Of a stretch of DNA of 64,000 nucleotides, positions 1 to 64,000 are shown one piece after another; the stretch's first letter is position 1; the number at the start of each line of letters is the position of its first letter. The notes beneath the pieces are model-generated. The model did not search any database. It was given only the letters and a program-made list of their open reading frames with translations, and was not told where the DNA came from. The stretch covers positions 2,020,954 to 2,084,953 of the forward strand of contig NZ_KI519454.1 in NCBI RefSeq assembly GCF_000482545.1, in the 5' to 3' direction. Made by a program: the position numbers and the translations under genes. This DNA is from Arthrobacter sp. 35W. Lineage in GTDB: Bacteria; Actinomycetota; Actinomycetes; Actinomycetales; Micrococcaceae.

Positions 1-1225
<1,225 letters not shown>

Positions 1226-1273
1226 TTAGCTGCCGCAGGTTGGTGCCTGGTAAGGCGGACGTACTGTTAAAAG

Positions 1274-1307
1274 CCAGTGGAGCGAGCCATGCGGCCCGCT
1301 CCACTGG
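1274..1307 (-). terminator. Hairpin between rpmA and obgE
   Basis: Perfect 11-bp inverted repeat (CCAGTGGAGCG at 1274-1284 and CGCTCCACTGG at 1297-1307) whose 12-nt loop can form a further GCC/GGC pair. On the minus strand it is followed by GCTTTTAAC, a weak T-tract. It probably attenuates transcription from the ribosomal protein genes into obgE, or stabilises processed rplU-rpmA mRNA. Confidence 0.6.
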
Positions 1308-1321
1308 GAAAAGCGTGTGTA

Positions 1322-1585
1322 TTACTCTGCAGCAGCTGCTGCGACGATGTTCACAACGCGACGGCCACGGGCCGTGCCGAACTCGACTGCACCGGCAGCC
1401 AGAGCGAACAGCGTGTCATCTCCACCGCGGCCAACGCCTGCGCCGGGGTGGAAGTGGGTTCCACGCTGGCGGACGATGATCTCGCCAGCCTTGACTACCT
1501 GACCGCCGAAGCGCTTAACACCCAAGTACTGAGCGTTGGAATCACGACCGTTGCGAGTGGAGCTCGCACCCTTTTTATGTGCCAT
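1322..1585 (-). CDS. rpmA: 50S ribosomal protein L27
   Basis: Structural protein of the large ribosomal subunit near the peptidyl-transferase centre. The 87-residue product begins [19 protein letters not shown], the canonical L27 N-terminus without the cleavable extension seen in Firmicutes, and keeps the [18 protein letters not shown] and [16 protein letters not shown] segments; length is normal. It lies 48 nt downstream of rplU in the same orientation and upstream of obgE. The C-terminal Ala-rich tail ([11 protein letters not shown]) is slightly longer than in many relatives. Identification is secure. Confidence 0.98.
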
Positions 1586-1633
1586 TTAAAATGCCTACCT
1601 TTTCGACTAAGACTTTTAGTTCAACAACCGCAA

Positions 1634-1942
1634 TTAAGCGATTGAGGTGATCTTGACCTTGGTCAGTTCCTGACGGTGGCCCTGACGCTTCTTGTAGCCG
1701 GTCTTGTTCTTGAACTTCTGGATGACGATCTTCGGGCCACGAAGATCCTCCAGCTTCTCAGCCGTAACCTTTACTTTAGCCAGGTCCGTAGCGGCCGAGG
1801 TGATCTTCTCACCATCAACCAAGAGCAAAGCGGGCAGCTCAAGCGTGCTGCCAACTCCACCGGGGACGCGGTTCATGGTCACGAAGTCTCCGACGGAAAC
1901 CTTCTCTTGGCGGCCGCCTGCGCGGACAATCGCGTACACCAC
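1634..1942 (-). CDS. rplU: 50S ribosomal protein L21
   Basis: Large-subunit ribosomal protein. Translation shows [25 protein letters not shown] and the C-terminal [16 protein letters not shown] block typical of L21. The reading frame is open well upstream; I place the start at the GTG at 1942, giving 102 residues, the usual length for actinobacterial L21, with a mediocre GAAGTGAG 7 nt upstream. An ATG at 1969 would add nine residues (MTSREVSSP) and is the main alternative. First gene of the rplU-rpmA-obgE cluster. Confidence 0.93.
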
Positions 1943-2333
1943 TGGGGAACTCACTTCTCTCGACGTCATTACAAAGTTTCTCGCTGGACCGGCAGATATT
2001 CTGCTTTGGTTCCAACCGTGCATGGCCCGCATTGCTTTATGAACATTGCATGCCATGCACCATGTGCCTCAACGCCGAGGACCTCACATGGAATAAAGCC
2101 ATGGAGTGATTGCCCTGTGGTTGGCGTAAGCACCGAAGATCTAGAATACGCTAATTCTGCCCTCGGCCGCAAATGAGACCGGTACCGGACTGGCGGCTGT
2201 GATGCGGCGCATATGCTGCATTTGCTTCATGTACTGCGCCGGCTTCAGCCCTGTCACGGAACCTTGCAGCACCATCCTAGCGTTAAACCGCAGCAGCCGC
2301 GGGACCTGGGCCGTTGGCGCGCCACGCACGTCC
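1943..2333. other. Intergenic region upstream of rplU, downstream of thiD-tenA
   Basis: About 390 nt with no confidently assigned gene. On the minus strand it must carry the rplU promoter and 5' leader; no good -35/-10 pair could be picked. A 44-codon minus-strand reading frame ending at 2141 (MVLQGSVTGLKPAQYMKQMQ...) is open, but it lacks a well-spaced ribosome binding site and resembles nothing I know. No clear terminator for thiD-tenA was seen. Confidence 0.5.
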
Positions 2334-3857
2334 CTAGGCGTGGAGCCGGGGCGCGTCGAAGAAGTCACGCTCATAGCGGGCAGAATCCATGAATGCCGCA
2401 CGCATCCGCTCCCGCTCGGCTGCCGATCCGTTGCGGGCCGCAGAATCCGTGTAGCCGATGGCCGTCCGGGTGGCCTCGGCAAAGTCCTCATCGGCGTAGG
2501 TTTCCAGCCAGGATCCGTAGGGGTGCCCGGCAGTGCCGGCGTCCTTCCCCTGGATGTACTGGCCGTGCAGCACGGCGCCAACCTCGGCGTAGAGCCAGTA
2601 GCAGGGCAGCAGCGCCGCCACCAGCTCGCCATAGCTCCCCTGTGCCGAGGCGGCCACCAGGTGGTCCACATACGACTTGGTGACCGGTCCCTGCATCATC
2701 GAGGTGGGGTGCTTGCTCAACCAGGTGCGGTGCAGATCCAATTCCACGGCGAGGCACTGCTGGGCGCCCTTGGCCCAGAACCTTTGTTCGTCCTCCGTGG
2801 GGGCCAGGGCGCTGGCCTTGGCGAGCACGCGGGAATAGCTGTTCAGGTACAGCGCGTCCTGGGCGAGGTAATAGGCAAAATGCGGTTCCGCCAAGGTGCC
2901 GTCTCCCAGCGCGGTGATGAAGTCCAGCGCGAAGATCTCGCCGCGGACCTCTTCGGTCTCCTGCCACAGGCTGCGTGAGAACTCGTCCCCCACCGGGGCG
3001 GCACTGGCCCACAGGCGGTGGAAGTGGTTGACGGGGCCGTTGCCGGTGCCAACCTCCATCACATCAGCATGCGCCAGGGCATCGTGCAGCCAGCCCTTGG
3101 CCTGGTGCAGAGCCTGCTGCCAGTCCCCCAGCTGCGCCTGGGCCGTGGCCAGCGCCGCAGACAGCGAGCAGCCGGTGCCATGTGTATTGCCCGTGGCGAC
3201 ACGGGGCAGAATGGCCTCCACCACCGATCCATCCGGCCCCACCAGGGCATCCGGGCAGTCGAGTGCATCCAGATGCCCACCCTTCACCAGCACCAGCACA
3301 CCGGCGTCGACGGCCAGCAGCTTTCCCTGGTCCACAGCGTCGGCCCAAGTGGCGGCCTGCGGCTGGTCCACCAAGATGGCCAGCTCGGCGAGGTTGGGGG
3401 TCACCAGATGTGCCTTGGGCACCAGGGCGCGCAGGGCCGCGGCGGCCTCCGGGCTCAGGAGGCTGTCACCGCTGGTGGCCACCATCACCGGGTCCAAGAC
3501 GACGACGGCGGGCCGGTGGGCGTCCAGCCAGGCACCTACGGCGTCGATCACGTCCGCCTGGCCGAGCATGCCGATCTTCACGGCATCGATGGCCACATCG
3601 GCGGACAGGCAGTCCAGCTGCGCGGTGAGGAATTCCGCCGGCGGCACATGGACGGCTGCAACACCGTGCGTGTTCTGCGCGGTCAGGGCCGTGATGGCAG
3701 CCATGCCGTAGCCACCGTTGGCGGCGATGCTCTTCAGATCGGCCTGGATGCCGGCTCCACCCGAGGGGTCCGAGCCGGCAATGCTCAGGACCCGCGGCAC
3801 GGGGCGCAGCGCCGGGAAAGCGGAGGTGGACGGTGCGGACGCAACAAAAGAGGCCAC
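2334..3857 (-). CDS. thiD: Bifunctional HMP/HMP-P kinase (ThiD) - thiaminase II/aminopyrimidine aminohydrolase (TenA) fusion
   Basis: Cytosolic thiamin-pyrimidine enzyme. The ThiD ribokinase-fold domain (about residues 20-280) phosphorylates hydroxymethylpyrimidine and its phosphate; it shows AGSDPSGGAGIQADLK near residue 27 and the GTGCSLSAALA anion hole. The TenA domain (about 290-507) salvages aminopyrimidine from degraded thiamin and carries the catalytic Cys in ALLPCYWLYAEVG plus the C-terminal acidic segment YADEDFAEATRTAIGYTD. The frame is open further upstream because the TPP riboswitch is read through. The real start is the GTG at 3857, 6 nt after AAGGGA; the ATG in GGGATGTCC is out of frame. 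The fusion is known in actinobacteria and is controlled by the adjacent riboswitch. Confidence 0.93.
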   Translation of the reverse strand: MASFVASAPSTSAFPALRPVPRVLSIAGSDPSGGAGIQADLKSIAANGGYGMAAITALTAQNTHGVAAVHVPPAEFLTAQLDCLSADVAIDAVKIGMLGQADVIDAVGAWLDAHRPAVVVLDPVMVATSGDSLLSPEAAAALRALVPKAHLVTPNLAELAILVDQPQAATWADAVDQGKLLAVDAGVLVLVKGGHLDALDCPDALVGPDGSVVEAILPRVATGNTHGTGCSLSAALATAQAQLGDWQQALHQAKGWLHDALAHADVMEVGTGNGPVNHFHRLWASAAPVGDEFSRSLWQETEEVRGEIFALDFITALGDGTLAEPHFAYYLAQDALYLNSYSRVLAKASALAPTEDEQRFWAKGAQQCLAVELDLHRTWLSKHPTSMMQGPVTKSYVDHLVAASAQGSYGELVAALLPCYWLYAEVGAVLHGQYIQGKDAGTAGHPYGSWLETYADEDFAEATRTAIGYTDSAARNGSAAERERMRAAFMDSARYERDFFDAPRLHA

Positions 3858-3859
3858 TG

Positions 3860-3943
3860 GACATCCCTTCGCCGGTTCTAACCGGACAGGTTCAACGGGT
3901 TTGGATCTCAGCCGGACCGATTGTCCAGGCACCCCGTGTCTGT
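3860..3943 (-). promoter_or_regulatory. TPP riboswitch (THI element) controlling thiD-tenA
   Basis: Reading the minus strand, ACGGGGTGCC, GGCTGAGAT, ACCCGTTGAACCTG and CCGGTTAGAACCGGCGAAGGGATG appear in the order and spacing of the THI box. The flanking GACA/TGTC can close P1. The ribosome binding site AAGGGA of thiD-tenA lies inside the 3' strand of the element and the GTG start follows 3 nt after it. Control by occlusion of translation initiation is therefore likely when TPP binds. Confidence 0.95.
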
Positions 3944-4031
3944 GATCCAGCCTACCCGTGGCCCCGGCTGGGGCTAAACGGAGGACGCAACATCGCGCCA
4001 CGGCGCGTTAAACACAGAACCCGCCTGCCCT

Positions 4032-4059
4032 CGTCCACCATGCGTAAACATGGTGGACG
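4032..4059 (-). terminator. Terminator downstream of rne
   Basis: Perfect 11-bp stem (CGTCCACCATG / CATGGTGGACG) with loop CGTAAA, 31 nt beyond the rne stop codon. Outer AACCCG/CGGGTT pairing may extend it. There is no strong T-tract. It also insulates the divergent TPP riboswitch region. Confidence 0.65.
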
Positions 4060-4089
4060 GCGGCCGACGGGTTCCCGCGGTGCCAGAGG

Positions 4090-7000
4090 CTAGAGCTCGG
4101 ACGCCGGCACGCCAACACCCAGGATGATGGGCTCATTGGCGGGCACGGTCTTCACCGGCGCGGCGGCCGGCTCAACCTTGGCCACGTGGGCCGGAGCTGC
4201 CTCGGAAGCGGCGTCCGCTCCCTCATGCCCCTCGTGCTGGGTCACTTCGTTCTCGTTCGCTGCACCCTGGGCGCGGCTGGCGCTGCGGTTGCGGCGTCCA
4301 CGGCGGCTGCGCGAGGAGCGCTGCGGAGCACCCTCCCGCTCATCCTCGGCCGGCTCGGCTCCGGAGAGCTGGTCCAGGGCCTGTGCCAGATCGGCAAGCG
4401 TCGCGGCCTTGTCGGCTACGGTTTCGGCACCGTGGCCGTCGCCGCGGGGCAGTTCCACTGCCTCGTCACCGAAGGTCAGCACCGGGACGCTGGCCGGGGC
4501 CGGGGCATGCGCCGGCTCTGCGTGGACGTGGTCGTCGTGGTGCGACGCGGCTGTGGCTGCTGCCACGGCTGCCAGGGCGGCGCGGGCGGCGCTTGCCTTG
4601 GATGCCTTGGCCTCGTCGCTGAGTTCCTCGTGGTGCACCGGTGCCGGAGCTGCCTCGACCTCGGCCGGGGACTGCTGGCGGCTGCGGCTGCGCTTGCGCT
4701 CGTTGCGCGATCCACGGCCCGCCTCGCCACGGCCATCGGAGCGCTGCTCGTCACGACCGGCGGTGCTGCGGCCGTCGCCGCGCCCCTCGGGACGGCTGTC
4801 AGCACGGTTGTCTGAACGATTGTCGGAACGGGCGTGGTCGCCACGGGGTGCCGGGTGGTGTGCCTCGGCGGCGATGGTGTGCGCACGGCGGTGCTCCACG
4901 GGAACCTCATGGGTCACCATGCCGCGGCCCGCGCAGGTCTCGCACTGCTCGCCAAAGACTTCCAGCAGGCCGGTGCCCATGCGCTTGCGCGTCATCTGCA
5001 CCAGACCCAGCGAGGTCACCTCGGCCACCTGGTGCTTGGTCCGGTCGCGGCCCAGGCACTCGACGAGCCGGCGCAGCACCAGATCGCGGTTGGATTCGAG
5101 CACCATGTCGATGAAGTCGATGACGATGATGCCGCCGATGTCGCGCAGACGCAGCTGGCGCACCACTTCCTCGGCCGCTTCCAGGTTGTTCTTGGTGACC
5201 GTCTCTTCCAGGTTTCCACCGGAACCGGTGAACTTGCCCGTGTTGACGTCAACCACCGTCATGGCCTCGGTGCGGTCGATCACCAGCGAGCCGCCGGAGG
5301 GCAGGAAGACCTTGCGCTCCAGGGCCTTGTTGATCTGCTCATCGATGCGGTGCGCGGCGAAGATGTCCTCGGTCTTGGTCCACTTTTCGAGGCGGTCCAC
5401 CAGGTCCGGGGCCACATAGGTCACGTAGGCCTCGATGGTGTCCCAGGCGTCGTCGCCGGAGACGATCAGCTTGGTGAAGTCCTCGTTGAAGACGTCACGG
5501 ACCACCTTGATGGTCAGATCCGGTTCGCCGTAGAGCATCTCCGGGGCCAGCGTCTTGGTGGAGTTGGTCTGGGTCTGGATGCCCTCCCACTGCGCACGCA
5601 GACGGTTGATGTCATGCGTCAGTTCTTCCTCGCTGGCACCCTCGGCTGCGGTGCGCACGATGACGCCCGCGTCCTGGGGCAGATGGTCCTTGAGGATGCG
5701 CTTGAGGCGGTTGCGCTCGACGTCGGGCAGCTTGCGCGAGATGCCGGTCATGGAGCCGCCGGGTACGTAGACCAGGTAGCGGCCGGGCAGCGAAATCTGG
5801 CTGGTCAGGCGGGCACCCTTGTGGCCTACCGGATCCTTGGTGACCTGCACCAAGACGGCGTCGCCGGACTTCAGGGCGTTCTCGATGCGGCGCGGCTGGC
5901 CGTTCAGCTGGGCAGCATCCCAGTTGACCTCGCCGGCGTACAGCACGGCGTTGCGGCCGCGTCCGATGTCCACGAAGGCGGCTTCCATGCTCGGCAGCAC
6001 GTTCTGGACCTTGCCCAGGTAGACGTTGCCGATCAGCGAATCCTGCATCGTCTTGGAGACGAAGTGCTCGGCCAGAATGCCGTCCTCGAGGACACCGATC
6101 TGGATCCGGTCATCGCTCTGGCGCACCACCATGGTGCGGTCCACGGACTCGCGGCGGGCCAGGAACTCGGCCTCGGTGATGACCTGGCGGCGGCGGCCGG
6201 AATCGCGGGATTCGCGGCGGCGCTGCTTCTTGGCTTCCAGGCGGGTGGAGCCGCGCAGGCTGGTGACGCGGTTGGAGACGGGGGCCTCGGAGGGCTGGCG
6301 CGGGGCGCGGACCTTGGTAATGGTGTTGGGCGGATCCTCATCCGTGCCGCCGGTCAGCTCCAGATCGGCATCTCCGCGGCGACGGCGACGGCGACGGCGG
6401 GAGGTCACGCCGTCGTCGGCTGCGGCTGCCTCTTCGGTGTCTTCGCCCTCGGTCTCGGTGCCGGCCTCGCCCTCTTCGGCACCGGTGCGGGCACGGCCCT
6501 TGCGCGAACGGCTGCGGCGGCGGCGGTTGCCGTCACCGGCCTCCTCGCCCTCTTCGTCCTCATCGACCTCGTCCACGGTGGGAACCGCGGGAATGGCCAC
6601 GGCCAGGCTCAGATCGGGGGCCTGGAACAGCAGCGACGGCGACAGGAACAGCGCGTCCTGGACCGGCACGGCGTTCTCGGCCACGGCTTCAACAACGGGA
6701 GCCGCTGCCGCCGGGGCCTCGGCGGTGGCTTCGCCCTCGGCCTCGAGTGCCTCGTCCTGTGCTGCGGCTTCGGCGGCCTGGACGGCCTCGGCAATGACGG
6801 CGGCACGCTGCTCGGCGGTGGTGCGGCGCGCACGGCTGCGGGCCGGAGCCTTCGCTGCGGTCCGGGTGGTCTTGGCCGGGGCTGCTTCCTCGGCGGGTGC
6901 TTCCACGGCTTCGACGGTTTCGACGACGGCGGGCTCGGCTGCCTCTTCGGCTGCGCCCTCGACGGCGGTTTCGGCGGCGGGCTTGCGGGTGCGGCTGCGG

Positions 7001-7509
7001 GTGGCGCGCTTGGCCGGAGCCTTCGCGGGCGCCTCCGCCTCGACCACTGCCTCGGCGGCGGGGGCCTCAACAACCGCCTCAACGGGTGCTGCCTCGGCGG
7101 CAGCGTCCACCGTCGCGGCCGGGGAGGTGACTGCCGAGGTGGCCCGGCGGCGCGGGGCGCGCTTGACGGGTGCCTTCGCGGCGGGAATTTCAGTTGCGGG
7201 GATCCCAGCGGCGTCGGCTTCAACAACCGCTGCAGTCTCGGCGGACGCCTCGGTTGCGGCAGCCTCGACGGCCGGCTCTGCGACCTTCTTGGCCCGGCTG
7301 CGGGTGGCGCGCTTGACCGGTGCCTTGGCAGCCGGCTCGGCTGGGGCAGTCTCGGCATCGGCGTCAACGGAGGCGGTTTCGGTCGCGGCGGGGGCTGCGG
7401 CGTCGGAGGTCGTGGTGGCCTTCCGGCGGGTGCGCGGGGCCCGCTTCGGCGCGGCCTCGGCTTCCTCGGGAGCTGCTGCTGATTCCTGTGAAGTGATGTC
7501 TTTATCCAT
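4090..7509 (-). CDS. rne: Ribonuclease E/G family endoribonuclease
   Basis: Endoribonuclease for mRNA decay and rRNA/tRNA processing. The 1139-residue product has a low-complexity Ala/Glu/Pro/Lys/Arg N-terminal arm (about 1-440), a conserved core, and a disordered C-terminal arm (about 880-1139, RSDNRADSRPEGRGD, His- and Glu-rich). In the core are the S1 domain (GNVYLGKVQNVLPSMEAAFVD), the catalytic aspartates in MTVVDVNTGK (near 749) and GIIVIDFIDM (near 795), and the zinc-link motif CETC (near 851). The start is the ATG at 7509, with GGAG 11 nt upstream; longer starts extend into the divergent promoter region. The two-armed architecture matches actinobacterial RNase E. The N-terminal arm has several copies of an AKAPVKRATRSR-like unit. 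Confidence 0.93.
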   Translation of the reverse strand: MDKDITSQESAAAPEEAEAAPKRAPRTRRKATTTSDAAAPAATETASVDADAETAPAEPAAKAPVKRATRSRAKKVAEPAVEAAATEASAETAAVVEADAAGIPATEIPAAKAPVKRAPRRRATSAVTSPAATVDAAAEAAPVEAVVEAPAAEAVVEAEAPAKAPAKRATRSRTRKPAAETAVEGAAEEAAEPAVVETVEAVEAPAEEAAPAKTTRTAAKAPARSRARRTTAEQRAAVIAEAVQAAEAAAQDEALEAEGEATAEAPAAAAPVVEAVAENAVPVQDALFLSPSLLFQAPDLSLAVAIPAVPTVDEVDEDEEGEEAGDGNRRRRSRSRKGRARTGAEEGEAGTETEGEDTEEAAAADDGVTSRRRRRRRRGDADLELTGGTDEDPPNTITKVRAPRQPSEAPVSNRVTSLRGSTRLEAKKQRRRESRDSGRRRQVITEAEFLARRESVDRTMVVRQSDDRIQIGVLEDGILAEHFVSKTMQDSLIGNVYLGKVQNVLPSMEAAFVDIGRGRNAVLYAGEVNWDAAQLNGQPRRIENALKSGDAVLVQVTKDPVGHKGARLTSQISLPGRYLVYVPGGSMTGISRKLPDVERNRLKRILKDHLPQDAGVIVRTAAEGASEEELTHDINRLRAQWEGIQTQTNSTKTLAPEMLYGEPDLTIKVVRDVFNEDFTKLIVSGDDAWDTIEAYVTYVAPDLVDRLEKWTKTEDIFAAHRIDEQINKALERKVFLPSGGSLVIDRTEAMTVVDVNTGKFTGSGGNLEETVTKNNLEAAEEVVRQLRLRDIGGIIVIDFIDMVLESNRDLVLRRLVECLGRDRTKHQVAEVTSLGLVQMTRKRMGTGLLEVFGEQCETCAGRGMVTHEVPVEHRRAHTIAAEAHHPAPRGDHARSDNRSDNRADSRPEGRGDGRSTAGRDEQRSDGRGEAGRGSRNERKRSRSRQQSPAEVEAAPAPVHHEELSDEAKASKASAARAALAAVAAATAASHHDDHVHAEPAHAPAPASVPVLTFGDEAVELPRGDGHGAETVADKAATLADLAQALDQLSGAEPAEDEREGAPQRSSRSRRGRRNRSASRAQGAANENEVTQHEGHEGADAASEAAPAHVAKVEPAAAPVKTVPANEPIILGVGVPASEL

Positions 7510-7919
7510 TTGTGGCGTTACTCCGGCCCTGCCAACACCGCCACATCCGGCGCCAGAAGGGCTAAAACGTCGGCACCCGCAGGGGCCGACAGAAGTCGAT
7601 TGAATACCTGCCAGGCGGCACCATCGGTGGGGTGCGGCATCACTGGCAAGCCCGTGGGTTGCTTGTCCTTCCGCCGGTGGTTCCGGCGGGGCCGCCCGGT
7701 GGATCGTCCCAGCGCCGGGTATCTTCACCCCGTCCGCACTGCGATCATCACCGGCGAGCCGTGAAAGCTTGCCACAGGGCCGGAACCCGCATGTGGATCG
7801 GTTTCCAGCCGAACCCATTGTCTCACACGCACCAGTGGGGCGGCCCGGACGGCACACCGGGCACCAAGTTTGCGTAGGTACAATCAGGGGCACAAGAACC
7901 TTTAAGGAGACAGGCAACC
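7510..7919. other. Divergent intergenic region between rne and the VKOR gene
   Basis: About 410 nt without a supported gene. The right end holds the VKOR promoter (see the -10 box) and ribosome binding site. The rest is the presumed rne 5' leader on the minus strand, a place where RNase E autoregulation occurs in other bacteria. I see no clear promoter for rne and no conserved RNA element. Confidence 0.5.
7879..7884 (+). promoter_or_regulatory. Putative -10 box of the VKOR gene
   Basis: TACAAT lies 35 nt upstream of the VKOR start codon; no convincing -35 is visible at 16-18 nt. The transcript would start near 7891 and include the strong AAGGAG ribosome binding site at 7904-7909. Confidence 0.45.
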
Positions 7920-8615
7920 ATGGCTCGGTCCAAGATTTCCCCTAGCGGTTCCGTGGCGGCTCGCGCCGCCGGTGCCCCCATTCCTGCCTCTGCCGGGGCC
8001 GGCGACGACGGCGAGGCGAAGCTGCCGCTGTTCGCCCGCCGCAAGGCATTCGGCTGGCTGCTGGTGGTCACCGGAGCCATCTCGTGGCTCGCCGCGGGAA
8101 TCCTAGTGCTGGAGCGCCTTGAGCTGTACAAGAACCCCAATGCCATCACCAGCTGCGACATCAATCCGTGGATTGCCTGCGGCACGGTGATGAAAACGCC
8201 CCAGGCGGCCCTTTTCGGGTTCCCCAATCCGCTGATCGGTGTCGCAGCCTTCGCCGTCATCATCACCACCGGCATGGTGCTGCTCTCGGGGGCGAAGCTG
8301 GCCAGGTGGTATTGGATCGGCCTGCAGATCGGCGTCACGCTCGGCATGGCCATGATCGTCTGGCTGTGGTCGCAGGCGCTGTACGTCATCGGCGTCCTGT
8401 GCCCCTACTGCATGGTGGTCTGGGCCATGATGATCCCCCTGTTCGCCTGGGTGACGGTGCGCAATGTGCTCAACGGCGTCATCCCGGCCTCCCCTGGCGT
8501 GAAGAAGTTCCTCGCCGAGTGGACCTGGATCATCATCGGCCTTCTCTACCTCGGCGTCATCGCCAGCATCTTCTTCCGCTTCATCAACGTCTTCCTAGGC
8601 GGCGGCGTCGGCTAG
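7920..8615 (+). CDS. Vitamin K epoxide reductase (VKOR) family membrane protein
   Basis: Integral membrane thiol oxidoreductase that reoxidises DsbA-like proteins using quinone in actinobacteria. The 231-residue protein has a roughly 40-residue cytosolic N-terminus, then membrane segments near 44-64, 105-124, 131-150, 155-180 and 206-228. The redox cysteines are visible: the SCDINPWIAC pair (C79 and C87) and the CPYC motif (C161/C164). AAGGAG lies 10 nt before the ATG. The gene stands alone, divergent from rne and convergent with ndk across the 8631 palindrome. Its partner oxidase is not in the window unless the DsbA-fold protein at 21091 serves, which I doubt because that protein appears cytosolic. 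Confidence 0.93.
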   Translation: MARSKISPSGSVAARAAGAPIPASAGAGDDGEAKLPLFARRKAFGWLLVVTGAISWLAAGILVLERLELYKNPNAITSCDINPWIACGTVMKTPQAALFGFPNPLIGVAAFAVIITTGMVLLSGAKLARWYWIGLQIGVTLGMAMIVWLWSQALYVIGVLCPYCMVVWAMMIPLFAWVTVRNVLNGVIPASPGVKKFLAEWTWIIIGLLYLGVIASIFFRFINVFLGGGVG

Positions 8616-8630
8616 CACCCTCCGGAGACG

Positions 8631-8692
8631 CAACTGAGGCGCAGCAACTGCTGAAAATCCGTGGATTTCGTGCAGTTGCTGCGCCTCAGTTG
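8631..8692. terminator. Long palindrome between convergent VKOR and ndk genes (repeat family member 1)
   Basis: Perfect 21-bp arms at 8631-8651 and 8672-8692, beginning CAACTGAGGCGCAGC, with an inner AAATCC/GGATTT pairing. It has no T-tract. It lies 15 nt after the VKOR stop and 9 nt beyond the ndk stop, so it probably acts as a bidirectional terminator. The outer motif CTGAGGCGCAG recurs in similar form in three other palindromes in this window. Confidence 0.8.
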
Positions 8693-8701
8693 TAGGTGTG
8701 G

Positions 8702-9118
8702 TTAGGCGAACCAGATGGCGATTTCGCGCTCTGCAGACTCTACGGAGTCGGAGCCGTGCACCAGGTTCTGCTGGACCTTCAGGCCCCAGTCGCGGCCCAG
8801 GTCGCCACGGATGGTGCCGGGGGCTGCCGTCGTCGGGTCCGTGGTGCCGGCCAGGGCACGGAAGCCCTCGATGACACGCTGGCCCTCGAAGATGGCCGCA
8901 ACCACGGGGCCGGAGAGCATGAACTCGACCAGCGGCTCGTAGAACGGCTTGCCCACGTGCTCGGCGTAGTGCTCCTCGAGCATCGCGCGGGTGGCGTCGG
9001 TCTTCTTCAGCTCCACCAGGGTGTAGCCCTTGGCTTCAATGCGGGCCAGGATGGCGCCGGAGAGGTTGCGGGCCACGCCGTCGGGCTTGACCAGTACAAG
9101 AGTGCGCTCAATGCTCAC
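8702..9118 (-). CDS. ndk: Nucleoside diphosphate kinase
   Basis: Transfers the gamma phosphate from ATP to NDPs via a phosphohistidine. The 138-residue protein begins (M)[17 protein letters not shown] and carries the active-site NLVHGSDS with the histidine at residue 121; length is exactly typical. The GTG at 9118 was chosen over upstream in-frame codons because GTGGAG precedes it by 5 nt and the family N-terminus starts there. It is downstream of ileS-folC-DUF4233 in the same orientation, separated by 56 nt, an order often seen in Micrococcales. Confidence 0.97.
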
Positions 9119-9174
9119 AGTTGCTCCACTTCTTCGTTGGTTGGGGTTCGTTGACCAGTTTACTTGCGGCGGGA

Positions 9175-9639
9175 CTACGGGGCGGACGGGCCGGCGGCGG
9201 CTGTTCCGTCCGCTGTGCCGGTGGGGTGCGCGGCATCCCATTCGGCCTGTTCCCGATCGCGGCGGGCATTCTCGACGTCGATCTTGGAACCGGCGCGCAG
9301 GGCGTACCACCAGGCGACGGCGAACAGGACGCCGATGATGAACATGGAGGGTTCCAGGAACCCCATGGCAATCAGCACCAGCTGCAGGACCCAGCCCAGG
9401 GCTAGGCCCCGCGTCTTGCCCATGAAGGCGCAGGCGCCGATGAACACCACGGCCACCACCACCGAGGCGATGAGGATGGTGGTGTCCTTGCCGCGCAGGC
9501 CAAACAGGGCCAGCCCGGCGAACAACACCACAAAGGCCTCAAGGCTCAGCACCACCGAGGCAAACATGACCTTGGTGGAGCGGCGCTTCTTGGGCATGCC
9601 CGGGCGCCATTCACGCTGGGCCTTGGTCAAACGGGCCAT
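9175..9639 (-). CDS. DUF4233 small membrane protein
   Basis: A 154-residue protein of unknown function belonging, by sequence and context, to the DUF4233 family that sits beside folC in actinobacteria. After a basic N-terminus ([21 protein letters not shown]) there are four hydrophobic segments: around 23-45, 53-70, 78-95 and 97-112. A charged and Ala/Pro-rich tail follows. Its ATG overlaps the folC stop as TGATG, so it is translationally coupled to folC. A role in folate or nucleotide metabolism is only suggested by this linkage. Confidence 0.85.
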
Positions 9640-11021
9640 CAGAACGTTTCCTTTTCACCCGGTCGGCCCAGCAGCATGCGGGCCTCGGCCACCAGCGTGA
9701 TGGACCCGGTGACGAGCACGCCGCCGGCCAGGTCATTGTTGCTGTCGGCGCGTTCCACGGCCCACTCGATGGCGTCGTCGAGCTTCTCTGCGATGTGGAT
9801 GTTCGCCTCGTCCCAGCCCAGATCGGCGGCCAGTTCGGCCAGCTCGGCGGCCGGAATGGCGCGCGGCGAGTTGGACTGGGTCAGGCAGATTTCATCTGCC
9901 TCATCGCCGTAGGCCTCGCGCAGCTGGCGCAGGATCTCCTCCGCGTCCTTTTCCTGCAGCACACCCAGGATGACCACCAGCTTGGAGAAGGAGAAGGCCT
10001 CCTGCAGCGCCTCGGCGGAGGCCTTGATGCCGGCGGGATTGTGCGCGGCGTCCACCACGATGGTGGGCGAGGTGCGGACCACTTCCAGCCGACCGGGCGA
10101 ACTGGCGTTGCCGAAGCCCTCGCGGACCAGGTCAAGGTCCAGTTCGCGGGCGCCGCCGCCAAAGAAGGCCTCCAGGGCTGCCAGCGCGACGGCGGCGTTC
10201 TCCGCCTGGTGTGCGCCGTGCAGCGGCAGCAGGATGTCCGGGTACCGGGCGGCGAGGCCCTGAAGGGTGATGAGCTGCCCGCCGACGGCCACGCTGCGCG
10301 ACTCGACGCCGAACTCGATGCCCTCGAAGCGGAACTCCGCGTTCTTTTCCCGGGCAGCCTCGAGCAGCACCTGGGCGGCGTCGGTGGGCTGGGCGGCGCT
10401 CACCAGGAACGCGCCCTCCTTGATGATGCCGGACTTCTCACGGGCAATGTCACCGGTGGTGTCGCCGAGGAGCTCGGTGTGGTCCAGCGAAATGGGCGTC
10501 ACCACGGCCACCTGGCCGTCGCCGACATTGGTGGCATCGGTGATGCCGCCCAGACCCACCTCAATGACAGCCACATCGACGGGCTGGTCCGCGAAAATGG
10601 CGAAGCCCAGGATCGTCAGGCATTCGAAGTACGTCAGCCGCGGCTCGCCGGCGGCAACCAGCTCGGCGTCGACGATCTGAAGGTAAGGGTGGATCTCGTC
10701 CCAGATCCGCACAAACGTCTCATCGGGCACCGGGGCGCCGTCGATGCTGATCCGCTCGGTGACCCGGGTCAAGTGCGGGCTGGTGTAGCGGCCGGTGCGC
10801 AGGCCGTGTGCCATCAGACCAGACTCGATCATCCGCGCCGTGGACGTCTTGCCGTTGGTGCCGGTGATGTGGATGATCGGGTAGGCCTTGTTCGGCTCGC
10901 CCAGGATGTCCATCGCCCGGAACAGCGGGGCCAGGCGCGGCTCCATCTTGTTTTCCGGGGCGCGGCCCAGCAGCTCGGCGTAGACGCTCTCCACGGAGAA
11001 CGCGTCGTGTTCGGGGTTCAT
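9639..11021 (-). CDS. folC: Bifunctional dihydrofolate synthase/folylpolyglutamate synthase
   Basis: Mur-ligase-fold enzyme adding glutamate to dihydropteroate and to reduced folates. The 460-residue protein has the P-loop ITGTNGKTSTARM, the KSGIIKEGAFLVSA lysine region, GAHQAENAAVALAA and the C-terminal VVDAAHNPAG and GVLVTGSITLVAEA segments. Its ATG overlaps the ileS stop (TGATG) and its stop overlaps the DUF4233 start, so the three genes form a coupled operon under the ileS T-box promoter. Confidence 0.96.
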   Translation of the reverse strand: MNPEHDAFSVESVYAELLGRAPENKMEPRLAPLFRAMDILGEPNKAYPIIHITGTNGKTSTARMIESGLMAHGLRTGRYTSPHLTRVTERISIDGAPVPDETFVRIWDEIHPYLQIVDAELVAAGEPRLTYFECLTILGFAIFADQPVDVAVIEVGLGGITDATNVGDGQVAVVTPISLDHTELLGDTTGDIAREKSGIIKEGAFLVSAAQPTDAAQVLLEAAREKNAEFRFEGIEFGVESRSVAVGGQLITLQGLAARYPDILLPLHGAHQAENAAVALAALEAFFGGGARELDLDLVREGFGNASSPGRLEVVRTSPTIVVDAAHNPAGIKASAEALQEAFSFSKLVVILGVLQEKDAEEILRQLREAYGDEADEICLTQSNSPRAIPAAELAELAADLGWDEANIHIAEKLDDAIEWAVERADSNNDLAGGVLVTGSITLVAEARMLLGRPGEKETF

Positions 11022-14000
11022 CAGGCTACCGTCCTGTCGACAGTGATGGTGGTCTCAAAATCGCCGGGGACCAGTTCCAGATCCACGGTAAGCGTCTCGG
11101 TCTTGACGAGTTCGGCGTTGGCGTGCAGCGCGTCGATGGTCTCCTGCGGTCCACTGACCACAGTGCGGATGCGGTCGCTGACATTCAGGTCGGCTTCCTT
11201 GCGGGCGGCCTGAATGGCTCGGATCATGTCGCGGGCGGTGCCCTCGGCCTCCAGTTCGGGGGTGAGCTCGGTGTTGAGCACCACGAACCCGCCGCCGGGC
11301 AGGACGGCGACAGCCGCCGTCGCGCCGTCGCCGGAATCGGCAACAACCGTCTCCAGCGTGTACTCGCTGGGCTCCAGCGCCAGGCCGCCGGCGGTGACAA
11401 CGCCGTCGACGACGGACCAGTCGCCACCCTTGGCGCCCTTGATGGCCAGCTGGACGTTCTTGCCCAGGCGCGGACCGGCGGCGCGGGCGTTGACTACCAG
11501 CTTCTGCTCGATGCCGAACTCCTCAGGCGAGGCCGTGGCGGCGTCCACCAGCCGCACGGAGCGGATGTTCAGCTCGTCGGCGACGACGGCGGCGGCGCTG
11601 GTGAGCGCGCCGGCGTTCGGCGCCACCACGGTGAGCTCCTGCAGGGGCAGGCGCACACGCAGCTTGGCGGCCTTGCGCAGGCTGGAACCCGTGGAGCAGA
11701 TTTGCTGGATGCGGTTCATCTGCTCCACCAGGTCCGGGTTGGCGGCGAACAGCGAGGCCTCGGGCCAATCCGTCAGGTGCACGGAGCGCCCGCCGGTGAG
11801 CCCGCGCCAGATCTCCTCGGTGACCAGCGGCAGCAGCGCGGCGGAGACACGGCTGACGGTTTCCAGCGCCGTGTAGAGGGCGTCGAAGGCGTCGTGGTTC
11901 TCGTCGAAGAAGCGCTGGCGGCTGCGGCGGACGTACCAGTTGGTCAGCATGTCCAGGTAGCTGCGCAGCGAGTCGCAGGCACCCGAGACGTCGTAGTCAT
12001 CCAGCTGTTCGCGCATGGCGCGCACCAGATCGCCGGTGTTGGCCATCAGGTACTCGTCCAGGGTGTCGGAGTAACCGTCGTAGCGCAGCTGGGCGTCGTA
12101 GCCTGCGCCGCCGTTGGCGGTGTTCGTGTACAGCGTGAAGAAGCTGTACACATTCCACAGCGGCAGGATCACCTGGCGGACGCCCTCGCGGATGCCCTGT
12201 TCGGTGACCACCAGGTTGCCACCGCGCAGGATGGGGCTGGACATGAGGAACCAGCGCATGGCGTCGGAGCCGTCGCGGTCCAGAACCTCGGAGACATCCG
12301 GGTAGTTGCGCAGGCTCTTGGACATCTTCTGCCCATCGGAGCCGAGCACAATGCCGTGGCTGATGACGTTGCGGAAGGCCGGGCGGTCAAAGAGCGCCGT
12401 CGAGAGGATGTGCAGCATGTAGAACCAGCCGCGTGTCTGGCCGATGTACTCCACGATGAAGTCGGCCGGGTTGTGGGTGTTGAACCACTCCTCGTTCTCG
12501 AACGGGAAGTGGGCCTGGCCGTAGGGCATGGAGCCGGAATCGAACCACACGTCCAGCACGTCTTCGACACGGCGCATGGTGGACTTGCCGGTGGGGTCGT
12601 CCGGGTTCGGGCGCGTCAGCTCATCGATGAACGGGCGGTGCAGATCGGGCTCGCCGGCGGCGTTGAGCGGCAGCCGGCCAAAGTCGGCCTCGATCTCGGC
12701 CAGGGAGCCGTAGACATCGGTGCGCGGGTATTCGGCGTCGTCGGACTGCCACACCGGGATGGGGCTGCCCCAGAAGCGGTTGCGGCTGATGGACCAGTCG
12801 CGGGCGTTGGCCAGCCACTTGCCGAACTGGCCGTCCTTGACGTTCTCGGGGATCCAGTTGATCTCCTGGTTCAGGCCAACCATGCGCTCCTTGATCTTGG
12901 TCACCTCGACGTACCAGGAGGAGATGGCGCGGTAGATCAGCGGCGTGCGGCAGCGCCAGCAGTGCGGGTAGCTGTGCTCGTAGCTGGCCTGGCGCAGCAG
13001 TCGGCCGCCGGCCTTCAGCACGCGGGTGATGGCCTTGTTGGCGTCAAAGACCTGCACGCCGGCGATCTCGGCCAGCTCGCCGGTGGCGAAGAGCGGCAGG
13101 AAGCGCGCGCCCTCGTCCACGGACAGCACCACGGGGATGGAGTACTGCTCGCAGATCTTCTGGTCTTCCTCACCATAGGCGGGTGCCTGGTGGACGATGC
13201 CGGTGCCGTCGGTGGTGGTGACGTAGTCGGCCACGAGGATCTGCCAGGCATTGGCCGTGCCGTAGGTTTCCTCGTCGGCGAAGTAGTCCCAGAGGCGCTG
13301 GTAGCGCAGGCCCTCAAGCTCGGAGCCCAGGTAGGTGGCGGTGACGGCCTCGGCGGCAGCCGCGCCGTCGTCGTAGCCGAGGTCCTTGGCGTGCGCGCCG
13401 ACCAGATCGCTGGCGAGCAGGAAGCGCTCCCCCGCTGCGGCGGAACCGTTGGGGCCGGCGGGCACGACGGCGTAGGCCACGGTGGGCCCGACGGCCAGGG
13501 CCTGGTTGGTGGGCAGGGTCCATGGCGTGGTGGTCCAGGCCAGGGCGTTGACCCCAGCCAGTTCCTTGGACAGCTCGGACTCGCCGGCCAGCAGCGGGAA
13601 CGTGACGGTGACAGTCTGGTCCTGGCGCATCTTGTAGACGTCGTCGTCCATGCGCAGCTCGTGGTTGGAGAGCGGGGTCTCGTCCTTCCAGCAGTACGGC
13701 AGCACGCGGAAGCCCTGGTAGGTCAGGCCCTTCTCGTGGAGCTGCTTGAAGGCCCAGATGACGGACTCCATGTACTCCACGTTGAGGGTCTTGTAGTCGT
13801 TGTCGAAGTCCACCCAGCGGGCCTGGCGGTTGACGTAGTTCTGCCATTCACCGGCGTACTTCATCACGGAGGAGCGGCAGGCGTCATTGAATTTGTCGAT
13901 GCCCATGGCCTCGATCTGCTTTTTGTCCGTCATGCCCAGCTGCTTCATGGCCTCAAGCTCGGCCGGCAGACCGTGGGTGTCCCAGCCGAAGCGGCGCTCA

Positions 14001-14290
14001 ACCCGGCGCCCGCGCTGGGTCTGGTAGCGGGCCACGAGGTCCTTGACGTAGCCCGTCAGCAGGTGGCCGTAGTGCGGCAGACCATTGGCAAAGGGCGGGC
14101 CGTCGTAGAAGACAAACTCGTTGCTGCCGTCATCGCCCGCGCTGCGGTTGTCGATGCTCGCCTGGAAGGTGCCGTCCTCATCCCAGTACTTCAGGATGCG
14201 TTCTTCGACCTCCGGGAAACGCACGGAAGCGGGGACATGGCGGTTTTCAGCGGAGCTGCCAGCGGCAGAGGCCTTCGGGTAATGGGTCAT
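11021..14290 (-). CDS. ileS: Isoleucyl-tRNA synthetase, long (IleS2-like) form
   Basis: Class I aminoacyl-tRNA synthetase charging tRNA-Ile. The 1089-residue protein shows the HIGH-region variant [12 protein letters not shown], the KMSKS loop ([13 protein letters not shown]), the WDTHGLPAE motif and an editing CP1 insertion with [13 protein letters not shown]. Both the length and the HYGH variant are typical of the eukaryote-like IleRS type, which is generally less sensitive to mupirocin (family knowledge, not tested here). ATG at 14290 follows AGGA by 7 nt; that site lies in the sequestrator hairpin of the upstream T-box. First gene of ileS-folC-DUF4233-(ndk). Confidence 0.97.
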
Positions 14291-14295
14291 CTCAT

Positions 14296-14545
14296 CATCC
14301 TGGTCGGAGCGAACAGATCATTCAGGATGCAAGGACGCTGCCCGGCCGACCCAATAGTGGGGCGGCGGGCACCGTGGTACCACCTCGCTTACCGCCCTGT
14401 TATCCGTTGCCGGGGCCTAGGCGGCCGCTCATTGACTGCTGTGACGGGCTTACCCGTCCGGTTCTACTGGCGTTCTGGACCCAGGGGGCGAAGGACGTGT
14501 TCTTCCGGAAGCTCACCGGTGATGGCCGGGTCAACGCTTTTGTCC
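14296..14545 (-). promoter_or_regulatory. Isoleucine T-box leader of ileS, translational type
   Basis: On the minus strand the leader contains, in order, a stem I with CCGGCC-ATC-ACCGG (specifier ATC at 14521-14523, isoleucine), GAGCTTCCGGAAG, stem II/III sequences, and the T-box core GAGGTGGTACCACGG (14370-14384). A downstream hairpin pairs CATCCTG (14323-14329) with CAGGATG (14296-14302), which includes the ileS ribosome binding site AGGA. The absence of an intrinsic terminator and the occluded ribosome binding site indicate control of translation initiation, as described for actinobacterial ileS leaders. Confidence 0.92.
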
Positions 14546-14547
14546 CC

Positions 14548-14553
14548 ATTCTA
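14548..14553 (-). promoter_or_regulatory. Putative -10 box of the ileS T-box transcript
   Basis: TAGAAT on the minus strand just upstream of the T-box leader, at the right distance to start the transcript near 14541. No convincing -35 hexamer is seen. Confidence 0.4.
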
Positions 14554-14671
14554 GGGGACATCGCCAGTCTAAGTGACATGGAAATCCCGCGCGCAGCCCG
14601 CTGGCCGCGTGTCTTTGGCCACCATGCCGCCTCGGGGCCCCGTCCGGGCTCTGTCTGGGCTCTGTGTCGTT

Positions 14672-15448
14672 CTACAGGCGGCGGATCAGCTTGTGGTTGG
14701 CCGCCTGCGCCACCGGCCGGATGACTATCTCGTCCAGGTTGATGTGGTGGGGAAGCCCGACGGCGTAGGAGACCACATCGGCCACATCCTCGGCCACCAG
14801 CGGCTCGGCCACGCCCTCGTACACCTTTGCCGCGGCGGCCGGGTCGCCGCCGAGGCGGTTGAGCGCAAACTCGTCGGTCTGCACCAGGCCCGGCACCACC
14901 TCGATGACGCGGATATTGTGCTCGGCTTCCTCCAGTCGCAGCGCACCCGTGATGGCCTTCTGGCCGAACTTGGCGGCGTTGTAGCCGCCGCCGCCCTCGT
15001 AGGGGGCCAGGGCCGCCGAGGAGGTCAGGTTCAGGATGGTGCCGTGGCCGTGCGCGCGCAGGGCCGGCAGGAAGGCCCGGACCATCTTCATGGTGCCCAG
15101 CACGTTGACCTGGAACATCCATTCCCAGTCGTCATTGTTGGCCGTGGCCATCGGGTCGGCACCGCGGGCGCCGCCGGCGATGTTGATCAGCGTGTCCAGA
15201 CCACCGTTGCCGGCCACGAAGGCTGCCAGCGCGGCAACGTCGTCGTCGATCGTGACGTCGGCGGCGAAGGGCACGGCGCCGGTTTCGGCCGCCAGCGCCT
15301 CCAGCCGCTCGGCGCGCCGGGCCACGGCCACCACGGACCAGCCCTCGGAGCGCAGCTTGCGGACGGTGGCGGCACCGATGCCGGAGCTGGCACCTGTGAC
15401 GACGGCGTGCTTGAAGGGGGCTGTGGATGCGGGCGTGTTCTCAGGCAT
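14672..15448 (-). CDS. SDR family NAD(P)-dependent oxidoreductase
   Basis: Classical short-chain dehydrogenase of 258 residues. The cofactor motif TGASSGIG is at about 18-25, NIAGG follows the D-V-T segment, and the catalytic Ser (NLTSSAALA) and Tyr-x3-Lys (YNAAKFG) are present. Arg residues after the second strand (ARRAERL) suggest NADP(H). The sequence resembles the YdfG/3-hydroxy-acid dehydrogenase subgroup (PGLVQTDEF after the catalytic helix), but substrate cannot be stated. It is co-oriented with and 22 nt downstream of the DUF488 gene, with which it may be co-transcribed. Confidence 0.9.
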   Translation of the reverse strand: MPENTPASTAPFKHAVVTGASSGIGAATVRKLRSEGWSVVAVARRAERLEALAAETGAVPFAADVTIDDDVAALAAFVAGNGGLDTLINIAGGARGADPMATANNDDWEWMFQVNVLGTMKMVRAFLPALRAHGHGTILNLTSSAALAPYEGGGGYNAAKFGQKAITGALRLEEAEHNIRVIEVVPGLVQTDEFALNRLGGDPAAAAKVYEGVAEPLVAEDVADVVSYAVGLPHHINLDEIVIRPVAQAANHKLIRRL

Positions 15449-15470
15449 GGAACAAATCTATCGCGTCAGC

Positions 15471-15821
15471 TCAGCCCTGCTGGGCAGCATCCTCGACGGC
15501 GGCCAGCAGCACCACGGCGTGGTTGATCGCCGGATCCCTGGCTCCGTACACCAGAGCGACGTCCTGGTCCCGGGCCAGTTCCCTGATTTGGTCGACGGCG
15601 GGATTGTCGGCCAGCTCCGCCCGGTAGGCCGCGGCGAACTCCGCGAATCTCTCGGCCCGGTGGTCAAAGAAGATGCGCAGCTCGGGGCTGGGCGCGGCAT
15701 CCTTCAGCCAGAGGTCCACGCGCTCCTTCTTCACCCCGCGCGGCCACAAGCGGTCCACCAGGACGCGCAGCTCCCCCGGCGCGCCGTCGTCGTACACGCG
15801 CAGAATCCTCACGGTGCCCAT
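15471..15821 (-). CDS. DUF488 family protein (YeaO-like)
   Basis: A 116-residue protein with the family signature RVLVDRLWPRGVKKERVDLWLKD near residue 19 and the C-terminal VALVYGARDPAINHAVVLL. DUF488 proteins are small cytosolic proteins of unknown biochemical role. Upstream, the divergent valS begins 64 nt away; downstream lies the SDR gene. The frame is open further upstream, but the ATG at 15821 gives the standard family N-terminus (MGTVRILRVYDDG). Confidence 0.9.
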   Translation of the reverse strand: MGTVRILRVYDDGAPGELRVLVDRLWPRGVKKERVDLWLKDAAPSPELRIFFDHRAERFAEFAAAYRAELADNPAVDQIRELARDQDVALVYGARDPAINHAVVLLAAVEDAAQQG

Positions 15822-15885
15822 GCCCGCATCCTAGCCCCACCCGCCGACTTCCCGGCGTCAGCGCAAAGCATGAAAGAATTGACCC

Positions 15886-18510
15886 ATGGCTGAACTTATC
15901 CCGGGCACAGACACGCCCGCCACCACCCCGTCCAACGTCCCCGACAAGCCCGCCCTCGAAGGCCTTGAGGCCAAGTTCACCGAGCGCTGGGGCCTTGAAG
16001 GCACCTACAAGTTCGATGAGAACACCACGCGTGAGCAGGTGTACTCGATCGACACCCCGCCGCCCACCGCGTCCGGGTCCCTGCACGTTGGACACATGTT
16101 CTCCTACACCCAGACCGATGTGCTGGCCCGCTACCAGCGCATGAACGGCAAGAACGTCTTCTACCCCATGGGTTGGGACGACAACGGCCTGCCCACCGAG
16201 CGCCGGGTGCAGAACTACTTCGGCGTCCGCTGCGACCCGGCCATCGCCTACAACGCCGACTACCGCCCGCCGGCCACGCCCGCGAAGAACCAGCGCGATT
16301 TCGACGTCGTCTCCCGCCGGAACTTCATCGAGCTGTGCGAGGAACTGGCCGTTGAGGACGAGAAGGTCTTCGAGCACCTTTTCCAGACCCTGGGCCTATC
16401 CGTTGACTGGAAGCTGACCTACCGCACCATCGACGACAACTCCCGCGCCGTCTCCCAGCGCGCCTTCCTGGCCAACCTGGCCGCCGGCGATGCCTACATG
16501 GCCGAGGCCCCCACCCTGTGGGATGTCACCTTCCGCACCGCCGTGGCCCAGGCCGAGCTGGAGGACCGGGAAATGCCCGGCGCCTACTACCGCTACCCGT
16601 TCTTCGCCGAAGACGGCACCAAGATCTTCATCGAGACCACCCGCCCCGAACTGCTGGCCGCCTGTGCCGCCCTCGTGGCCAACCCGGACGACGAGCGCTA
16701 CAAGCCGCTTTTCGGCAAGAAGGTCACCTCCCCGCTGTTCGGCGTCGAGGTTGAGGTCTTCCCGCACCCGCTGGCCAAAGCCGACAAGGGCTCCGGCATT
16801 GCCATGGTCTGCACCTTCGGCGACCTGACCGACGTCACCTGGTGGCGTGAACTGCAGCTGCCCACCCGCGCCATCATCGGCCGCGACGGCCGCATCACGG
16901 GCGAGACTCCGTCGTGGATCACCACCGACGAGGGCAAGGCCCACTTCGCCACGCTGGCCGGCAAGACCGTCTTCAGCGCCAAGGAAACCGTCGTCGAGCT
17001 GCTCACCGCGGCCGAGCTGATGGACGGCGAGCCGAAGAAAATCATGCACCCGGTGAACTTCTTCGAAAAGGGCGACAAGCCCCTGGAAGTTGTCACCTCC
17101 CGCCAGTGGTACATCCGCAACGGCGGCCGTGACGAGGACCGCCGCGAACGCCTGATCGGCCGCGGCCAGGAAATCGAATTCCACCCCGCGTTCATGCGCT
17201 CGCGCTACGACAACTGGATCTCCGGCCTGAACGGCGACTGGCTGGTCTCCCGCCAGCGCTTCTTCGGCGTGCCGGTGCCCGTCTGGTACCCGCTGGATGC
17301 CGAGGGCAACCCGGTCTACGAGACGCCGATCCTGCCCACGGATGCCCAGCTCCCCGTGGACCCGGCGGCTGACGCCCCGATCGGCTTTGAGGAAGCCCAG
17401 CGCGACGTTCCCGGTGGCTTCACCGGCGACGCCGATGTACTGGACACCTGGGCCACCTCCTCGCTGACCCCGCAGATCGTGGGTGGCTGGAGCCGGGATG
17501 AGGAGCTCTTCGCCAAGGTCTACCCCTTCGACCTGCGTCCGCAGGGCCACGACATCATCCGCACCTGGCTGTTCTCCTCCGCCGTGCGCGCTGATGCCCT
17601 GCAGAAGTCCGCACCGTGGAAGCACGCGGCCATCTCCGGCTGGATCCTGGATCCGGACCGCAAGAAGATGTCCAAGTCCAAGGGCAACGTGGTGGTCCCC
17701 ACCGATGTGCTGAACGAATTCGGCTCGGACGCCGTGCGCTACTGGGCCGCTTCGGCCAAGCTCGGCGCCGACACGGCTTACGAGATTGCGCAGATGAAGA
17801 TCGGCCGACGTCTGGCCATCAAGCTGCTCAACGCTTCCAAGTTCGTGCTGAACCTGGGCGCCACGCAGGATTCCGTGGTCACCGCCGCGAACCTCTCCGT
17901 GGTCACCAACCCGCTGGACCGCGCCCTGCTGGCCCAGCTGGCCGCCGTCGTGGATTCCTCCAGCGCCGCCTTCGCCAACTACGACTACGCCCGCGCCCTG
18001 CAGATCAGCGAGAGCTTCTTCTGGCAGTTCACTGACGACTACGTGGAGCTCATCAAGGACCGCGCCTACGGCGCTGCCGGCGAGGCGGAGCAGGCGAGCG
18101 TGCTGGCGGCCCTGGCCACCACCCTTGACGCGCTGCTGCGCCTGTTCGCACCCTTCCTGCCGTTCGCGACGGAAGAGGTGTGGAGCTGGTGGCGTGCCGG
18201 TTCCGTGCACCGCGCCACCTGGCCCACCGCGGTGGAGGTTGCCGACGGCGACAACACCATGCTGGCCACCGTGGGTTCCGCGCTCAGTGGCATCCGCAAG
18301 GCCAAGTCCGAGGCCAAGGTCAAGCAGCGCACCGAGGTCCTCACCGCCACCATCACCGCCCCCGAGGCCCAGGCAGCCCAGCTGACCGCCGGTCTGGGCG
18401 ACCTGAAGGCAGCGGCCAACGCCCGCGAGATCATCGTGCAGGCCGCCGAGGGCGAACTCACCGTGGCCGGCGTCGAGCTGGCCCCCGCCGAGGAGCCCGC
18501 CCAGGCGTAG
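15886..18510 (+). CDS. valS: Valyl-tRNA synthetase
   Basis: Class I synthetase charging tRNA-Val, 874 residues. It has TASGSLHVGHMFSYTQTDVL (HIGH region), GWDDNGLPTERRVQN, the WATSSLTPQ motif before the anticodon domain, KMSKSKGN (KMSKS loop) and a C-terminal coiled-coil-like segment. The GWDDNGLPTE sequence and the shorter insertion mark it as ValRS rather than IleRS or LeuRS. The ATG at 15886 has only a weak GAAAG upstream. It is monocistronic and convergent with the chorismate mutase gene across the palindrome at 18518-18573. Confidence 0.97.
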   Translation: MAELIPGTDTPATTPSNVPDKPALEGLEAKFTERWGLEGTYKFDENTTREQVYSIDTPPPTASGSLHVGHMFSYTQTDVLARYQRMNGKNVFYPMGWDDNGLPTERRVQNYFGVRCDPAIAYNADYRPPATPAKNQRDFDVVSRRNFIELCEELAVEDEKVFEHLFQTLGLSVDWKLTYRTIDDNSRAVSQRAFLANLAAGDAYMAEAPTLWDVTFRTAVAQAELEDREMPGAYYRYPFFAEDGTKIFIETTRPELLAACAALVANPDDERYKPLFGKKVTSPLFGVEVEVFPHPLAKADKGSGIAMVCTFGDLTDVTWWRELQLPTRAIIGRDGRITGETPSWITTDEGKAHFATLAGKTVFSAKETVVELLTAAELMDGEPKKIMHPVNFFEKGDKPLEVVTSRQWYIRNGGRDEDRRERLIGRGQEIEFHPAFMRSRYDNWISGLNGDWLVSRQRFFGVPVPVWYPLDAEGNPVYETPILPTDAQLPVDPAADAPIGFEEAQRDVPGGFTGDADVLDTWATSSLTPQIVGGWSRDEELFAKVYPFDLRPQGHDIIRTWLFSSAVRADALQKSAPWKHAAISGWILDPDRKKMSKSKGNVVVPTDVLNEFGSDAVRYWAASAKLGADTAYEIAQMKIGRRLAIKLLNASKFVLNLGATQDSVVTAANLSVVTNPLDRALLAQLAAVVDSSSAAFANYDYARALQISESFFWQFTDDYVELIKDRAYGAAGEAEQASVLAALATTLDALLRLFAPFLPFATEEVWSWWRAGSVHRATWPTAVEVADGDNTMLATVGSALSGIRKAKSEAKVKQRTEVLTATITAPEAQAAQLTAGLGDLKAAANAREIIVQAAEGELTVAGVELAPAEEPAQA

Positions 18511-18517
18511 CCCTCAA

Positions 18518-18573
18518 CTGTGTGACAGATAACGCTCCCAAAATCGATTTTGGGAGCGTTATCTGTTGCACAG
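18518..18573. terminator. Long palindrome between valS and the chorismate mutase gene (repeat family member 2)
   Basis: Two 28-bp arms with two mismatches and no loop, centred on AAAATCGATTTT. The outer end reads CTGTGTGACAGATAACG. It sits 7 nt after valS and 11 nt beyond the convergent chorismate mutase stop, consistent with a bidirectional terminator. Confidence 0.8.
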
Positions 18574-18584
18574 ATGCTTTGTAC

Positions 18585-18875
18585 CTAGCGTTCGGCGGAA
18601 TTGACGCCGTGCTCGAGGTCGATGAAGGCGCCAATCATGGCGCGGTAGGTTTGCTCGACGACGTCGGGCGAGGCACCAGACTCTGTTGCCCGGGCCCGGG
18701 CCTTGGCAACCACCTGCTCCACGCGGGCCGGAGCCCTGACGGCCGCGGCGTCGCCGGACGGCTTGAGCTCCCCCGCCCGCACCACGGCAGCCTGGCGCTG
18801 GGCGATCAGGGCAATGATGGAGGCATCCAGCTCATCGATGCGGGCACGGACGGCGTCCAGGGAATCCAGGGTCAT
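18585..18875 (-). CDS. Chorismate mutase, AroQ class
   Basis: A 96-residue all-helical protein converting chorismate to prephenate for Phe/Tyr synthesis. The N-terminal helix DSLDAVRARIDELDASIIALIAQRQ contains the conserved Arg, and AAVVRAGELK provides the Lys of the active site. The C-terminal helices (RVEQVVAKARARA, YRAMIGAFIDLE) fit AroQ-alpha. I start at the ATG at 18875 because the 38 codons further upstream run into the palindrome at 18905-18964 and look non-coding. It is a free-standing gene convergent with valS. Confidence 0.9.
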   Translation of the reverse strand: MTLDSLDAVRARIDELDASIIALIAQRQAAVVRAGELKPSGDAAAVRAPARVEQVVAKARARATESGASPDVVEQTYRAMIGAFIDLEHGVNSAER

Positions 18876-18904
18876 GCCCGCCAGCCTAGCAATGCACAGC
18901 GCAC

Positions 18905-18964
18905 ATCTGTGTGGCAGTAGATGTTCTTCAGAGGCGTCTTTGGAGCGACTACTGCTACACAGAT
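18905..18964. repeat. Long palindrome upstream of the chorismate mutase gene (repeat family member 3)
   Basis: Sixteen-bp outer arms (ATCTGTGTGGCAGTAG at 18905-18920, CTACTGCTACACAGAT at 18949-18964; one G:A position that is a G-U wobble in RNA) with a partly paired interior. The outer arm matches the CTG-W-G-K-S-R-CAG motif of members 1, 2 and 4. This copy lies between two minus-strand frames rather than between convergent genes. Confidence 0.7.
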
Positions 18965-18989
18965 TCGACGGCGGAGGGTTTTTGGGCAA

Positions 18990-19026
18990 AGGGGAAGCCC
19001 CATCAGCGTTTTGCCGTTGGTGGGGC
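18990..19026. terminator. Hairpin overlapping the end of the small ORF at 19003
   Basis: GAAGCCCCATCAGCG and CGTTGGTGGGGCTTC can form a 15-bp stem with two wobble-compatible mismatches around loop TTTTGC. It covers the last codons and stop of the minus-strand small ORF and may terminate its transcript. There is no T-tract. Confidence 0.55.
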
Positions 19027-19101
19027 TTCGACTTCGGCCGCTTGGTGACGCTTTGCGGTCTGGGGGACTCCGTAGACCTTCAGGTCCTGTTGCCTCGTCA
19101 C
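19003..19101 (-). CDS. Candidate 32-residue small protein
   Basis: Minus-strand frame (M)TRQQDLKVYGVPQTAKRHQ followed by AAEVEAPPTAKR and stop. It has a GTG start at 19101 preceded by GGGGAAGG with 6-nt spacing, an almost ideal ribosome binding site. About two thirds of third positions are G or C, less biased than the neighbouring genes. The product is hydrophilic and basic with no membrane segment. Its 3' end coincides with a hairpin, suggesting a short monocistronic transcript between chorismate mutase and the beta-helix protein gene. No function is recognised; it could also be a leader peptide or chance. Confidence 0.5.
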   Translation of the reverse strand: MTRQQDLKVYGVPQTAKRHQAAEVEAPPTAKR

Positions 19102-19325
19102 TGGCAACCTTCCCCGAACTTTGCCACAAGAGCTGCGCCCGGTTCCGTCTCTGAATCTTTGGTGTCCCTAAACCCACTGTGTCAGTAGTGGGTAGAAAGA
19201 ATGCTCCTCCTGCACACCAGCGGCGTCAAGAGGTTGGGGAGAACTACACGGGAGTAGTTCTCCCCAACCCGTTCCCGGTTCCCGGGTTGCGGGCAGCGGG
19301 CTAGTGGTGCTGACCGGACCGAGTC
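19102..19325. other. Intergenic region between the small ORF and the beta-helix protein gene
   Basis: Contains the hairpin at 19233-19268 and a 6-bp dyad CCCACT-N8-AGTGGG (19173-19192) that could lie in the promoter of the minus-strand small ORF. Nothing else is recognised. Confidence 0.4.
19233..19268 (-). terminator. Terminator of the beta-helix protein gene
   Basis: Perfect 15-bp stem (GTTGGGGAGAACTAC / GTAGTTCTCCCCAAC) with loop ACGGGA, 57 nt after the stop of the minus-strand gene. No T-tract is present. Confidence 0.75.
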
Positions 19326-20936
19326 TCACTCCCGGCCGGCAGGCATGGGCCCCGGCGGGACCGCCGGACCCGGGATCGGTTCGGGGGCAGGCCCGTGCAC
19401 GCCTGGACCGTTGTAGGCGCCGATGGACACCGGACCGGTGGCTGGCACGGCGTTGCCGAAGTAGTCCCGGCCTCCGTTGCCGGCAATGGACTGGCCCGCC
19501 GCCAGCAGTGGCGAAGACCGGTGGAGCTTGTACCCCAGCGCACTGTCAATGCCAGATGCCGTTCCACGGGCCAGCAGCCGCGGATCACCGTTGACGGCGG
19601 TGGTGTCAGCCTCCGCTCCGCCAACGTTGACAAAATTATTCGTGGCCAGTTTGAAGCCACCGGAGCGCAGGTTCAAGGATGCGGTGCCGGCACCTTCCTT
19701 CACCACGATGTTGTTGCGGAAGCCGACGTTTCGCTGGTTGGCATTGTTTTCATTGATGACCGTTTGGGAAATGCCCGGGCCGATGTAAATGGTGTTGTTG
19801 TAGAACTCGGCGCTCTCAATGCCCCCGGAACAGGTCTCAATGCCTCGGAAGGTGTCATTCTGGCTGATGTTGTAGCGCACCACGGCATTGGCCACGCGGC
19901 CGGCGGCGTTGCAGACCAGGAAGAATCCACCGGCGTTGTCATGGCTGTAGTTGTATTCAAAGAGCGTCCGGTCCGTACCCTGGTCGATGTCAAAGGCCAT
20001 GCCGTCGCGTGTGGTGGCACCGCCCGAGACTTCATTGAATCGGAAGGCCGTGCCATCTGAGTTCCACGGCCAGATCCCGGCGTTGTACCCTGCCGAGCGC
20101 TGCTGGAACTTGTGGACCCTGTTGTGTTCGACGACGGCGTCCAGGGCAGTCTGCGGAACGATTCCGTCACCGCCGGTGTCGAGGACGTTGTTGTTGCTGA
20201 TGACGATGCCGGTGTTGCCCGTCCACGGTTTGGTGATGACCGTGCTACCGACTTCCGCCCGCTGGGCCCAGAGGCTGGCGACGGCGGCGATGCCGGTGCG
20301 GGTGACATGCTCCACCCTGTTGTTGGTGATCTGCAGATCGTTGTAGTTGCTTGCCTTGGCCTCGCCTCCCACCGAGGCAAGAATTCCGCCGCTTCCGCGG
20401 ATGTCTTTGGCATCATTGCCATTGATGTCATGGACATACAGGTCGTCAACCACCATGTGGTTCGCCGTCCCAAAGTCCTCCAGCAGCAGGTAGACGCCCC
20501 GGCGCAGTGATGCCGGCCCCTTCGCGTTCGTGACCTCCAAGCCGGAGATTTCAACGCCAGCCATGTTGCGCAGCAGGATAGTGTCGGCTGCCCCATCGCC
20601 GTCAATGACCGGGCGCGCCCTTCCCGGCCCATAGGCTCCAATGCTGATGGGCCGCCTGCTGGTTCCACTGCCCTTCGGCGCAAATGTGCCAAGGCAGGTG
20701 GCACCACGCTTGAAGCGGATCCTGTCGCCCGCCTTCAAGGTGATGGCATTGGCTTCCTCGAGGGTTGTGTAGGGAGCCCGCTGGCTCCCGTCAGCAACAC
20801 CCGAAGGAGCCGCCGAACAGTCGACGTGGACGAAGTTCGGCGCTGCCGCAGATGCAGGCAGTGCCGAAAGTGTGGCACCGAGGACGGCGGTGCCAACCGC
20901 AACGGCCATGGTTGTGCTGAATCGAGAAATCTTCAA
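19326..20936 (-). CDS. Secreted right-handed beta-helix protein (pectate-lyase-like fold)
   Basis: A 536-residue exported protein. A Sec signal peptide is evident: MKISRFSTTMAVAVGTAVLG followed by ATLSALPASAAAP, with cleavage likely after ASA. The mature protein has repeated short strands with N-rich turns (ITNNRVEHV, VISNNNVLDTGG, VEHNRVHKF, VRYNISQND, EFYNNTIYI, GFRNNIVV), the pattern of parallel beta-helix polysaccharide-active enzymes; a Pro-rich tail ends it. The start is the TTG at 20936, with AGAGGGG 7 nt upstream. No catalytic residues could be assigned, so lyase, hydrolase or adhesin are all open. It stands alone between two terminators. Confidence 0.85.
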   Translation of the reverse strand: MKISRFSTTMAVAVGTAVLGATLSALPASAAAPNFVHVDCSAAPSGVADGSQRAPYTTLEEANAITLKAGDRIRFKRGATCLGTFAPKGSGTSRRPISIGAYGPGRARPVIDGDGAADTILLRNMAGVEISGLEVTNAKGPASLRRGVYLLLEDFGTANHMVVDDLYVHDINGNDAKDIRGSGGILASVGGEAKASNYNDLQITNNRVEHVTRTGIAAVASLWAQRAEVGSTVITKPWTGNTGIVISNNNVLDTGGDGIVPQTALDAVVEHNRVHKFQQRSAGYNAGIWPWNSDGTAFRFNEVSGGATTRDGMAFDIDQGTDRTLFEYNYSHDNAGGFFLVCNAAGRVANAVVRYNISQNDTFRGIETCSGGIESAEFYNNTIYIGPGISQTVINENNANQRNVGFRNNIVVKEGAGTASLNLRSGGFKLATNNFVNVGGAEADTTAVNGDPRLLARGTASGIDSALGYKLHRSSPLLAAGQSIAGNGGRDYFGNAVPATGPVSIGAYNGPGVHGPAPEPIPGPAVPPGPMPAGRE

Positions 20937-20965
20937 ATCGCTACCCCTCTTGATCTTGATCGATA

Positions 20966-20993
20966 TTGACAAAAAAGTGTCATATTCTGTCAA
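20966..20993 (-). promoter_or_regulatory. Promoter/operator region of the beta-helix protein gene
   Basis: A consensus -35 TTGACA (20988-20993, minus strand) is followed after 18-19 nt by TCAATA/CAATAT. Three TGACA-type units overlap it: two direct copies and one inverted (TTGACA...TGTCAA across 20966-20993). They form a plausible binding site for an unidentified regulator. Confidence 0.4.
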
Positions 20994-21033
20994 CTACGTC
21001 AGGTTATCGATATCAATCGGGGGAAAAACGATT

Positions 21034-21067
21034 GTGACGCAAGGGAAATCGCTTTCCCTTGCGTCAC
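21034..21067 (-). terminator. Terminator of the Rv2466c-like gene
   Basis: Perfect 15-bp stem (GTGACGCAAGGGAAA / TTTCCCTTGCGTCAC) with tetraloop TCGC, followed on the minus strand by AATCGTTTTTCCCC, a real T-tract. It lies 23 nt past the stop at 21091. Confidence 0.88.
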
Positions 21068-21090
21068 ATGGTGCGTCGTACTGTGAGGAA

Positions 21091-21729
21091 CTAGTTGAAG
21101 CTGGGGTACTCCGTGCGGCTGCGCTTGATCTCGAAGAACTCCGGGAATCCGGCCAGCGTGACGGTGGCATCCCACATCCGGCCGGCATCCTCGCCGCGCG
21201 GGATCCGGGTGATGACGGGGCCGAAGAACGCGGTGTCGTTGAACGCCACGATGGGCGTGCCAACATCCTGGCCCACCTTGGAGATGCCCTCGTGGTGGCT
21301 GGCACGCAGTGCCTCGTCGTGGGCGTCGGTGGTGGCGGCCTCGGCCAGCTCGGCGGGCAGCCCCACCTCGGCCAGAGCCTTGACCACTACCTCGGACAGG
21401 TCCTCGACCTTGTCGTGGTGGATCAGGGTGCCCATGGCATCGTAGAGCGGCTTGATGACGCCCTCGCCATGGGCGGCGGCGGCAGCGGTGATCACGCGGA
21501 CCGGGCCCCAGCCCTTGGCAACCTTCTCGCGGTACTCCGGGGACAGGGTCTCGTTGTTCTCGTTCAGCACGGACAGGCTCATCACGTGCCAGTCGACGGC
21601 GACGTCGCGGACGTCCTCAACCTCGCCGATCCAGCGGGAGGTGGCCCAGGCGAAGGGGCAGATCGGATCGAACCAGAAATCGGCCTTGTTGGAGGAAGGC
21701 GCGGTGGAGTTCAAGGTAGCGTCAGTCAT
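21091..21729 (-). CDS. Mycothiol-dependent nitroreductase Rv2466c family protein (DsbA fold)
   Basis: A 212-residue thioredoxin/DsbA-fold protein of the Rv2466c family, which in mycobacteria is a mycothiol-dependent reductase. It has WFDPICPFAWATSRW with the single redox cysteine in CPFAW (the second Cys of CxxC is replaced, as in this family), VDWHVMSLSVLNE, and the cis-Pro region VGTPIVAFND. No signal peptide is visible, so it is cytosolic. It supports assignment to a mycothiol-producing actinobacterium. It lies downstream of clpX in the same orientation after a 99-nt gap. Confidence 0.9.
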   Translation of the reverse strand: MTDATLNSTAPSSNKADFWFDPICPFAWATSRWIGEVEDVRDVAVDWHVMSLSVLNENNETLSPEYREKVAKGWGPVRVITAAAAAHGEGVIKPLYDAMGTLIHHDKVEDLSEVVVKALAEVGLPAELAEAATTDAHDEALRASHHEGISKVGQDVGTPIVAFNDTAFFGPVITRIPRGEDAGRMWDATVTLAGFPEFFEIKRSRTEYPSFN

Positions 21730-21828
21730 GGGGTCTCCTGGTCAGGAATGGGGTGCAAAGAAAAAGTCACAACTGATGGTCACAACAGCGCCGGTCCCGA
21801 CTTTCTTCCCGCGAACGGGCAGCCGCGT

Positions 21829-23115
21829 CTAGGCGGACTTGTTGCGGCGCTTGGCCGCCACGTCGTGCGCGATCAGCGTGGGCGGGGAAACCTTGGCCAC
21901 CACATCCGCGGTGATGACCACCTGGGCGATGTCCTCGCGGCTGGGCAGCTCGAACATGACGGGAAGCAGCACTTCCTCCATGATCGCCCGCAGCCCACGG
22001 GCACCTGTCCCCCGGGCCAGCGCCAGGTCCGCAATCGCATTCAGGGCGTCGTCCTCAAAGGCCAGCTCCACGCCGTCGAGCTGGAACATCTTCTGGTACT
22101 GCTTGACCAGCGCGTTCTTCGGCTCGGAGAGGATCTGGATCAGGGCCGGTCGGTCCAGGTGGGTCACGGTGGTGATCACGGGCAGGCGGCCGATGAACTC
22201 CGGGATCAGGCCGAACTTGAGCAGATCCTCTGGCATGACGTCCGCGTAGCTGGCCTCGTCCTGCTTGAGGGCGCTCAGGGGTGCACCGAAGCCGATGCCC
22301 TTCTTGCCGGCCCGGGAACCAATGATCTCCTCCAGGCCGGCGAAGGCGCCGGCCACGATGAAGAGCACATTGGTGGTGTCGATCTGGATGAACTCCTGGT
22401 GCGGGTGCTTGCGTCCGCCCTGCGGCGGCACCGAGGCCACCGTGCCCTCGAGGATCTTCAGCAGCGCCTGCTGCACGCCCTCGCCGGAGACGTCGCGGGT
22501 GATGGACGGGTTCTCACTCTTGCGCGAGATCTTGTCGATCTCGTCGATGTAGATGATGCCCTGCTCGGCCTTCTTGACGTCATAGTCGGCGGCCTGGATC
22601 AGCTTGAGCAGGATGTTCTCCACATCCTCGCCCACATAGCCGGCCTCGGTCAGCGCCGTGGCATCGGCAACGGCGAACGGCACGTTCAGCCGGCGGGCCA
22701 GGGTCTGGGCAAGGTAGGTCTTGCCACAGCCGGTGGGGCCGATCAGGAGGATGTTCGACTTGGCGATCTCGACGTCGTCGTGCTTTCCACCGGCCAGGGT
22801 GGCACCCTTGCTGGCGTGGCCGGACTGGATGCGCTTGTAGTGGTTGTACACCGCGACGGCGAGGGAACGCTTGGCCGGCTCCTGGCCGATGACGTACTCC
22901 TGCAGGAAGTCAAAGATCTCCCGCGGCTTGGGGAGCTCAAAGCTCTCGAGGTCCGCAACCTCGGCCAGTTCCTCGTCGATGATCTCGTTGCACAGTTCAA
23001 TGCACTCATCGCAGATGTAGACGCCGGGGCCCGCAATCAGCTTGCGGACCTGCTTCTGGCTCTTCCCACAAAAGGAGCACTTGAGTAGATCGGTGCTCTC
23101 GCCCATACGAGCCAC
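21829..23115 (-). CDS. clpX: ATP-dependent Clp protease ATP-binding subunit ClpX
   Basis: AAA+ unfoldase feeding substrates to ClpP. The 428-residue protein has the N-terminal zinc-binding domain (CSFCGKS and CDECIELC), Walker A GPTGCGKT, the pore loop GYVGEDVE, Walker [11 protein letters not shown] and the IGF-type loop region (IGFGAPLSA) that docks ClpP. The GTG at 23115 has GGGG 6 nt upstream; an ATG three codons later is the alternative. It is transcribed after clpP1-clpP2, with a 193-nt gap. Confidence 0.97.
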
Positions 23116-23154
23116 GTGAGGCCCCTTTCGTGATGTCTTGCTCTTCGAACTGGA

Positions 23155-23174
23155 TCCGCTGCAAGTGCAGCGGA
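23155..23174. repeat. Short palindrome between clpP2 and clpX
   Basis: TCCGCTGCA-AG-TGCAGCGGA, a perfect 9-bp dyad, 40 nt upstream of the clpX start. It could be a hairpin in the clpP2-clpX intergenic transcript or an operator for an internal clpX promoter. Confidence 0.4.
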
Positions 23175-23308
23175 CAAACCACCAGCCGCAAACCGCCGGT
23201 GCACGCTTCTTGCCTCCACTTTAGGCCACGGGGACGACATTCGGCGGAAGCCAAACGCCGAGGCACTCCATTTCCATGGGATGCCCCGGCGTCCGGTAGG
23301 CACTGCTG

Positions 23309-23968
23309 CTAGCGGGTGATGGCCGCCGGCTTGATCTTGCGGGGTTCCAGAACCTCATCGATCAGGCCGTAATCCTTCGCCTCTGCGGCGGTGAGGATCT
23401 TGTCACGCTCGATGTCGTTGTTCAGCTGCTCCGGCGTGCGGCCGGAGTGCTTGGCCAGCGTGTCCTCGAGCCAGGAGCGCATGCGCATGACCTCGTTGGC
23501 CTGGATCTCCAGGTCGGAGGCCTGGCCACCCTGGCCACCCGAGAGGGCGGGCTGGTGGATCAGCACACGGGCGTTCGGCAGCGCCAGACGCTTGCCGGGG
23601 GCACCGGCGGCCAGCAGCACCGCGGCGGCGCTGGCAGCCTGGCCCAGGCAGACCGTCTGGACTTCCGGGCGGATGAACTGCATGGTGTCGTAGATGGCCG
23701 TCATGGCCGTGAACGAGCCGCCGGGAGAGTTGATGTACAGCGTAATGTCGCGGTCCGGGTCGGTGGACTCGAGCACCAAAAGCTGGGCCATCACGTCATC
23801 GGCGGAGGCGTCGTCAACCTGCACACCGAGGAAGATGATGCGGTCCTCGAAGAGCTTGGTGTACGGGTCCTGGCGCTTGAAGCCGTAGGGCGTACGCTCT
23901 TCGAACTGCGGAAGGACGTAGCGGCTGTTCGGCAGGTTGCCGGCGGTAGAACCAAAGTTGTAGTTCAT
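23309..23968 (-). CDS. clpP2: ATP-dependent Clp protease proteolytic subunit ClpP2
   Basis: Serine protease ring subunit. The catalytic Ser lies in [16 protein letters not shown], His in [10 protein letters not shown], and the handle region [17 protein letters not shown] is conserved. AGGAG lies 8 nt before the ATG at 23968, so I prefer it to the ATG two codons upstream (23974), which would sit only 2 nt from the site; the product has 219 residues. It follows clpP1 by 33 nt, and actinobacterial ClpP1 and ClpP2 form a mixed tetradecamer. Confidence 0.95.
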
Positions 23969-24001
23969 TGTCATTGCTCCTGGAATCTTCTCTTTGGCCT
24001 A

Positions 24002-24622
24002 TTACTTCGCGTTGGTTCCGCCGCCACCGGCGACGGATCCGGCGTGGCGGCTGATCTTGTCAAAGAAGCCGTACTCCAGGGCTTCCTCGGCCGTGAACCA
24101 CTTGTCGCGGTCGTTGTCCTTGAGGATCTTCTCAACGCTCTGGCCGGTCTGGTCGGCGGTGAGCTCGGCCATGACCTTCTTCATGTGCAGGATGAGCTCG
24201 GCCTGGATCTTGATGTCCGAGGCCGTGCCGCCGATGCCGCCAGAGGGCTGGTGCATCAGGATGCGGGCGTTGGGGGTCGCATAGCGCTTGCCCTTGGTGC
24301 CCGAGGAGAGCAGGAACTGGCCCATGGAGGCAGCCAGACCGGTGGCGACGGTCACGACGTCGTTCGGGATGAACTGCATGGTGTCGTAGATGGCCATGCC
24401 GGCCGTCACGGATCCACCGGGCGAGTTGATGTAAAGGTAGATGTCCTTCTCGGGATCCTCTGCGGAGAGCAGCAGGAGCTGGGAGCAGATCGCGTTGGCG
24501 TTCTCATCCCGGACCTCGGAGCCCAACCAGATGATGCGCTCTTTGAGCAGGCGGTTGTAGATGTAGTCGTCCCGGCTGGCCGGGTCCACTGTAGCCATCG
24601 TCGGTGTGGTGTGCTGTGCCAT
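24002..24622 (-). CDS. clpP1: ATP-dependent Clp protease proteolytic subunit ClpP1
   Basis: A 206-residue ClpP with catalytic Ser in [16 protein letters not shown], His in [11 protein letters not shown] and Asp in the [11 protein letters not shown] region. It lies first in clpP1-clpP2, upstream of clpX and downstream of tig, the standard order. GAGAGG lies 10 nt from the ATG. Upstream DNA holds two GCGAA(A)C sequences on the minus strand that might be regulator (for example ClgR-type) sites, but spacing does not fit the consensus I know. Confidence 0.95.
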
Positions 24623-24793
24623 GGTGGAATTACCTCTCCCTCGTGGCCGCCGGCCTACGCCGTCCGGCCACTAATCTTCACTACTTGGACAGTAGCCGCT
24701 TTGGCCCTCGTTTTGTTTCGCAAATCGGCGCTGTTCGCTGTGGGCGCATGCTCCACGGGGCGTTCGGCAGGCCGGGGCACGACGGCGTTAAAC

Positions 24794-24835
24794 AGCTCCG
24801 CCGCCGGCCCCCTTGCGGGGGACGGCGGCGGAGCT
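24794..24835 (-). terminator. Terminator of tig
   Basis: Strong 13-bp stem (AGCTCCGCCGCCG / CGGCGGCGGAGCT) continued by CCCCC/GGGGG around loop TTGC, about 50 nt past the tig stop. No T-tract is seen. Confidence 0.8.
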
Positions 24836-24884
24836 GAAACCACTACGGCGCTATGCGGGATTCAAGCCCACAGACGCTGGTGGA

Positions 24885-26261
24885 TTAGAAGCGTGCTTCA
24901 CCGGGATCGGTGGTGGCTTCCTCAGCGGCTTCCTCGGCAACGGCTTCAACAGCCTCTGCCTCGTCCTCGCCGGCAACGCTGACGAAGTCGGTCAGGTCAA
25001 CCTCGACACCCTTGGTGTCGACAACCTTGGCCTGGGCCAGAACGGCGGCCAGAGCCTTGCGGCGGCGGACCTCGCCGACAACCATCGGAACCTGGCCCGA
25101 GGAATCCAGCATCTGAGCGAACTGGTTCGGGTCCATGCCGTACTGGCTGGCGGAGTTGACGATGTAGTCGATCAGCTCAGCCTGGCTGACACCGATCTCT
25201 TCCTTGTCGGCAACGGCGTCGAGGATGATCTCGTTCTGGAAGGCACGCTCGGAGTTGGCCTTGATTTCGGCGCGGTGCTCCTCGGTGTCGTGGTCCTCGC
25301 CACCGTGGTTGGCGGTGCCGTCGAAGTGCTGCTCGATCTGCTCTTCGATGACGGAAGCCGGAACCGGAACCTCGATGAGGGCAACCAGCTTCTCCAGAAC
25401 CTTGTCGCGGGCCTCAACGCCCTGCTCCAGAGCCTTGGAGGAGGCAACCTGCTTGGTAAGGTCCTCGCGGAGCTCGGCGATGGTGTCGAATTCGCTGGCC
25501 AGCTGTGCGAAGTCGTCGTTTGCCTCGGGCAGCTCGCGGACCTTGACGGACTTGATGGTCACGGTGACCTGGGAGTCCTTGCCGGCGTGCTCGCCGCCAA
25601 CCAGCTTGGTGTCGAAGATTGCCTCTTCGCCAACGCTCAGGCCAGTTGCAGCCTCATCCAGGCCGTCCAGCATGGTGCCGGCGCCAACCTGGTAGGACAG
25701 GTCCGAAGCGGAGTCGATCTCTTCGCCGTCGATCTTGGCAGCGATGTCGATGGACAGGAAGTCGCCATCGGCGGCCGGACGCTCAACGGACTTCAGCGTG
25801 CCGAAGCGGCCGCGCAGCTCGTCCAGAGCCTTCTCGATGTCCTCGTCGGCGATCTCGGCGGCCTCAACCTCAACCTCGATGCCGGCGTAATCGGGCAGCT
25901 CGATCTCGGGGCGCACGTCGATCTCGACGTGGAACTTGAGCTCACCGTCGGTGGACGTGGGGTCCGGAACCTCGGTGATCTCAACCTCGGGACGGCTCAG
26001 CGGGCGGATGCCGGATTCGGCAACGGCGCTCTGGTACCAGCCATTGAGGCCTTCGTTGATTGCCGTCTCCAGGACGTAGCCGCGGCCAACGCGCTGATCG
26101 ATCAGTGCGTTGGGCACCTTGCCCTTGCGGAAGCCGGGAACCTGGACCTGCGTAGCAATCGTCTTGTAAGCCTCGTCAATGCTGGGCTTCAATTCCTCAA
26201 ACGGAACCTCAACATTGAGCTTTACCCGAGTGGGCGTGAGGTTTTCGACAGCGCTCTTCAC
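24885..26261 (-). CDS. tig: Trigger factor (ribosome-associated chaperone and peptidyl-prolyl isomerase)
   Basis: A 458-residue chaperone that binds nascent chains at the ribosome exit. The ribosome-docking motif is PGFRKGKVP near residue 44. A PPIase domain ([20 protein letters not shown] ... [13 protein letters not shown], about 165-240) and C-terminal helical arms follow. The acidic Ala/Glu-rich tail is typical of actinobacteria. The GTG at 26261 has AGGAG 9 nt upstream; longer starts run through non-coding sequence. Located upstream of clpP1P2, as in many bacteria. Confidence 0.96.
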
Positions 26262-26351
26262 AGCGTGGTACTCCTGATGGTCTGTTGATAAATGGTCGGC
26301 ACACCAGCACACTGGCAACCCGGCCGCGAGGCCAAGCTGGAAGGTACTGAG

Positions 26352-26424
26352 TCGGGGCGACAGGACTCGAACCTGCGGTCTCCTGCTCCCAAAGCAGGCG
26401 CGCTAGCCACTACGCTACGCCCCG
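26352..26424 (-). tRNA. tRNA-Pro (TGG)
   Basis: Minus-strand cloverleaf: acceptor CGGGGCG/CGCCCCG, anticodon stem CCTGC/GCAGG enclosing loop TTTGGGA (anticodon TGG), and T-arm GCAGGTTCGAGTCCTGT. CCA is not encoded. It lies upstream of tig. Confidence 0.95.
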
Positions 26425-26544
26425 TAGTGCCCGGGACAGTCTATGGCCTATACATCTGTGATGCACAATTGGCACCTTCCGCGACGCGCCGCAGCGTGAA
26501 CATTCGCCCACCACTCGTTCACCGCGCGGCCATCTGGAGTCGAT

Positions 26545-26573
26545 TTGCGGGCCGCCGCAGCGGTTGCTACTAT
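26545..26573 (+). promoter_or_regulatory. Promoter of the tRNA-Gly gene
   Basis: -35 TTGCGG (26545-26550), 17-nt spacer and -10 TACTAT (26568-26573), ending 33 nt before the tRNA. This is the cleanest sigma-70-type pair in this part of the window. Confidence 0.7.
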
Positions 26574-26606
26574 CGAGGAGTTGTCCGGCCGCTGGCCGAG
26601 ATTTCC

Positions 26607-26677
26607 GGGGGCGTAGCTTAATGGTAAAGCCTCAGTCTTCCAAACTGATTACGCGGGTTCGATTCCCGTCGCCCCCT
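26607..26677 (+). tRNA. tRNA-Gly (TCC)
   Basis: Acceptor GGGGGCG/CGCCCCC, D-arm GTAGCTTAATGGTAAAGC, anticodon loop CTTCCAA (TCC), T-arm GCGGGTTCGATTCCCGT. CCA is not encoded. Confidence 0.96.
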
Positions 26678-26684
26678 CAGATTC

Positions 26685-26712
26685 AAACCCTCTGGCCGCT
26701 GCCGGAGGGTTT
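26685..26712 (+). terminator. Intrinsic terminator of the tRNA-Gly gene
   Basis: AAACCCTC-T-GGC / GCC-G-GAGGGTTT stem with loop CGCT followed by TTTCTTCGTTT, 7 nt after the tRNA. Confidence 0.85.
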
Positions 26713-26745
26713 CTTCGTTTAACACCCCTTTGCCCCCTCCCGCGC

Positions 26746-26810
26746 CCAACTGAGTGACAGTTGTGACACGTTCCGGGCCTCGGAACGTGTCACAACTGTC
26801 ACTCAGTTGG
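26746..26810. terminator. Long palindrome between tRNA-Gly and nei2 (repeat family member 4)
   Basis: Perfect 30-bp arms (26746-26775 and 26781-26810) with loop GGCCT. The outer end reads CCAACTGAGTGACAGTTG. It lies 2 nt beyond the nei2 stop and so ends the convergent nei2 transcript; a 30-bp perfect stem is unusually long for an ordinary terminator. Confidence 0.82.
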
Positions 26811-26812
26811 GG

Positions 26813-27832
26813 TCAGCGGGGCTGGCAGGTGGGGCACCAGTAGAGCTTGCGGGCGCCGAGGTCGGTCAGTGCGATAGGGGTGCCGCAAAGCCGGCATGGG
26901 AGCCCGGTGCGGTGGTAGACATAGTGGGCGTCGGCCACGGGAACGGGCACGACGGCGTCTGTTCCGTTGGCGGGGCCCGTCGCCGGGGCTGTTGAGGCGG
27001 AGCCTGTGGGGGCCGAGCCGGGACGGTGTTTCGGGTCCGTGGTGATGATGCGGCCGTCGCGTACGCCGTCGGCCATGATCGAGACGATGTCCAGCCAGAG
27101 GGCATCGGCCTCCTGCGCGGTCAGTGACTTTCCGGGCAGCCATGGGTCCAGTCCTTGCCGGAAGAGCGTCTCGGCGCGGTAGACATTGCCCACGCCGGCG
27201 AGCACCTCCTGCTTCATCAATTGCAGGGCGATGTTGGTGCCGCTGCCCGTGATGCGGCGGCGGAACTCGGCCATGTCGCCGGGCGCATTGTGCAGCGGGT
27301 CCGGGCCCAGCTTCGCCAGAACCGTCGCAACCTCGGCCGGCGTGAGGACTTCGCAGGCCGTCGGCCCGCGCAGATCCGCCCAGCCGTGGTCCGACACCAG
27401 CCGCACGCGGACGGCGCCCTTGGGCTCGGGCGGCCCGGTGTAGACGGCGGCGGGGCCGCCGTCGTCGTCGGACTCCCCCGCTCCCCCGACAAGCGCTCCT
27501 CCGGCCGTCCCGGCAGAACGGCCGGAGGCCCCGGGCAGCTCGCGTTCGCCGATCCGCCGGGGCGCACCGATGCTGGAGGCCCCGGCGAACGTGTCATCCC
27601 CGCCAAAATCCCAGGCCCCGTAGAGCCCCAGGTGCACGCGCAGCACCAGGTCGTGGGAGAAATGCAGGAACAGCTGCTTCCCATGGGCCTGGGCGCGTTC
27701 CAGCGTGTGGCCGTCCAGGGCGGCGGCGCCGGCGGCGAACCTGCCCTGCGGGCTGCTCAACGCCAGCCGCGCGCCGCCAAAAACGTCCTGGAACTGCCGG
27801 GCCAGCCGGTGGACGGAGTGTCCTTCGGGCAT
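26813..27832 (-). CDS. Fpg/Nei family DNA glycosylase, Nei2 (endonuclease VIII) type
   Basis: Base-excision repair glycosylase/AP lyase for oxidised pyrimidines. The N-terminal MPEGHSVHRLA provides the catalytic Pro2 and Glu3; VLAGVGNVYRAETLF lies in the H2TH domain; the C-terminal zinc finger is CRLCGTPI...YWCPTC. PEGH and overall layout match actinobacterial Nei2. Two stretches are unusual: a Gly/Ala/Asp-rich insertion near 93-135 and another Pro/Thr/Ala-rich one before the zinc finger, giving 339 residues against the usual roughly 260-300. It follows rpiB by 3 nt and is therefore co-transcribed with it. Confidence 0.92.
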   Translation of the reverse strand: MPEGHSVHRLARQFQDVFGGARLALSSPQGRFAAGAAALDGHTLERAQAHGKQLFLHFSHDLVLRVHLGLYGAWDFGGDDTFAGASSIGAPRRIGERELPGASGRSAGTAGGALVGGAGESDDDGGPAAVYTGPPEPKGAVRVRLVSDHGWADLRGPTACEVLTPAEVATVLAKLGPDPLHNAPGDMAEFRRRITGSGTNIALQLMKQEVLAGVGNVYRAETLFRQGLDPWLPGKSLTAQEADALWLDIVSIMADGVRDGRIITTDPKHRPGSAPTGSASTAPATGPANGTDAVVPVPVADAHYVYHRTGLPCRLCGTPIALTDLGARKLYWCPTCQPR

Positions 27833-27835
27833 GGG

Positions 27836-28309
27836 CTAGGCAACTACCTCGCCGGTGGTCTCGTACGTGGCGATCTTGCCAATGCGGCGGACGTGGCGCT
27901 CGGCGTTGCTGAAGGGCTCGGCCAGGAAGGCCTCGATGATCTCGGTGGCCTCCTCCACGCTGTGCTGGCGCCCGCCCACGGCCACCACGTTCGCGTCGTT
28001 GTGCTCGCGGGCCAGCGTGGCGGTGCTCAGGTTCCAGGCCAGGGCCGCACGGACGCCAACCACCTTGTTGGCGGCGATCTGCTCGCCGTTGCCGGAGCCG
28101 CCCAGCACGATGCCCAGCGCATCCACACCGGCGGCCTGGTCTGCCACGACGGCGAGGGCCGCGTTGATGCAGAAGCTCGGGTAGTCGTCCTCGGCGTCGT
28201 ACTCGGTGGGCCCGTGGTCGACCATCTCGTAGCCCTTGGCGCTCAGCGCGGTGATGAGGTGGGCGCTGAGCTCGAGGCCCGCGTGGTCGGTGGCAATGTG
28301 AACGCGCAT
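27836..28309 (-). CDS. rpiB: Ribose-5-phosphate isomerase B
   Basis: Interconverts ribose 5-phosphate and ribulose 5-phosphate in the pentose phosphate pathway. The 157-residue protein has ATDHAGLELSAHL, YPSFCINAA (catalytic-region Cys), the phosphate loop GGSGNGEQIAANK and REHNDANVVAVGGRQ. ATG at 28309. It is the first gene of a two-gene unit with nei2. Confidence 0.96.
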   Translation of the reverse strand: MRVHIATDHAGLELSAHLITALSAKGYEMVDHGPTEYDAEDDYPSFCINAALAVVADQAAGVDALGIVLGGSGNGEQIAANKVVGVRAALAWNLSTATLAREHNDANVVAVGGRQHSVEEATEIIEAFLAEPFSNAERHVRRIGKIATYETTGEVVA

Positions 28310-28369
28310 GGGGAGTCCTAAGAAGTCGAGGGCTGAATACCGCTGTCAAGCCTACCCGGCCCGGCGTCG

Positions 28370-29338
28370 TCAGGGCCGCTTGCCCGCCCGACGGTTGAGC
28401 AGCGCTTCCAATGTGTCGGCGGTGTCCAGTTCGGGGGCACCGATCACCAGGGAGGTGCCGTCGGTGCGCCGGACGACGACGGCGGCTCCCGAGGCGGCCA
28501 GGAAGGATGCGGACCCGCTGTGGTGGCGCAGACCCCAGCCGCCGTGGTGGCCCGCGGAAACGTTCAACGAGACGGCGCCGTCGATGTCCACGCAGGCGGC
28601 ATTCATCACCGGCACGACGCCGGCCAGCTGCACCCGCACGCCAACCCGGTCCGCCTCCACCAGGGCTGTCAACGCCCCCAGCGCCACTAGTGCGGCCACC
28701 ACTGATGCCACGCCCAACCATGGCGTAATGAGCGAGAGGAACACCGCGGGCAGGACCCCCGCGAGCAGGATCATGATGACCACGGAGCTGCGCGGATGCA
28801 CCCAGTAGCCCACCTTGTCCGCAGCCAGCTGCGGGTCCAGCGCCAGGGTGAGGGCCTCGTCGTCCGCCCGCGTCCACTGCTCGTCCGGCTTGAAGGTCAT
28901 GGCCAGCACCACGCCCAGCGCCACGGCCGCACCGCTGCCCATTGCCAGAACGATGGCATCCAGCCGCCGGCCGGGCGCTGCATCGGTCCCGGCCTGGGCC
29001 GTCAGCGTGGCACCAAACAAGGCCGCCAGGAACAACTGCACGCTCATCCCCACGCCCAGCAGGACGCGGCGCAGCAACCTGGGCAGCACGGTGCGCGCGG
29101 CCTGAGTGGAGATGCCGGCACCCACGACGGCGATGGCCACCGCGGCCACGGCCAGATACACCGGCAGGGCCAGCGGGTTTCCGCCCACGGGCAGGACCAC
29201 GCCGCGGGGCACGTCGCTGAGCAGTGTCAGGCCGGCGGCAAAGAAGGCAACCGCAAGCGCCAGCGGGAAGCCGATGGCAAAGCGCAGGGCCCTCTTGTCC
29301 ACCGTGCCATGCGGAGAGTCAGCCGTCCTGCCGGCCAT
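28370..29338 (-). CDS. Conserved membrane protein of unknown function
   Basis: A 322-residue protein with a short charged N-terminus and hydrophobic segments near 20-42, 52-75, 87-110, 128-148, 185-203 and 208-226. A soluble C-terminal domain (about 227-322) contains ASFLAASGAAVVVRRTDGTSLVIGAPE. A DUF1648-like permease relationship is possible but not certain. It stands alone, divergent from pepN. No catalytic motif is apparent. Confidence 0.8.
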   Translation of the reverse strand: MAGRTADSPHGTVDKRALRFAIGFPLALAVAFFAAGLTLLSDVPRGVVLPVGGNPLALPVYLAVAAVAIAVVGAGISTQAARTVLPRLLRRVLLGVGMSVQLFLAALFGATLTAQAGTDAAPGRRLDAIVLAMGSGAAVALGVVLAMTFKPDEQWTRADDEALTLALDPQLAADKVGYWVHPRSSVVIMILLAGVLPAVFLSLITPWLGVASVVAALVALGALTALVEADRVGVRVQLAGVVPVMNAACVDIDGAVSLNVSAGHHGGWGLRHHSGSASFLAASGAAVVVRRTDGTSLVIGAPELDTADTLEALLNRRAGKRP

Positions 29339-29529
29339 GCCGCCACCCCCTGGTCAAGATCCATTCCACTCCACCAGCGTCCCGCATGCCGTGTCCAACA
29401 TCAACCGGCCGCACCGCTGCGCAACACGCGGTGTAACGTGGACCACGCCAGAGACGTGAAAGACTGCTTTCACGTTGTCGCGGGGTCCTCCCGCAGCCTT
29501 CATCCGACACTTCCACCGGAGGAACCACC

Positions 29530-32091
29530 TTGCCAGGCATGAATCTGACCCGCGCCGAAGCCAGCGAGCGCGCAGCCCTGATCAGCGTCGAATCCTATGA
29601 CGTGACCCTCGACCTCACCCCGTCCGAGAAGACCTTTGCCTCCACCACCACAGTGGTGTTCACGGCCGAGGCGGGTTCGTCGTCGTTCATCGATGCCATC
29701 ACCGACGCCGTGCATGCGGTGACGCTCAACGGCGCCGCCCTTGATCCGGCCGAGGTGTCCGACGGCGTCCGCATCCAGCTGCCCAATCTGGCCGCGCACA
29801 ATGTCCTCACCATCGAGGCCGATGCGCTGTTCATGAACACCGGCGAGGGCCTGCACCGCTTTGTGGACCCGGTCGATGAGGAGGTGTACCTCTACACGCA
29901 GTTCGAGGTCCCCGACAGCCGCCGCATGTTTGCCGTCTTCGAGCAGCCCGATCTGAAGGCGCCGTTCACCTTCCACATCACCGCACCGTCGCACTGGGAC
30001 GTCATCTCCAACTCCACGACGCCGGAGCCCGTTGCCGCTGAGGCCGCCGGCCGCTCCACCTGGCACTTTGAGCCCACCGCGCGCATCTCCAGCTACATCA
30101 CCGCGCTGATTGCCGGCCCGTACGAGTCCATCCGCAGCGAGCTCACCAGCTCCGACGGCCGCGTCATTCCGCTGGGTGTCTTTGCCCGCAAGTCCCTGAT
30201 GCAGTACATGGATGCGGAGAACGTCTTCGAGCTCACCCGCCAGGGCTTTGAGTTCTTCGAGGCGCAGTTCGGCACCCCGTACCCCTTCACCAAGTACGAC
30301 CAACTCTTTGTCCCGGAGTTCAACGCCGGCGCCATGGAGAACGCCGGGGCCGTGACCTTCCTGGAGAGCTACGTGTTCCGCTCCAAGGTCACCGAGGCCA
30401 CGATTGAGCGCCGTGCCATCACCATCCTGCACGAGCTCGCCCACATGTGGTTCGGCGACCTGGTGACCATGCGCTGGTGGAATGATCTGTGGCTCAATGA
30501 ATCCTTCGCGGAGTTCATGTCGCACCTGGCCGCCGCGGAGAACACCCGCTACGTCGATGCCTGGACCACCTTCGCCTCGCTGGAGAAGAGCTGGGCCTAC
30601 CGCCAGGACCAGCTGCCTTCCACGCACCCTATCAAGGCCGAGATCCGCGACTTGGAGGATGTGCTGGTCAACTTCGACGGCATCACCTACGCCAAGGGCG
30701 CCTCCGTGCTGCGCCAGCTGGTGGCCTGGGTGGGCCAGGAGGAGTTCATGGCCGGCGTCCGCGCCTACTTCGCCAAGCACTCCTGGGGGAACACCGAGCT
30801 GGTTGACCTCCTCACCGAGCTGGAGGACTCCAGCGGCCGCGACCTGAAGGAATGGTCCGCGCTGTGGCTGGAGACCGCCGGCGTGAACACCTTCAAGCCG
30901 GCCATCGAGGTGGACGACGACGGCGCCATCACCTCTTTTGCCGTGCTGCAGTCCGCCGTGGCCGAGTACCCGACCATCCGTCCGCACCGCGCGGCGGTCG
31001 GCTTCTACAACGTAGCCGCCGATGGCGAGAACACAGGCAAACTGGTCCGCACCCACCGCGTGGAGCTGGACATCGACGGCGAGGTGACCCAGGTGCCGGA
31101 GCTGGTGGGCCTGGCCCGTCCGGATCTGGTGCTGCTCAACGACGACGACCTGGCCTACGCCAAGATCCGCCTCGATGCACACTCCCTGGCCACGGCCAAG
31201 GCGCACCTGAAGGACTTTGCCGCCTCGCTCCCCCGCACGCTGGTGTGGGCCTCGGCCTGGGATGCAGCGCGCGACGGCGAAACCCCCGCCCGCGAGTACG
31301 TGGACCTGGTGCTGGCCAACATTGGCTCCGAGTCCGATTCCACGGTGGTCACGGTGCTGCTGCGCCAGCTCGCCAGCACGCTGGCCTTCTACGTGGCCCC
31401 CGAGCACCAGAAGGCCACGGGCATTGCCGCGGCCGATGGTCTCCGGGACCTTGGCCGCGCCGCGGCCCCGGGTTCCGATTCCCAGCTGCAGTTCGTGAAG
31501 TCCTTCGCGGCCCTGGCCCAGACGGAGGGACAGCTCAACGTTGTGGCGTCGCTGCTTGACGGTTCCGAGGTGCTTGAGGGCCTGCCCGTGGACCAGGATC
31601 TGCGCTGGGAGCTGCTGACCTCCCTGGTGGCTGGCGGCCGCATGGACCAGTCCGACGTCGACGCCGAGCTGGCCCGCGACAACACCCAGACGGGTGCACT
31701 CGCTGCAGCTGTCGCGTCGGCTGCCATCCCCACGGCCGAGGCCAAGGCGGCCGTCTGGGACGCCGTCGTCGTCCGCGGCGACATGCCCAACGCCGCCCAG
31801 CGCTCGGCCATCACGGGCTTCTCGCGGGTCTGGGACACGGAGCTGCTGGAGCCGTACGTGGCCAAGTACTTCGGCTCCATCCGCACGGTGTGGGCCGAGA
31901 AGTCGCACGAGATCAGCTCCACGATTGTCACGGGCCTGTACCCGGCCCTGCTGGTGTCCCAGCAGACGATTGATGCCACGGATGCGTTCCTGGCCGAACT
32001 CGGCGAGGAAACCCCCGCCATGCGCCGCCTGGTGCTGGAAAGCCGCGACGGCGTCGTCCGCGCCCTCAAGGCCCAGGCCGCCGACCAATAG
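29530..32091 (+). CDS. pepN: Aminopeptidase N (M1 zinc metallopeptidase)
   Basis: Cleaves N-terminal residues from peptides in the cytosol. The 853-residue protein shows the exopeptidase motif GAMENAG, the zinc motif HELAHMWFGD with the third ligand in WLNESFAEFM 18 residues later, and the C-terminal ERAP1-like helical domain. It starts at TTG 29530 because GGAGG lies 7 nt upstream; the ATG three codons later would be 16 nt away. Actinobacterial PepN proteins have this length. A palindromic repeat follows the stop. Confidence 0.96.
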   Translation: MPGMNLTRAEASERAALISVESYDVTLDLTPSEKTFASTTTVVFTAEAGSSSFIDAITDAVHAVTLNGAALDPAEVSDGVRIQLPNLAAHNVLTIEADALFMNTGEGLHRFVDPVDEEVYLYTQFEVPDSRRMFAVFEQPDLKAPFTFHITAPSHWDVISNSTTPEPVAAEAAGRSTWHFEPTARISSYITALIAGPYESIRSELTSSDGRVIPLGVFARKSLMQYMDAENVFELTRQGFEFFEAQFGTPYPFTKYDQLFVPEFNAGAMENAGAVTFLESYVFRSKVTEATIERRAITILHELAHMWFGDLVTMRWWNDLWLNESFAEFMSHLAAAENTRYVDAWTTFASLEKSWAYRQDQLPSTHPIKAEIRDLEDVLVNFDGITYAKGASVLRQLVAWVGQEEFMAGVRAYFAKHSWGNTELVDLLTELEDSSGRDLKEWSALWLETAGVNTFKPAIEVDDDGAITSFAVLQSAVAEYPTIRPHRAAVGFYNVAADGENTGKLVRTHRVELDIDGEVTQVPELVGLARPDLVLLNDDDLAYAKIRLDAHSLATAKAHLKDFAASLPRTLVWASAWDAARDGETPAREYVDLVLANIGSESDSTVVTVLLRQLASTLAFYVAPEHQKATGIAAADGLRDLGRAAAPGSDSQLQFVKSFAALAQTEGQLNVVASLLDGSEVLEGLPVDQDLRWELLTSLVAGGRMDQSDVDAELARDNTQTGALAAAVASAAIPTAEAKAAVWDAVVVRGDMPNAAQRSAITGFSRVWDTELLEPYVAKYFGSIRTVWAEKSHEISSTIVTGLYPALLVSQQTIDATDAFLAELGEETPAMRRLVLESRDGVVRALKAQAADQ

Positions 32092-32098
32092 GTCCTGA

Positions 32099-32215
32099 CA
32101 GGCTCGACCACCGATCGGTGGTCGAGCCTGGGGCCACGGCCGCGAGGGACCCGCGACGAGCTTGCGAGTTGCGGGAGCGGCTGGGGAGCGAGGTCTCGAC
32201 CAGCTCGACCACCGG
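32099..32215. repeat. GGTGGTCGAGC-type intergenic repeat, copy 1
   Basis: Starts with a perfect 32-bp palindrome without loop (CAGGCTCGACCACCGA and its complement, 32099-32130), continues GGGGCCACG..., and ends GGGAGCGAGG...CGACCACCGG, an inverted echo of the start. A diverged copy lies at 38747-38845. It lies just after pepN and may terminate it. Confidence 0.75.
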
Positions 32216-32242
32216 ACCGCCCCCTCGCGCTAGGCTGGCACC

Positions 32243-32713
32243 ATGGCCATCCACGAACACCATTACGATGTCACTGTCTTTTGGACCGGCAACCGCGGCA
32301 CCGGCACCTCCGGCTACAAGGCCTACGGACGGGACCACTCCGTCACGGCCGCCGGGCTGCCTATGCTGCTCGGCTCCGCGGACCCCACCTTCCACGGCGA
32401 CCGCGACCGGTGGAATCCCGAGCAGCTGCTGCTCACGGCCCTGGCCCAGTGCCACATGCTCTCCTACCTGCACGTGGCGGTGAACCACGGGATTGTGGTC
32501 ACCAAGTACCAGGACAGCGCCAGGGGCACCATGCTCCTGAACCCTGATGGCAGCGGCCAGTTCACCAGTGCCACCCTGCGCCCGCAGCTGGTCATCACGG
32601 ACCCGGCCCAGTTGGAACTGGCGGCCAGCCTGCACCATGAGGCCTCACAGTTGTGCTTCATCGCCCGGAGCGTGAACTTCCCCGTGCTGCACGAACCGCA
32701 GGTCTCTGTCTAG
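32243..32713 (+). CDS. OsmC family protein
   Basis: A 156-residue member of the OsmC/Ohr superfamily, thiol-dependent peroxidases or related proteins. One conserved Cys lies in LLLTALAQCHMLSYLH and another in EASQLCFIARSVNFPV, the two redox positions of the family, and the N-terminus (HHYDVTVFWTGNRGTGTSGY) fits YhfA/OsmC-like proteins. Cytosolic. It overlaps no other gene and precedes mscS by 62 nt. Confidence 0.88.
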   Translation: MAIHEHHYDVTVFWTGNRGTGTSGYKAYGRDHSVTAAGLPMLLGSADPTFHGDRDRWNPEQLLLTALAQCHMLSYLHVAVNHGIVVTKYQDSARGTMLLNPDGSGQFTSATLRPQLVITDPAQLELAASLHHEASQLCFIARSVNFPVLHEPQVSV

Positions 32714-32778
32714 CGGAATCCCGCCGCGGGTGTCCTCGGAGCGGGTCTTCAGGAAGCGGCGCTAGGGTTGATGCCGTG

Positions 32779-33492
32779 ATGGCACTACAAAACACCCTCC
32801 TTCAACTGCCCCTGCAGACTGATCTGGCCGACGCCGTGCCCGATGCTCTGGATGGTTTCTGGCGGCATCTGCTCGACGCCGGCATCATCATGGTCATCGG
32901 CTTCGTCATCTGGCTGGTCCTCCACCAGTTGATCGCCCGCGTGGTCAAGCGCGCCCAGAACGGCACCGCGCTGTCCGAACGGCGGATGTTCAAATGGGCC
33001 CATCCCGTGCTGCGGAACTTGGAGTCCGAACGCCGGATCCAACGTGCCGAAACCATCGGCTCGCTGCTGAACTCCGTGGTGAGTGTCGGCGTCGTCGTGG
33101 TGGTTGGCTTCTACGTGCTGATCGCCTTCGAGGTCAATGTCGCTCCCCTGCTGACCAGCATCGGAATCCTGGGTATCGCCATCGGTTTCGGCTGCCAGCA
33201 GCTGATCCGCGACTTCCTGGCCGGCATCTTCATCACCATCGAGGACCAGTACGGCATCGGCGACGTCATCGAGACCAGTGATGTGGTGGGCGTGGTGGAA
33301 TCCGTGGGCCTGCGCATCACGCGCGTCCGCGCCGAGGACGGTGCCATCTGGTACCTGCGCAACGGTGAGATCCTGCGCGTGGGCAACCGCTCGCAGGGCA
33401 ACTATGTGGACCCGGAGGCCGCCGGCGAGCCCGACGCCTCCGCCGGCGCGGAGGGCGAACGTCGCCCCATCCAGCAGGAAGCCGGAGAATAG
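32779..33492 (+). CDS. MscS family small-conductance mechanosensitive channel
   Basis: Releases solutes at hypo-osmotic shock. The roughly 238-residue protein has TM1 near 32-56, TM2 near 94-116 and the pore helix with GILGIAIGFGCQQLIRDFLAG, followed by the beta domain ITIEDQYGIGDVIE...GVVESVGLRITRVRAEDG. The polar C-terminus is short. The ATG at 32779 (or the GTG just before it at 32776) follows AGGG at suitable distance; the open frame further upstream overlaps the OsmC gene and is non-coding in character. Confidence 0.92.
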   Translation: MALQNTLLQLPLQTDLADAVPDALDGFWRHLLDAGIIMVIGFVIWLVLHQLIARVVKRAQNGTALSERRMFKWAHPVLRNLESERRIQRAETIGSLLNSVVSVGVVVVVGFYVLIAFEVNVAPLLTSIGILGIAIGFGCQQLIRDFLAGIFITIEDQYGIGDVIETSDVVGVVESVGLRITRVRAEDGAIWYLRNGEILRVGNRSQGNYVDPEAAGEPDASAGAEGERRPIQQEAGE

Positions 33493-33497
33493 TAGTC

Positions 33498-34022
33498 ATG
33501 ACCGAGACCAACCAGACCCCCACCGCCGAAGACGGCACTCCCATCCCGTCCCGTTTCGGCACGCCATTGGCCCGGCTGATCCCCGTGGACCAGGGCAAGG
33601 GCATGCCGGCCGGCAGCCCTGGTGCCGCGCCCGCCGTGCCGGGCATCACCGAGACCTTCTACGATGCCGTCGGCGGCCATGAGACCTTCGCCAAGCTGGT
33701 GCACGTGTTCTACCAGGGCATCGCTGAGGACGAGATCCTGCGCCCGATGTACCCCGATGAGGATCTGGGCCCGGCAGAGCGCCGCATGACCATGTTCCTG
33801 GAGCAGTACTGGGGCGGCCCGCGCACCTATCTGGAGGAACGCGGCCACCCTCGCCTGCGCATGCGCCACATGCCGTTCGCCGTCACTCCCGCGGCACGCG
33901 ACCGCTGGCTGCTGCACATGCGCGCCGCCGTGGACGCCGTCGAGCTCTCCCCACTGCACGAGGCCACCCTGTGGGACTACCTTGAGCGTGCCGCGCACTC
34001 GCTGGTGAACTCCGGGGACTAA
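33498..34022 (+). CDS. Truncated haemoglobin, group II (GlbO-like)
   Basis: A 174-residue globin binding haem and O2/NO. FYDAVGGHETFAKLVHVFY (B/E helices), YPDEDLGPAERRMTMFLEQYWGGP, the proximal His in HPRLRMRHMPF and the Trp in ARDRWLLHM (G8) match trHbO. An extra, low-complexity 48-residue N-terminal extension precedes the globin domain. It follows mscS by 5 nt and is probably co-transcribed with it. Confidence 0.92.
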   Translation: MTETNQTPTAEDGTPIPSRFGTPLARLIPVDQGKGMPAGSPGAAPAVPGITETFYDAVGGHETFAKLVHVFYQGIAEDEILRPMYPDEDLGPAERRMTMFLEQYWGGPRTYLEERGHPRLRMRHMPFAVTPAARDRWLLHMRAAVDAVELSPLHEATLWDYLERAAHSLVNSGD

Positions 34023-34038
34023 CTCTCCACTTACGAAC

Positions 34039-34083
34039 ACAAATGCCGCCGGCGAACATGTCCACGCATGTTCCCCGGCGGCA
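34039..34083. repeat. 45-bp palindromic repeat, left copy
   Basis: Identical over 45 bp to 35204-35248. It contains the dyad TGCCGCCGGcGAACATG / CATGTTCcCCGGCGGCA around TCCACG. It lies between the convergent globin and AbiEi-like genes. The two copies are in direct orientation and bracket the gene at 34091-35101. Confidence 0.85.
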
Positions 34084-34090
34084 TCTTTGT

Positions 34091-35101
34091 TCATTTCTGC
34101 AGGGACGTCCGACGGCGGAGCTCGGGGCGGAGGCCTGCCTCACGCAGGATGGACTCGAGAACCCCCGGAGCCATCAGCTCCTTCCAATCCCAGCGGGCGA
34201 AGGTGACGCGCTGGGCCCGGATGGCATTCTCCCGCTTCTTCTCCGCCAGGACCCGCTGCGCCACATCCAGACCCTTGCCCCAATCGGAGCGAAGGTATTT
34301 GCCCTCGCCGTCGAACTCCCCCGCGATGCGCAGGGCAGGGAACCAGAAGTCGACCAATGCGGTGCTGCCGTCCCGGAGGTTAAATGGATGCTGCAGCTCC
34401 GGCGCGGAGAATCCTGCCACATGCATCTTCGCCCGGCTGAGCGATTCGCCGGCCGATCCTGACAGGGGTGAGCTTAACCCAATGATGCCGAGGGCACGGT
34501 TCCGCTTCGCCTGCGAGGGAAGCCCGGCGGCGCCGGCCTCCAGCTCCTCCACGGACAGCGGCGCCCCCATGGGTTCATCGTGGGTCCACCGGGGTTCAGT
34601 GTCCGGCCCCGGCTCCACCGGGAGTTTCCCCCGTCCCGGCGGCCGCTGGGCCGAGTCGCAGACGGCCACCGCGTACATGAACGGCAGTGTCGAGATGAGT
34701 TCAAGGGTGGTCCGCAGCTTGTCCGTGGCCAGCAGTCCGCCGAACTGGACCAACCCCATTGACTCGTCGCCGGCGTGGACCCGGATGTCGTTCCAGCTCC
34801 TGCCGCCGCGGTAGTCCATCGCGATGTGCACCTTCGGCGGCATTCCCACGGTCCAGAGGCCCCAGAGCAGCGCCGCTGTTTCCCGGCAGAACACCGGTGC
34901 TGACGACGTCGTGGCGTTGAAGGCCGCCACGCGCAGGCCGTACCGCTCGCCGGCGCGCAAGGCCTCCCACGCTGAGGTGGCCACATAGGCGCCTGGCCGC
35001 ACCCGAGTCAGTTCCCTCTTGCGCTGCCTCCGTGCCAGGGAGCGCGGGTCCTGCCCGACGCGGGTGAGATCGCTGCGCGTGATAAGTGGTGGAAGTCCCA
35101 T
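34091..35101 (-). CDS. AbiEi-antitoxin-like/DUF559 (VSR-like endonuclease fold) domain protein
   Basis: A 336-residue protein of a type common in Micrococcales. The N-terminus (PPLITRSDLTRVGQDPRSLA) resembles the winged-helix AbiEi antitoxin-like domain. The C-terminal VDFWFPALRIAGEFDGEGKY...KRENAIRAQRVTFARWDW has the D...E.D.K pattern of VSR/DUF559 nuclease folds. Function is unknown; no partner toxin gene is adjacent. The gene is bracketed by two identical 45-bp palindromes, hinting that it may travel as a cassette. Classification rests on motif likeness, so confidence is moderate. Confidence 0.7.
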   Translation of the reverse strand: MGLPPLITRSDLTRVGQDPRSLARRQRKRELTRVRPGAYVATSAWEALRAGERYGLRVAAFNATTSSAPVFCRETAALLWGLWTVGMPPKVHIAMDYRGGRSWNDIRVHAGDESMGLVQFGGLLATDKLRTTLELISTLPFMYAVAVCDSAQRPPGRGKLPVEPGPDTEPRWTHDEPMGAPLSVEELEAGAAGLPSQAKRNRALGIIGLSSPLSGSAGESLSRAKMHVAGFSAPELQHPFNLRDGSTALVDFWFPALRIAGEFDGEGKYLRSDWGKGLDVAQRVLAEKKRENAIRAQRVTFARWDWKELMAPGVLESILREAGLRPELRRRTSLQK

Positions 35102-35203
35102 TCCCCGAGGGTGGCACCGCCAGCGCGGCCAGCGGCGTCCTCAAGGCCAGGTTGTGGACAGCTGCGGACCAACGGGCGCGGTGGAGGGACCGCAGTGGGG
35201 AAG

Positions 35204-35248
35204 ACAAATGCCGCCGGCGAACATGTCCACGCATGTTCCCCGGCGGCA
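35204..35248. repeat. 45-bp palindromic repeat, right copy
   Basis: Second copy of the 34039-34083 element, same orientation, identical over 45 bp. It lies upstream of the AbiEi-like gene and just after the 3' end of the minus-strand gene at 35273, where it can act as a terminator. Confidence 0.85.
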
Positions 35249-35272
35249 AATATGTTCGCTACTGAGACAAAG

Positions 35273-35944
35273 TCAGAGGATCGACGGCGGACGCACCAGG
35301 ATGTGGCCGCGGGTGGTGCTCAGGCGCAGCCAGCGGTGCGAGGAGAACAGCACGGCGTCCTCCCCCGGGGCCACGAAGCCCAGGGCGTACGCTGCGAAGG
35401 CTGCGCCCGCGGGGAGCTCGCCGGGGACATCCGCCATGGGACGGCCCCACACGGAGGCACGGGCATTGTTGACGATCATCTGGCCCGGATTCACGGGGAT
35501 GATCTGGGCCACCTCGCGTACACCGTTCTTTGCGGCGGTGATCAGCGTGTCGGCCGTGACGTCGCCCAGCCGCTCCCAGCCGCCGCGCGGTGCGCTGATG
35601 CCGGCCCAGGATTCGTTCACGGTCATGGGCGGCACGGGCAGGTCCACGTCCTCGCCCTCCATCCGTGCCAACCGGTCGGCAACGGAGGCCAGGCTGACTG
35701 TGACGTCAACGCTCGACGGCGATGCCAGGGCCATGGTGCGCAGGCCCAGGATGGTGGGGGTCCCCTCGCCCAGGAGCTTGGGGCGCATCACGCACACGTA
35801 GGCGGCGAGCACGGAGCCGGCACCCTGGAGCCGGATGGCGCCGTCGTCGGCCGTCCTGGCCCGGGTGACAAAGGTGCGCAGATCGGCCACGGTGCCCGCA
35901 TCGGCCAGGCGCAGAACGTCCGCCGCCGTCGACAGGCCGCTCAC
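35273..35944 (-). CDS. Conserved actinobacterial protein of unknown function
   Basis: A 223-residue, mostly alpha/beta protein without signal peptide or membrane segment. The N-terminus (LSTAADVLRLADAGTVADLRTFVTRA) suggests a helical domain; later segments (RLQGAGSVLAAYVCVMRP, VNPGQMIVNNARASVWGRPM) have no recognised motif. Its GTG overlaps the thioesterase stop (GTGA), so the two genes are translationally coupled, which suggests a link to acyl-CoA thioester metabolism without proving it. Confidence 0.8.
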   Translation of the reverse strand: MSGLSTAADVLRLADAGTVADLRTFVTRARTADDGAIRLQGAGSVLAAYVCVMRPKLLGEGTPTILGLRTMALASPSSVDVTVSLASVADRLARMEGEDVDLPVPPMTVNESWAGISAPRGGWERLGDVTADTLITAAKNGVREVAQIIPVNPGQMIVNNARASVWGRPMADVPGELPAGAAFAAYALGFVAPGEDAVLFSSHRWLRLSTTRGHILVRPPSIL

Positions 35945-36447
35945 TTGGCACCGGCCAGGGCGGTCTCGGCCGCGGCACGGCGCCGGAAGGGCACCGGATC
36001 TCCGGACCAGGTTTCCAGGGCGTGGCGCTGGGCGTCGGTGAGCCGTACGGGGCGGCCGGTGCTGCGGTTGACCAGCACCATGGAGGTGGCGGCCAGCGCG
36101 TAGATGGTGCCGCCGTCGGCCTCGGCCACGCTGTAGCCGAATTCGAAGCTGGAGCCGCCGACCTTTGTCACCCAGATGTTGACGAACACCGGCGTCGGAC
36201 GGAACTGAAGCGGGAGCAGGTATTCGATCTCGTGGCGTCCCACCAGGATGAACAGCTCAGGGCCCACCAGCTCGTAAAAGCTGTGGTGGGGCTCGGCACC
36301 GGCTCCGGCGGCATCGGCCAGGGCGGTGTGCGTGAGCTGGACGCGGGCATCCTCCAAGTACTGCAGATAGACCACGTTGTTCACGTGCCCATAGGAGTCA
36401 ATATCGCCGAAGCGGATCTGCAGGGGAATTTGGATCACTGTTGCCAT
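35941..36447 (-). CDS. Hotdog-fold acyl-CoA thioesterase (4HBT/YbgC-like)
   Basis: Hydrolyses acyl-CoA thioesters. The 168-residue protein begins with the signature RFGDIDSYGHVNNVVYLQYLEDAR, including the Asp of the 4HBT active site, and continues with the usual five-stranded sheet (HEIEYLLPLQFRPTPVFVNI). It is divergent from tesB across about 100 nt and coupled to the 35273 gene. Substrate is not predictable. Confidence 0.92.
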   Translation of the reverse strand: MATVIQIPLQIRFGDIDSYGHVNNVVYLQYLEDARVQLTHTALADAAGAGAEPHHSFYELVGPELFILVGRHEIEYLLPLQFRPTPVFVNIWVTKVGGSSFEFGYSVAEADGGTIYALAATSMVLVNRSTGRPVRLTDAQRHALETWSGDPVPFRRRAAAETALAGAK

Positions 36448-36550
36448 TCCCTCATCCTCTCAAAGGCATTCGGTCCCACCAAGCCGGAGCCCGCGGCCCG
36501 GCGCCCCCGCGGTGTTTGAACCATGCCCGTCCGCCACATAGAGTCACATC

Positions 36551-37459
36551 ATGACTGATGCATCCCCGGGGCTGGACCCGATGGAATCCCTGTTGTCCCT
36601 GCTGGATCTCAGCGATGCCGACGGCGCCCGGACCGATGAAGAACTGTGCGTGGGCAAGTCCGAGCGCAACCCCGTCAGCGACCGCGTCTTCGGCGGCCAA
36701 GTGCTGGCCCAGTCGGTCATGGCAGCCATCCGGACCGTCGACGACGACAGACCCGTGCACTCGATGCACGCCTACTTCCTGCGGCCCGGGGATGCCCGCG
36801 AACCCATCACCTTCGGCGTTCAGCGGCTGCGCGACGGCCGCTCCTTTTCGGCCCGCCGCGCCCACGCCTACCAGGGCGGCGTGCCGATCCTGTCGATGAT
36901 CGCCTCCTTCCAGAAGCCCGACGCCGGCATTGAGCACCAGGAGCCGATGCCGCTGGACGTGCCGGACCCCGAGTCGGTGCCCAGCGCTGCCGACGTCCTT
37001 GGCGGCCTGGACCATCCGGTGGCGCAGGCCTGGGCCTTTGGCCGCCCCTTCGACATCCGCCACATCGACAGCAGCATCTACCTGACCGTGGACGGACGCC
37101 ACACCGCCCACCAGGCCGTGTGGATCAAGACCATCGGCCCCATGCCGGAAGACCAGAACCTCCACCGCGCGGCCCTGGCCTACGCCAGCGACTACACGCT
37201 GCTGGAGCCCTCGCTGCGCCGCCACGGCATCAGCTGGATCACCCAGGGCCTCAGCATCGCCAGCCTGGACCACGCCATGTGGTGGCACCGGCCGGTGAAG
37301 GTGGATGAGTGGCTGCTGTATGTAGCCGAGTCCCCCAGCGCCTCCGGGGCCCGCGGCCTGAACACCGGCCGGTTCTTTGACCGCGACGGCGTGCTGGTTG
37401 CCTCCGTGGCACAGGAGGGCATGATCCGCCTGCCCGCAGGGACCCCCGGCATCAGCTAG
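36551..37459 (+). CDS. tesB: Acyl-CoA thioesterase II
   Basis: Double-hotdog thioesterase of 302 residues. Both hotdog domains are present: DRVFGGQVLAQSVMAA with HSMHAYFLRPGD in the first, and LASLDHAMWWHRPVKVDEWLLY-like sequence (SIASLDHAMWWHRP) with the catalytic Asp in the second. ATG at 36551. It is divergent from the smaller thioesterase, so the two may share a control region. Confidence 0.93.
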   Translation: MTDASPGLDPMESLLSLLDLSDADGARTDEELCVGKSERNPVSDRVFGGQVLAQSVMAAIRTVDDDRPVHSMHAYFLRPGDAREPITFGVQRLRDGRSFSARRAHAYQGGVPILSMIASFQKPDAGIEHQEPMPLDVPDPESVPSAADVLGGLDHPVAQAWAFGRPFDIRHIDSSIYLTVDGRHTAHQAVWIKTIGPMPEDQNLHRAALAYASDYTLLEPSLRRHGISWITQGLSIASLDHAMWWHRPVKVDEWLLYVAESPSASGARGLNTGRFFDRDGVLVASVAQEGMIRLPAGTPGIS

Positions 37460-37536
37460 TCCACCCGCTGCCACGGGCGTAGATTTAGGCTGTCGCGTCC
37501 CTCCTTCGCAGGGATGCCTTCACAGGGGGCATGGCC

Positions 37537-38211
37537 ATGGCACTGGTACACGGATACGGAATCGTCGCTGGAACCCGGCAGAGCTACTACCGGGACCCGG
37601 TCAACAACTACGGCCAGTACTACCATGCCAATCTCATGGTCGGCACTCCCTCCGGGACGTACCACTGTGCCATCGACGTCGACAGCCACTCGGTGCCCAA
37701 CGGCGTCCAGTGGCGCGTGGTGAAGCTGAAACCCGCCATGCTCAAGGGGGTGGATGCGCTGGCGGATGGGTGGCATCCGCTCGCGTCGAATGCCACCTCA
37801 GGTGCCCTGGACTACATCCGCAACCCGGATCTGCGCCGGCGCTGGTGCCGCTGGTGGCCGGGGCCGCTGCACCGATTCAATCTGCAGCTGCCGTTTGTCC
37901 GCTGGCCCCTCTGCAACATTCCGTGGAAGTCCGGCGTGAGTACTGATGCGCTGGCGGATCTTGAGCCGCTGATCGCCCAGGCCCAGCGGGTGTTTGTCTT
38001 TGGGGAGCCCTTCCACGACGGCAATCTCGGGGTCCACAACATCCACCAGAACCAGGGCGATCCCATTGGATCCGACTTTTCGGCCTCCAACGCCATCTGG
38101 CAGGACGGTGGAACCATTCTCCAGCTCCCTGACGGCTCCTACTGGGCCTTCTGCAACAAGTTCCAGACGCAATCCGACCACACGGACAATACGGGCAGGC
38201 CGCTGCCTTAG
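37537..38211 (+). CDS. DUF2278 family protein (YukJ-like)
   Basis: A 224-residue protein with MALVHGYGIVAGTRQSYYRD, YYHANLMVGTPSGTYHCAIDVDS and a C-terminal WQDGGTILQLPDGSYWAFCNKFQTQ block characteristic of DUF2278/YukJ. The function of the family is unknown; the mix of His, Asp and Gln in short strands suggests a hydrolase-like or binding fold, but that is speculation. GGGGG lies 7 nt before the ATG at 37537, preferred over the ATG two codons upstream. The gene stands alone. Confidence 0.82.
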   Translation: MALVHGYGIVAGTRQSYYRDPVNNYGQYYHANLMVGTPSGTYHCAIDVDSHSVPNGVQWRVVKLKPAMLKGVDALADGWHPLASNATSGALDYIRNPDLRRRWCRWWPGPLHRFNLQLPFVRWPLCNIPWKSGVSTDALADLEPLIAQAQRVFVFGEPFHDGNLGVHNIHQNQGDPIGSDFSASNAIWQDGGTILQLPDGSYWAFCNKFQTQSDHTDNTGRPLP

Positions 38212-38374
38212 GGGGCATTTGGCCTAACGTCTTTGTGGCGGCGGAGAATCCTTCCGGTGGCGTTGTCGATTTCCGGCGTCACCGTTCGTCGTAGTGGTGT
38301 AACGACAACCCAGGCGGTTCGAATGCGGGGTTCTTCCCCGGACTTCCGGCCGCCGCAGCCAAGGAGTGGACATC

Positions 38375-38755
38375 ATGACCAAGCAGTACGTTGCAGTGAT
38401 CGTTGAAGGCGAATTCGACCCCTCACTGGTCACGGAAAAGTTGTGGAACGACACCATGGCCGCCCATGGCGCCTTTGCGGCAGCGGTTGAGGCCGCCGGG
38501 GGCCGCGTCATCTCTACCGGCGGACTCGATGCCGCCCACGCCGTCTCCATCCACCCCGGGCAGGACGGCGGACCGGCCGTCTTCACCGATGGACCGTTTG
38601 CCGAGGCCAAGGAAGTCAACCACGGCTTCTACCTGTTGGAGCTGCCCGACGACGCCGACGTCCACGCCCTGGCCGCCATGATCCCCAGCGGCGGCCATGT
38701 GGACCTCTACCCCGTCATGACCGAAGCCGACTACCCCGACCCCGCCGGTGGTTGA
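38375..38755 (+). CDS. DGPF/YCII-related domain protein, partner of the ECF42-type sigma factor
   Basis: A 126-residue dimeric alpha-beta-barrel-type protein with the diagnostic DGPFAEAKEVNHGFYLLEL and the N-terminal TKQYVAVIVEGEF. DGPF proteins are encoded beside ECF42 sigma factors and are thought to be their co-occurring partners of unknown role. AAGGAG lies 8 nt before the ATG at 38375. The stop TGA is inside the GGTGGTTGAGCC sequence that begins the repeat at 38747, so the element supplies the end of this gene. Confidence 0.9.
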   Translation: MTKQYVAVIVEGEFDPSLVTEKLWNDTMAAHGAFAAAVEAAGGRVISTGGLDAAHAVSIHPGQDGGPAVFTDGPFAEAKEVNHGFYLLELPDDADVHALAAMIPSGGHVDLYPVMTEADYPDPAGG

Positions 38756-38845
38756 GCCCATTCGCTGGTCGAGCTTGGGGCCACGCCAGCCGGGTTCCCT
38801 GGCCGAGCGGAGCGAGGTTAGGGGGCTGGTGGGGAGCGAGACCCC
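38747..38845. repeat. GGTGGTCGAGC-type repeat, copy 2
   Basis: GGTGGTTGAGCCC...CTGGTCGAGCTTGGGGCCACG...GGTGGGGAGCGAGACCCC. It shares order and wording with the element at 32099-32215 but is diverged. It separates the DGPF gene from the sigma-factor gene and covers the first codons of the longest possible sigma-factor frame. Confidence 0.7.
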
Positions 38846-38867
38846 GGCCACGGCGTATCAATGGACT

Positions 38868-40082
38868 GTGCCTGCCTCTCTTGAAGACGTGTACCGCCGC
38901 GACTGGCCCTTGATCGTTGGTGCCGTCGCCCGCTACACCTCGGACCTCACCCTGGCGGAGGACTGCGTCCAGGAGGCCGTCATCCGGGCGCTGGCCCTCG
39001 ACGGTGAACTCCGCAACCCCGCCGCATGGATCACCACCACGGCCCGGCGGATCGCCGTCGATGCGCTCCGGCGCCGCCAAACCCAGGCGCGCCTCCTTCC
39101 ACAGCTGGCGCGGGAGCCGATGGAAAGAGACGCAGCTGAAATGACCGAACCCTTTGCTGGAGACGAGCGCCTGCTGCTGATCACCCTGATTTCCACCCCC
39201 GAACTCAGCGAGCAGGACCGGGTGGCGATGGCCTTGCGCTTTGTCTGCGGCCAGAGCACCGCGGACATCGCCCGCGTCCTGCTCGTCCCGGAAACCACTC
39301 TGGCAGCGAGGCTCACCCGCGCCAAGAAGCGCATCTCCGCTTCGGGTCTGCCACCCGCGGACTCCAACGACTTGGTGCCACACATCGACACCATCTTGAC
39401 CACGTTGTACCTGCTGTACACAGTCGGCCACGGCGCTTCGCCGGGCCCCGGCAACGTGCCGCAGACCGTCCGTGCAACGGCCATCAGCCTGTGCCGCGAT
39501 CTGGTCAGGCTGCATCCGGAGCACCTCGAGTCGAAGGGCTTGCTCGCGCTGTTGCTGCTCACCGAGGCCCGCCAAGCCGGGTTTCCTTCCTCGGACGACG
39601 ACGGCGCCCGGCCAAGTCTGGAGGAGGCCGACAGATCGCTTTGGGACCAGGCCCTGATCACCGAAGGGATGCTGCTAGCCGCCGCTGCACTGCCGGGCGG
39701 CGGCCGGTTCTCACTTCAGGCAGGCATCTCCGGGATCCACGACGCCGCCCCAACATGGGAGGCCACCGACTGGCCTGCCATCACGCGGCTGTACGAGCGC
39801 CTGTACGCGGTCTGGCCGGCTCCCGTCGTCGTACTGAACCGCATCATCGCCCGCGGCCTGAGCCCCGACGTCGGCCCAGAAGCCGCGCTGGACGATCTCG
39901 ATTCCTCCTGGCCGACACCAAGCGGACCGCTCGCCGGACAGGTCTGGGCTGCACGGGCCGATCTCCTGCGGCGGATTGGACGCAGCGCTGAGGCCGCAGA
40001 ATCGTACCGTGAGGCGCTGGCCAGTGACCTGGCCGATGACGACAAACAGTTCCTCCGCCGTCGGCTCGCCTCCTTGGAGTAA
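38868..40082 (+). CDS. ECF sigma factor, ECF42-like, with C-terminal TPR-type extension
   Basis: RNA polymerase sigma factor of about 404 residues. Sigma region 2 is SLEDVYRRDWPLIVGAVARY to RNPAAWITTTARRIAVDALRR; region 4 is LSEQDRVAMALRFVCGQSTA to ARLTRAKKRI. A long helical C-terminal domain (about 200-404) ends in AESYREALASDLADDDKQFLRRRL, as in ECF42 proteins. The partner DGPF gene lies directly upstream. No anti-sigma factor is nearby; in ECF42 the C-terminal extension is needed for activity (published for Streptomyces). The start is uncertain: I use GTG 38868, just after the repeat; a GTG at 38748 is in frame but would translate the repeat. Confidence 0.88.
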   Translation: MPASLEDVYRRDWPLIVGAVARYTSDLTLAEDCVQEAVIRALALDGELRNPAAWITTTARRIAVDALRRRQTQARLLPQLAREPMERDAAEMTEPFAGDERLLLITLISTPELSEQDRVAMALRFVCGQSTADIARVLLVPETTLAARLTRAKKRISASGLPPADSNDLVPHIDTILTTLYLLYTVGHGASPGPGNVPQTVRATAISLCRDLVRLHPEHLESKGLLALLLLTEARQAGFPSSDDDGARPSLEEADRSLWDQALITEGMLLAAAALPGGGRFSLQAGISGIHDAAPTWEATDWPAITRLYERLYAVWPAPVVVLNRIIARGLSPDVGPEAALDDLDSSWPTPSGPLAGQVWAARADLLRRIGRSAEAAESYREALASDLADDDKQFLRRRLASLE

Positions 40083-40114
40083 CCGCATCCCGGTCCGGGC
40101 CCTTAAACGCCGAA

Positions 40115-40143
40115 TGGCCGGCCCCAAAAAGGGGCCGGCCATC
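40115..40143. terminator. Bidirectional terminator between the sigma-factor gene and ettA
   Basis: Perfect 12-bp stem ATGGCCGGCCCC / GGGGCCGGCCAT with loop AAAAA, placed between convergent genes (32 nt after one stop, 33 nt after the other). Confidence 0.85.
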
Positions 40144-40176
40144 CGCGTCCCGCTGGTGCAGCGGGCGGAGAATCGC

Positions 40177-41859
40177 TTAGTCGCGGGTCAGGCGGCGGTG
40201 GGTGACGCGGTGCGGACGGGCCGCATCGGCGCCCAGACGCTCGATCTTGTTCTCCTCGTAGGACTCAAAGTTGCCCTCGAACCAGTACCAGTTGGCCGGG
40301 TTCTCCGGGGTGCCTTCGTAGGCCAGGATGTGGGTGGACACCCGGTCCAGGAACCAGCGATCGTGCGAGACCACCACGGCACAGCCGGGGAATTCCAGCA
40401 GCGCGTTCTCAAGGCTGCTGAGGGTTTCCACGTCGAGGTCGTTGGTGGGCTCATCGAGGAGCAGGAGGTTTCCACCCTGCTTCAGGGTCAGCGCCAGGTT
40501 CAGACGGTTGCGCTCACCACCGGAGAGCACACCTGCCTTCTTCTGCTGGTCCGGGCCCTTGAAGCCGAAGGCGGCAACATAGGCGCGGGACGGCATCTCG
40601 ACGTTGCCGACCTGGATGTAGTCCAGACCGTCAGAGACAACCTCCCACAGGGATTTGTTCGGGTCGATGCCGCCGCGGCTCTGGTCCGCGTAGGAGATCT
40701 TGACCGAATCACCGATCTTGAGCTCACCGCCGTCGAGCGGTTCAAGGCCCACGATGGTCTTGAACAGCGTCGTCTTACCGACACCGTTCGGGCCGATGAC
40801 GCCGACGATGCCGTTGCGCGGTAGGGTGAACGTCAGGCCGTCGATCAGCGTGCGGTCGTCGAAGCTCTTCTGCAGGTTGGTCGCCTCCAGCACCACGCCA
40901 CCCAGGCGCGGTCCCGGCGGGATCTGGATCTCTTCGAAGTCAAGCTTGCGGGTCCGGTCTGCCTCGGCAGCCATTTCCTCGTAGCGGGCCAGACGGGCCT
41001 TGGACTTGGTCTGGCGGCCCTTGGCGTTCGAGCGCACCCACTCCAATTCCTCAGTCAGACGCTTGGCCATCTTGGCGTCCTTCTTGCCCTGGACTTCCAG
41101 ACGAGCGCGCTTCTTCTCCAGGTAGGTGGAGTAGTTGCCCTCGTAGGGGTACAGGTGGCCGCGGTCCACTTCGGCGATCCACTCGGCCACGTGGTCGAGG
41201 AAGTACCTATCGTGGGTGACGGCGAGGACGGCGCCGGCGTAGCTCTTCAGGTGCTGCTCCAGCCACAGCACGCTCTCGGCGTCCAGATGGTTGGTGGGCT
41301 CATCGAGCAGCAGCAGGTCAGGCTTCTGCAGCAGCAGCTTGCACAGGGCAACACGGCGGCGCTCACCACCGGAGAGGACTGTGACGTCGGAGTCGCCCGG
41401 CGGGCAGCGCAGCGCATCCATGGCCTGCTCGAGCTGGGAATCCAGATCCCACGCGTCGGCGGCATCGATGGCTTCCTGCAGCTTGCCCATTTCCTCGAGC
41501 AGCGCGTCGAAGTCGGCATCGGGGCTGGCCATTTCCTCGGAGATCGCGTTGAAACGCTCGATCTTGCCGTGGATCTCGGCCACACCTTCCTGGACGTTGC
41601 CCAGAACGGTCTTTTCCTCGTTCAGCGGCGGCTCCTGCAGCAGGATGCCGACGGTGTAGCCGGGGCTCAGGCGAGCCTCGCCGTTCGAGGGGGTGTCCAG
41701 ACCAGCCATGATCTTCAGGATGGTGGACTTACCGGCACCGTTAGGGCCAACGACACCAATCTTGGCACCAGGGAAGAACGACATGCTTACGTCGTCAAGA
41801 ATGAGTTTTTCGCCAACGGCCTTGCGAGCCTTGGTCATCGTGTAGATAAATTCCGCCAT
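40177..41859 (-). CDS. ettA: Energy-dependent translational throttle protein EttA (ABC-F)
   Basis: ABC-F ATPase that binds the ribosomal E site and gates the start of elongation according to ATP/ADP ratio. The 560-residue protein has two ABC domains: Walker A GPNGAGKST and GPNGVGKTT, signatures LSGGERRRVAL and LSGGERNRLNL, and Walker B LLLLDEPTNHLD and LLLLDEPTNDLD. The linker holds the P-site tRNA interaction motif region (KKDAKMAKRLTEELEWVRS) and RKLDFEEIQIPPGPRLG, characteristic of EttA rather than drug-resistance ABC-F proteins. Monocistronic. Confidence 0.96.
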   Translation of the reverse strand: MAEFIYTMTKARKAVGEKLILDDVSMSFFPGAKIGVVGPNGAGKSTILKIMAGLDTPSNGEARLSPGYTVGILLQEPPLNEEKTVLGNVQEGVAEIHGKIERFNAISEEMASPDADFDALLEEMGKLQEAIDAADAWDLDSQLEQAMDALRCPPGDSDVTVLSGGERRRVALCKLLLQKPDLLLLDEPTNHLDAESVLWLEQHLKSYAGAVLAVTHDRYFLDHVAEWIAEVDRGHLYPYEGNYSTYLEKKRARLEVQGKKDAKMAKRLTEELEWVRSNAKGRQTKSKARLARYEEMAAEADRTRKLDFEEIQIPPGPRLGGVVLEATNLQKSFDDRTLIDGLTFTLPRNGIVGVIGPNGVGKTTLFKTIVGLEPLDGGELKIGDSVKISYADQSRGGIDPNKSLWEVVSDGLDYIQVGNVEMPSRAYVAAFGFKGPDQQKKAGVLSGGERNRLNLALTLKQGGNLLLLDEPTNDLDVETLSSLENALLEFPGCAVVVSHDRWFLDRVSTHILAYEGTPENPANWYWFEGNFESYEENKIERLGADAARPHRVTHRRLTRD

Positions 41860-41955
41860 GCTTCAAGGCTAGTGGGTGCCGGCGTATATCTCACATTCGC
41901 CGCCACTAGGTGTTAAGCACACTCTGCCCTTGCACCGTCCGGCGGGCGGCGGTTC

Positions 41956-42459
41956 CTAGTGCTGGTCCCCCACAAAGCAACGCCCGCTGGGAAGAACCGG
42001 CAGAACTGTGACGGCCACCTGGCCGTCGCGGACCTGGCCGATGACGCAGTCCTTGTCCGTCTTGGTGGCGGCTTCAATGGCATCGACGGCCAGGCCGGTG
42101 GGCGTCTTGTCGATCGAAACCTCAACATTGTCGAGGACGACGCCGGCGGCCACCATCGCTGCCTTCATCTCATCCCGGGTGGGCTTGCCGTTGACGGCGG
42201 CCAGCTTGGTGAGCTGACCGGTGATAGCGGCACTGACCTGCTCTGTGAGGGTCGGCGGACTGGGAGGTGCCAGCGGGTTGTCGGTCGCTGCTGGCTGCGA
42301 CGTGGCGGTGGGCTTCGGCACGGCGCCGTTGTTGTTGGGAAACATAGAGCATCCGCTGACGCCCAGGACTGCGGCGAGTGCCACTGCGGCTGCAGCGGCA
42401 CGCAGGCCTAGGCGGGTGGATTGCTTCCGGCTAGGCGCCGGGAATTGTTCCGAAGTCAC
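41956..42459 (-). CDS. Putative exported lipoprotein (DUF6993-like)
   Basis: A 167-residue protein with an N-terminal basic segment, a hydrophobic core (LRAAAAAVALAAVLGVSGC) ending in a lipobox with the lipidated Cys in VSGC, then a Pro/Thr/Ala-rich linker. A small folded domain (LTEQVSAAITGQLTKLAAV ... DCVIGQVRDGQVAVTVLPVL) contains two Cys (KDCVIG, GRCFVG) that may form a disulfide. Function is unknown. Start GTG at 42459 is chosen for the signal sequence; longer frames overlap the SSB gene. The gene overlaps or abuts the ssb stop region and is co-oriented. Confidence 0.78.
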   Translation of the reverse strand: MTSEQFPAPSRKQSTRLGLRAAAAAVALAAVLGVSGCSMFPNNNGAVPKPTATSQPAATDNPLAPPSPPTLTEQVSAAITGQLTKLAAVNGKPTRDEMKAAMVAAGVVLDNVEVSIDKTPTGLAVDAIEAATKTDKDCVIGQVRDGQVAVTVLPVLPSGRCFVGDQH

Positions 42460-42478
42460 CCCGCCATTCTGCCACGGC

Positions 42479-43105
42479 TCAGAACGGAGCCTGGGCACCA
42501 AGAAGTTCACCCGTCATGGGGTCGAATTCCTCAGACTCATCGGTGTCCTCGCCGTCAGCGCCGCCGCTTCCACCGTCCGTGGTCGTCTCGGCGCTGGCCG
42601 CCTCATCAGGTTCGTCCTCGAACTCGTCCTGGTCGCCGTCGCGCTCCCCCATGGTCCGTTCCATGGCGGGGCTGTCTGCAGTGTGCGGGATCGCGTCATG
42701 GTGCGCTGACCCGGACAGGCGCATCGCTTCATCTTCGCGGCGCTGCGCGTTTTGCCGCTGGTAGACGGCGGTGCCGAAATTGAGGTCATGGCCCAGCGAC
42801 TCAGCAGCCAGATCGAGCGACGCCGCCATGGTGCCGTCGTTCTTGGTCCAGTGCCGCAGCTTCAATCGGCCAGTGACGAGCACCTTCTCCCCCTTCTTGA
42901 TGCTGAACGCCGTGTTCTGCGCAAGAAAGCGAAAGGTCGAAACTTGGTACCAGTTGACGTCGCCGTCAGCCCACAGGCCGGTGGCCTTGTCCTGCCGGCG
43001 CTCGGTGCAGCCCAGCAGGAACGAGGCAATGGGCACCCCCTGCTCGCTGATGATCATCCTGACGTCGCTGGCCACGAAACCGCGGAGCGTGATGCTGTCT
43101 GACAT
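42479..43105 (-). CDS. Single-stranded DNA-binding protein (SSB paralogue)
   Basis: A 208-residue OB-fold protein. The N-terminal domain SITLRGFVASDVRMIISEQG, WYQVSTFRFLAQNTAFSIKKG, EKVLVTGRLKLRHWTKNDG is SSB-like; a Glu/Asp-rich disordered tail ends EEFDPMTGELLGAQAPF, a weak version of the interaction tip DDDIPF. Because it is not beside rpsF/rpsR/rplI and its core diverges from the primary SSB, it is probably the SsbB-type paralogue. ATG at 43105 is preceded by GGGAAGG. It may be co-transcribed with the lipoprotein. Confidence 0.85.
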   Translation of the reverse strand: MSDSITLRGFVASDVRMIISEQGVPIASFLLGCTERRQDKATGLWADGDVNWYQVSTFRFLAQNTAFSIKKGEKVLVTGRLKLRHWTKNDGTMAASLDLAAESLGHDLNFGTAVYQRQNAQRREDEAMRLSGSAHHDAIPHTADSPAMERTMGERDGDQDEFEDEPDEAASAETTTDGGSGGADGEDTDESEEFDPMTGELLGAQAPF

Positions 43106-43352
43106 GTCATTGCCTTCCCTGGACACCGCCGCGGCGGTCGCGAATGGATGATTCAAGCTAAGCGCCGATCGGTCGTGCCCGGGTCTCGGCAGTGCCGGGA
43201 TGTGGACTCGTTTGTGCAGCCCGGGACCTGTGCAGGACTCGGCATCAATTTGCCGTGGGCCAGGGCAACGTCAAATGCGTATTCAGTCCTGACGTATTGA
43301 TAGAGTGAATGCCGGTTCAGCGTCCTGCAACAGCAGGCTCGCCAGGGCCAAC

Positions 43353-43428
43353 GCCTCGGTAGCTCAGCGGATAGAGCAGGAGCCTTCTAATCTCTTGGTC
43401 GTGGGTTCGATTCCCGCCCGGGGCACCA
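43353..43428 (+). tRNA. tRNA-Arg (TCT)
   Basis: Acceptor GCCTCGG/CCGGGGC, D-arm GTAGCTCAGCGGATAGAGC, anticodon loop CTTCTAA (TCT), T-arm GTGGGTTCGATTCCCGC and encoded CCA end at 43426-43428. Such tRNA genes are common integration sites, and the accessory region begins immediately downstream. Confidence 0.97.
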
Positions 43429-43432
43429 ATAT

Positions 43433-43472
43433 GATGTCTCGGGACATGGTTCCCACCATGTCCCGCGACATC
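43433..43472. repeat. Palindrome between tRNA-Arg and its terminator
   Basis: Seventeen-bp arms with one mismatch (GATGTCTCGGGACATGG at 43433-43449, CCATGTCCCGCGACATC at 43456-43472), loop TTCCCA. It sits 4 nt after the encoded CCA end and just before the terminator. Confidence 0.7.
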
Positions 43473-43476
43473 GGTT

Positions 43477-43502
43477 ACACCCCGGTCTTCGGACCGGGGT
43501 GT
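43477..43502 (+). terminator. Intrinsic terminator of tRNA-Arg
   Basis: Eleven-bp stem ACACCCCGGTC / GACCGGGGTGT closed by a TTCG tetraloop and followed by TTCTTTTT. Confidence 0.93.
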
Positions 43503-43518
43503 TTCTTTTTGGTCTGGT

Positions 43519-43790
43519 AGTCCCGGGCTTCATCCAATACGAACTCGGCAGGGACCTCGCCCACACCCTAGCGAACAACGATCACATCGCTGTCCACCGT
43601 GAGCAGCCGCACTGGTTGATGCTTGTAGGACCGGCCGATCCCCCGATGCCGGTGCCTGCCCGCGTAGCGCGCGCTGGCGGTTCCGTGCGTGTCAATCCGG
43701 TCCATGCGCATCCGGAAATGCCGGTCCTGGACCGTGGCTGCCAGCGCGGCCTTGGGCGATGTTGCTGCATAGGTGTGTGCCGGCCCAGTG
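43519..43790 (-). pseudogene. IS481-family transposase remnant (C-terminus)
   Basis: The minus-strand translation runs SPKAALAATVQDRHFRMRMD, RIDTHGTASARYAGRHRHRG, IGRSYKHQPVRLLTVDSDVI, VVR, an in-frame TAG, then GVGEVPAEFVLDEARDYQ. This parallels the C-terminal end of IS481/IS3-like integrases (RxRxDRVDxxGxVTLRYxGRxHHIGxGR ... LLREL..DPTRDYQ). The rest of the transposase is missing. It abuts the tRNA-Arg terminator and marks a mobile-element scar at the tRNA. Confidence 0.75.
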
Positions 43791-43814
43791 CCGGTGTGGC
43801 CGCTCCCGGGCCGC

Positions 43815-44159
43815 CTAGCCTGTCGGGGCGGGACCACCATGTTCCATCCAGTGCAGTGTTGTCCCGGCGCTGGCGAAGCCGTAGTCCACGCTGACGCTGC
43901 CGCCCTCCGGCGCGCCCCTAAGAACTCCAGTGATCCTGCGGCCGCCCGGCTCGAAGGACAGCTGCTGCAGGGGCACCCCGCCGACCATGATCCGCGGCGG
44001 CACCACTGCCATGTGCAGGTTCACACCGGTGATGGCGACGTCGTACACGCCCCGGGTGGTAGCGGGACTGGCCGCAGCCTTGTCGACGCGGATCCACGCT
44101 CGGCGCCCCTGGGTCTCCTGACGGCCGGATCCGGCTGCGAGGTCACGCTCCTGTGCCAT
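43815..44159 (-). CDS. Hypothetical protein downstream of the multidomain hydrolase
   Basis: A 114-residue protein with a polar N-terminus and a beta-rich core (GVYDVAITGVNLHMAVVPPR, LQQLSFEPGGRRITGVLRG). It begins 14 nt after the stop of the 1022-residue hydrolase gene with an excellent ribosome binding site (GGGAGGGG, 5 nt from the ATG), so the two form an operon. No motif, signal peptide or homologue is recognised. A carbohydrate-binding-like accessory protein is conceivable from the strand pattern but unproven. Confidence 0.7.
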   Translation of the reverse strand: MAQERDLAAGSGRQETQGRRAWIRVDKAAASPATTRGVYDVAITGVNLHMAVVPPRIMVGGVPLQQLSFEPGGRRITGVLRGAPEGGSVSVDYGFASAGTTLHWMEHGGPAPTG

Positions 44160-44173
44160 GTCTGCCCCTCCCT

Positions 44174-47100
44174 TCAGCTGGTGATTTCGATGTCGTCGAC
44201 GAAGATGCGCCCCGTCGGCCGGGCCGTGAGGGAGAAAATGATCCGTTGGATAGATCCAGGATCAAAGGAGGCGTTGGCCGCCGTGAAAGCGTCCATCGGG
44301 ATCCTGATGGACCGCATCGGGCACAGCCCCGCCGCGGCGGGGCGGACATCGGGGTACGGGATGGCACCAATGGCACCGGCGCGCACGGTGGCCTGCTGGC
44401 CGCCGTCGTCGAGGGTCACCAACAGATCAGCGGCGGCGCCGGCCGGGTTGAGTGAGTCATCCGGGTAGAACTGGCCCACCCGGAACGAGAGGGCACCGTC
44501 TGGGGTTGCGGCCAGCCCGCCCGCAGCGGTGCTGTACCGGACATCCGCCGCCATTGGCGGGTTCCACGCGAGTTCGGTGCTTTGCGTCTCATGGGGCGTG
44601 GCCGCCCCGGAGGCGGTGTGCTGGACATCGTCCCAGAAAAGCAGCCCGGCCCCCTCCGCCGTGGCGGGCAGCGTCAGGCTGTTCGCCGTCTTGTCCAGCG
44701 GCTGGGCGGCCAGCGCCGCCTGTTCGTCCGGATCGCCGAAATTGTCGATGACCGTGCGCGGCTCGTGCCGGTGCTGGACGTACACCTCCAGCTGGCGGAG
44801 GGATTCCGGCAGCACCGTGCCTTCCAGATAGCCCGCATAAGCGTGCCTGGTGAACAGCACGTCCTGGAAGAAGGCGTTGATCAGGGTGCGCGCAATGTTC
44901 TCGTGCTCCGACGGCGGCAGGGCGGCATCCGCCCACCCTGCCTCGAAGGTATCGCCGTTCTGGAGCCAGACCCTATTGAAGGCATTGTGCCGGGCACCGT
45001 AGATCCAGGTGTGGGACTTGGGCGAGAAGGCCCGGTCGTAGATCCTGAAACCGTTCAGCCACTCCGACCCCAACAGCGAACGGCTGAGCAGGTCCATTGA
45101 TCCGAGGATCTGCACGTACTTGGCGTCCCGGAGGCTGACCTCGGTGCGGTAGTTGGTGGGCGCAATGCTCACCACGGCGCGTATGCCGTAGCCCCGCGCC
45201 CCGCTCGCGTTCAGATGCTGGGCCAGCACCACTCCTTCCCCGCCCATGGAATGCCCCACCAATCCCACCCGTGAGGTGTCCAGTTTCCCCGCAAGGCCGG
45301 GGTCGGAGGCCAGCGCATCGATGGCGTGCAGGATGATCTCGCCCCGGGCGTACTGGTGCGCATCGGTGTGATTGGTTTCCCCGTTCACCACGTCCAAGTT
45401 CAGGCTGAAGACCGCCATCCCCCAGCGGGCCAGATGCCGGCCCAGGTAGTCGTAGCCCAGATAGCTGCCCACCCCTGGCGCCCAATATCCGTGGGCAATG
45501 ACCACCAGCGGGGCCTTCCGGGCGCCGTGTGGCCAGGTCTTGCCGTCGTTGGAGGGAAAGTACAGTTGGCCCTGGATCGGCATGGTGAACGCAGCGCCGT
45601 CAACGCCGGCCGGGACGGGGAAGTCCGCGTACGACTTGGGCCCTTCGCCCGGTTGGCTGAAACCGCCGGTGCCCGACGGCGGGGCGATGGGTTGCACATC
45701 CCTCCCCCGGGCAACTGTTCCGCACAGCAGAGCCGTCGCATGGACGGGGCCGGCCAGCGCCGCAACAGGCACCTGCACCACCGGCTCCGTGGCTTCCACG
45801 CTGCCCAGCTGCACGGCACCGCTCCAGACGGTGATGCGGGCCCCCGGGGTCACATGGCTGACCCACACCATGCGGTCCCCCGTGGCGACGGGTTCCAGAA
45901 TGCGTGGCACTCCCGGCTCGGCCACGCCCACTTCGACGGGAGGGCTTGAGGGCAGGCTGGGGACGCCGCCGACCACCTGGGTGGCGGTGATGGCCATGTG
46001 GGCCGCAACGTTCACCGGAACCTCGACGCTGCTCCGCTCCCCGGCCCAGGCGGCGCCCACCGGGATGCCATCGGCAAAGACCCGCACGAGCGCCCCCTGA
46101 TGCAGATTCGCCACGAGGACGCCCGCACCGCAGCGGTTCACCGGCGGCACCACCACCGGCGGGAGGACCACAGCGGGACCCGGCAGCACCGTGACGGGGT
46201 CCGATTCCACCGCGACGGTGCACAGGGTCTGCACCACTGTGACGACATTGCCGGGCGCCAGCGGCGCGTTCAGGCCAAACTCCGGATTCTCGCTGGTGGC
46301 GGCTGGGCCGAATTCCTCGAAATCGCTGTGTTCATCCGGACGGATCCGGACCACCACCGTGGCGTTGGCAATCTGGTTGCCAACCCGGATGGTGCGGTCC
46401 CCGGCCACCAGGGCCGGAAGGACAACCGGCTTGATCCGCTCGTCCGGGGGGACCACCGGCACCCAGTCGCTGGGCGGTCCATCCCCGCTGCACTGGGCCG
46501 AGTCCCAATAGGGCACTGCGCGCACCTGCCGCCCGGCCACCAAGTCGCTGCCAATCCAGGCGTTGACGGCGGCTTCACAAGAGCACAGGTTGCCCAGCTC
46601 ATCCGTGCCCATCTCGAAGCGCACCCTGGCCCCTGGCGTGAGGTTCCTGACGGGCACCATGCGTTGGCAGCCAAACAGTGGTCCAAGAACCTGCGGCTTT
46701 TCCAACCTTGTCCGGCCGGTGACCGGCGCGCTGGAGGAGGGCCCTGGCTGGCCGCAAACCACCATCCGGGCACCCAGCACATCAGCACCCTTGCCCTGGT
46801 TGGCGGACAGGTCAACGTCCACGCAGGCCGTGCCGGCGCCGTCGGCGGTCCCCGTGCCCACCATGCCGCCGGTGGACTGGAGGACCAGTTCGACAACGGC
46901 GCCGGGAACCAGCCCCGACACGTGCACGCACTGGCGGCACGTGCCCACCTCCTCCGGCAGCCGGGGGGATGTGGCCGGGGGAAGCAGGGCCTCCTCCACC
47001 TCCACGTCCGCGGACCACGGGGTGAATCCCGATCCGGCATCCTGCCTGGCCCTCAGAACCGCCCGGCCGGCCAGCGGTGGCACCGCCAGTTGCACCGATG

Positions 47101-47242
47101 ATCCGGAGGCAATGGCGCTGTATTCCGTGCCGTCAACGGAGACCACCAGCTGCGCCCCGGGCACCAGGCGTTCAACAAGGACTGACGTAGTGCACTGTGC
47201 GATCCGTTCGTGGATCACCGGCACGAGGGTAGCGGCCACCAC
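44174..47242 (-). CDS. Large multidomain protein: six beta-domain repeats plus alpha/beta hydrolase
   Basis: A 1022-residue protein. Residues about 10-510 contain six repeats of 70-90 residues with a shared pattern V..L.PGA.V.V.....G....V.VP.LV.G (examples VLVERLVPGAQLVVSVDG, VHVSGLVPGAVVELVLQS, VPVRNLTPGARVRFEMG, VWVSHVTPGARITVWSG). They look like Ig-/carrier-type domains. Residues about 545-815 are an alpha/beta hydrolase: oxyanion region VVIAHGYW, nucleophile VGLVGHSMGGEG, Asp in GSMDLLS and His in GARHNAFNR, akin to PET-hydrolase/chlorophyllase-type enzymes. The C-terminal 200 residues form another beta domain ending in IFVDDIEITS. There is no obvious signal peptide. Start GTG 47242 is provisional. 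Confidence 0.8.
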   Translation of the reverse strand: MVAATLVPVIHERIAQCTTSVLVERLVPGAQLVVSVDGTEYSAIASGSSVQLAVPPLAGRAVLRARQDAGSGFTPWSADVEVEEALLPPATSPRLPEEVGTCRQCVHVSGLVPGAVVELVLQSTGGMVGTGTADGAGTACVDVDLSANQGKGADVLGARMVVCGQPGPSSSAPVTGRTRLEKPQVLGPLFGCQRMVPVRNLTPGARVRFEMGTDELGNLCSCEAAVNAWIGSDLVAGRQVRAVPYWDSAQCSGDGPPSDWVPVVPPDERIKPVVLPALVAGDRTIRVGNQIANATVVVRIRPDEHSDFEEFGPAATSENPEFGLNAPLAPGNVVTVVQTLCTVAVESDPVTVLPGPAVVLPPVVVPPVNRCGAGVLVANLHQGALVRVFADGIPVGAAWAGERSSVEVPVNVAAHMAITATQVVGGVPSLPSSPPVEVGVAEPGVPRILEPVATGDRMVWVSHVTPGARITVWSGAVQLGSVEATEPVVQVPVAALAGPVHATALLCGTVARGRDVQPIAPPSGTGGFSQPGEGPKSYADFPVPAGVDGAAFTMPIQGQLYFPSNDGKTWPHGARKAPLVVIAHGYWAPGVGSYLGYDYLGRHLARWGMAVFSLNLDVVNGETNHTDAHQYARGEIILHAIDALASDPGLAGKLDTSRVGLVGHSMGGEGVVLAQHLNASGARGYGIRAVVSIAPTNYRTEVSLRDAKYVQILGSMDLLSRSLLGSEWLNGFRIYDRAFSPKSHTWIYGARHNAFNRVWLQNGDTFEAGWADAALPPSEHENIARTLINAFFQDVLFTRHAYAGYLEGTVLPESLRQLEVYVQHRHEPRTVIDNFGDPDEQAALAAQPLDKTANSLTLPATAEGAGLLFWDDVQHTASGAATPHETQSTELAWNPPMAADVRYSTAAGGLAATPDGALSFRVGQFYPDDSLNPAGAAADLLVTLDDGGQQATVRAGAIGAIPYPDVRPAAAGLCPMRSIRIPMDAFTAANASFDPGSIQRIIFSLTARPTGRIFVDDIEITS

Positions 47243-47564
47243 ACGTCCACTTTCGCTGGTCCAACACCATCGATCTGTTCTGGAACAACCACCGGCCCCG
47301 GAACGCGGGACCGGCCGATTGGTGCTCGAATTCTACGCCGGGCACGGTGCTGCGGACAGGGACGGCCCGCATCTCGGTGCCCGCCCGGCTCGCGGCCCGG
47401 CACGCGGGCGCCACTTCTTCGCCGCAGACTGGCTCTGCTCCGTCGTCGGCGCCATGGAAAAGGGCGTATCCCACATTCGGCAACCGATTCCCGACACACA
47501 CCGTGGCGGCGGTTTTCCATGAGGCAACACGAGGCCTTGACCTTGGCCCGAGCGTCCCCATAGC
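47243..47564. other. Divergent intergenic region between the hydrolase and the STAND ATPase genes
   Basis: About 320 nt with no supported gene. It must hold the promoters of both divergent genes, but I could not pick a convincing -35/-10 pair. Sequence composition shifts from high GC on the left to less GC-rich on the right, which may mark the edge of the transferred ATPase cassette. Confidence 0.45.
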
Positions 47565-49985
47565 ATGAGCAAACTATCGCCGATCCGGTGCGATGTGGGG
47601 CGTCTTGGGGTGTCTGTGAATCGCAATATTGTCGGCGGACTGTATGGCCGTGACGCTGAGTTGGCGCTGATCAGCCGGACACTTGAGCGCGTAAGCAGAC
47701 GAGACGCAGGTCCCGCAGGAGCGGTGATCATGCTCAGCGGCACTAGCGGAGCAGGAAAATCTGCACTCGCCGAGGCCGTACTGATGGCAGCGGAGCAACT
47801 GGGGTACATCTGCGTCCGCACGGCATGCGAACCCTTTCACGAAGGAATGAGCTACTTCCCGGTCAGGGAACTCGTACGACAGATGGCGGACGGCCGCCCC
47901 GTGGGAGATGTTGTCGCCGGGCAGTTCGGCGCCGGTTCGCCCGAGGTCGAGATGGCGGCTGTCAGTGAATCGATCTCTGCCGACCCGTCAAGCCGCAGAG
48001 AGGCCATCGTTGCCACGTTCACCAACGTGATCATGGGCGACTATCGCAAAGCCGGCTCCTCGCCGAAGCTGCTCTTCATCGATGACCTGGAACATTTGGA
48101 CGTTGGCAGCGCCGATGCACTGATCTGCTTGGTCTCGCGCCTCAGCGAAGGCCCAGTCGTCATTCTCGGGGCCTTTCGCTCCGACCGGGTGGCGGAGCCG
48201 GCGCACCCGGTCCGTCCCGTCATCGCTTCGGCGCGGCGTATGGAAGGGATCTACCAGAAACACGAGATCCGGGGCTTCGACAGCACCGGCTTCGGAGCGC
48301 TCGTGGAGTCTCTGCTCGGAGGCCCCACGAACCTGCCTGAGGCGGTCACAAAGAAGCTCTACGAAGAGACCGAAGGCAATCCGCTCTTTACCCGAGAACT
48401 GATCCGGATGCTCTGCTCCCCTGACCCTAGGTCGGGCCGTGTCTCGCTGAGCCAGACCAACGATGTCTGGCTCTTCGACGGCGACATTGGATCATGGGAC
48501 ATCCCCGACTCTGTAGAAGAGGTCATCGCCTCCCGATTGAACTTGCTCGCCGTGGACGAACGGCACGAGCTTGAGCTCGCGGCCGTAGTTGGGCGGCGGT
48601 TCGCCTTCGCCGTGCTCCACGGGCTGATGGAGGCAGGCGAGGACGAACTGCTGCAGGATCTGGAGAAATTTCTAGACGTCGACTTGATTCGGGAGCTCCA
48701 GACAAGCGACGAGTCCTTTGAGTTCTCGCACGGCAAGATCCGCGATGTGCTCTATTCGCAGCTAAGTGGATTGCGTAGGCGCCGTCTTCACGCTCAGGTC
48801 GCCGAGGTCATCTCCAATCTGCGAGCGAGCTCGAACGAGGACTGGGACGCTTTGATCGGCGAGCACCTGTATCTGGCCGCCAAGCACGCGGATGCCTTCC
48901 CGTACCTGCTCCGGGCGGCACGCAACGCGCAGGCCACCGGGGCGTCATCCGAGGCCGCCGCACTGTTCGGCAAAGTGTTGGAGTCCTCGGACGGAGTCGT
49001 ATTCGGCGGAGACGACTCCAGGGCTTCAATCCAGCTTGAGCTTGTGAACGCCTGTTTGAGCGCGAGCGAGGTTGCAGACGCCGGGCGTTTGCTCTCACAG
49101 CTGACTGGCGCAGAGAATCCCGCCTCAATCCGAGCTGTGGCGCTTGGTTTGTTGGGCGATGTGCTCCTATTCGAAGGGGAAGTCGACCAGGCGCTTGAGG
49201 CCTACGAAGAGAGTCGACGGTTGGCCGAGGCGCTCGATGACACCGAAGCTCTGTGCCAAGTGCTGTGTGATTTGGCCGAACTCCACGGACGCCAGTACGA
49301 GCGGCAGGCGGGTATTTCACCAACCAGTGCAGAGAATCATCGGATCCAGTACGTCGCGCACGTCGACAAAGCGTTCGCGATGCATGGGAATCTAGCGCCC
49401 GGCCCCCTGCGGGCCCGGGCGCTGCGGAACAAGGCGAAACTCTCACGAGTGTCCGGCGATCTCTCGGTTGCAGAGAGCCTTTACCGGCAGGCCATCGACA
49501 CTGTGGACAGCCGCGTGGCGAGCCACCGGTTCCTCATTCCCTATGCGAAGACGCTGCGGCGGGCGGGCAAGGCCGACGAGGCGCTCGGACACATCGAGCG
49601 TGTCATCTCGTGGAGCACGCAGGTCGGTTCGGCCCGGTCCCAGGCAATTGGCTGGCAGTATAAGGCGACATTCCTCATGACTCTCGCGAAGGATGACGAG
49701 GCATTCTCCGAGGCGAATGCGACGGCGGAGCGCGCCCTGCGCGGGCACCAATCAATTGGCTACGTCCAGGGTATTCGCGAGACCGAGATCGTGCTCGGTG
49801 AGATCGCGCTGAGAACCGGTGATCTGGAGTGCGCGCTCGAGTGGTTCACGTCGGCCACAGACGCGCGGGACCTCGTGCGCAACGAGCTGATGGAGGTGAT
49901 CGCGATCGAGCTCGACGCCAATGGCGAGGAGGATCGCGCGGCCTTGATCCGCGATGCGATCAAGGCCGAGGCAGTCACCGCATGA
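47565..49985 (+). CDS. STAND-type P-loop ATPase with TPR-like helical repeats
   Basis: An 806-residue predicted ATPase. After YGRDAELALI, the usual lead-in of AAA_16 modules, come Walker A GTSGAGKSAL (near 60) and Walker B KLLFIDDLEHLD (near 168), a sensor Arg segment ILGAFRSDRVAEP, and a winged-helix-like part (DSVEEVIASRLNLLAVDERHE). The C-terminal half is helical TPR-like repeats (ALEAYEESRRLAEALDD, VAESLYRQAIDTVDSR, DEALGHIERVISW). There is no cyclase, kinase or HTH effector domain, unlike LuxR- or adenylate-cyclase-linked relatives. The start is not certain (GTG at 47610 or 47616 would also serve). Codon use is less GC-rich than flanking genes. Its stop overlaps the next start (ATGA). 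Confidence 0.85.
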   Translation: MSKLSPIRCDVGRLGVSVNRNIVGGLYGRDAELALISRTLERVSRRDAGPAGAVIMLSGTSGAGKSALAEAVLMAAEQLGYICVRTACEPFHEGMSYFPVRELVRQMADGRPVGDVVAGQFGAGSPEVEMAAVSESISADPSSRREAIVATFTNVIMGDYRKAGSSPKLLFIDDLEHLDVGSADALICLVSRLSEGPVVILGAFRSDRVAEPAHPVRPVIASARRMEGIYQKHEIRGFDSTGFGALVESLLGGPTNLPEAVTKKLYEETEGNPLFTRELIRMLCSPDPRSGRVSLSQTNDVWLFDGDIGSWDIPDSVEEVIASRLNLLAVDERHELELAAVVGRRFAFAVLHGLMEAGEDELLQDLEKFLDVDLIRELQTSDESFEFSHGKIRDVLYSQLSGLRRRRLHAQVAEVISNLRASSNEDWDALIGEHLYLAAKHADAFPYLLRAARNAQATGASSEAAALFGKVLESSDGVVFGGDDSRASIQLELVNACLSASEVADAGRLLSQLTGAENPASIRAVALGLLGDVLLFEGEVDQALEAYEESRRLAEALDDTEALCQVLCDLAELHGRQYERQAGISPTSAENHRIQYVAHVDKAFAMHGNLAPGPLRARALRNKAKLSRVSGDLSVAESLYRQAIDTVDSRVASHRFLIPYAKTLRRAGKADEALGHIERVISWSTQVGSARSQAIGWQYKATFLMTLAKDDEAFSEANATAERALRGHQSIGYVQGIRETEIVLGEIALRTGDLECALEWFTSATDARDLVRNELMEVIAIELDANGEEDRAALIRDAIKAEAVTA

Positions 49986-50863
49986 GGCAACGCTGGGCGA
50001 AGCTCCATTCGACGAGCCTCCCCGCGCTGATTGTCATCGCTGTCATTTTCGTGGTCGGGATGACCATGTGGGCCCTCGGCCCCTCTGAGGGCAACAAGTT
50101 CTCAGACCTAGGCATAAATCTCGGAGTCGGCGCCGTTCTCGGCGTCGCCGTGCTGTATGTGGAGGCACTCGTCGGGCGGGCAGAAGCGGAGCGAGAGCGC
50201 CGTTCCGCCGAGGAGCAGCGTTTCGTACAGACCCTCATTGCAGCTCCGGACTTGACGGAGATCCGCATGCCCGGACGGAATCTGGCAGGCATCATCCTTG
50301 CCGGGCGCGATCTAAGCGGTGGCGATCTCTCTTCGACCGATCTCACCCGCGCAGACCTGAGAAAGACAAATCTGGCGCGGGTCGACCTCAGCGGCTCCAG
50401 TTCGGTCGGTCTGAATCTGCACGGCGCGACCGTCGACGCACTCAAGGCACGGGATGTGGACTGGACTGCGTCGAATCTCGCTCGTATTGCCGGTTCAGAT
50501 GCCGATTTTACTGACGCTCGGATCGCCGATTCGTCCTTCGCGGACGTCCGGCTTCCACGAGCCGTGCTCGACCGTGCAGACTTGGAGCGAGCGGATCTGC
50601 GCCGTGCCGATCTCTCGGACTGCAGGGGTACCGCCGTCGTTCTTCGCGGGACGGATCTACGAGCCGCCAGTTTGCGTGGAGGTCGACTGAAGGACGCCGA
50701 CCTGCGCGATGCCGATCTTCGGGCCGCCGACCTGCGGAATGCGACGCTCGAGACCCCCGACCTGCGCGGCGCTGACCTCCGCGACTGCAACGTCGAAGGA
50801 CTCGTCCTGCGCGAACCAATCGTCGACGATCGAACCCAACTGCCCGTCCTGCCTCACACCTGA
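49982..50863 (+). CDS. Membrane-anchored pentapeptide-repeat protein
   Basis: A 293-residue protein, coupled to the STAND ATPase by an ATGA overlap. It has two predicted membrane helices (13-32 LPALIVIAVIFVVGMTMWAL; 43-64), then a charged helix (GRAEAERERRSAEEQRFVQ), then about 35 pentapeptide repeats of the A(D/N)Lxx type from residue 90 onward (DLSGGDLSSTDLTRADLRKT, RADLERADLRRADLSD, DLRDADLRAADLRNATLETP). Such repeats fold into a right-handed quadrilateral beta-helix on the cytosolic side. Role is unknown: possible scaffold or DNA-mimic as in Qnr/MfpA proteins, or the effector of the ATPase. Confidence 0.9.
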   Translation: MRQRWAKLHSTSLPALIVIAVIFVVGMTMWALGPSEGNKFSDLGINLGVGAVLGVAVLYVEALVGRAEAERERRSAEEQRFVQTLIAAPDLTEIRMPGRNLAGIILAGRDLSGGDLSSTDLTRADLRKTNLARVDLSGSSSVGLNLHGATVDALKARDVDWTASNLARIAGSDADFTDARIADSSFADVRLPRAVLDRADLERADLRRADLSDCRGTAVVLRGTDLRAASLRGGRLKDADLRDADLRAADLRNATLETPDLRGADLRDCNVEGLVLREPIVDDRTQLPVLPHT

Positions 50864-50900
50864 CCCGACAAGAATCCACCCGCATGAGGAGACCCAACCC

Positions 50901-51710
50901 ATGGCCATGTTCTGCACCGACATCGATGGCACATTGCTCAACCCGGACCGCACGCTGTCCCAGCGCACTATCGAGGCTGTCCGGGCGATCCGTGAGGCGG
51001 GGCACGCCTTCGTGCTGTGTTCTTCGCGCATGCCGGAGTCCATGCGCATCCTCGAGCGGCTGTACGACGGTGCCGATGAACCGCTGATCGCCTACAACGG
51101 CGGACTCGTGCTGTCCCGCTCGGGCACGGTCGTGCACGATGTCGCGATTGTCCCCGAGCACGCCCGCAGGATCGCCGAATACTGCACCGACGTCGACCTG
51201 CATGCGAGCTTCTTCGCCGGTGAGGACTGGCACGTCTGGGGAAACGATCCGTGGACCGCGCGTGAAATCAACAACACCGGGGTATCGCCGCATTCGATGA
51301 CGTCGAAGGAATACATCTCCTCCGGTCGGGTCGATGCGCACCCGCCGCACAAGGTCATGTGCATGGGCGAGCAGTCACTGGTCGACGGGATCGAGGCGCT
51401 CCTGAGCACCGAGCCTGGCGTCGTCACCTACCGTTCGAAAGACACCTACCTCGAGATCGCCAATGCGGCATGCTCGAAAGGCCTTGGCGTCGAGGCCGCC
51501 GCCGAAGAGCTTGGCTACGGCAAGAGCGACTGCTACTTCTTCGGCGACAACTACAACGACATCCCCGCCTTCGCTGCCGTGGGAACCTCCATCGCGGTCG
51601 CGAACGGCAAGCAGGCCGTGCTCGACGCGGCCACTATCACTACCGGCAGCCACCATGACGATGGTGTGGCGGTCTACCTCGAGACTTGGCTCGCCGCGGC
51701 CGGAGCGTGA
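50901..51710 (+). CDS. Cof-type HAD-IIB family sugar-phosphatase
   Basis: A 269-residue HAD hydrolase. Motif I is FCTDIDGTLL, motif II CSSRMPES, motif III/IV lies around KGLGVEAAAEELGYG and FGDNYNDIPAF, with the large C2 cap typical of Cof/YidA. It probably removes phosphate from a sugar phosphate. The ATG at 50901 follows GAGGAG by 9 nt, 37 nt after the pentapeptide gene. Its TGA overlaps the GTG of the PfkB pseudogene, so the pair was once a sugar-phosphate operon. Confidence 0.9.
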   Translation: MAMFCTDIDGTLLNPDRTLSQRTIEAVRAIREAGHAFVLCSSRMPESMRILERLYDGADEPLIAYNGGLVLSRSGTVVHDVAIVPEHARRIAEYCTDVDLHASFFAGEDWHVWGNDPWTAREINNTGVSPHSMTSKEYISSGRVDAHPPHKVMCMGEQSLVDGIEALLSTEPGVVTYRSKDTYLEIANAACSKGLGVEAAAEELGYGKSDCYFFGDNYNDIPAFAAVGTSIAVANGKQAVLDAATITTGSHHDDGVAVYLETWLAAAGA

Positions 51711-52095
51711 TCCGCACAGTAACTCTTAGCCCAGGGTTTGACCGCGAGGGATTGTCGACCGCATCGATCCCGGTGGGGTCGGCTGTGTGATGTCCTGGCG
51801 CGTTCACGCTGCGGGCAAGGGAATGAATGTCGCACGTTTCGCGACGACGCTCGGAGCGCAAGTGCACGCGTACTCGCTCTTCGGCACCCTCGATGAGGAG
51901 AGGTTCCGCGCAGTGGCGGAGGGCGACGGCGTTCTCGTCGATACTTTCGCCGTCCCCGGCCGGACACGAGACAACCTGACGCTTACGAGCGAGGTCCTCG
52001 GTCCGATGGCCAGGCACGCCAGCGGACCGCGACTCGACGCTGTCCCCTCGGAAACAGTCGATCGGCTGGTTTCGCAACTGAACCGTCCCGTTTAG
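51707..52095 (+). pseudogene. PfkB-family (1-phosphofructokinase-like) kinase, frameshifted and truncated
   Basis: The frame starts (M)IRTVTLSPGFDR, the typical FruK/tagatose-kinase N-terminus, from a GTG at 51707 overlapping the HAD stop. Near 51743-51750 the frame is lost by one base and resumes as GIVDRIDPGGVGCVMSWRVH, then AAGKGMNVARFATTLG (sugar-binding GKG motif). It ends at 52095 after about 128 residues against roughly 310 in the family, where IS3-like DNA begins. Both lesions make it non-functional. Confidence 0.88.
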
Positions 52096-52099
52096 TGGA

Positions 52100-52278
52100 G
52101 GTTATTGATCCCCTGAAAGGTCAGAGCCATGCCAGCACCCAGGAAGTACCCCGATGAGTTGCGCCAGCGAGCCATCCGCCTGGTGATGGACTCCAACAAA
52201 GACGCCGAGGCCCGGCTGGCCGAGCTGGAGCGCGAGGTCCGCGAGCTGTGCCGGGCCACCATGCCGGCGTTGGCATGA
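52100..52278 (+). mobile_element. IS3-family orfA remnant with internal deletion
   Basis: From ATG 52129 the translation is MPAPRKYPDELRQRAIRLVM followed by DSNKDAEARLAELEREVREL, CRATMPALA and stop. The first part is the helix-turn-helix start of an IS3-type transposase orfA; the second is its leucine-zipper-like region. The 40 or so residues normally between them are missing, as is orfB. TGATCCCCTGAAAGG near 52106 may be the residual terminal repeat. It truncates the PfkB gene. Confidence 0.75.
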
Positions 52279-52382
52279 GGCCCGGCCCGGCTGCTTTCGG
52301 ACGGATGCAGTGGAATCACGCGGCCCCGTGGCGGAAGCGGCATGGCCTGGGAAAGGCCACAGCTCCCGCCTCGGGGGTACTG

Positions 52383-53768
52383 TCAGTTGGAAAGTGCGGC
52401 TGCGTCTTCGAGGTTTTTGCCCTTGGTTTCGGGTGCCATGAAGTAGCTAGTACCCGCACCGACCAGGGCGATCCCGGCGGCAATCCACATGGTTCCGGAA
52501 AGACCCAGGTGGGTGAGGGCCAGCGGTGTGGCGAAGGTGCCGATGGCGGCACCGATGCGGCTGGTTCCTGTGCACAGGCCGACGGCGGTGGCACGAACCT
52601 TGGTGGGGAACAATTCGTTGGGGTAGATCCATTCCAGGATCGAGGGGCCACCGTTGAAGATGGCGTAGAACGCGAAGGCCAGGGCAATCAGGCCCAGTGG
52701 CGCGGCGGGGAAGATGGCCAGGAACAACAGGCCGATACCCGAGAGGAGGAATCCCCAGATCAGGACAGGACGGCGGCCGAGCTTGTCGACAACGAGGAGG
52801 GCGACGATGTTGCCCACCAAGAAGAACAGGTTGATCAAGCCGTAGCCGATGTTGGCTGCATTCCCAGATTCGAGGTGGAACAGGGATAGGATCTGGGGTC
52901 CGAACGCGTAGATCGAGAACAAGGTCACGATGGTGCAGGTCCAGAAAATGGAGATGAAGATGACCCGGTTCAGGTAGCCGCCGGTGAGAACCATGGCGAA
53001 TGCCTTCTTGGTGCTGAGTTTGACCGCATTGGGGTCGTGGGCGGTGATCCCCTCCAGCGTTGCCCCCTCGCCGATGGCCTTCTTCAGGATGTCCAGGGCC
53101 TCCTGCTGGCGTCCCTTGCCAACCAGCCAGTGCGGGGATTCCGGGATGGTGGCCCGGGCAATGAGGATCAGCACTGCGGGCACCGCCGAGGACAGGAGCA
53201 TCCAGCGCCAGCCATCTTCGAGTGACAGCAGCCAGTAGCCGACGAACGCGGCAACGGTGGCCCCAACAAACCACATGGCATTCAGGCCGCCCAGCAGGCG
53301 GGCCCGCCAGTTCGCCGGGACGAATTCGGCGACCAAGGCGGTGGCGATGGGATAGTCGGCGCCCACCGCGATGCCGATGAGCAGGCGCAGGGTGAACAGC
53401 TGCCACGGTTCGTTGACCCAGAACTGCGCAATGGAGAACACGATGATCGCAACCAGGTCAATCGTGTACATGAGTTTGCGGCCGATTTTATCGGTGATGT
53501 TGCCGAAGACCAGCCCGCCAATGAACACCCCGATCAGGGCGGAAGCGCCGATGAGCCCGTTCCACCACTCGTTCATCTGCCATTGGGGAATGACCTGGAC
53601 CAGGGCGATGCCGATAATGGCCAAAATGTAGCCGTCCAGGAACGGCCCGCCGGAGCTGAAGAGGGTCAGGCGTTTGTGGAACGCGTTCAGGGGTGCTGAA
53701 TCGATGGTGGTTTGGGGCCTGGGCGCCGGGGCGGGTGATGGCATGGGGGATGGTGCGTGCGAGAGCAT
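52383..53768 (-). CDS. MFS transporter (sugar/metabolite:H+ symporter type)
   Basis: A 461-residue, 12-helix permease. The intracellular loop 2-3 motif FGNITDKIGRK, the loop 8-9 motif VVDKLGRR and the DLVAIIVFSIAQFW region are present; loop 6-7 is long (PESPHWLVGKGRQQEALDIL, the PESPRWL motif of the sugar-porter and related families). The closest-looking group is metabolite:proton symporters. The start at 53768 (MLSHAPSPM...) was chosen because GGAACC lies just upstream and earlier codons are poor. It is the last gene of the operon, 67 nt after RidA, and probably imports its substrate. Confidence 0.92.
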   Translation of the reverse strand: MLSHAPSPMPSPAPAPRPQTTIDSAPLNAFHKRLTLFSSGGPFLDGYILAIIGIALVQVIPQWQMNEWWNGLIGASALIGVFIGGLVFGNITDKIGRKLMYTIDLVAIIVFSIAQFWVNEPWQLFTLRLLIGIAVGADYPIATALVAEFVPANWRARLLGGLNAMWFVGATVAAFVGYWLLSLEDGWRWMLLSSAVPAVLILIARATIPESPHWLVGKGRQQEALDILKKAIGEGATLEGITAHDPNAVKLSTKKAFAMVLTGGYLNRVIFISIFWTCTIVTLFSIYAFGPQILSLFHLESGNAANIGYGLINLFFLVGNIVALLVVDKLGRRPVLIWGFLLSGIGLLFLAIFPAAPLGLIALAFAFYAIFNGGPSILEWIYPNELFPTKVRATAVGLCTGTSRIGAAIGTFATPLALTHLGLSGTMWIAAGIALVGAGTSYFMAPETKGKNLEDAAALSN

Positions 53769-53835
53769 GGTGGTTCCGATCTGAGTAATGGGAAAGCAAC
53801 GGTGGTTACCCAACAGATCCGTGGCCGTTGTCCGG

Positions 53836-54216
53836 TCAGGCTGTTACGGCTGCGACGGCATCAATTTCGATGCGCTTCTCGCCACGGAAACGCGCAACCT
53901 GCACGGTGGTCCGGGGAGGCAGGGGATGGCCGCTGAGCCTGGTGAGGTAGGCGGCGTTGTAGTCCTCGAACTCGTCCAGATCCGCGAGGTACACGGTGAG
54001 CTTGAGGAGGCTGGATAAGTCTGAACGAGCGGCCAACAGCGCCCGCTCCAGGTTGTCGAAGGCTTGAATGACCTGCCCTGCGATATCGGCAGGGCACAAT
54101 CCATCGGGACGGGTGGGCACCTGCCCGCAGAGAAAGATGATGCCTCCGACGGCGGCAGTGGCCGAGTAGGGCCGGGGTTTGCCGTCGGTGAACTGGGTGC
54201 GCTCGATGGTGCTCAT
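53836..54216 (-). CDS. RidA/YjgF family enamine/imine deaminase
   Basis: A 126-residue trimeric protein hydrolysing reactive enamine or imine intermediates. GGIIFLCGQVPTRPDG, LERALLAARSDLSSLLKLTVYLADLDEFEDYNAAYLTRLSG and PPRTTVQVARFRGEKRIEID match the family, including the Arg (PPRTT) that binds carboxylates and the terminal Glu. The ATG at 54216 overlaps the upstream stop (4 nt). In this operon it probably deaminates an intermediate made by the other enzymes, for example an aminomuconate-like enamine; this is inference. Confidence 0.93.
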   Translation of the reverse strand: MSTIERTQFTDGKPRPYSATAAVGGIIFLCGQVPTRPDGLCPADIAGQVIQAFDNLERALLAARSDLSSLLKLTVYLADLDEFEDYNAAYLTRLSGHPLPPRTTVQVARFRGEKRIEIDAVAAVTA

Positions 54217-54956
54217 TGGTCCGCCATCAGGTAGTTCCGGGAGAGCTGGTATATGCGGTGCCATTCTTCTTCACGTACTTTCAAGGGTTTTTGGGAGATG
54301 CCGGCGTCCAGGTGGACCAACTCGGTGGTGCCAGGCAGAACGACGATGACCGTGTCGTTCCCGTCCAAGGTGGGCAGCAGCGACGAGGCAATGGCGTCGG
54401 CGGGCGGCTCTGTTGCCGAGGCGACTGCACCGTTCTGGACGGTGAGGTATTCCGTGCTGCCGCCGCCGTCGGTGGCCGCGGCGTTGGAGATGGCGACAAT
54501 GATGGTGCGCTGCAGGCTTGCGCTGCGGCGCAGGAGAAGGTCGTTCCACAGTTGGCGCGGGATTCCGGAAGCCGTGGTTCGTGCCACGCGCACTTCGCCG
54601 GCGCTGCCACTGGCGGCCAGGTCAATGAGCTGCATCGCTGAACGCAGTGCCGGCTGTTGCGGGCAGTCCAGTTCGAGGACGCTGACACCGGCCCACGACG
54701 TCGATCTGGTGCCGGCGGCCCTCATGGACTGGGCCCAGCCCGCATCGATCAGTTGTTCCAGAAGGGCAAGCCCGTTCTGCGAGTCGGCTTCGGCCCGCAG
54801 AACGGCTAGTCCCCCTTCCCGGGCTTCGGCAGGGTCCGCGCCCGCGGCGCACAGCGCGCGGAAGGCTGATTCGGTGATCTCGCGGGGCTGGACGGAGGCG
54901 AAGGCGCTCCCCTGCACACCGGCTGTGCCCGCGGCCAGGGTGTTGGTGTCAGACAT
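54213..54956 (-). CDS. DUF3726-like protein of unknown function
   Basis: A 247-residue soluble protein. The N-terminal helices (REITESAFRALCAAGADPAEAREGGLAVLRAEADSQ in two halves) match the pattern of DUF3726, a family encoded in catabolic clusters near Ldh or aldehyde dehydrogenase genes; the match is by eye and moderate. The rest (QRTIIVAISNAAATDGGGST, DGNDTVIVVLPGTTELVHLD) suggests an alpha/beta fold with no catalytic signature. The start overlaps the M19 gene end by 8 nt and its stop overlaps RidA by 4 nt, so it is strictly coupled. Confidence 0.7.
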   Translation of the reverse strand: MSDTNTLAAGTAGVQGSAFASVQPREITESAFRALCAAGADPAEAREGGLAVLRAEADSQNGLALLEQLIDAGWAQSMRAAGTRSTSWAGVSVLELDCPQQPALRSAMQLIDLAASGSAGEVRVARTTASGIPRQLWNDLLLRRSASLQRTIIVAISNAAATDGGGSTEYLTVQNGAVASATEPPADAIASSLLPTLDGNDTVIVVLPGTTELVHLDAGISQKPLKVREEEWHRIYQLSRNYLMADQ

Positions 54957-55941
54957 GGGCTTTCTCTTTCGTGTTGTCCATGACCTCGGCGAAGAGGCGG
55001 CTGAAGTTGCCGCCCAGAACCGCGGCGATGGTGTCGTCCGTGAGACCTGCGGCGATGAGCCCGTCGGTCAGACGGGGAAAGTCTTCGGGCCCGGTGAACC
55101 AGTTGGGCCAGGTGGGCCACGTGGGCGCATGTTCCGGTGCCGTGGGCTGCCAGCGTCCGTTGCGGAGCCAGCCGACGAATTCGTGGTCCCAGCCGCGGGT
55201 GCAGTCGCTGCCCAGGCCGACGTGGGAGGGCCCGTACTGGTCCACCATGCGCGAGACCATGGCGGCGAAGCCCTCGATGGTCACGTGTTCGCCGCCGCTG
55301 ACGGTTGGGTAAAGGCAGCAGCCGATGACTCCCCCGCGGTCAACCATCGGTTGGATCACGTCGTGGGGTTTGTTCCGGGGTGTATCGAAGAACCAGAGCG
55401 GGTTGGAATGGGTGATCGCCACGGGGACGGTGGAGGCCTCGATCGCTTCGCGACTGGTCCGGTATCCAACGTGGGAGAGGTCGATGAGCATCCCGACACG
55501 GTTCATCTCCGCCACAACGACACGGCCGTATCGGGTGAGTCCGGCGTCCTCGGCTTCGAAACAGCCGCCACCGACCAGGTTCTGGTTGTTATAGGTCAGC
55601 TGGGCTATGCGGACGCCAAGCCGGTGGAAGAGTTCCACATACCGGTAGTCGTCTTCAAAGGGGCTGGTGTTCTGGAACCCGAGAAAGACGGCGATTCTGT
55701 TTTGCTGTTTGGCGGCTTCGATGTCAGCGCCGCTGGTGGCGAGGAAGAAGAGATCCGGGTTGCGGTTGGCCAGTTCGAGCCATTGGGCTATGGACCGGAT
55801 GGTTTCACTGGCGGTTTCCCAGACGGCGCAGGTGGCGTTGACGGCGCTGACGCCGCCCGTGCGTAGTTCCTCCAGGACCGGTCGGCTCCAGTTGCTGATC
55901 TGCAGGCCGTCAACGACGGTTGCCTGCCGGTGGACGCTCAT
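54949..55941 (-). CDS. Membrane-dipeptidase-like zinc hydrolase (peptidase M19)
   Basis: A 330-residue TIM-barrel amidohydrolase of the renal dipeptidase family. Recognisable segments are VVDGLQISNWSRP (the usual HxD metal motif is altered to D-G-L), LTYNNQNLVGGGC, MLIDLSHVGYRTSREAIEAS, VAITHSNPL (His ligand) and VGLGSDCTRGWDHEF. AAGGAGGG precedes the ATG by 5 nt, which overlaps the upstream stop. M19-like proteins occur in betaine and carnitine catabolic clusters of Pseudomonas; here the loss of the canonical HxD suggests a different activity from dipeptide cleavage. No signal peptide is seen. Confidence 0.85.
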   Translation of the reverse strand: MSVHRQATVVDGLQISNWSRPVLEELRTGGVSAVNATCAVWETASETIRSIAQWLELANRNPDLFFLATSGADIEAAKQQNRIAVFLGFQNTSPFEDDYRYVELFHRLGVRIAQLTYNNQNLVGGGCFEAEDAGLTRYGRVVVAEMNRVGMLIDLSHVGYRTSREAIEASTVPVAITHSNPLWFFDTPRNKPHDVIQPMVDRGGVIGCCLYPTVSGGEHVTIEGFAAMVSRMVDQYGPSHVGLGSDCTRGWDHEFVGWLRNGRWQPTAPEHAPTWPTWPNWFTGPEDFPRLTDGLIAAGLTDDTIAAVLGGNFSRLFAEVMDNTKEKAHV

Positions 55942-57656
55942 GCGTTCCCTCCTTCGGGAGCCAGTGGAAAGAGCCAGTCGTCATCGTCGGTTCCGTTCAG
56001 GATGTCCGCCACACGCGGTGCTCCGCTGAACAGGGTGACGCGGACCCAGTCGGTTGACTGGGGGCTGAAGTTGTTCATCCCGTAGGTGGCCAACTGGAAG
56101 CGTTGGGTGCTCAGCGGCAGGAATTCCGCATCCAGAAGGTTGTCGCGCAGTTCGCCGTATTGGTAGCACCGGGTCTGCTGGATCCGTTCGACGGCGAACC
56201 GGTGGCACGGATGTGCCAGCAGGAGTTCGGCCACGCTGGCCTCGGCGGGGAGCCCCGCCAAATCGGTGGCCAGAGCGTTGATGCGGCGTGCGATGTCGGT
56301 GCAGTGCTCCACAGTGCCGGCGGCCAGCCTTGCCCGCTGCGCCCGGCGCGGTTCCTCGCTGTCGGCGGAGGAGTACCAGTAGTAGCTGGAGCGTTCCGGC
56401 GTGGCAAAGTCATAGCTTCGCGCCCAGCCATAGTTCTGTTGCAGAAGCTCCCGCAGTTCACGGCAGCCCATGGCGGGGTTGAAGGGTGGCGAACCTGGCA
56501 CAGTGAGCAGGGCTTCGGCTTCCTGATCAAAGTCTGTCTGGAGTTCGACGACGATCGAGGCGAAGATGCCGCGGACTTCCGGGCTGAGTGCGGCCGCCAT
56601 GGCGTGCAGACGGGCCAGCACCGGGGCGGACTCCTGGCTGGATGCCATGTACGCCTGGAGTTCCGAGCGAAGCTGGTGGAGTTGGGGCCTGATCAAGTCC
56701 GTCGAGAGGAACGGGACCGTCTTGAGGTCGGACTTTTCCGCAAGATGCCGGTCCGCCCTCTCAAACAGGTCAACGATCCGGACCAAGTCCGGGTGGCCCG
56801 GCGCGTAGCTGGCGGCAAGCCCTGCCATCAGGGGAACCTCCCGAAGCCGGCACCAGGCATCAAGGTAGCCGGGGTGGTTGACGAGGAAGGGGACCATGCC
56901 CAGGCCTGTGGCGTTGCCCAACCCGAAGTACTTGGCCCAGGCCGCATCCAAGGGAACGGCCACGGTGCCGGCTGCCAGCGCCTTGGCTCCGGCAACGTGC
57001 TCCACCAGCTCCATGCTGAGCTCGCGCAGCAGCCAGGCCGCGAGCATCTGGGAACGGTAGGGGACGGACAGCGGGTGGCCGGCCGGGATGTTGGCCAGTT
57101 CCTTGAGCCCGAATTTGCCGTTGCCGTAGAACGCGGTGCTCCGGATCAGGTAGGGACTGGGGCCGATCTTGTCGACGTCGGGCTGGGTCCCTGTGGAGAG
57201 GCAGTCGCTGACGTAGTCGAAGAAGCGGGCGCTGCGGTTGGCCCGCGTCATGATGATCGTTTCCGGGTCGGTGCGGCCTTGTTCCTGGAACGGGACATTG
57301 CGGCGGAGGTCGGCTTCGCGCTCCGGCGTCAATTCGCCGTCGACGAGGGCGGCCGTGATGTCCCAGGACTTGGCGATGACCCGGTCGGTGCGATCACTTT
57401 CTTCCAAGACCTGGCAGAAGGCGATGAAGTTCAGCTCGAAGCCCTCGGCATTGACCGTGTACACGGCGGTCCCCCGTCCCAGCTCGTCGAGATCCAGCCG
57501 GGTCTTGGCCACCGTCCAACGGTGTGCGGCCGCGCGGCGGAGCATGGTGCGGGCAAAGCTGTGCCGGGTGGCCCAGGCACCGTTCATGTCGGCGCCGGAG
57601 AGCACTTCCTCCGGAGACCGGAGCTCGTGCACGGTTCGTTCATCCTGAAGCATCAT
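55938..57656 (-). CDS. Unrecognised 572-residue protein in a catabolic operon
   Basis: A soluble, mostly helical protein that I cannot place in a family. Segments that look conserved in character are KTRLDLDELGRGTAVYTVNA, NFIAFCQVLEESDRTDRVI, TIIMTRANRSARFFDYVSDC, SPYLIRSTAFYGNGKFGLKE, FGLGNATGLGMVPFLVNHPG and CHRFAVERIQQTRCYQYGEL. It has no P-loop, dehydrogenase or metal motif that I can recognise, and no membrane segment. Start ATG 57656 has AAGG 7 nt upstream and lies 2 nt after the aldehyde dehydrogenase stop. An ATG 2 codons earlier overlaps that stop. Its stop overlaps the M19 start by 4 nt. Obligate coupling to enzymes suggests that it is itself an enzyme. Confidence 0.85.
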   Translation of the reverse strand: MMLQDERTVHELRSPEEVLSGADMNGAWATRHSFARTMLRRAAAHRWTVAKTRLDLDELGRGTAVYTVNAEGFELNFIAFCQVLEESDRTDRVIAKSWDITAALVDGELTPEREADLRRNVPFQEQGRTDPETIIMTRANRSARFFDYVSDCLSTGTQPDVDKIGPSPYLIRSTAFYGNGKFGLKELANIPAGHPLSVPYRSQMLAAWLLRELSMELVEHVAGAKALAAGTVAVPLDAAWAKYFGLGNATGLGMVPFLVNHPGYLDAWCRLREVPLMAGLAASYAPGHPDLVRIVDLFERADRHLAEKSDLKTVPFLSTDLIRPQLHQLRSELQAYMASSQESAPVLARLHAMAAALSPEVRGIFASIVVELQTDFDQEAEALLTVPGSPPFNPAMGCRELRELLQQNYGWARSYDFATPERSSYYWYSSADSEEPRRAQRARLAAGTVEHCTDIARRINALATDLAGLPAEASVAELLLAHPCHRFAVERIQQTRCYQYGELRDNLLDAEFLPLSTQRFQLATYGMNNFSPQSTDWVRVTLFSGAPRVADILNGTDDDDWLFPLAPEGGNA

Positions 57657-57658
57657 GA

Positions 57659-59119
57659 TCATGCCTTCTCGGGGGCCAGGCGCAGGTAGGCGGTCTTTTC
57701 GTGGGTGAAGAATGCCGCGGCGACGGCACTGTTCTGCTCCCGGGGGCCGGCGAATGTTGAGTCCTTCATGCCGCCGAAGGGGGCATGAAGCTCGGATCCG
57801 GTCGAGGGAGCATTGACCTTTACGAGGCCTGCATCAAGATATGTGACGCACTGCCGGGCGGCGCGCTCATCGCTGGTGAATACCGCGGCTGTGAGGCCGA
57901 AAGCAGTGTCATTGGCCAACGCGATGGCTTCGTCAAGGGTGGCTGCCCGAAGCACTGTGACAACTGGACCAAAGACCTCTTCGCGGCAGATCGTCATCGA
58001 GGCCGGCCCGGTCAGCACCGTGGGTCGGACGTAGTACCCCTCCGAGGCAGGCGCAGGAGCCTGGGCAAGAATTTCCCCGCCTTCGCTGATGGCCTGTTCG
58101 ATCGCGGCATTGATTTCATCGCGGGCGGAGGCGGAGACAACCGGGCCGATCTGCACCGACGGGTCCGTGCCCGGGCCCAGCACCAGTGCGGAGACCTTCT
58201 CCTTCACCCGCTCCAGGAACGCCTCGTGGCCGCCGCCGACCAAAATGATCCGCCGGGTGGCCGTGCACTTCTGCCCCGTGGAACCCATCGCGGCATTGAC
58301 AGCGCTGGACGCGGCCAGTTCGACGTCGGCATCGGGCAGGACAAGCGTGGCGTTGTGTCCACCCAGTTCCATCTGCAGTTTCGCACCACGTCCACAAACA
58401 ATCCCCCGGATATGGTGGCCCACCGGAACGGATCCGGTAAACGTCACGCCCGCAACGCTCGGCTGGGAAACGAGTTCAGAGCCCAGCGGACCGGGGCCAA
58501 GGAGCAGGTTCGCGGCACCGGCCGGAACACCGGCGTCGGCCAGAATGTCCATCAGCAGGACCGACACTCCAGGGGTGTGGCTTGCGGACTTCCAGACCAC
58601 CGTGTTGCCGTGCAGCAATGCCGGTGCGATCTTCCACGCCGGGATCTGCAGCGGGAAATTCCAAGGCGTGATCACCCCTACGATGCCCAGCGGGCGCCGC
58701 ACCGTGAGGATCCGCTCATCAGGGTGGCTCGAGGGGTATTCGGTGCCGATGGGATTCCGGGCCGAGCCCGCGTGGTAGTCGAACGTATCGGCCGAGGCGT
58801 CCACCTCCATCCTCGACTCAGCCAGCGTCTTGCCGTGCTCGTCCGTCATGACCCGGGCAATCTCTTCGGCCCGTTCCCGGATCAGGGCTGCCGCAGCCGA
58901 GAGGATCCGGCCCCTGGCCAGAATCCCCAGGCTGTCCCACGCAGGGGCGGCGGCGGCGGCCGCCTGAATCGCCTGCGCCAGCTCCTTGGAACCGGCCTGG
59001 TGGTAGGTGGTGACCGCTTCCCCCGGTGCCGACGGGTTGAACCGGGACGTAGCGTCACCGCTTCCTTCAACCCAACTGCCGTTGATGAAGCTACTGGCGG
59101 GCTTGGTCATGACGGGCAT
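57659..59119 (-). CDS. NAD(P)-dependent aldehyde dehydrogenase
   Basis: A 486-residue ALDH oxidising an aldehyde to the acid. It shows ITPWNFPLQIPAWKIAPALL, FTGSVPVGHHI (cofactor), MELGGHNATLVL with the general-base Glu, the catalytic Cys in STGQKCTATRR and EEVFGPVVTVL. The family's usual N-K pair is altered to VVWKSASHTPG, still with Lys. The start at 59119 follows AGAGG by 7 nt. First gene of the operon and divergent from the LysR gene. Related ALDHs act on semialdehydes from amino acid, betaine or aminomuconate routes; the substrate cannot be fixed. Confidence 0.93.
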   Translation of the reverse strand: MPVMTKPASSFINGSWVEGSGDATSRFNPSAPGEAVTTYHQAGSKELAQAIQAAAAAAPAWDSLGILARGRILSAAAALIRERAEEIARVMTDEHGKTLAESRMEVDASADTFDYHAGSARNPIGTEYPSSHPDERILTVRRPLGIVGVITPWNFPLQIPAWKIAPALLHGNTVVWKSASHTPGVSVLLMDILADAGVPAGAANLLLGPGPLGSELVSQPSVAGVTFTGSVPVGHHIRGIVCGRGAKLQMELGGHNATLVLPDADVELAASSAVNAAMGSTGQKCTATRRIILVGGGHEAFLERVKEKVSALVLGPGTDPSVQIGPVVSASARDEINAAIEQAISEGGEILAQAPAPASEGYYVRPTVLTGPASMTICREEVFGPVVTVLRAATLDEAIALANDTAFGLTAAVFTSDERAARQCVTYLDAGLVKVNAPSTGSELHAPFGGMKDSTFAGPREQNSAVAAAFFTHEKTAYLRLAPEKA

Positions 59120-59203
59120 TCTGGAACCTCTTAGTGTTTGTCGATCTGTGATTGTCCTCACCATCAACGGTAGACCCGGATCACATCCCAAAGAAGTATT
59201 CAT

Positions 59204-59217
59204 TTGACTCGCATCAA
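59204..59217. promoter_or_regulatory. Candidate LysR operator
   Basis: TTGA-CTCGCA-TCAA dyad, 22 nt upstream of the LysR start and 85 nt from the aldehyde dehydrogenase start, in the shared divergent region. It fits the T-Nx-A style of LysR sites only loosely. Confidence 0.35.
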
Positions 59218-59238
59218 TATGTGTTTAGTCTTGTTCGT

Positions 59239-60138
59239 ATGAACCTTCGCCGACTGGAGCTGTTCGTTGCCGTGGCCGAAGAACTGCACTTCAACCGTGC
59301 GGCCGAACGGCTCCACATGGCCCAGCCACCCCTCAGCCAGCAGATCCGCAAACTGGAAGAGGAATGCAAAACCCAACTGTTCGTGCGCAACTCCCGCAAC
59401 GTGCAGCTCACCGCCGACGGCGAACTGCTCCTGACACACGCCAGGAAAATCCTGGGCCAATTTGGGGCCATGACCGCGGCACTTCGGCAGTCCCGGGACG
59501 GCGAAATCGGCAGGCTTCGTCTGGGGTTCGTCTCATCGGCGGCAATTTCGGCCCTTCCACCGGTGGTTCGGGAACTCCGATCGCAATGGCCCGGCATCGA
59601 CCTCGAGCTCCGCGAGGAAACCACCGACGCGCAGATAGTCCTTATTGCCGCCGGAGCGCTGGATGTCGGAATCGCCCGCGAAGTCCGCGCTGTGCCGGGC
59701 CTGAAGGCCACGCTCCTGCAAAATGAACGACTCGTACTGGCCGTTCCTGCGGACCACCGGCTGGCTCCCCGGCACTCGGTCGCGCTTGGCGAGCTGAAGG
59801 GCGAGAGGTTCATTGCCTTCCCGCGCGACCGGATCTCACGGCTTTTCGACCACATCGCCGCATTGCTCCACGCCGCCGACGTCGACTTCGATCTTGCGCA
59901 GCAGGCCGTCCAGTTTCCGACCATCCTTGGGCTGGTGGCCGCGCACTTGGGGATCGCGGTCGTCCCCGAGTCCCTTCGGGCCTTCGCTATCCCCGGCATT
60001 GCCTATCTGGACATCCAGGACACCAGCGCGGTCTCCCGCGTCAGCCTGATCTGCAGCCAGGACATGGCTGACTCGCCCCTCGTCGCCAAGGTCAAGGAAG
60101 CCTGCCGGCAAACAATGGGGATCCCCGACCCTGATTAG
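59239..60138 (+). CDS. LysR family transcriptional regulator
   Basis: A 299-residue regulator, most likely controlling the divergent aldehyde dehydrogenase operon. The N-terminal HTH reads MNLRRLELFVAVAEELHFNR followed by AAERLHMAQPPLSQQIRKLE; a substrate-binding domain of the BenM/CatM type follows (LRLGFVSSAAISALPPVVRELRSQ, LDVGIAREV). The sequence resembles regulators of aromatic and amine catabolism that respond to pathway intermediates. The ATG at 59239 gives the standard N-terminus; upstream in-frame codons lie in the operator region. Confidence 0.93.
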   Translation: MNLRRLELFVAVAEELHFNRAAERLHMAQPPLSQQIRKLEEECKTQLFVRNSRNVQLTADGELLLTHARKILGQFGAMTAALRQSRDGEIGRLRLGFVSSAAISALPPVVRELRSQWPGIDLELREETTDAQIVLIAAGALDVGIAREVRAVPGLKATLLQNERLVLAVPADHRLAPRHSVALGELKGERFIAFPRDRISRLFDHIAALLHAADVDFDLAQQAVQFPTILGLVAAHLGIAVVPESLRAFAIPGIAYLDIQDTSAVSRVSLICSQDMADSPLVAKVKEACRQTMGIPDPD

Positions 60139-60360
60139 CTCAGGGGACGAAAGGTGTCTGTGACGTCGTCGAACATTCGCCGCCACGATACGCATCGCCC
60201 AGATGCGTTGACTAAGGCACCCTCACGGCGGCAGGTTGATCGACTTGGGGCGTGGATTGGCCACCAGCTGCCGGTCGCGTTGTTGTCGACTATGACGGCA
60301 GAAGCAGCGTTTGCGACCCGCAGGCAGCTGGCCGTTCCACCGCGTCGATAAACTCATTTC

Positions 60361-61326
60361 ATGAGTGAGACTGCCGCCAATTCCGTGACTCTTCGTTTCC
60401 TTGCCGCCCCCACCGACGTCGGACACAGCGGCTCGGTGGATGCCGGCACTGTGCTGGAGTGGGTGGACAAGGCAGCCTATGCCGCTGCGGTGGGCTGGGC
60501 TAAGTCCTACTGTGTGACGGCCTATGTGGGGAACATCCACTTTGCGGACCCTGTCAACAGTGGCGACATGGTGGAGGTCGAGGCAACCATTGTCTACACC
60601 GGCCGGTCGTCGATGCATATTCGCACCGTGGTGTCCTCGGGCGACCCCAGGGGTGGAGTCCCCACGATGCGCAGTCAGTGTGTGGTGATATTCGTGGCCG
60701 TGGGCGAGGATGGGAAACCCGTCCCGGTGACGCCGTTTGAACCTGCCACGCCGGAGCAGATTCGACAGCGCGATGACGCTGTGGCCCGGATCAAGGTCCG
60801 GGAAGAGATCGTGGCGGCCATGAAGGCCCAGGAATACACCGATGCGGGAACCGCCGAGCGCGTGGTCCTAAGATTCATGGCTTCCCCCACGGACGTGAAC
60901 TGGGGTGGAAAGGTCCACGGCGGCATCGTGATGAAGTGGATCGATGAAGCCGCGTATGTGTGCGCATCACGTTACTGCGGCAGCGACACCGTGGCGGTGT
61001 TCTCCGGCGGCGTACGGTTCTACCGGCCGCTGCTGATCGGCCATGTGGTGGAAGTCGAGGCCCGCCTGGTCTATACGGGAACAAAGGGCATGCACATCGC
61101 GGTCCACGTCCGTTCGGGGGATCCCAAAGGACGGGAGATGAACCTGACCACCTACTGCCTGACCGTGATGGTGACTCGGGACGACGCCGGCAACTCGGTG
61201 CCGGTTCCTCCTTGGGTTCCCGTTTCCGATGAGGACAAGCGCCTGCACGACCACGCCCTTGATCTGCTCGAAATCCGCAGCACTGCGCCAGGAAACAGGC
61301 TCCCCAACCACCTGCTGCCGGCCTAG
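60361..61326 (+). CDS. Tandem hotdog acyl-CoA thioesterase
   Basis: A 321-residue protein made of two hotdog domains in tandem, each with the acyl-CoA thioesterase motif: TVLEWVDKAAYAAAVGWAKS in the first half and GGIVMKWIDEAAYVCASRYC in the second. Each is followed by HFADPVNSGDMVEVEATIVY or FYRPLLIGHVVEVEARLVY. The second domain keeps the Asp of the active site (WIDEAA) and GGKVHGG, while the first has SGSVDAG; one half may be structural. Flanked by 220 nt without other genes on the left, convergent with add on the right. Confidence 0.92.
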   Translation: MSETAANSVTLRFLAAPTDVGHSGSVDAGTVLEWVDKAAYAAAVGWAKSYCVTAYVGNIHFADPVNSGDMVEVEATIVYTGRSSMHIRTVVSSGDPRGGVPTMRSQCVVIFVAVGEDGKPVPVTPFEPATPEQIRQRDDAVARIKVREEIVAAMKAQEYTDAGTAERVVLRFMASPTDVNWGGKVHGGIVMKWIDEAAYVCASRYCGSDTVAVFSGGVRFYRPLLIGHVVEVEARLVYTGTKGMHIAVHVRSGDPKGREMNLTTYCLTVMVTRDDAGNSVPVPPWVPVSDEDKRLHDHALDLLEIRSTAPGNRLPNHLLPA

Positions 61327-61420
61327 AATCCGACGACGGCTGACCAGACGGTTGGACCCGTTTCATTTTTGGACGCTGCCGTCCTCACCAGACCGGATCA
61401 CTGAGCTTGTGCGTGGGACT

Positions 61421-62569
61421 TCACAACCGGACGGCTGGTTTGGTGGCGAGTAGTGCGCCGTCGAATCCTGCGCGGATGTCATTTTTGAGTTCTTCGCGTT
61501 CGTCCAGGGGTAGGAAGGCTGCTGATGCGGCGTTGAGCTGGAAGGTTTTGATGTCCGCCAGACCATAGTTGAATGCCCGCGCCAGGTGCGCAAGTTCCCG
61601 GGTGAGCGTGGTGTTGCTCATGAGTCGGTTGTCAGTGTTCACGGTGACAAGGAAGCCGAGCCGGTACAGCACCTCGAACGGGTGGTCTTTCAGATCGGTG
61701 CCCCATGGGGCGATGGCCCCGGTTTGGAGGTTTGAGGAGGGGCTCATCTCCAAGGCGATCTGGCGGTCTTTCACCCATTGGGACAGCTCGCCGAGCAGAA
61801 AGCCGGTTCCGGTTTCCTGAGAGTGGGCGGTTATGTCTTCGGCCAGCCGGACACCGTGCCCCAGGCGCAGGGCTCGGCCGTCGAACAGTGCGGAGCGGAT
61901 GCTCTCCAGTCCGTCACCTTCTCCGGCATGCACGGTGACGGGAAGGAATCCGGCGGCAAGATAGTCAAATGCCTGGGCATGCCGGGAAGCGGGGAACCCT
62001 GATTCGGCGCCGGCTATGTCAAAGCCCACCACGCCGTCGTTGCGGTGCCGGACTGCGAGCTCCGCAATCTCGAGTGCCCTGGAATCGTGGCGCATTGCCG
62101 CCAGCAGCTGGCCAACTTTGATTTTCCTTCCAGTGCGTGTGATGTCGTCGATTCCAGCCTCAATCCCCTCCTGGACCGCGTCGACGGCCTGGTCAAGGGA
62201 CAGCCCGCGCCGCAGGTGGTTTTCGGGGGCCCACCGGATTTCGCCGTAGACCACCCCGTCGTGGGCGAGGTCCTGGACGAACTCCTTTGCCACGCGGGCG
62301 AGGCTCTGGTGGGTTTGTGTGACGGCTCCGGTGACGTGGAAGGGTTTGAGGTAGTCGGAGAGTGAGCCGGCGTTTGACTGCTCGGCGATCCATGCGCCCA
62401 GCTTTGCGCCGTCGGCAAATGGCAGGGCGAGACCCGCCTCGTCCGCGAGTTCAATGATGGTCCCGGGCCGCAGTCCCCCATCGAGGTGGTCGTGGAGCGA
62501 CACCTTGGGCAGGGGCCTGAGCGCGGCCTCCGCCGCAGCCAAACTGAGTGAGTCGGGGGACGTGTCCAT
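61421..62569 (-). CDS. add: Adenosine deaminase
   Basis: Zinc enzyme converting adenosine to inosine. The 382-residue protein has KVSLHDHLDGGL (first His pair), HAGEGDG (third His and the catalytic Glu), RLGHGVRLAED and SPSSNLQTGAI, ending VTVNTDNRLMSNT with the metal Asp. Length is in the normal range for bacterial adenosine deaminase. It is co-oriented with the lacI gene 91 nt upstream, whose product probably also controls it, suggesting nucleoside salvage. GAGGAG lies 10 nt from the ATG. Confidence 0.94.
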   Translation of the reverse strand: MDTSPDSLSLAAAEAALRPLPKVSLHDHLDGGLRPGTIIELADEAGLALPFADGAKLGAWIAEQSNAGSLSDYLKPFHVTGAVTQTHQSLARVAKEFVQDLAHDGVVYGEIRWAPENHLRRGLSLDQAVDAVQEGIEAGIDDITRTGRKIKVGQLLAAMRHDSRALEIAELAVRHRNDGVVGFDIAGAESGFPASRHAQAFDYLAAGFLPVTVHAGEGDGLESIRSALFDGRALRLGHGVRLAEDITAHSQETGTGFLLGELSQWVKDRQIALEMSPSSNLQTGAIAPWGTDLKDHPFEVLYRLGFLVTVNTDNRLMSNTTLTRELAHLARAFNYGLADIKTFQLNAASAAFLPLDEREELKNDIRAGFDGALLATKPAVRL

Positions 62570-62660
62570 GTTCTGGGTGCTCCTCGCGGTTCTGCTTTTA
62601 CGAATTGGGGTTTTGCAGCCAACGTCCTGCGGATTGCGCCGGCCGGTCCGGCCTATGCAG

Positions 62661-63641
62661 CTAGGCCTTGGAAGATTTGCGAACGATCAATTCAAAGTTG
62701 AAGATTTCGTTCACAATTGGATCGTCGGCTGTTCTGTCGACGAGAATCTCGACGGCCCGCCGGGCAATGGCTTGGGTGGGCTGGCTGATGGATGAGAGGG
62801 GTGGCACAGAGTACGCTCCGGCCTCGGTGCCATCGACGCTCACCACCGCGACATCCTCAGGGACTCGAAGTCCAAGCGAATACGCGGCGAAGAGAACGCC
62901 CTGCCCCTGCTCGTCGGTGGTGGCATAGATCGCTCGGGGGGCATCAGGGGAACGAAGCCACTCGATGCTGGCTTCCGCCGCCGCCGCCCGGGAAATCGCA
63001 GAGGACCGTTCGGCCACACGAACCGCAGATCCTGCCACGGCACGCGCGAACCCGGCGGCGTGCTGCCGGGTTCCCACAGAGTCCACAGGCCCATTGAGCA
63101 ATCCAATGCTGGCATAGCCCTGCTCCAGGAGATGGTGGGTGGCAATATAGGCCGCGTGCTCATAGTCGATGGTCAGCGATGACGCGAGCTGGCCCTCGGA
63201 TAGCGGATGAAGTGCGACCACCGGAAGCCGCGCCAGATGCGCCGCCTTGAGATCAGGTTCGTCAAGAAGCGAGATGAGGATGAGCGAGTCAACCTGACGC
63301 TCGATGAACGATTCGATATGGCGACGCTCGTGCTCCGCGACGGTTGCCGAATCGCCAATGAGAAGCAAGTGGTCCCGGGCAGCTGCCGCAACCTCCACCG
63401 CCCGCGCAAGCTCGGCGAAGAAGGGGTTTGCAATGTCCGGAACAATAAGTCCGATTGATCTGGTTTTCCCCGCACTCAACGCCCGCGCCAGTGCGTTGGG
63501 TTTGTAGTCGAGTTCCCGGGCGGCGCGCAGTACGCGCTCCCTTGCGTCGGCTGACACGGCACGGGGACCGTTGTTGAAAACGTAGCTGACAACCGCATTG
63601 GATGTCCCTGCAAGCTTGGCGACGTCTCTGGCTGTTGGCAT
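62661..63641 (-). CDS. LacI/GalR family transcriptional repressor
   Basis: A 326-residue DNA-binding regulator. The HTH is ARDVAKLAGTSNAVVSYVFN with hinge helix KPNALARALSAGKT, followed by the periplasmic-binding-protein-like effector domain (SIGLIVPDIANPFFAELARAV, LIGDSATVAEHERRHIESF). ATG at 63641 after GGGAAGGAC. It is divergent from the solute-binding-protein gene, and two near-identical operators (63669-63682, 63759-63772) lie between them, so autoregulation and control of the transporter are likely. The ligand is unknown; the adjacent adenosine deaminase gene suggests a nucleoside or ribose-derived inducer. Confidence 0.93.
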   Translation of the reverse strand: MPTARDVAKLAGTSNAVVSYVFNNGPRAVSADARERVLRAARELDYKPNALARALSAGKTRSIGLIVPDIANPFFAELARAVEVAAAARDHLLLIGDSATVAEHERRHIESFIERQVDSLILISLLDEPDLKAAHLARLPVVALHPLSEGQLASSLTIDYEHAAYIATHHLLEQGYASIGLLNGPVDSVGTRQHAAGFARAVAGSAVRVAERSSAISRAAAAEASIEWLRSPDAPRAIYATTDEQGQGVLFAAYSLGLRVPEDVAVVSVDGTEAGAYSVPPLSSISQPTQAIARRAVEILVDRTADDPIVNEIFNFELIVRKSSKA

Positions 63642-63668
63642 GGTGTCCTTCCCTTCTGGGCTTCAAAG

Positions 63669-63682
63669 TCTAACCGCGTAGA
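63669..63682. promoter_or_regulatory. LacI-type operator O2 (near lacI)
   Basis: TCTAACCGCGTAGA, differing from the perfect O1 palindrome at two central positions. It lies 28 nt upstream of the lacI start and downstream of a TATGAT -10 box, so it can block lacI transcription. Confidence 0.75.
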
Positions 63683-63732
63683 TCTGTTGATCATACTGGC
63701 CTCGGAATTGGGGCGGTCACAAAAGAAATCTC

Positions 63733-63761
63733 TTGTCAAAGCATTCATCCACGAGTAGTCT
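63733..63761 (+). promoter_or_regulatory. Promoter of the solute-binding-protein gene
   Basis: -35 TTGTCA (63733-63738), 17-nt spacer and -10 TAGTCT (63756-63761). The -10 box overlaps operator O1. Confidence 0.7.
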
Positions 63762-63772
63762 AACCGGTTAGA
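63759..63772. promoter_or_regulatory. LacI-type operator O1 over the transporter promoter
   Basis: Perfect 14-bp palindrome TCTAACCGGTTAGA overlapping the -10 box of the promoter above. LacI-family repressors bind CG-centred palindromes of this type; centre-to-centre spacing to O2 is 90 bp. Confidence 0.8.
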
Positions 63773-63813
63773 TGCTCCAAGGCATCACCCACCACACATC
63801 AGAAAGGCTTCCC

Positions 63814-64000
63814 GTGAAGCGCAAACTTCTCGCAGCGACGTCGCTGCTTGCGGCCGGAGCACTCTTCCTTGCGGGCTGCTCGACGAGCTCCCCAAATTCA
63901 GCCCCTGCGATCGGAAGCGAAGGCTCCGGAACTGGAACCGTGAACCTGCTGGGCTCCGAAGATCCCACCACTTTTGCGCCGGTCATTGCCGCGTTCAAAA
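63814..64000 (+). CDS. ABC transporter solute-binding lipoprotein (5' end only)
   Basis: The visible 62 codons read (M)KRKLLAATSLLAAGALFLAG followed by CSTSSPNSAPAIGSEGSGTG, then TVNLLGSEDPTTFAPVIAAF. The first part is a lipoprotein signal peptide with the lipidated Cys in LAGC. The mature start (NLLGSEDPTTFAPVI) resembles family 1 sugar-type binding proteins. GTG start at 63814, with AAAGG 6 nt upstream. It is expected to begin a sugar or nucleoside ABC operon that continues to the right, under LacI control. Confidence 0.85.
   Translation, partial: MKRKLLAATSLLAAGALFLAGCSTSSPNSAPAIGSEGSGTGTVNLLGSEDPTTFAPVIAAFK

Follow-up and report, generated by a model that had tools for sequence, protein, structure and literature searches.

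Which substrate is degraded by a compact catabolic operon of Arthrobacter sp. 35W, and which of its proteins would carry out the decisive chemistry? In the 64,000-nucleotide stretch of DNA analysed here (the window), five coupled genes on the minus strand encode an aldehyde dehydrogenase (ALDH; 57659..59203, likely start ATG 59119), a 574-aa protein of an unrecognised family (55938..57662), an M19-like protein (54949..55941), a 247-aa protein (54213..54956) and a RidA-family enamine/imine deaminase (53836..54264, likely start ATG 54216). The overlaps between them are 4, 4, 8 and 4 nt, the last with the likely RidA start. The gene of an MFS transporter, a likely importer (52383..53813, minus strand, likely start ATG 53768), follows 67 nt downstream of RidA with its likely start, and a LysR-family regulator is encoded divergently on the plus strand (59152..60138, likely start ATG 59239, MNLRRLELF). 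The first-pass annotation had described a coupled catabolic operon at these positions, with the MFS gene behind it and the divergent LysR gene, all of which holds; the 2-nt gaps it reported were not found among the five genes, and the protein it gave as 572 residues has 574 from its first ATG. A promoter and terminator scan gave no signal better than shuffled sequences. Between the divergent genes lies the dyad ATTTGA-N6-TCAAT (59202..59218), a putative LysR-type operator, which occurs only once in the window. In an alignment of the window with five close relatives, TTG and AAAT are kept in 6/6 sequences and the full TCA half in 4/6.

The 574-aa protein is the central protein of the operon and comes from a widespread family. 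Nothing in Pfam matches it at E≤1 or in NCBIfam at E≤0.1, a search of PDB sequences gave nothing credible (best E 1.5), and no consistent Pfam match was found across 63 members of the family. The structure prediction that the first-pass annotation had suggested yielded a confident AF2 model (pLDDT 92.1), based on an alignment of the window protein with 62 of the 80 loci from which near-identical rows and L035 were left out. Compared with solved folds as a whole chain, this model had a best Foldseek E of 0.64, with no match at E≤0.001, and a best VIA Z of 4.7 over 97 residues; the Foldseek and VIA results exclude no protein family. An hhalign comparison of the 574-aa set with the Ldh set found nothing. 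Arthrobacter sp. H14-L1 and Specibacter cremeus encode 574 proteins with 80-82% identity to the window protein. Apart from the two closest, the aligned rows are 31-48% identical to it, and the 63 aligned sequences share a single invariant His, which makes a classical non-haem iron oxygenase unlikely. We propose this protein as the large subunit of a dearomatising and ring-cleaving component.

For its small partner, the 247-aa protein, no Pfam family matched at E≤1, and the earlier label 'DUF3726-like' is not borne out by a direct match to DUF3726 (PF12525). It does stand at the profile level, with an hhalign probability of 94.1% to the DUF3726 set (E 1.2e-7, 220 columns) and 0.4% to M19 as a control. 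When ten small partners were scanned with Pfam, seven passed the DUF3726 cut-off and two that of Ldh_2, and in one Mesorhizobium a DUF3726-type protein and an Ldh_2 relative are fused. DUF3726 aligned only weakly with the hom-type Ldh set (4%, E 0.009), hence its link to Ldh_2 is drawn from the Pfam matches of relatives; the small partners of the window clade reached 66% over 42 columns. The 247-aa protein is thus a divergent DUF3726 and appears to be a truncated Ldh_2 relative. Its structure, predicted from the single sequence, had a pLDDT of 44.5. As noted earlier, neither the 574-aa protein nor its small partner has an assigned function in the libraries searched.

The M19-like protein matches Peptidase_M19 (PF01244, 2.8e-71), with the match beginning only at profile position 37. 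The binuclear metal site of M19 proteins is formed by an HxD motif, a bridging Glu and two His. Across an alignment of 36 sequences that includes the window protein, HxD is replaced at the start by D-[GCNA]-[LIT]; Gln90 and Tyr117 are invariant (36/36) and correspond to Glu and His in the classical M19 protein 3id7, while H157, H178, D246 and R189 are retained. The full ligand set was therefore not found: HxD and the Glu are lost, H157 and H178 kept. The closest PDB entry by sequence, 2i5g (2e-67), which we take to be P. aeruginosa PA5396, is listed merely as 'amidohydrolase' and departs from HxD, Glu and His in the same way. The altered HxD motif seen in the first pass is hence real and the doubt about a dipeptidase was probably right; with its metal ligands lost, a working dipeptidase was rejected.

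The remaining gene products belong to recognised families. The ALDH (Aldedh, 6.2e-144) scores best against the NCBIfam model for alpha-ketoglutaric semialdehyde dehydrogenase, with 440.6 bits against a cut-off of 770, so that the equivalog score is not reached, followed by 2,5-dioxovalerate dehydrogenase with 421.9 bits (cut-off 750); it stays under the cut-off for all 25 NCBIfam models shown. Its likeness is to enzymes acting on C5-dicarboxylate semialdehydes. In RidA (Ribonuc_L-PSP, PF01042, 2.8e-23), Arg118 of the stretch PPRTTVQVAR lines up with the Arg of PDB 5yu2, presumably the catalytic, substrate-binding Arg. With these family matches and the aligned Arg, the proposal of an aldehyde and an enamine/imine intermediate is plausible. 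The regulator matches HTH_1 (7.6e-24) and LysR_substrate (7.3e-42), and a divergent LysR gene is also found beside ALDH in relatives. The MFS protein is of the Sugar_tr type (6.7e-67), with unspecific matches to the PDB; genes 87-95% identical to it adjoin the operon in close relatives (L025-L028, L033-L035), and one of 69% in Amycolatopsis (L039).

The gene-neighbourhood analysis proposed in the first pass revealed a conserved core. The M19, 574-aa and 247-aa genes are common to Actinomycetota, Pseudomonadota (including Pelagibacterales, L093, and SAR116, L108), Bacillota and others, which rules out a chance arrangement. Of 80 loci, 57 from genome_contigs had 5 kb or more of flank on either side, and within 7 kb of their 574 gene M19 was present in 52, the small subunit in at least 44, ALDH in 26, LysR in 23 and a BCCT transporter in 16; M19 was missing in 5 and also in the stretch of L020. 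The proteobacterial cassette consists of LysR and five enzyme genes in the order ALDH-M19-574-DUF3726-Ldh, while the window has RidA for Ldh, M19 between 574 and DUF3726, an MFS importer, and a genome with no soxB-type match over the cut-off. In a tree of 84 rows, without near-duplicates and the broken L035, the window falls in a separate, deep actinobacterial clade, in which BCCT occurs with RidA (L029-L031, L036, L037, L044; L029 and L037 apparently the same contig) and without detected RidA (L038, L040). BCCT or glycine-betaine ABC transporter genes adjoin homologous operons, which together with neighbours resembling N-methylglutamate dehydrogenase (Mgd) bears out, as the class of substrate, the betaines and N-methyl compounds that the first pass had listed for growth tests. 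PurU/FolD genes lie near some operons; they also come after an Mgd-type cluster in a stretch where no 574 gene was seen, and thus do not support formate release. Small ORFs of 113-116 aa (L046, L048) and 204 aa (L043) had no Pfam match. The family also occurs in clearly different operons in S. meliloti, Natrinema, Bosea, Variovorax and M. ciceri.

The homologous operons often end in a DpkA-like imine reductase and/or Mgd, or in RidA. Among 66 tree rows with enough flank, the traits of annotated plasmid rows being set by hand from their tables, RidA was present in 21, Ldh/SoxA in 20 and both in none. On the tree, 0 pairs changed the same way and 3-4 in the opposite way (p 0.125-0.25), in an underpowered comparison. 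In the 57 loci, which also served for the Fisher test of RidA against the reductase, 17 had neither RidA nor Ldh/Sox nearby. L104 had seemed the sole one with both RidA and SoxA; its 23% SoxA match on a 547-aa ORF was judged spurious and left out of the 66-row count. The Ldh gene of relatives has its best PDB match in delta1-piperideine-2-carboxylate reductase (1wtj, 180 bits; next 124), an enzyme (1wtj, 2cwh) that we take to be DpkA. DUF3726 relatives likewise match Ldh_2, although the window partner is apparently truncated and the window genome has no Ldh_2 match. The NCBIfam soxA and soxB models are subfamily-level and cannot by themselves separate sarcosine oxidase from Mgd. A tree was built for the sarcosine-oxidase-like tetramer of nine chosen loci, a part of all tetramer carriers, with a single Mgd reference labelled by its context. 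All nine group with the Mgd beside glnT and glutamate-synthase genes (L122), separated by a 100/100 branch from the copy beside glyA (L124), and plain sarcosine oxidase was rejected. Their beta subunits are 72-74% identical to the L122 side versus 51-53% (L010, L021, L022, L065, L076), or 57-61% versus 47-50% (L051, L054, L071, L108); the latter four are sister to the clade with the Mgd reference, not inside it.

In its own genome, Arthrobacter sp. 35W has no Ldh_2 match, and its best soxB match has 97 bits against a cut-off of 529, so this Mgd feature of homarine catabolism was not found there. The absence of Ldh_2 provides no contrast, since 0/18 same-genus genomes, carriers or not, reached the cut-off. 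The genome encodes two copper amine oxidases, a possible methylamine sink; within the genus they occur in 4/7 carriers and 4/11 non-carriers.

From the observed gene content, conservation, protein families, likeness to Mgd and DpkA, and alternation, we infer the substrate, each reaction and the sequence of the first three steps. On balance, the operon probably degrades an N-methylated pyridinium carboxylate, with homarine (N-methylpicolinate) as the foremost candidate, and likely represents a RidA variant of the homarine-type degradation operon. Under control of LysR, the substrate would be taken up by the MFS protein, and the 574-aa protein together with the DUF3726 partner would dearomatise the ring and cleave it such that C6 remains as an N-formyl group. 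The resulting C5 semialdehyde would be oxidised by ALDH, and the M19-like protein would hydrolyse the N-formyl dehydro-amino acid and free formate. RidA may then hydrolyse the N-methyl-imino/enamino-glutarate to 2-oxoglutarate and methylamine; in relatives, a DpkA-like reductase would instead form N-methylglutamate, which Mgd would demethylate. More tentatively, and with a chance clearly short of even, the 574-aa/DUF3726 pair could be a new enzyme class that dearomatises and opens N-methylpyridinium rings; its fold would be new and its small subunit would descend from the Ldh_2 (DpkA-type) reductases. Joined to it would be an undescribed hydrolytic ending, with RidA in the place of imine reductase plus Mgd, that releases methylamine and 2-oxoglutarate.

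A homarine pathway with the operon homABCDER and a SAR11/SAR116 distribution is reportedly the subject of Ferrer-Gonzalez et al. 2026, Nat Microbiol 11:1531-1546; the Pelagibacterales and SAR116 carriers found here agree with that distribution, and the proteobacterial cassette likewise comprises LysR and five enzyme genes. Searching the literature on DUF3726, homABCDER and homarine operons brought up no gene list. According to a sentence of PMC13390433, Mgd participates in homarine catabolism, a link also seen in the tetramer tree for relatives of the window operon. Judging from this sentence, the operon name and the distribution, the published hom genes are probably those of the present cassette. 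The 'unknown substrate' of the first-pass annotation, which was to be revised if homologues lay in operons with a known substrate, was then probably too pessimistic.

As the actinobacterial clade is separate, the window substrate may differ from that of the relatives. The same chemistry on another N-methyl or quaternary zwitterion, such as trigonelline, a stachydrine-type betaine or another N-methylpyridinium acid, appears a minority prospect of roughly one in four; the deep clade, an MFS protein where BCCT is otherwise found and the different operons of the wider family speak for it, whereas the core genes and the ALDH and RidA types match those of proteobacterial RidA-type operons, and trigonelline is degraded by different enzymes, those of its own Tgn pathway. 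An ordinary amine, dehydropeptide or N-acyl amino acid pathway, with the M19 protein as peptidase or amidase and an incidental N-methylglutamate link, is improbable: it would suit the M19 fold and the distant S. meliloti member, which adjoins ABC transporter, aminotransferase and RidA genes, yet the metal site is degenerate and neighbours of the Mgd type, the DpkA-like reductase and betaine transporters recur.

Within the same substrate class, the M19-like protein, with one of two metal sites lost, could be an O2-dependent ring opener, the 574/DUF3726 pair performing a preceding reduction or hydroxylation, or deformylation. There is precedent in NicX and HpdF, dihydroxypyridine dioxygenases homologous to metallo-aminopeptidases, and in KpiC of Arthrobacter, a ring-cleaving dioxygenase of the amidohydrolase family followed in its pathway by a probable deformylase (PMC7356986). 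One of the metal sites of NicX is lost according to a model, and a single Fe2+ in each subunit is enough (PMC7356986). These are hydrolase-family proteins that open a pyridine ring, and the M19-like protein keeps H157 and H178 with HxD absent and Gln for Glu in 36/36 sequences. However, NicX, HpdF and KpiC belong to other protein families, their substrates are hydroxylated, not N-methylated, and homarine lacks that hydroxylation. The loci in which M19 is missing near 574 (5/57, and the L020 stretch) fit a downstream helper better than a ring opener, a role that we regard as a minority prospect too.

If the homarine-type reading holds, a marine pathway reported for homarine (SAR11, SAR116, roseobacters) would extend to Arthrobacter-like actinobacteria, and the nitrogen product would differ, free methylamine versus N-methylglutamate. 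The ring-opening activity would be sought first in the 574-aa family, which has no recognised fold, and its apparently truncated Ldh_2 partner. RidA is usually regarded as a detoxifying housekeeper; here it would likely be dedicated to catabolism, acting on an N-methyl imine.

By the gene calls in the window, a minus-strand run encoding ALDH, a 574-aa protein, an M19-like protein, a 247-aa protein, RidA and an MFS transporter lies divergent to a LysR gene (52383-60138 for the whole). From ALDH to RidA, successive genes overlap by 4, 4, 8 and 4 nt, the last value assuming the likely RidA start at 54216, and 67 nt separate RidA from the likely MFS start. The tight coupling of five genes described in the first-pass annotation was retained, with overlaps in place of its 2-nt gaps. 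Between LysR and ALDH, the dyad ATTTGA-N6-TCAAT (59202-59218) is a putative LysR site; across the window and five close relatives, TTG and AAAT are conserved in 6/6 and the full TCA half in 4/6. A tandem hotdog (4HBT) thioesterase gene (60361-61326) adjoins the LysR gene and was not seen as a member of the conserved cassette. A 102-aa ORF (51787-52095) with a partial PfkB sugar kinase match (residues 3-67, profile 30-95 of 302) resembles a kinase remnant or a kinase with a broken frame. For an 806-aa AAA_16 ATPase with TPR repeats (47565-49985), the Pfam scan made no output domain evident at the C-terminus.

Pfam assigns families to the ALDH, M19, RidA, MFS and LysR gene products; for the 574-aa and 247-aa proteins, neither Pfam (E<=1) nor NCBIfam (E<=0.1) gives a match. 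The larger protein, rightly called unrecognised at first pass, also has no credible match among PDB sequences, and no Pfam model matched its family consistently (any model in at most 5/63 members scanned; the lowest E, 0.0072, came from one member). The structure prediction then proposed gave a confident AlphaFold2 model (63-row alignment, pLDDT 92.1, pTM 0.92), for which Foldseek found nothing in the PDB at E<=0.001 (best 0.64) and the VIA structural comparison a top Z of 4.7 over 97 residues. These searches suggest, short of proof, a fold absent among solved structures.

The 247-aa protein aligns with the DUF3726 set in hhalign (94.1%, E 1.2e-7, 220 columns; control against M19, 0.4%), a profile link that upholds its earlier label 'DUF3726-like', which direct Pfam matching (E<=1) does not. 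Among ten related small partners scanned, 7 passed the DUF3726 cut-off and 2 that of Ldh_2 (46.1 and 44.5 bits vs 38.8); an actinobacterial one, at locus L036, matches neither. Since the partner gene lies directly 3' of the 574 gene in most proteobacterial loci listed, and both are fused into a single 814-aa protein in Mesorhizobium sp. 131-2-1, 574 and its partner very likely make up one enzyme. At two Acidimicrobiales loci, the partner's place is taken by an ORF of only 113-116 aa, without a Pfam match; position and N-terminus suggest the same small subunit.

HxD, a metal-ligand motif of M19, is missing from the M19-like proteins (36 aligned sequences), in line with the alteration noted at first pass. 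Every sequence of the same alignment has Gln90 and Tyr117, at positions where 3id7 carries Glu and His respectively, and every one keeps H157, H178, R189 and D246; 2i5g, the nearest solved structure, has the same HxD, Glu and His changes. Judged from these residues, a functional binuclear dipeptidase site is unlikely, which strengthens the earlier doubt that the protein is a dipeptidase.

Searches for 574 relatives returned 168 plasmid records and at least 582 confirmed relatives on genome contigs. The best 80 of the latter, which form the locus set, include Arthrobacter, Specibacter, Pseudarthrobacter, Amycolatopsis, Acidimicrobiales, Shinella, Aminobacter, Psychrobacter, Halomonas, Pseudomonas, Brevibacillus, a Pelagibacterales genome (L093) and a SAR116 bacterium (L108). 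Distribution in Actinomycetota is patchy, as only 7/58 relatives and 5/396 genomes drawn across the phylum are carriers (the window's own genome counted in both; only three candidates scored per genome in the latter). Two family members coexist in one genus-mate, G011, whose second copy (L032, G011:C12; 33% identical to the window's) belongs to an S. meliloti-type operon (IclR/574/DUF3726-like/M19); G005 likewise has two copies (77% and 47%). In Pseudarthrobacter sp. Fe7 (L035, 10617-11726) the 574 gene is open only over the C-terminal 369 residues and ALDH was not detected; either the copy is broken or the assembly is wrong.

Genes scored within 7 kb of 574, in the 57 loci flanked by 5 kb or more on each side, were M19 (52/57), the small subunit (at least 44/57, found by BLAST), ALDH (26/57), LysR (23/57), RidA (18/57), BCCT (16/57), SoxA-like (14/57, one spurious), SoxB-like (13/57) and Ldh (12/57). 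As typical layouts, Shinella and Aminobacter have LysR / ALDH-M19-574-DUF3726-Ldh plus ProXWV, and Phaeobacter inhibens 2.10 and Tritonibacter have LysR / ALDH-M19-BCCT-574-DUF3726-Ldh. The window's actinobacterial clade (18 tree rows, support 100*) has BCCT or MFS as transporter; its Micrococcaceae mostly have RidA and three Acidimicrobiales rows the Ldh gene. More distant members lie in other operon types (S. meliloti, Natrinema, Bosea, Variovorax, M. ciceri), and therefore family membership alone does not fix the substrate. MttB-like trimethylamine methyltransferase genes lie about 10 kb or less from some operons (L048, 19122-20675; L024, 2894-4450). Aminobacter sp. SR38 pSR3 (L121) carries a SoxB/MgdA-like gene, 75% identical to the L051 one, beside genes for an Xaa-Pro peptidase, an arylmalonate decarboxylase and an Ehu-type transporter; no 574 is annotated in the stretch shown.

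RidA and Ldh/Sox avoid each other (57 loci, Fisher p 3e-4): Ldh or Sox occurs in 22/39 loci without RidA, Sox was scored in 1/18 RidA loci, and 17/57 loci have neither nearby. L104 was rejected as a locus with both RidA and Sox, its Sox match, at 23%, being judged spurious. Over 66 tree rows RidA marks 21, Ldh/SoxA 20 and both 0/66, with 10 changes each; a phylogenetically independent test, which is underpowered, gave 0 same and 3-4 opposite (p 0.125-0.25). The best match of the Ldh protein is, by a wide margin (180 vs 124 bits), delta1-piperideine-2-carboxylate reductase, known as DpkA. The sarcosine-oxidase-like tetramers of nine operons fall, with midpoint rooting, on the L122 side of a 100/100 branch, opposite L124; both references were labelled from gene context, L122 (beside glnT and glutamate-synthase genes) being the single one for N-methylglutamate dehydrogenase (Mgd) and L124 a copy beside glyA. 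According to PMC13390433, which cites Ferrer-Gonzalez et al., Mgd takes part in homarine catabolism. A 98/99 clade with L122 holds five of the nine tetramers, and the other four (L051, L054, L071 and L108; from alphaproteobacterial genomes and SAR116) are sister to it.

The window's own genome lacks any Ldh_2 match, and no soxB match in it exceeds the cut-off; its two copper amine oxidases could take methylamine. This gene content calls for caution, since Ldh_2 reaches the cut-off in 0/18 same-genus genomes and copper amine oxidases occur in 4/7 carriers vs 4/11 non-carriers. The two oxidase genes (L114 and L115; contig C2, 1263959 and 1303437) score equally and lie ~39 kb apart in opposite orientation, possibly a recent inverted duplication.

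The succession of an N-methyl-imine reductase and Mgd in related operons points to an N-methylated C5 dicarboxylate as pathway intermediate. The homarine (N-methylpicolinate) operon is reportedly homABCDER, found in SAR11 and SAR116, with a route via N-methylglutamate; its five enzymes and regulator would match ALDH-M19-574-DUF3726-Ldh and LysR of the related operons. Homarine has five ring carbons plus a carboxylate, N-methylglutamate one skeletal carbon fewer. Ring cleavage at C5-C6 would yield an N-formyl-N-methyl dehydro-amino acid bearing an aldehyde at C5, which would suit ALDH because the window's enzyme resembles C5 semialdehyde dehydrogenases. The M19-fold protein would hydrolyse the amide, M19 enzymes being dehydropeptidases, and the last imine would be either reduced by Ldh or hydrolysed by RidA, in which Arg118 is kept. 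PurU/FolD genes near some 574 operons should be read with caution as support for this scheme, as they are likewise found after an Mgd-type cluster that has no 574 in view. We favour 574/DUF3726 as the ring opener because it is the part of the operon that stays constant and lacks an explanation; the M19-like protein could open the ring instead, by analogy with NicX, described in section 3.4 of PMC7356986 as an aminopeptidase homologue that does so.

The neighbourhood analysis that the first-pass annotation had called for establishes a real, widespread catabolic operon. Its 'unknown substrate' probably gives way to a kind of pathway that is already known: the operon probably represents homarine-type catabolism in an actinobacterial, RidA-using variant.
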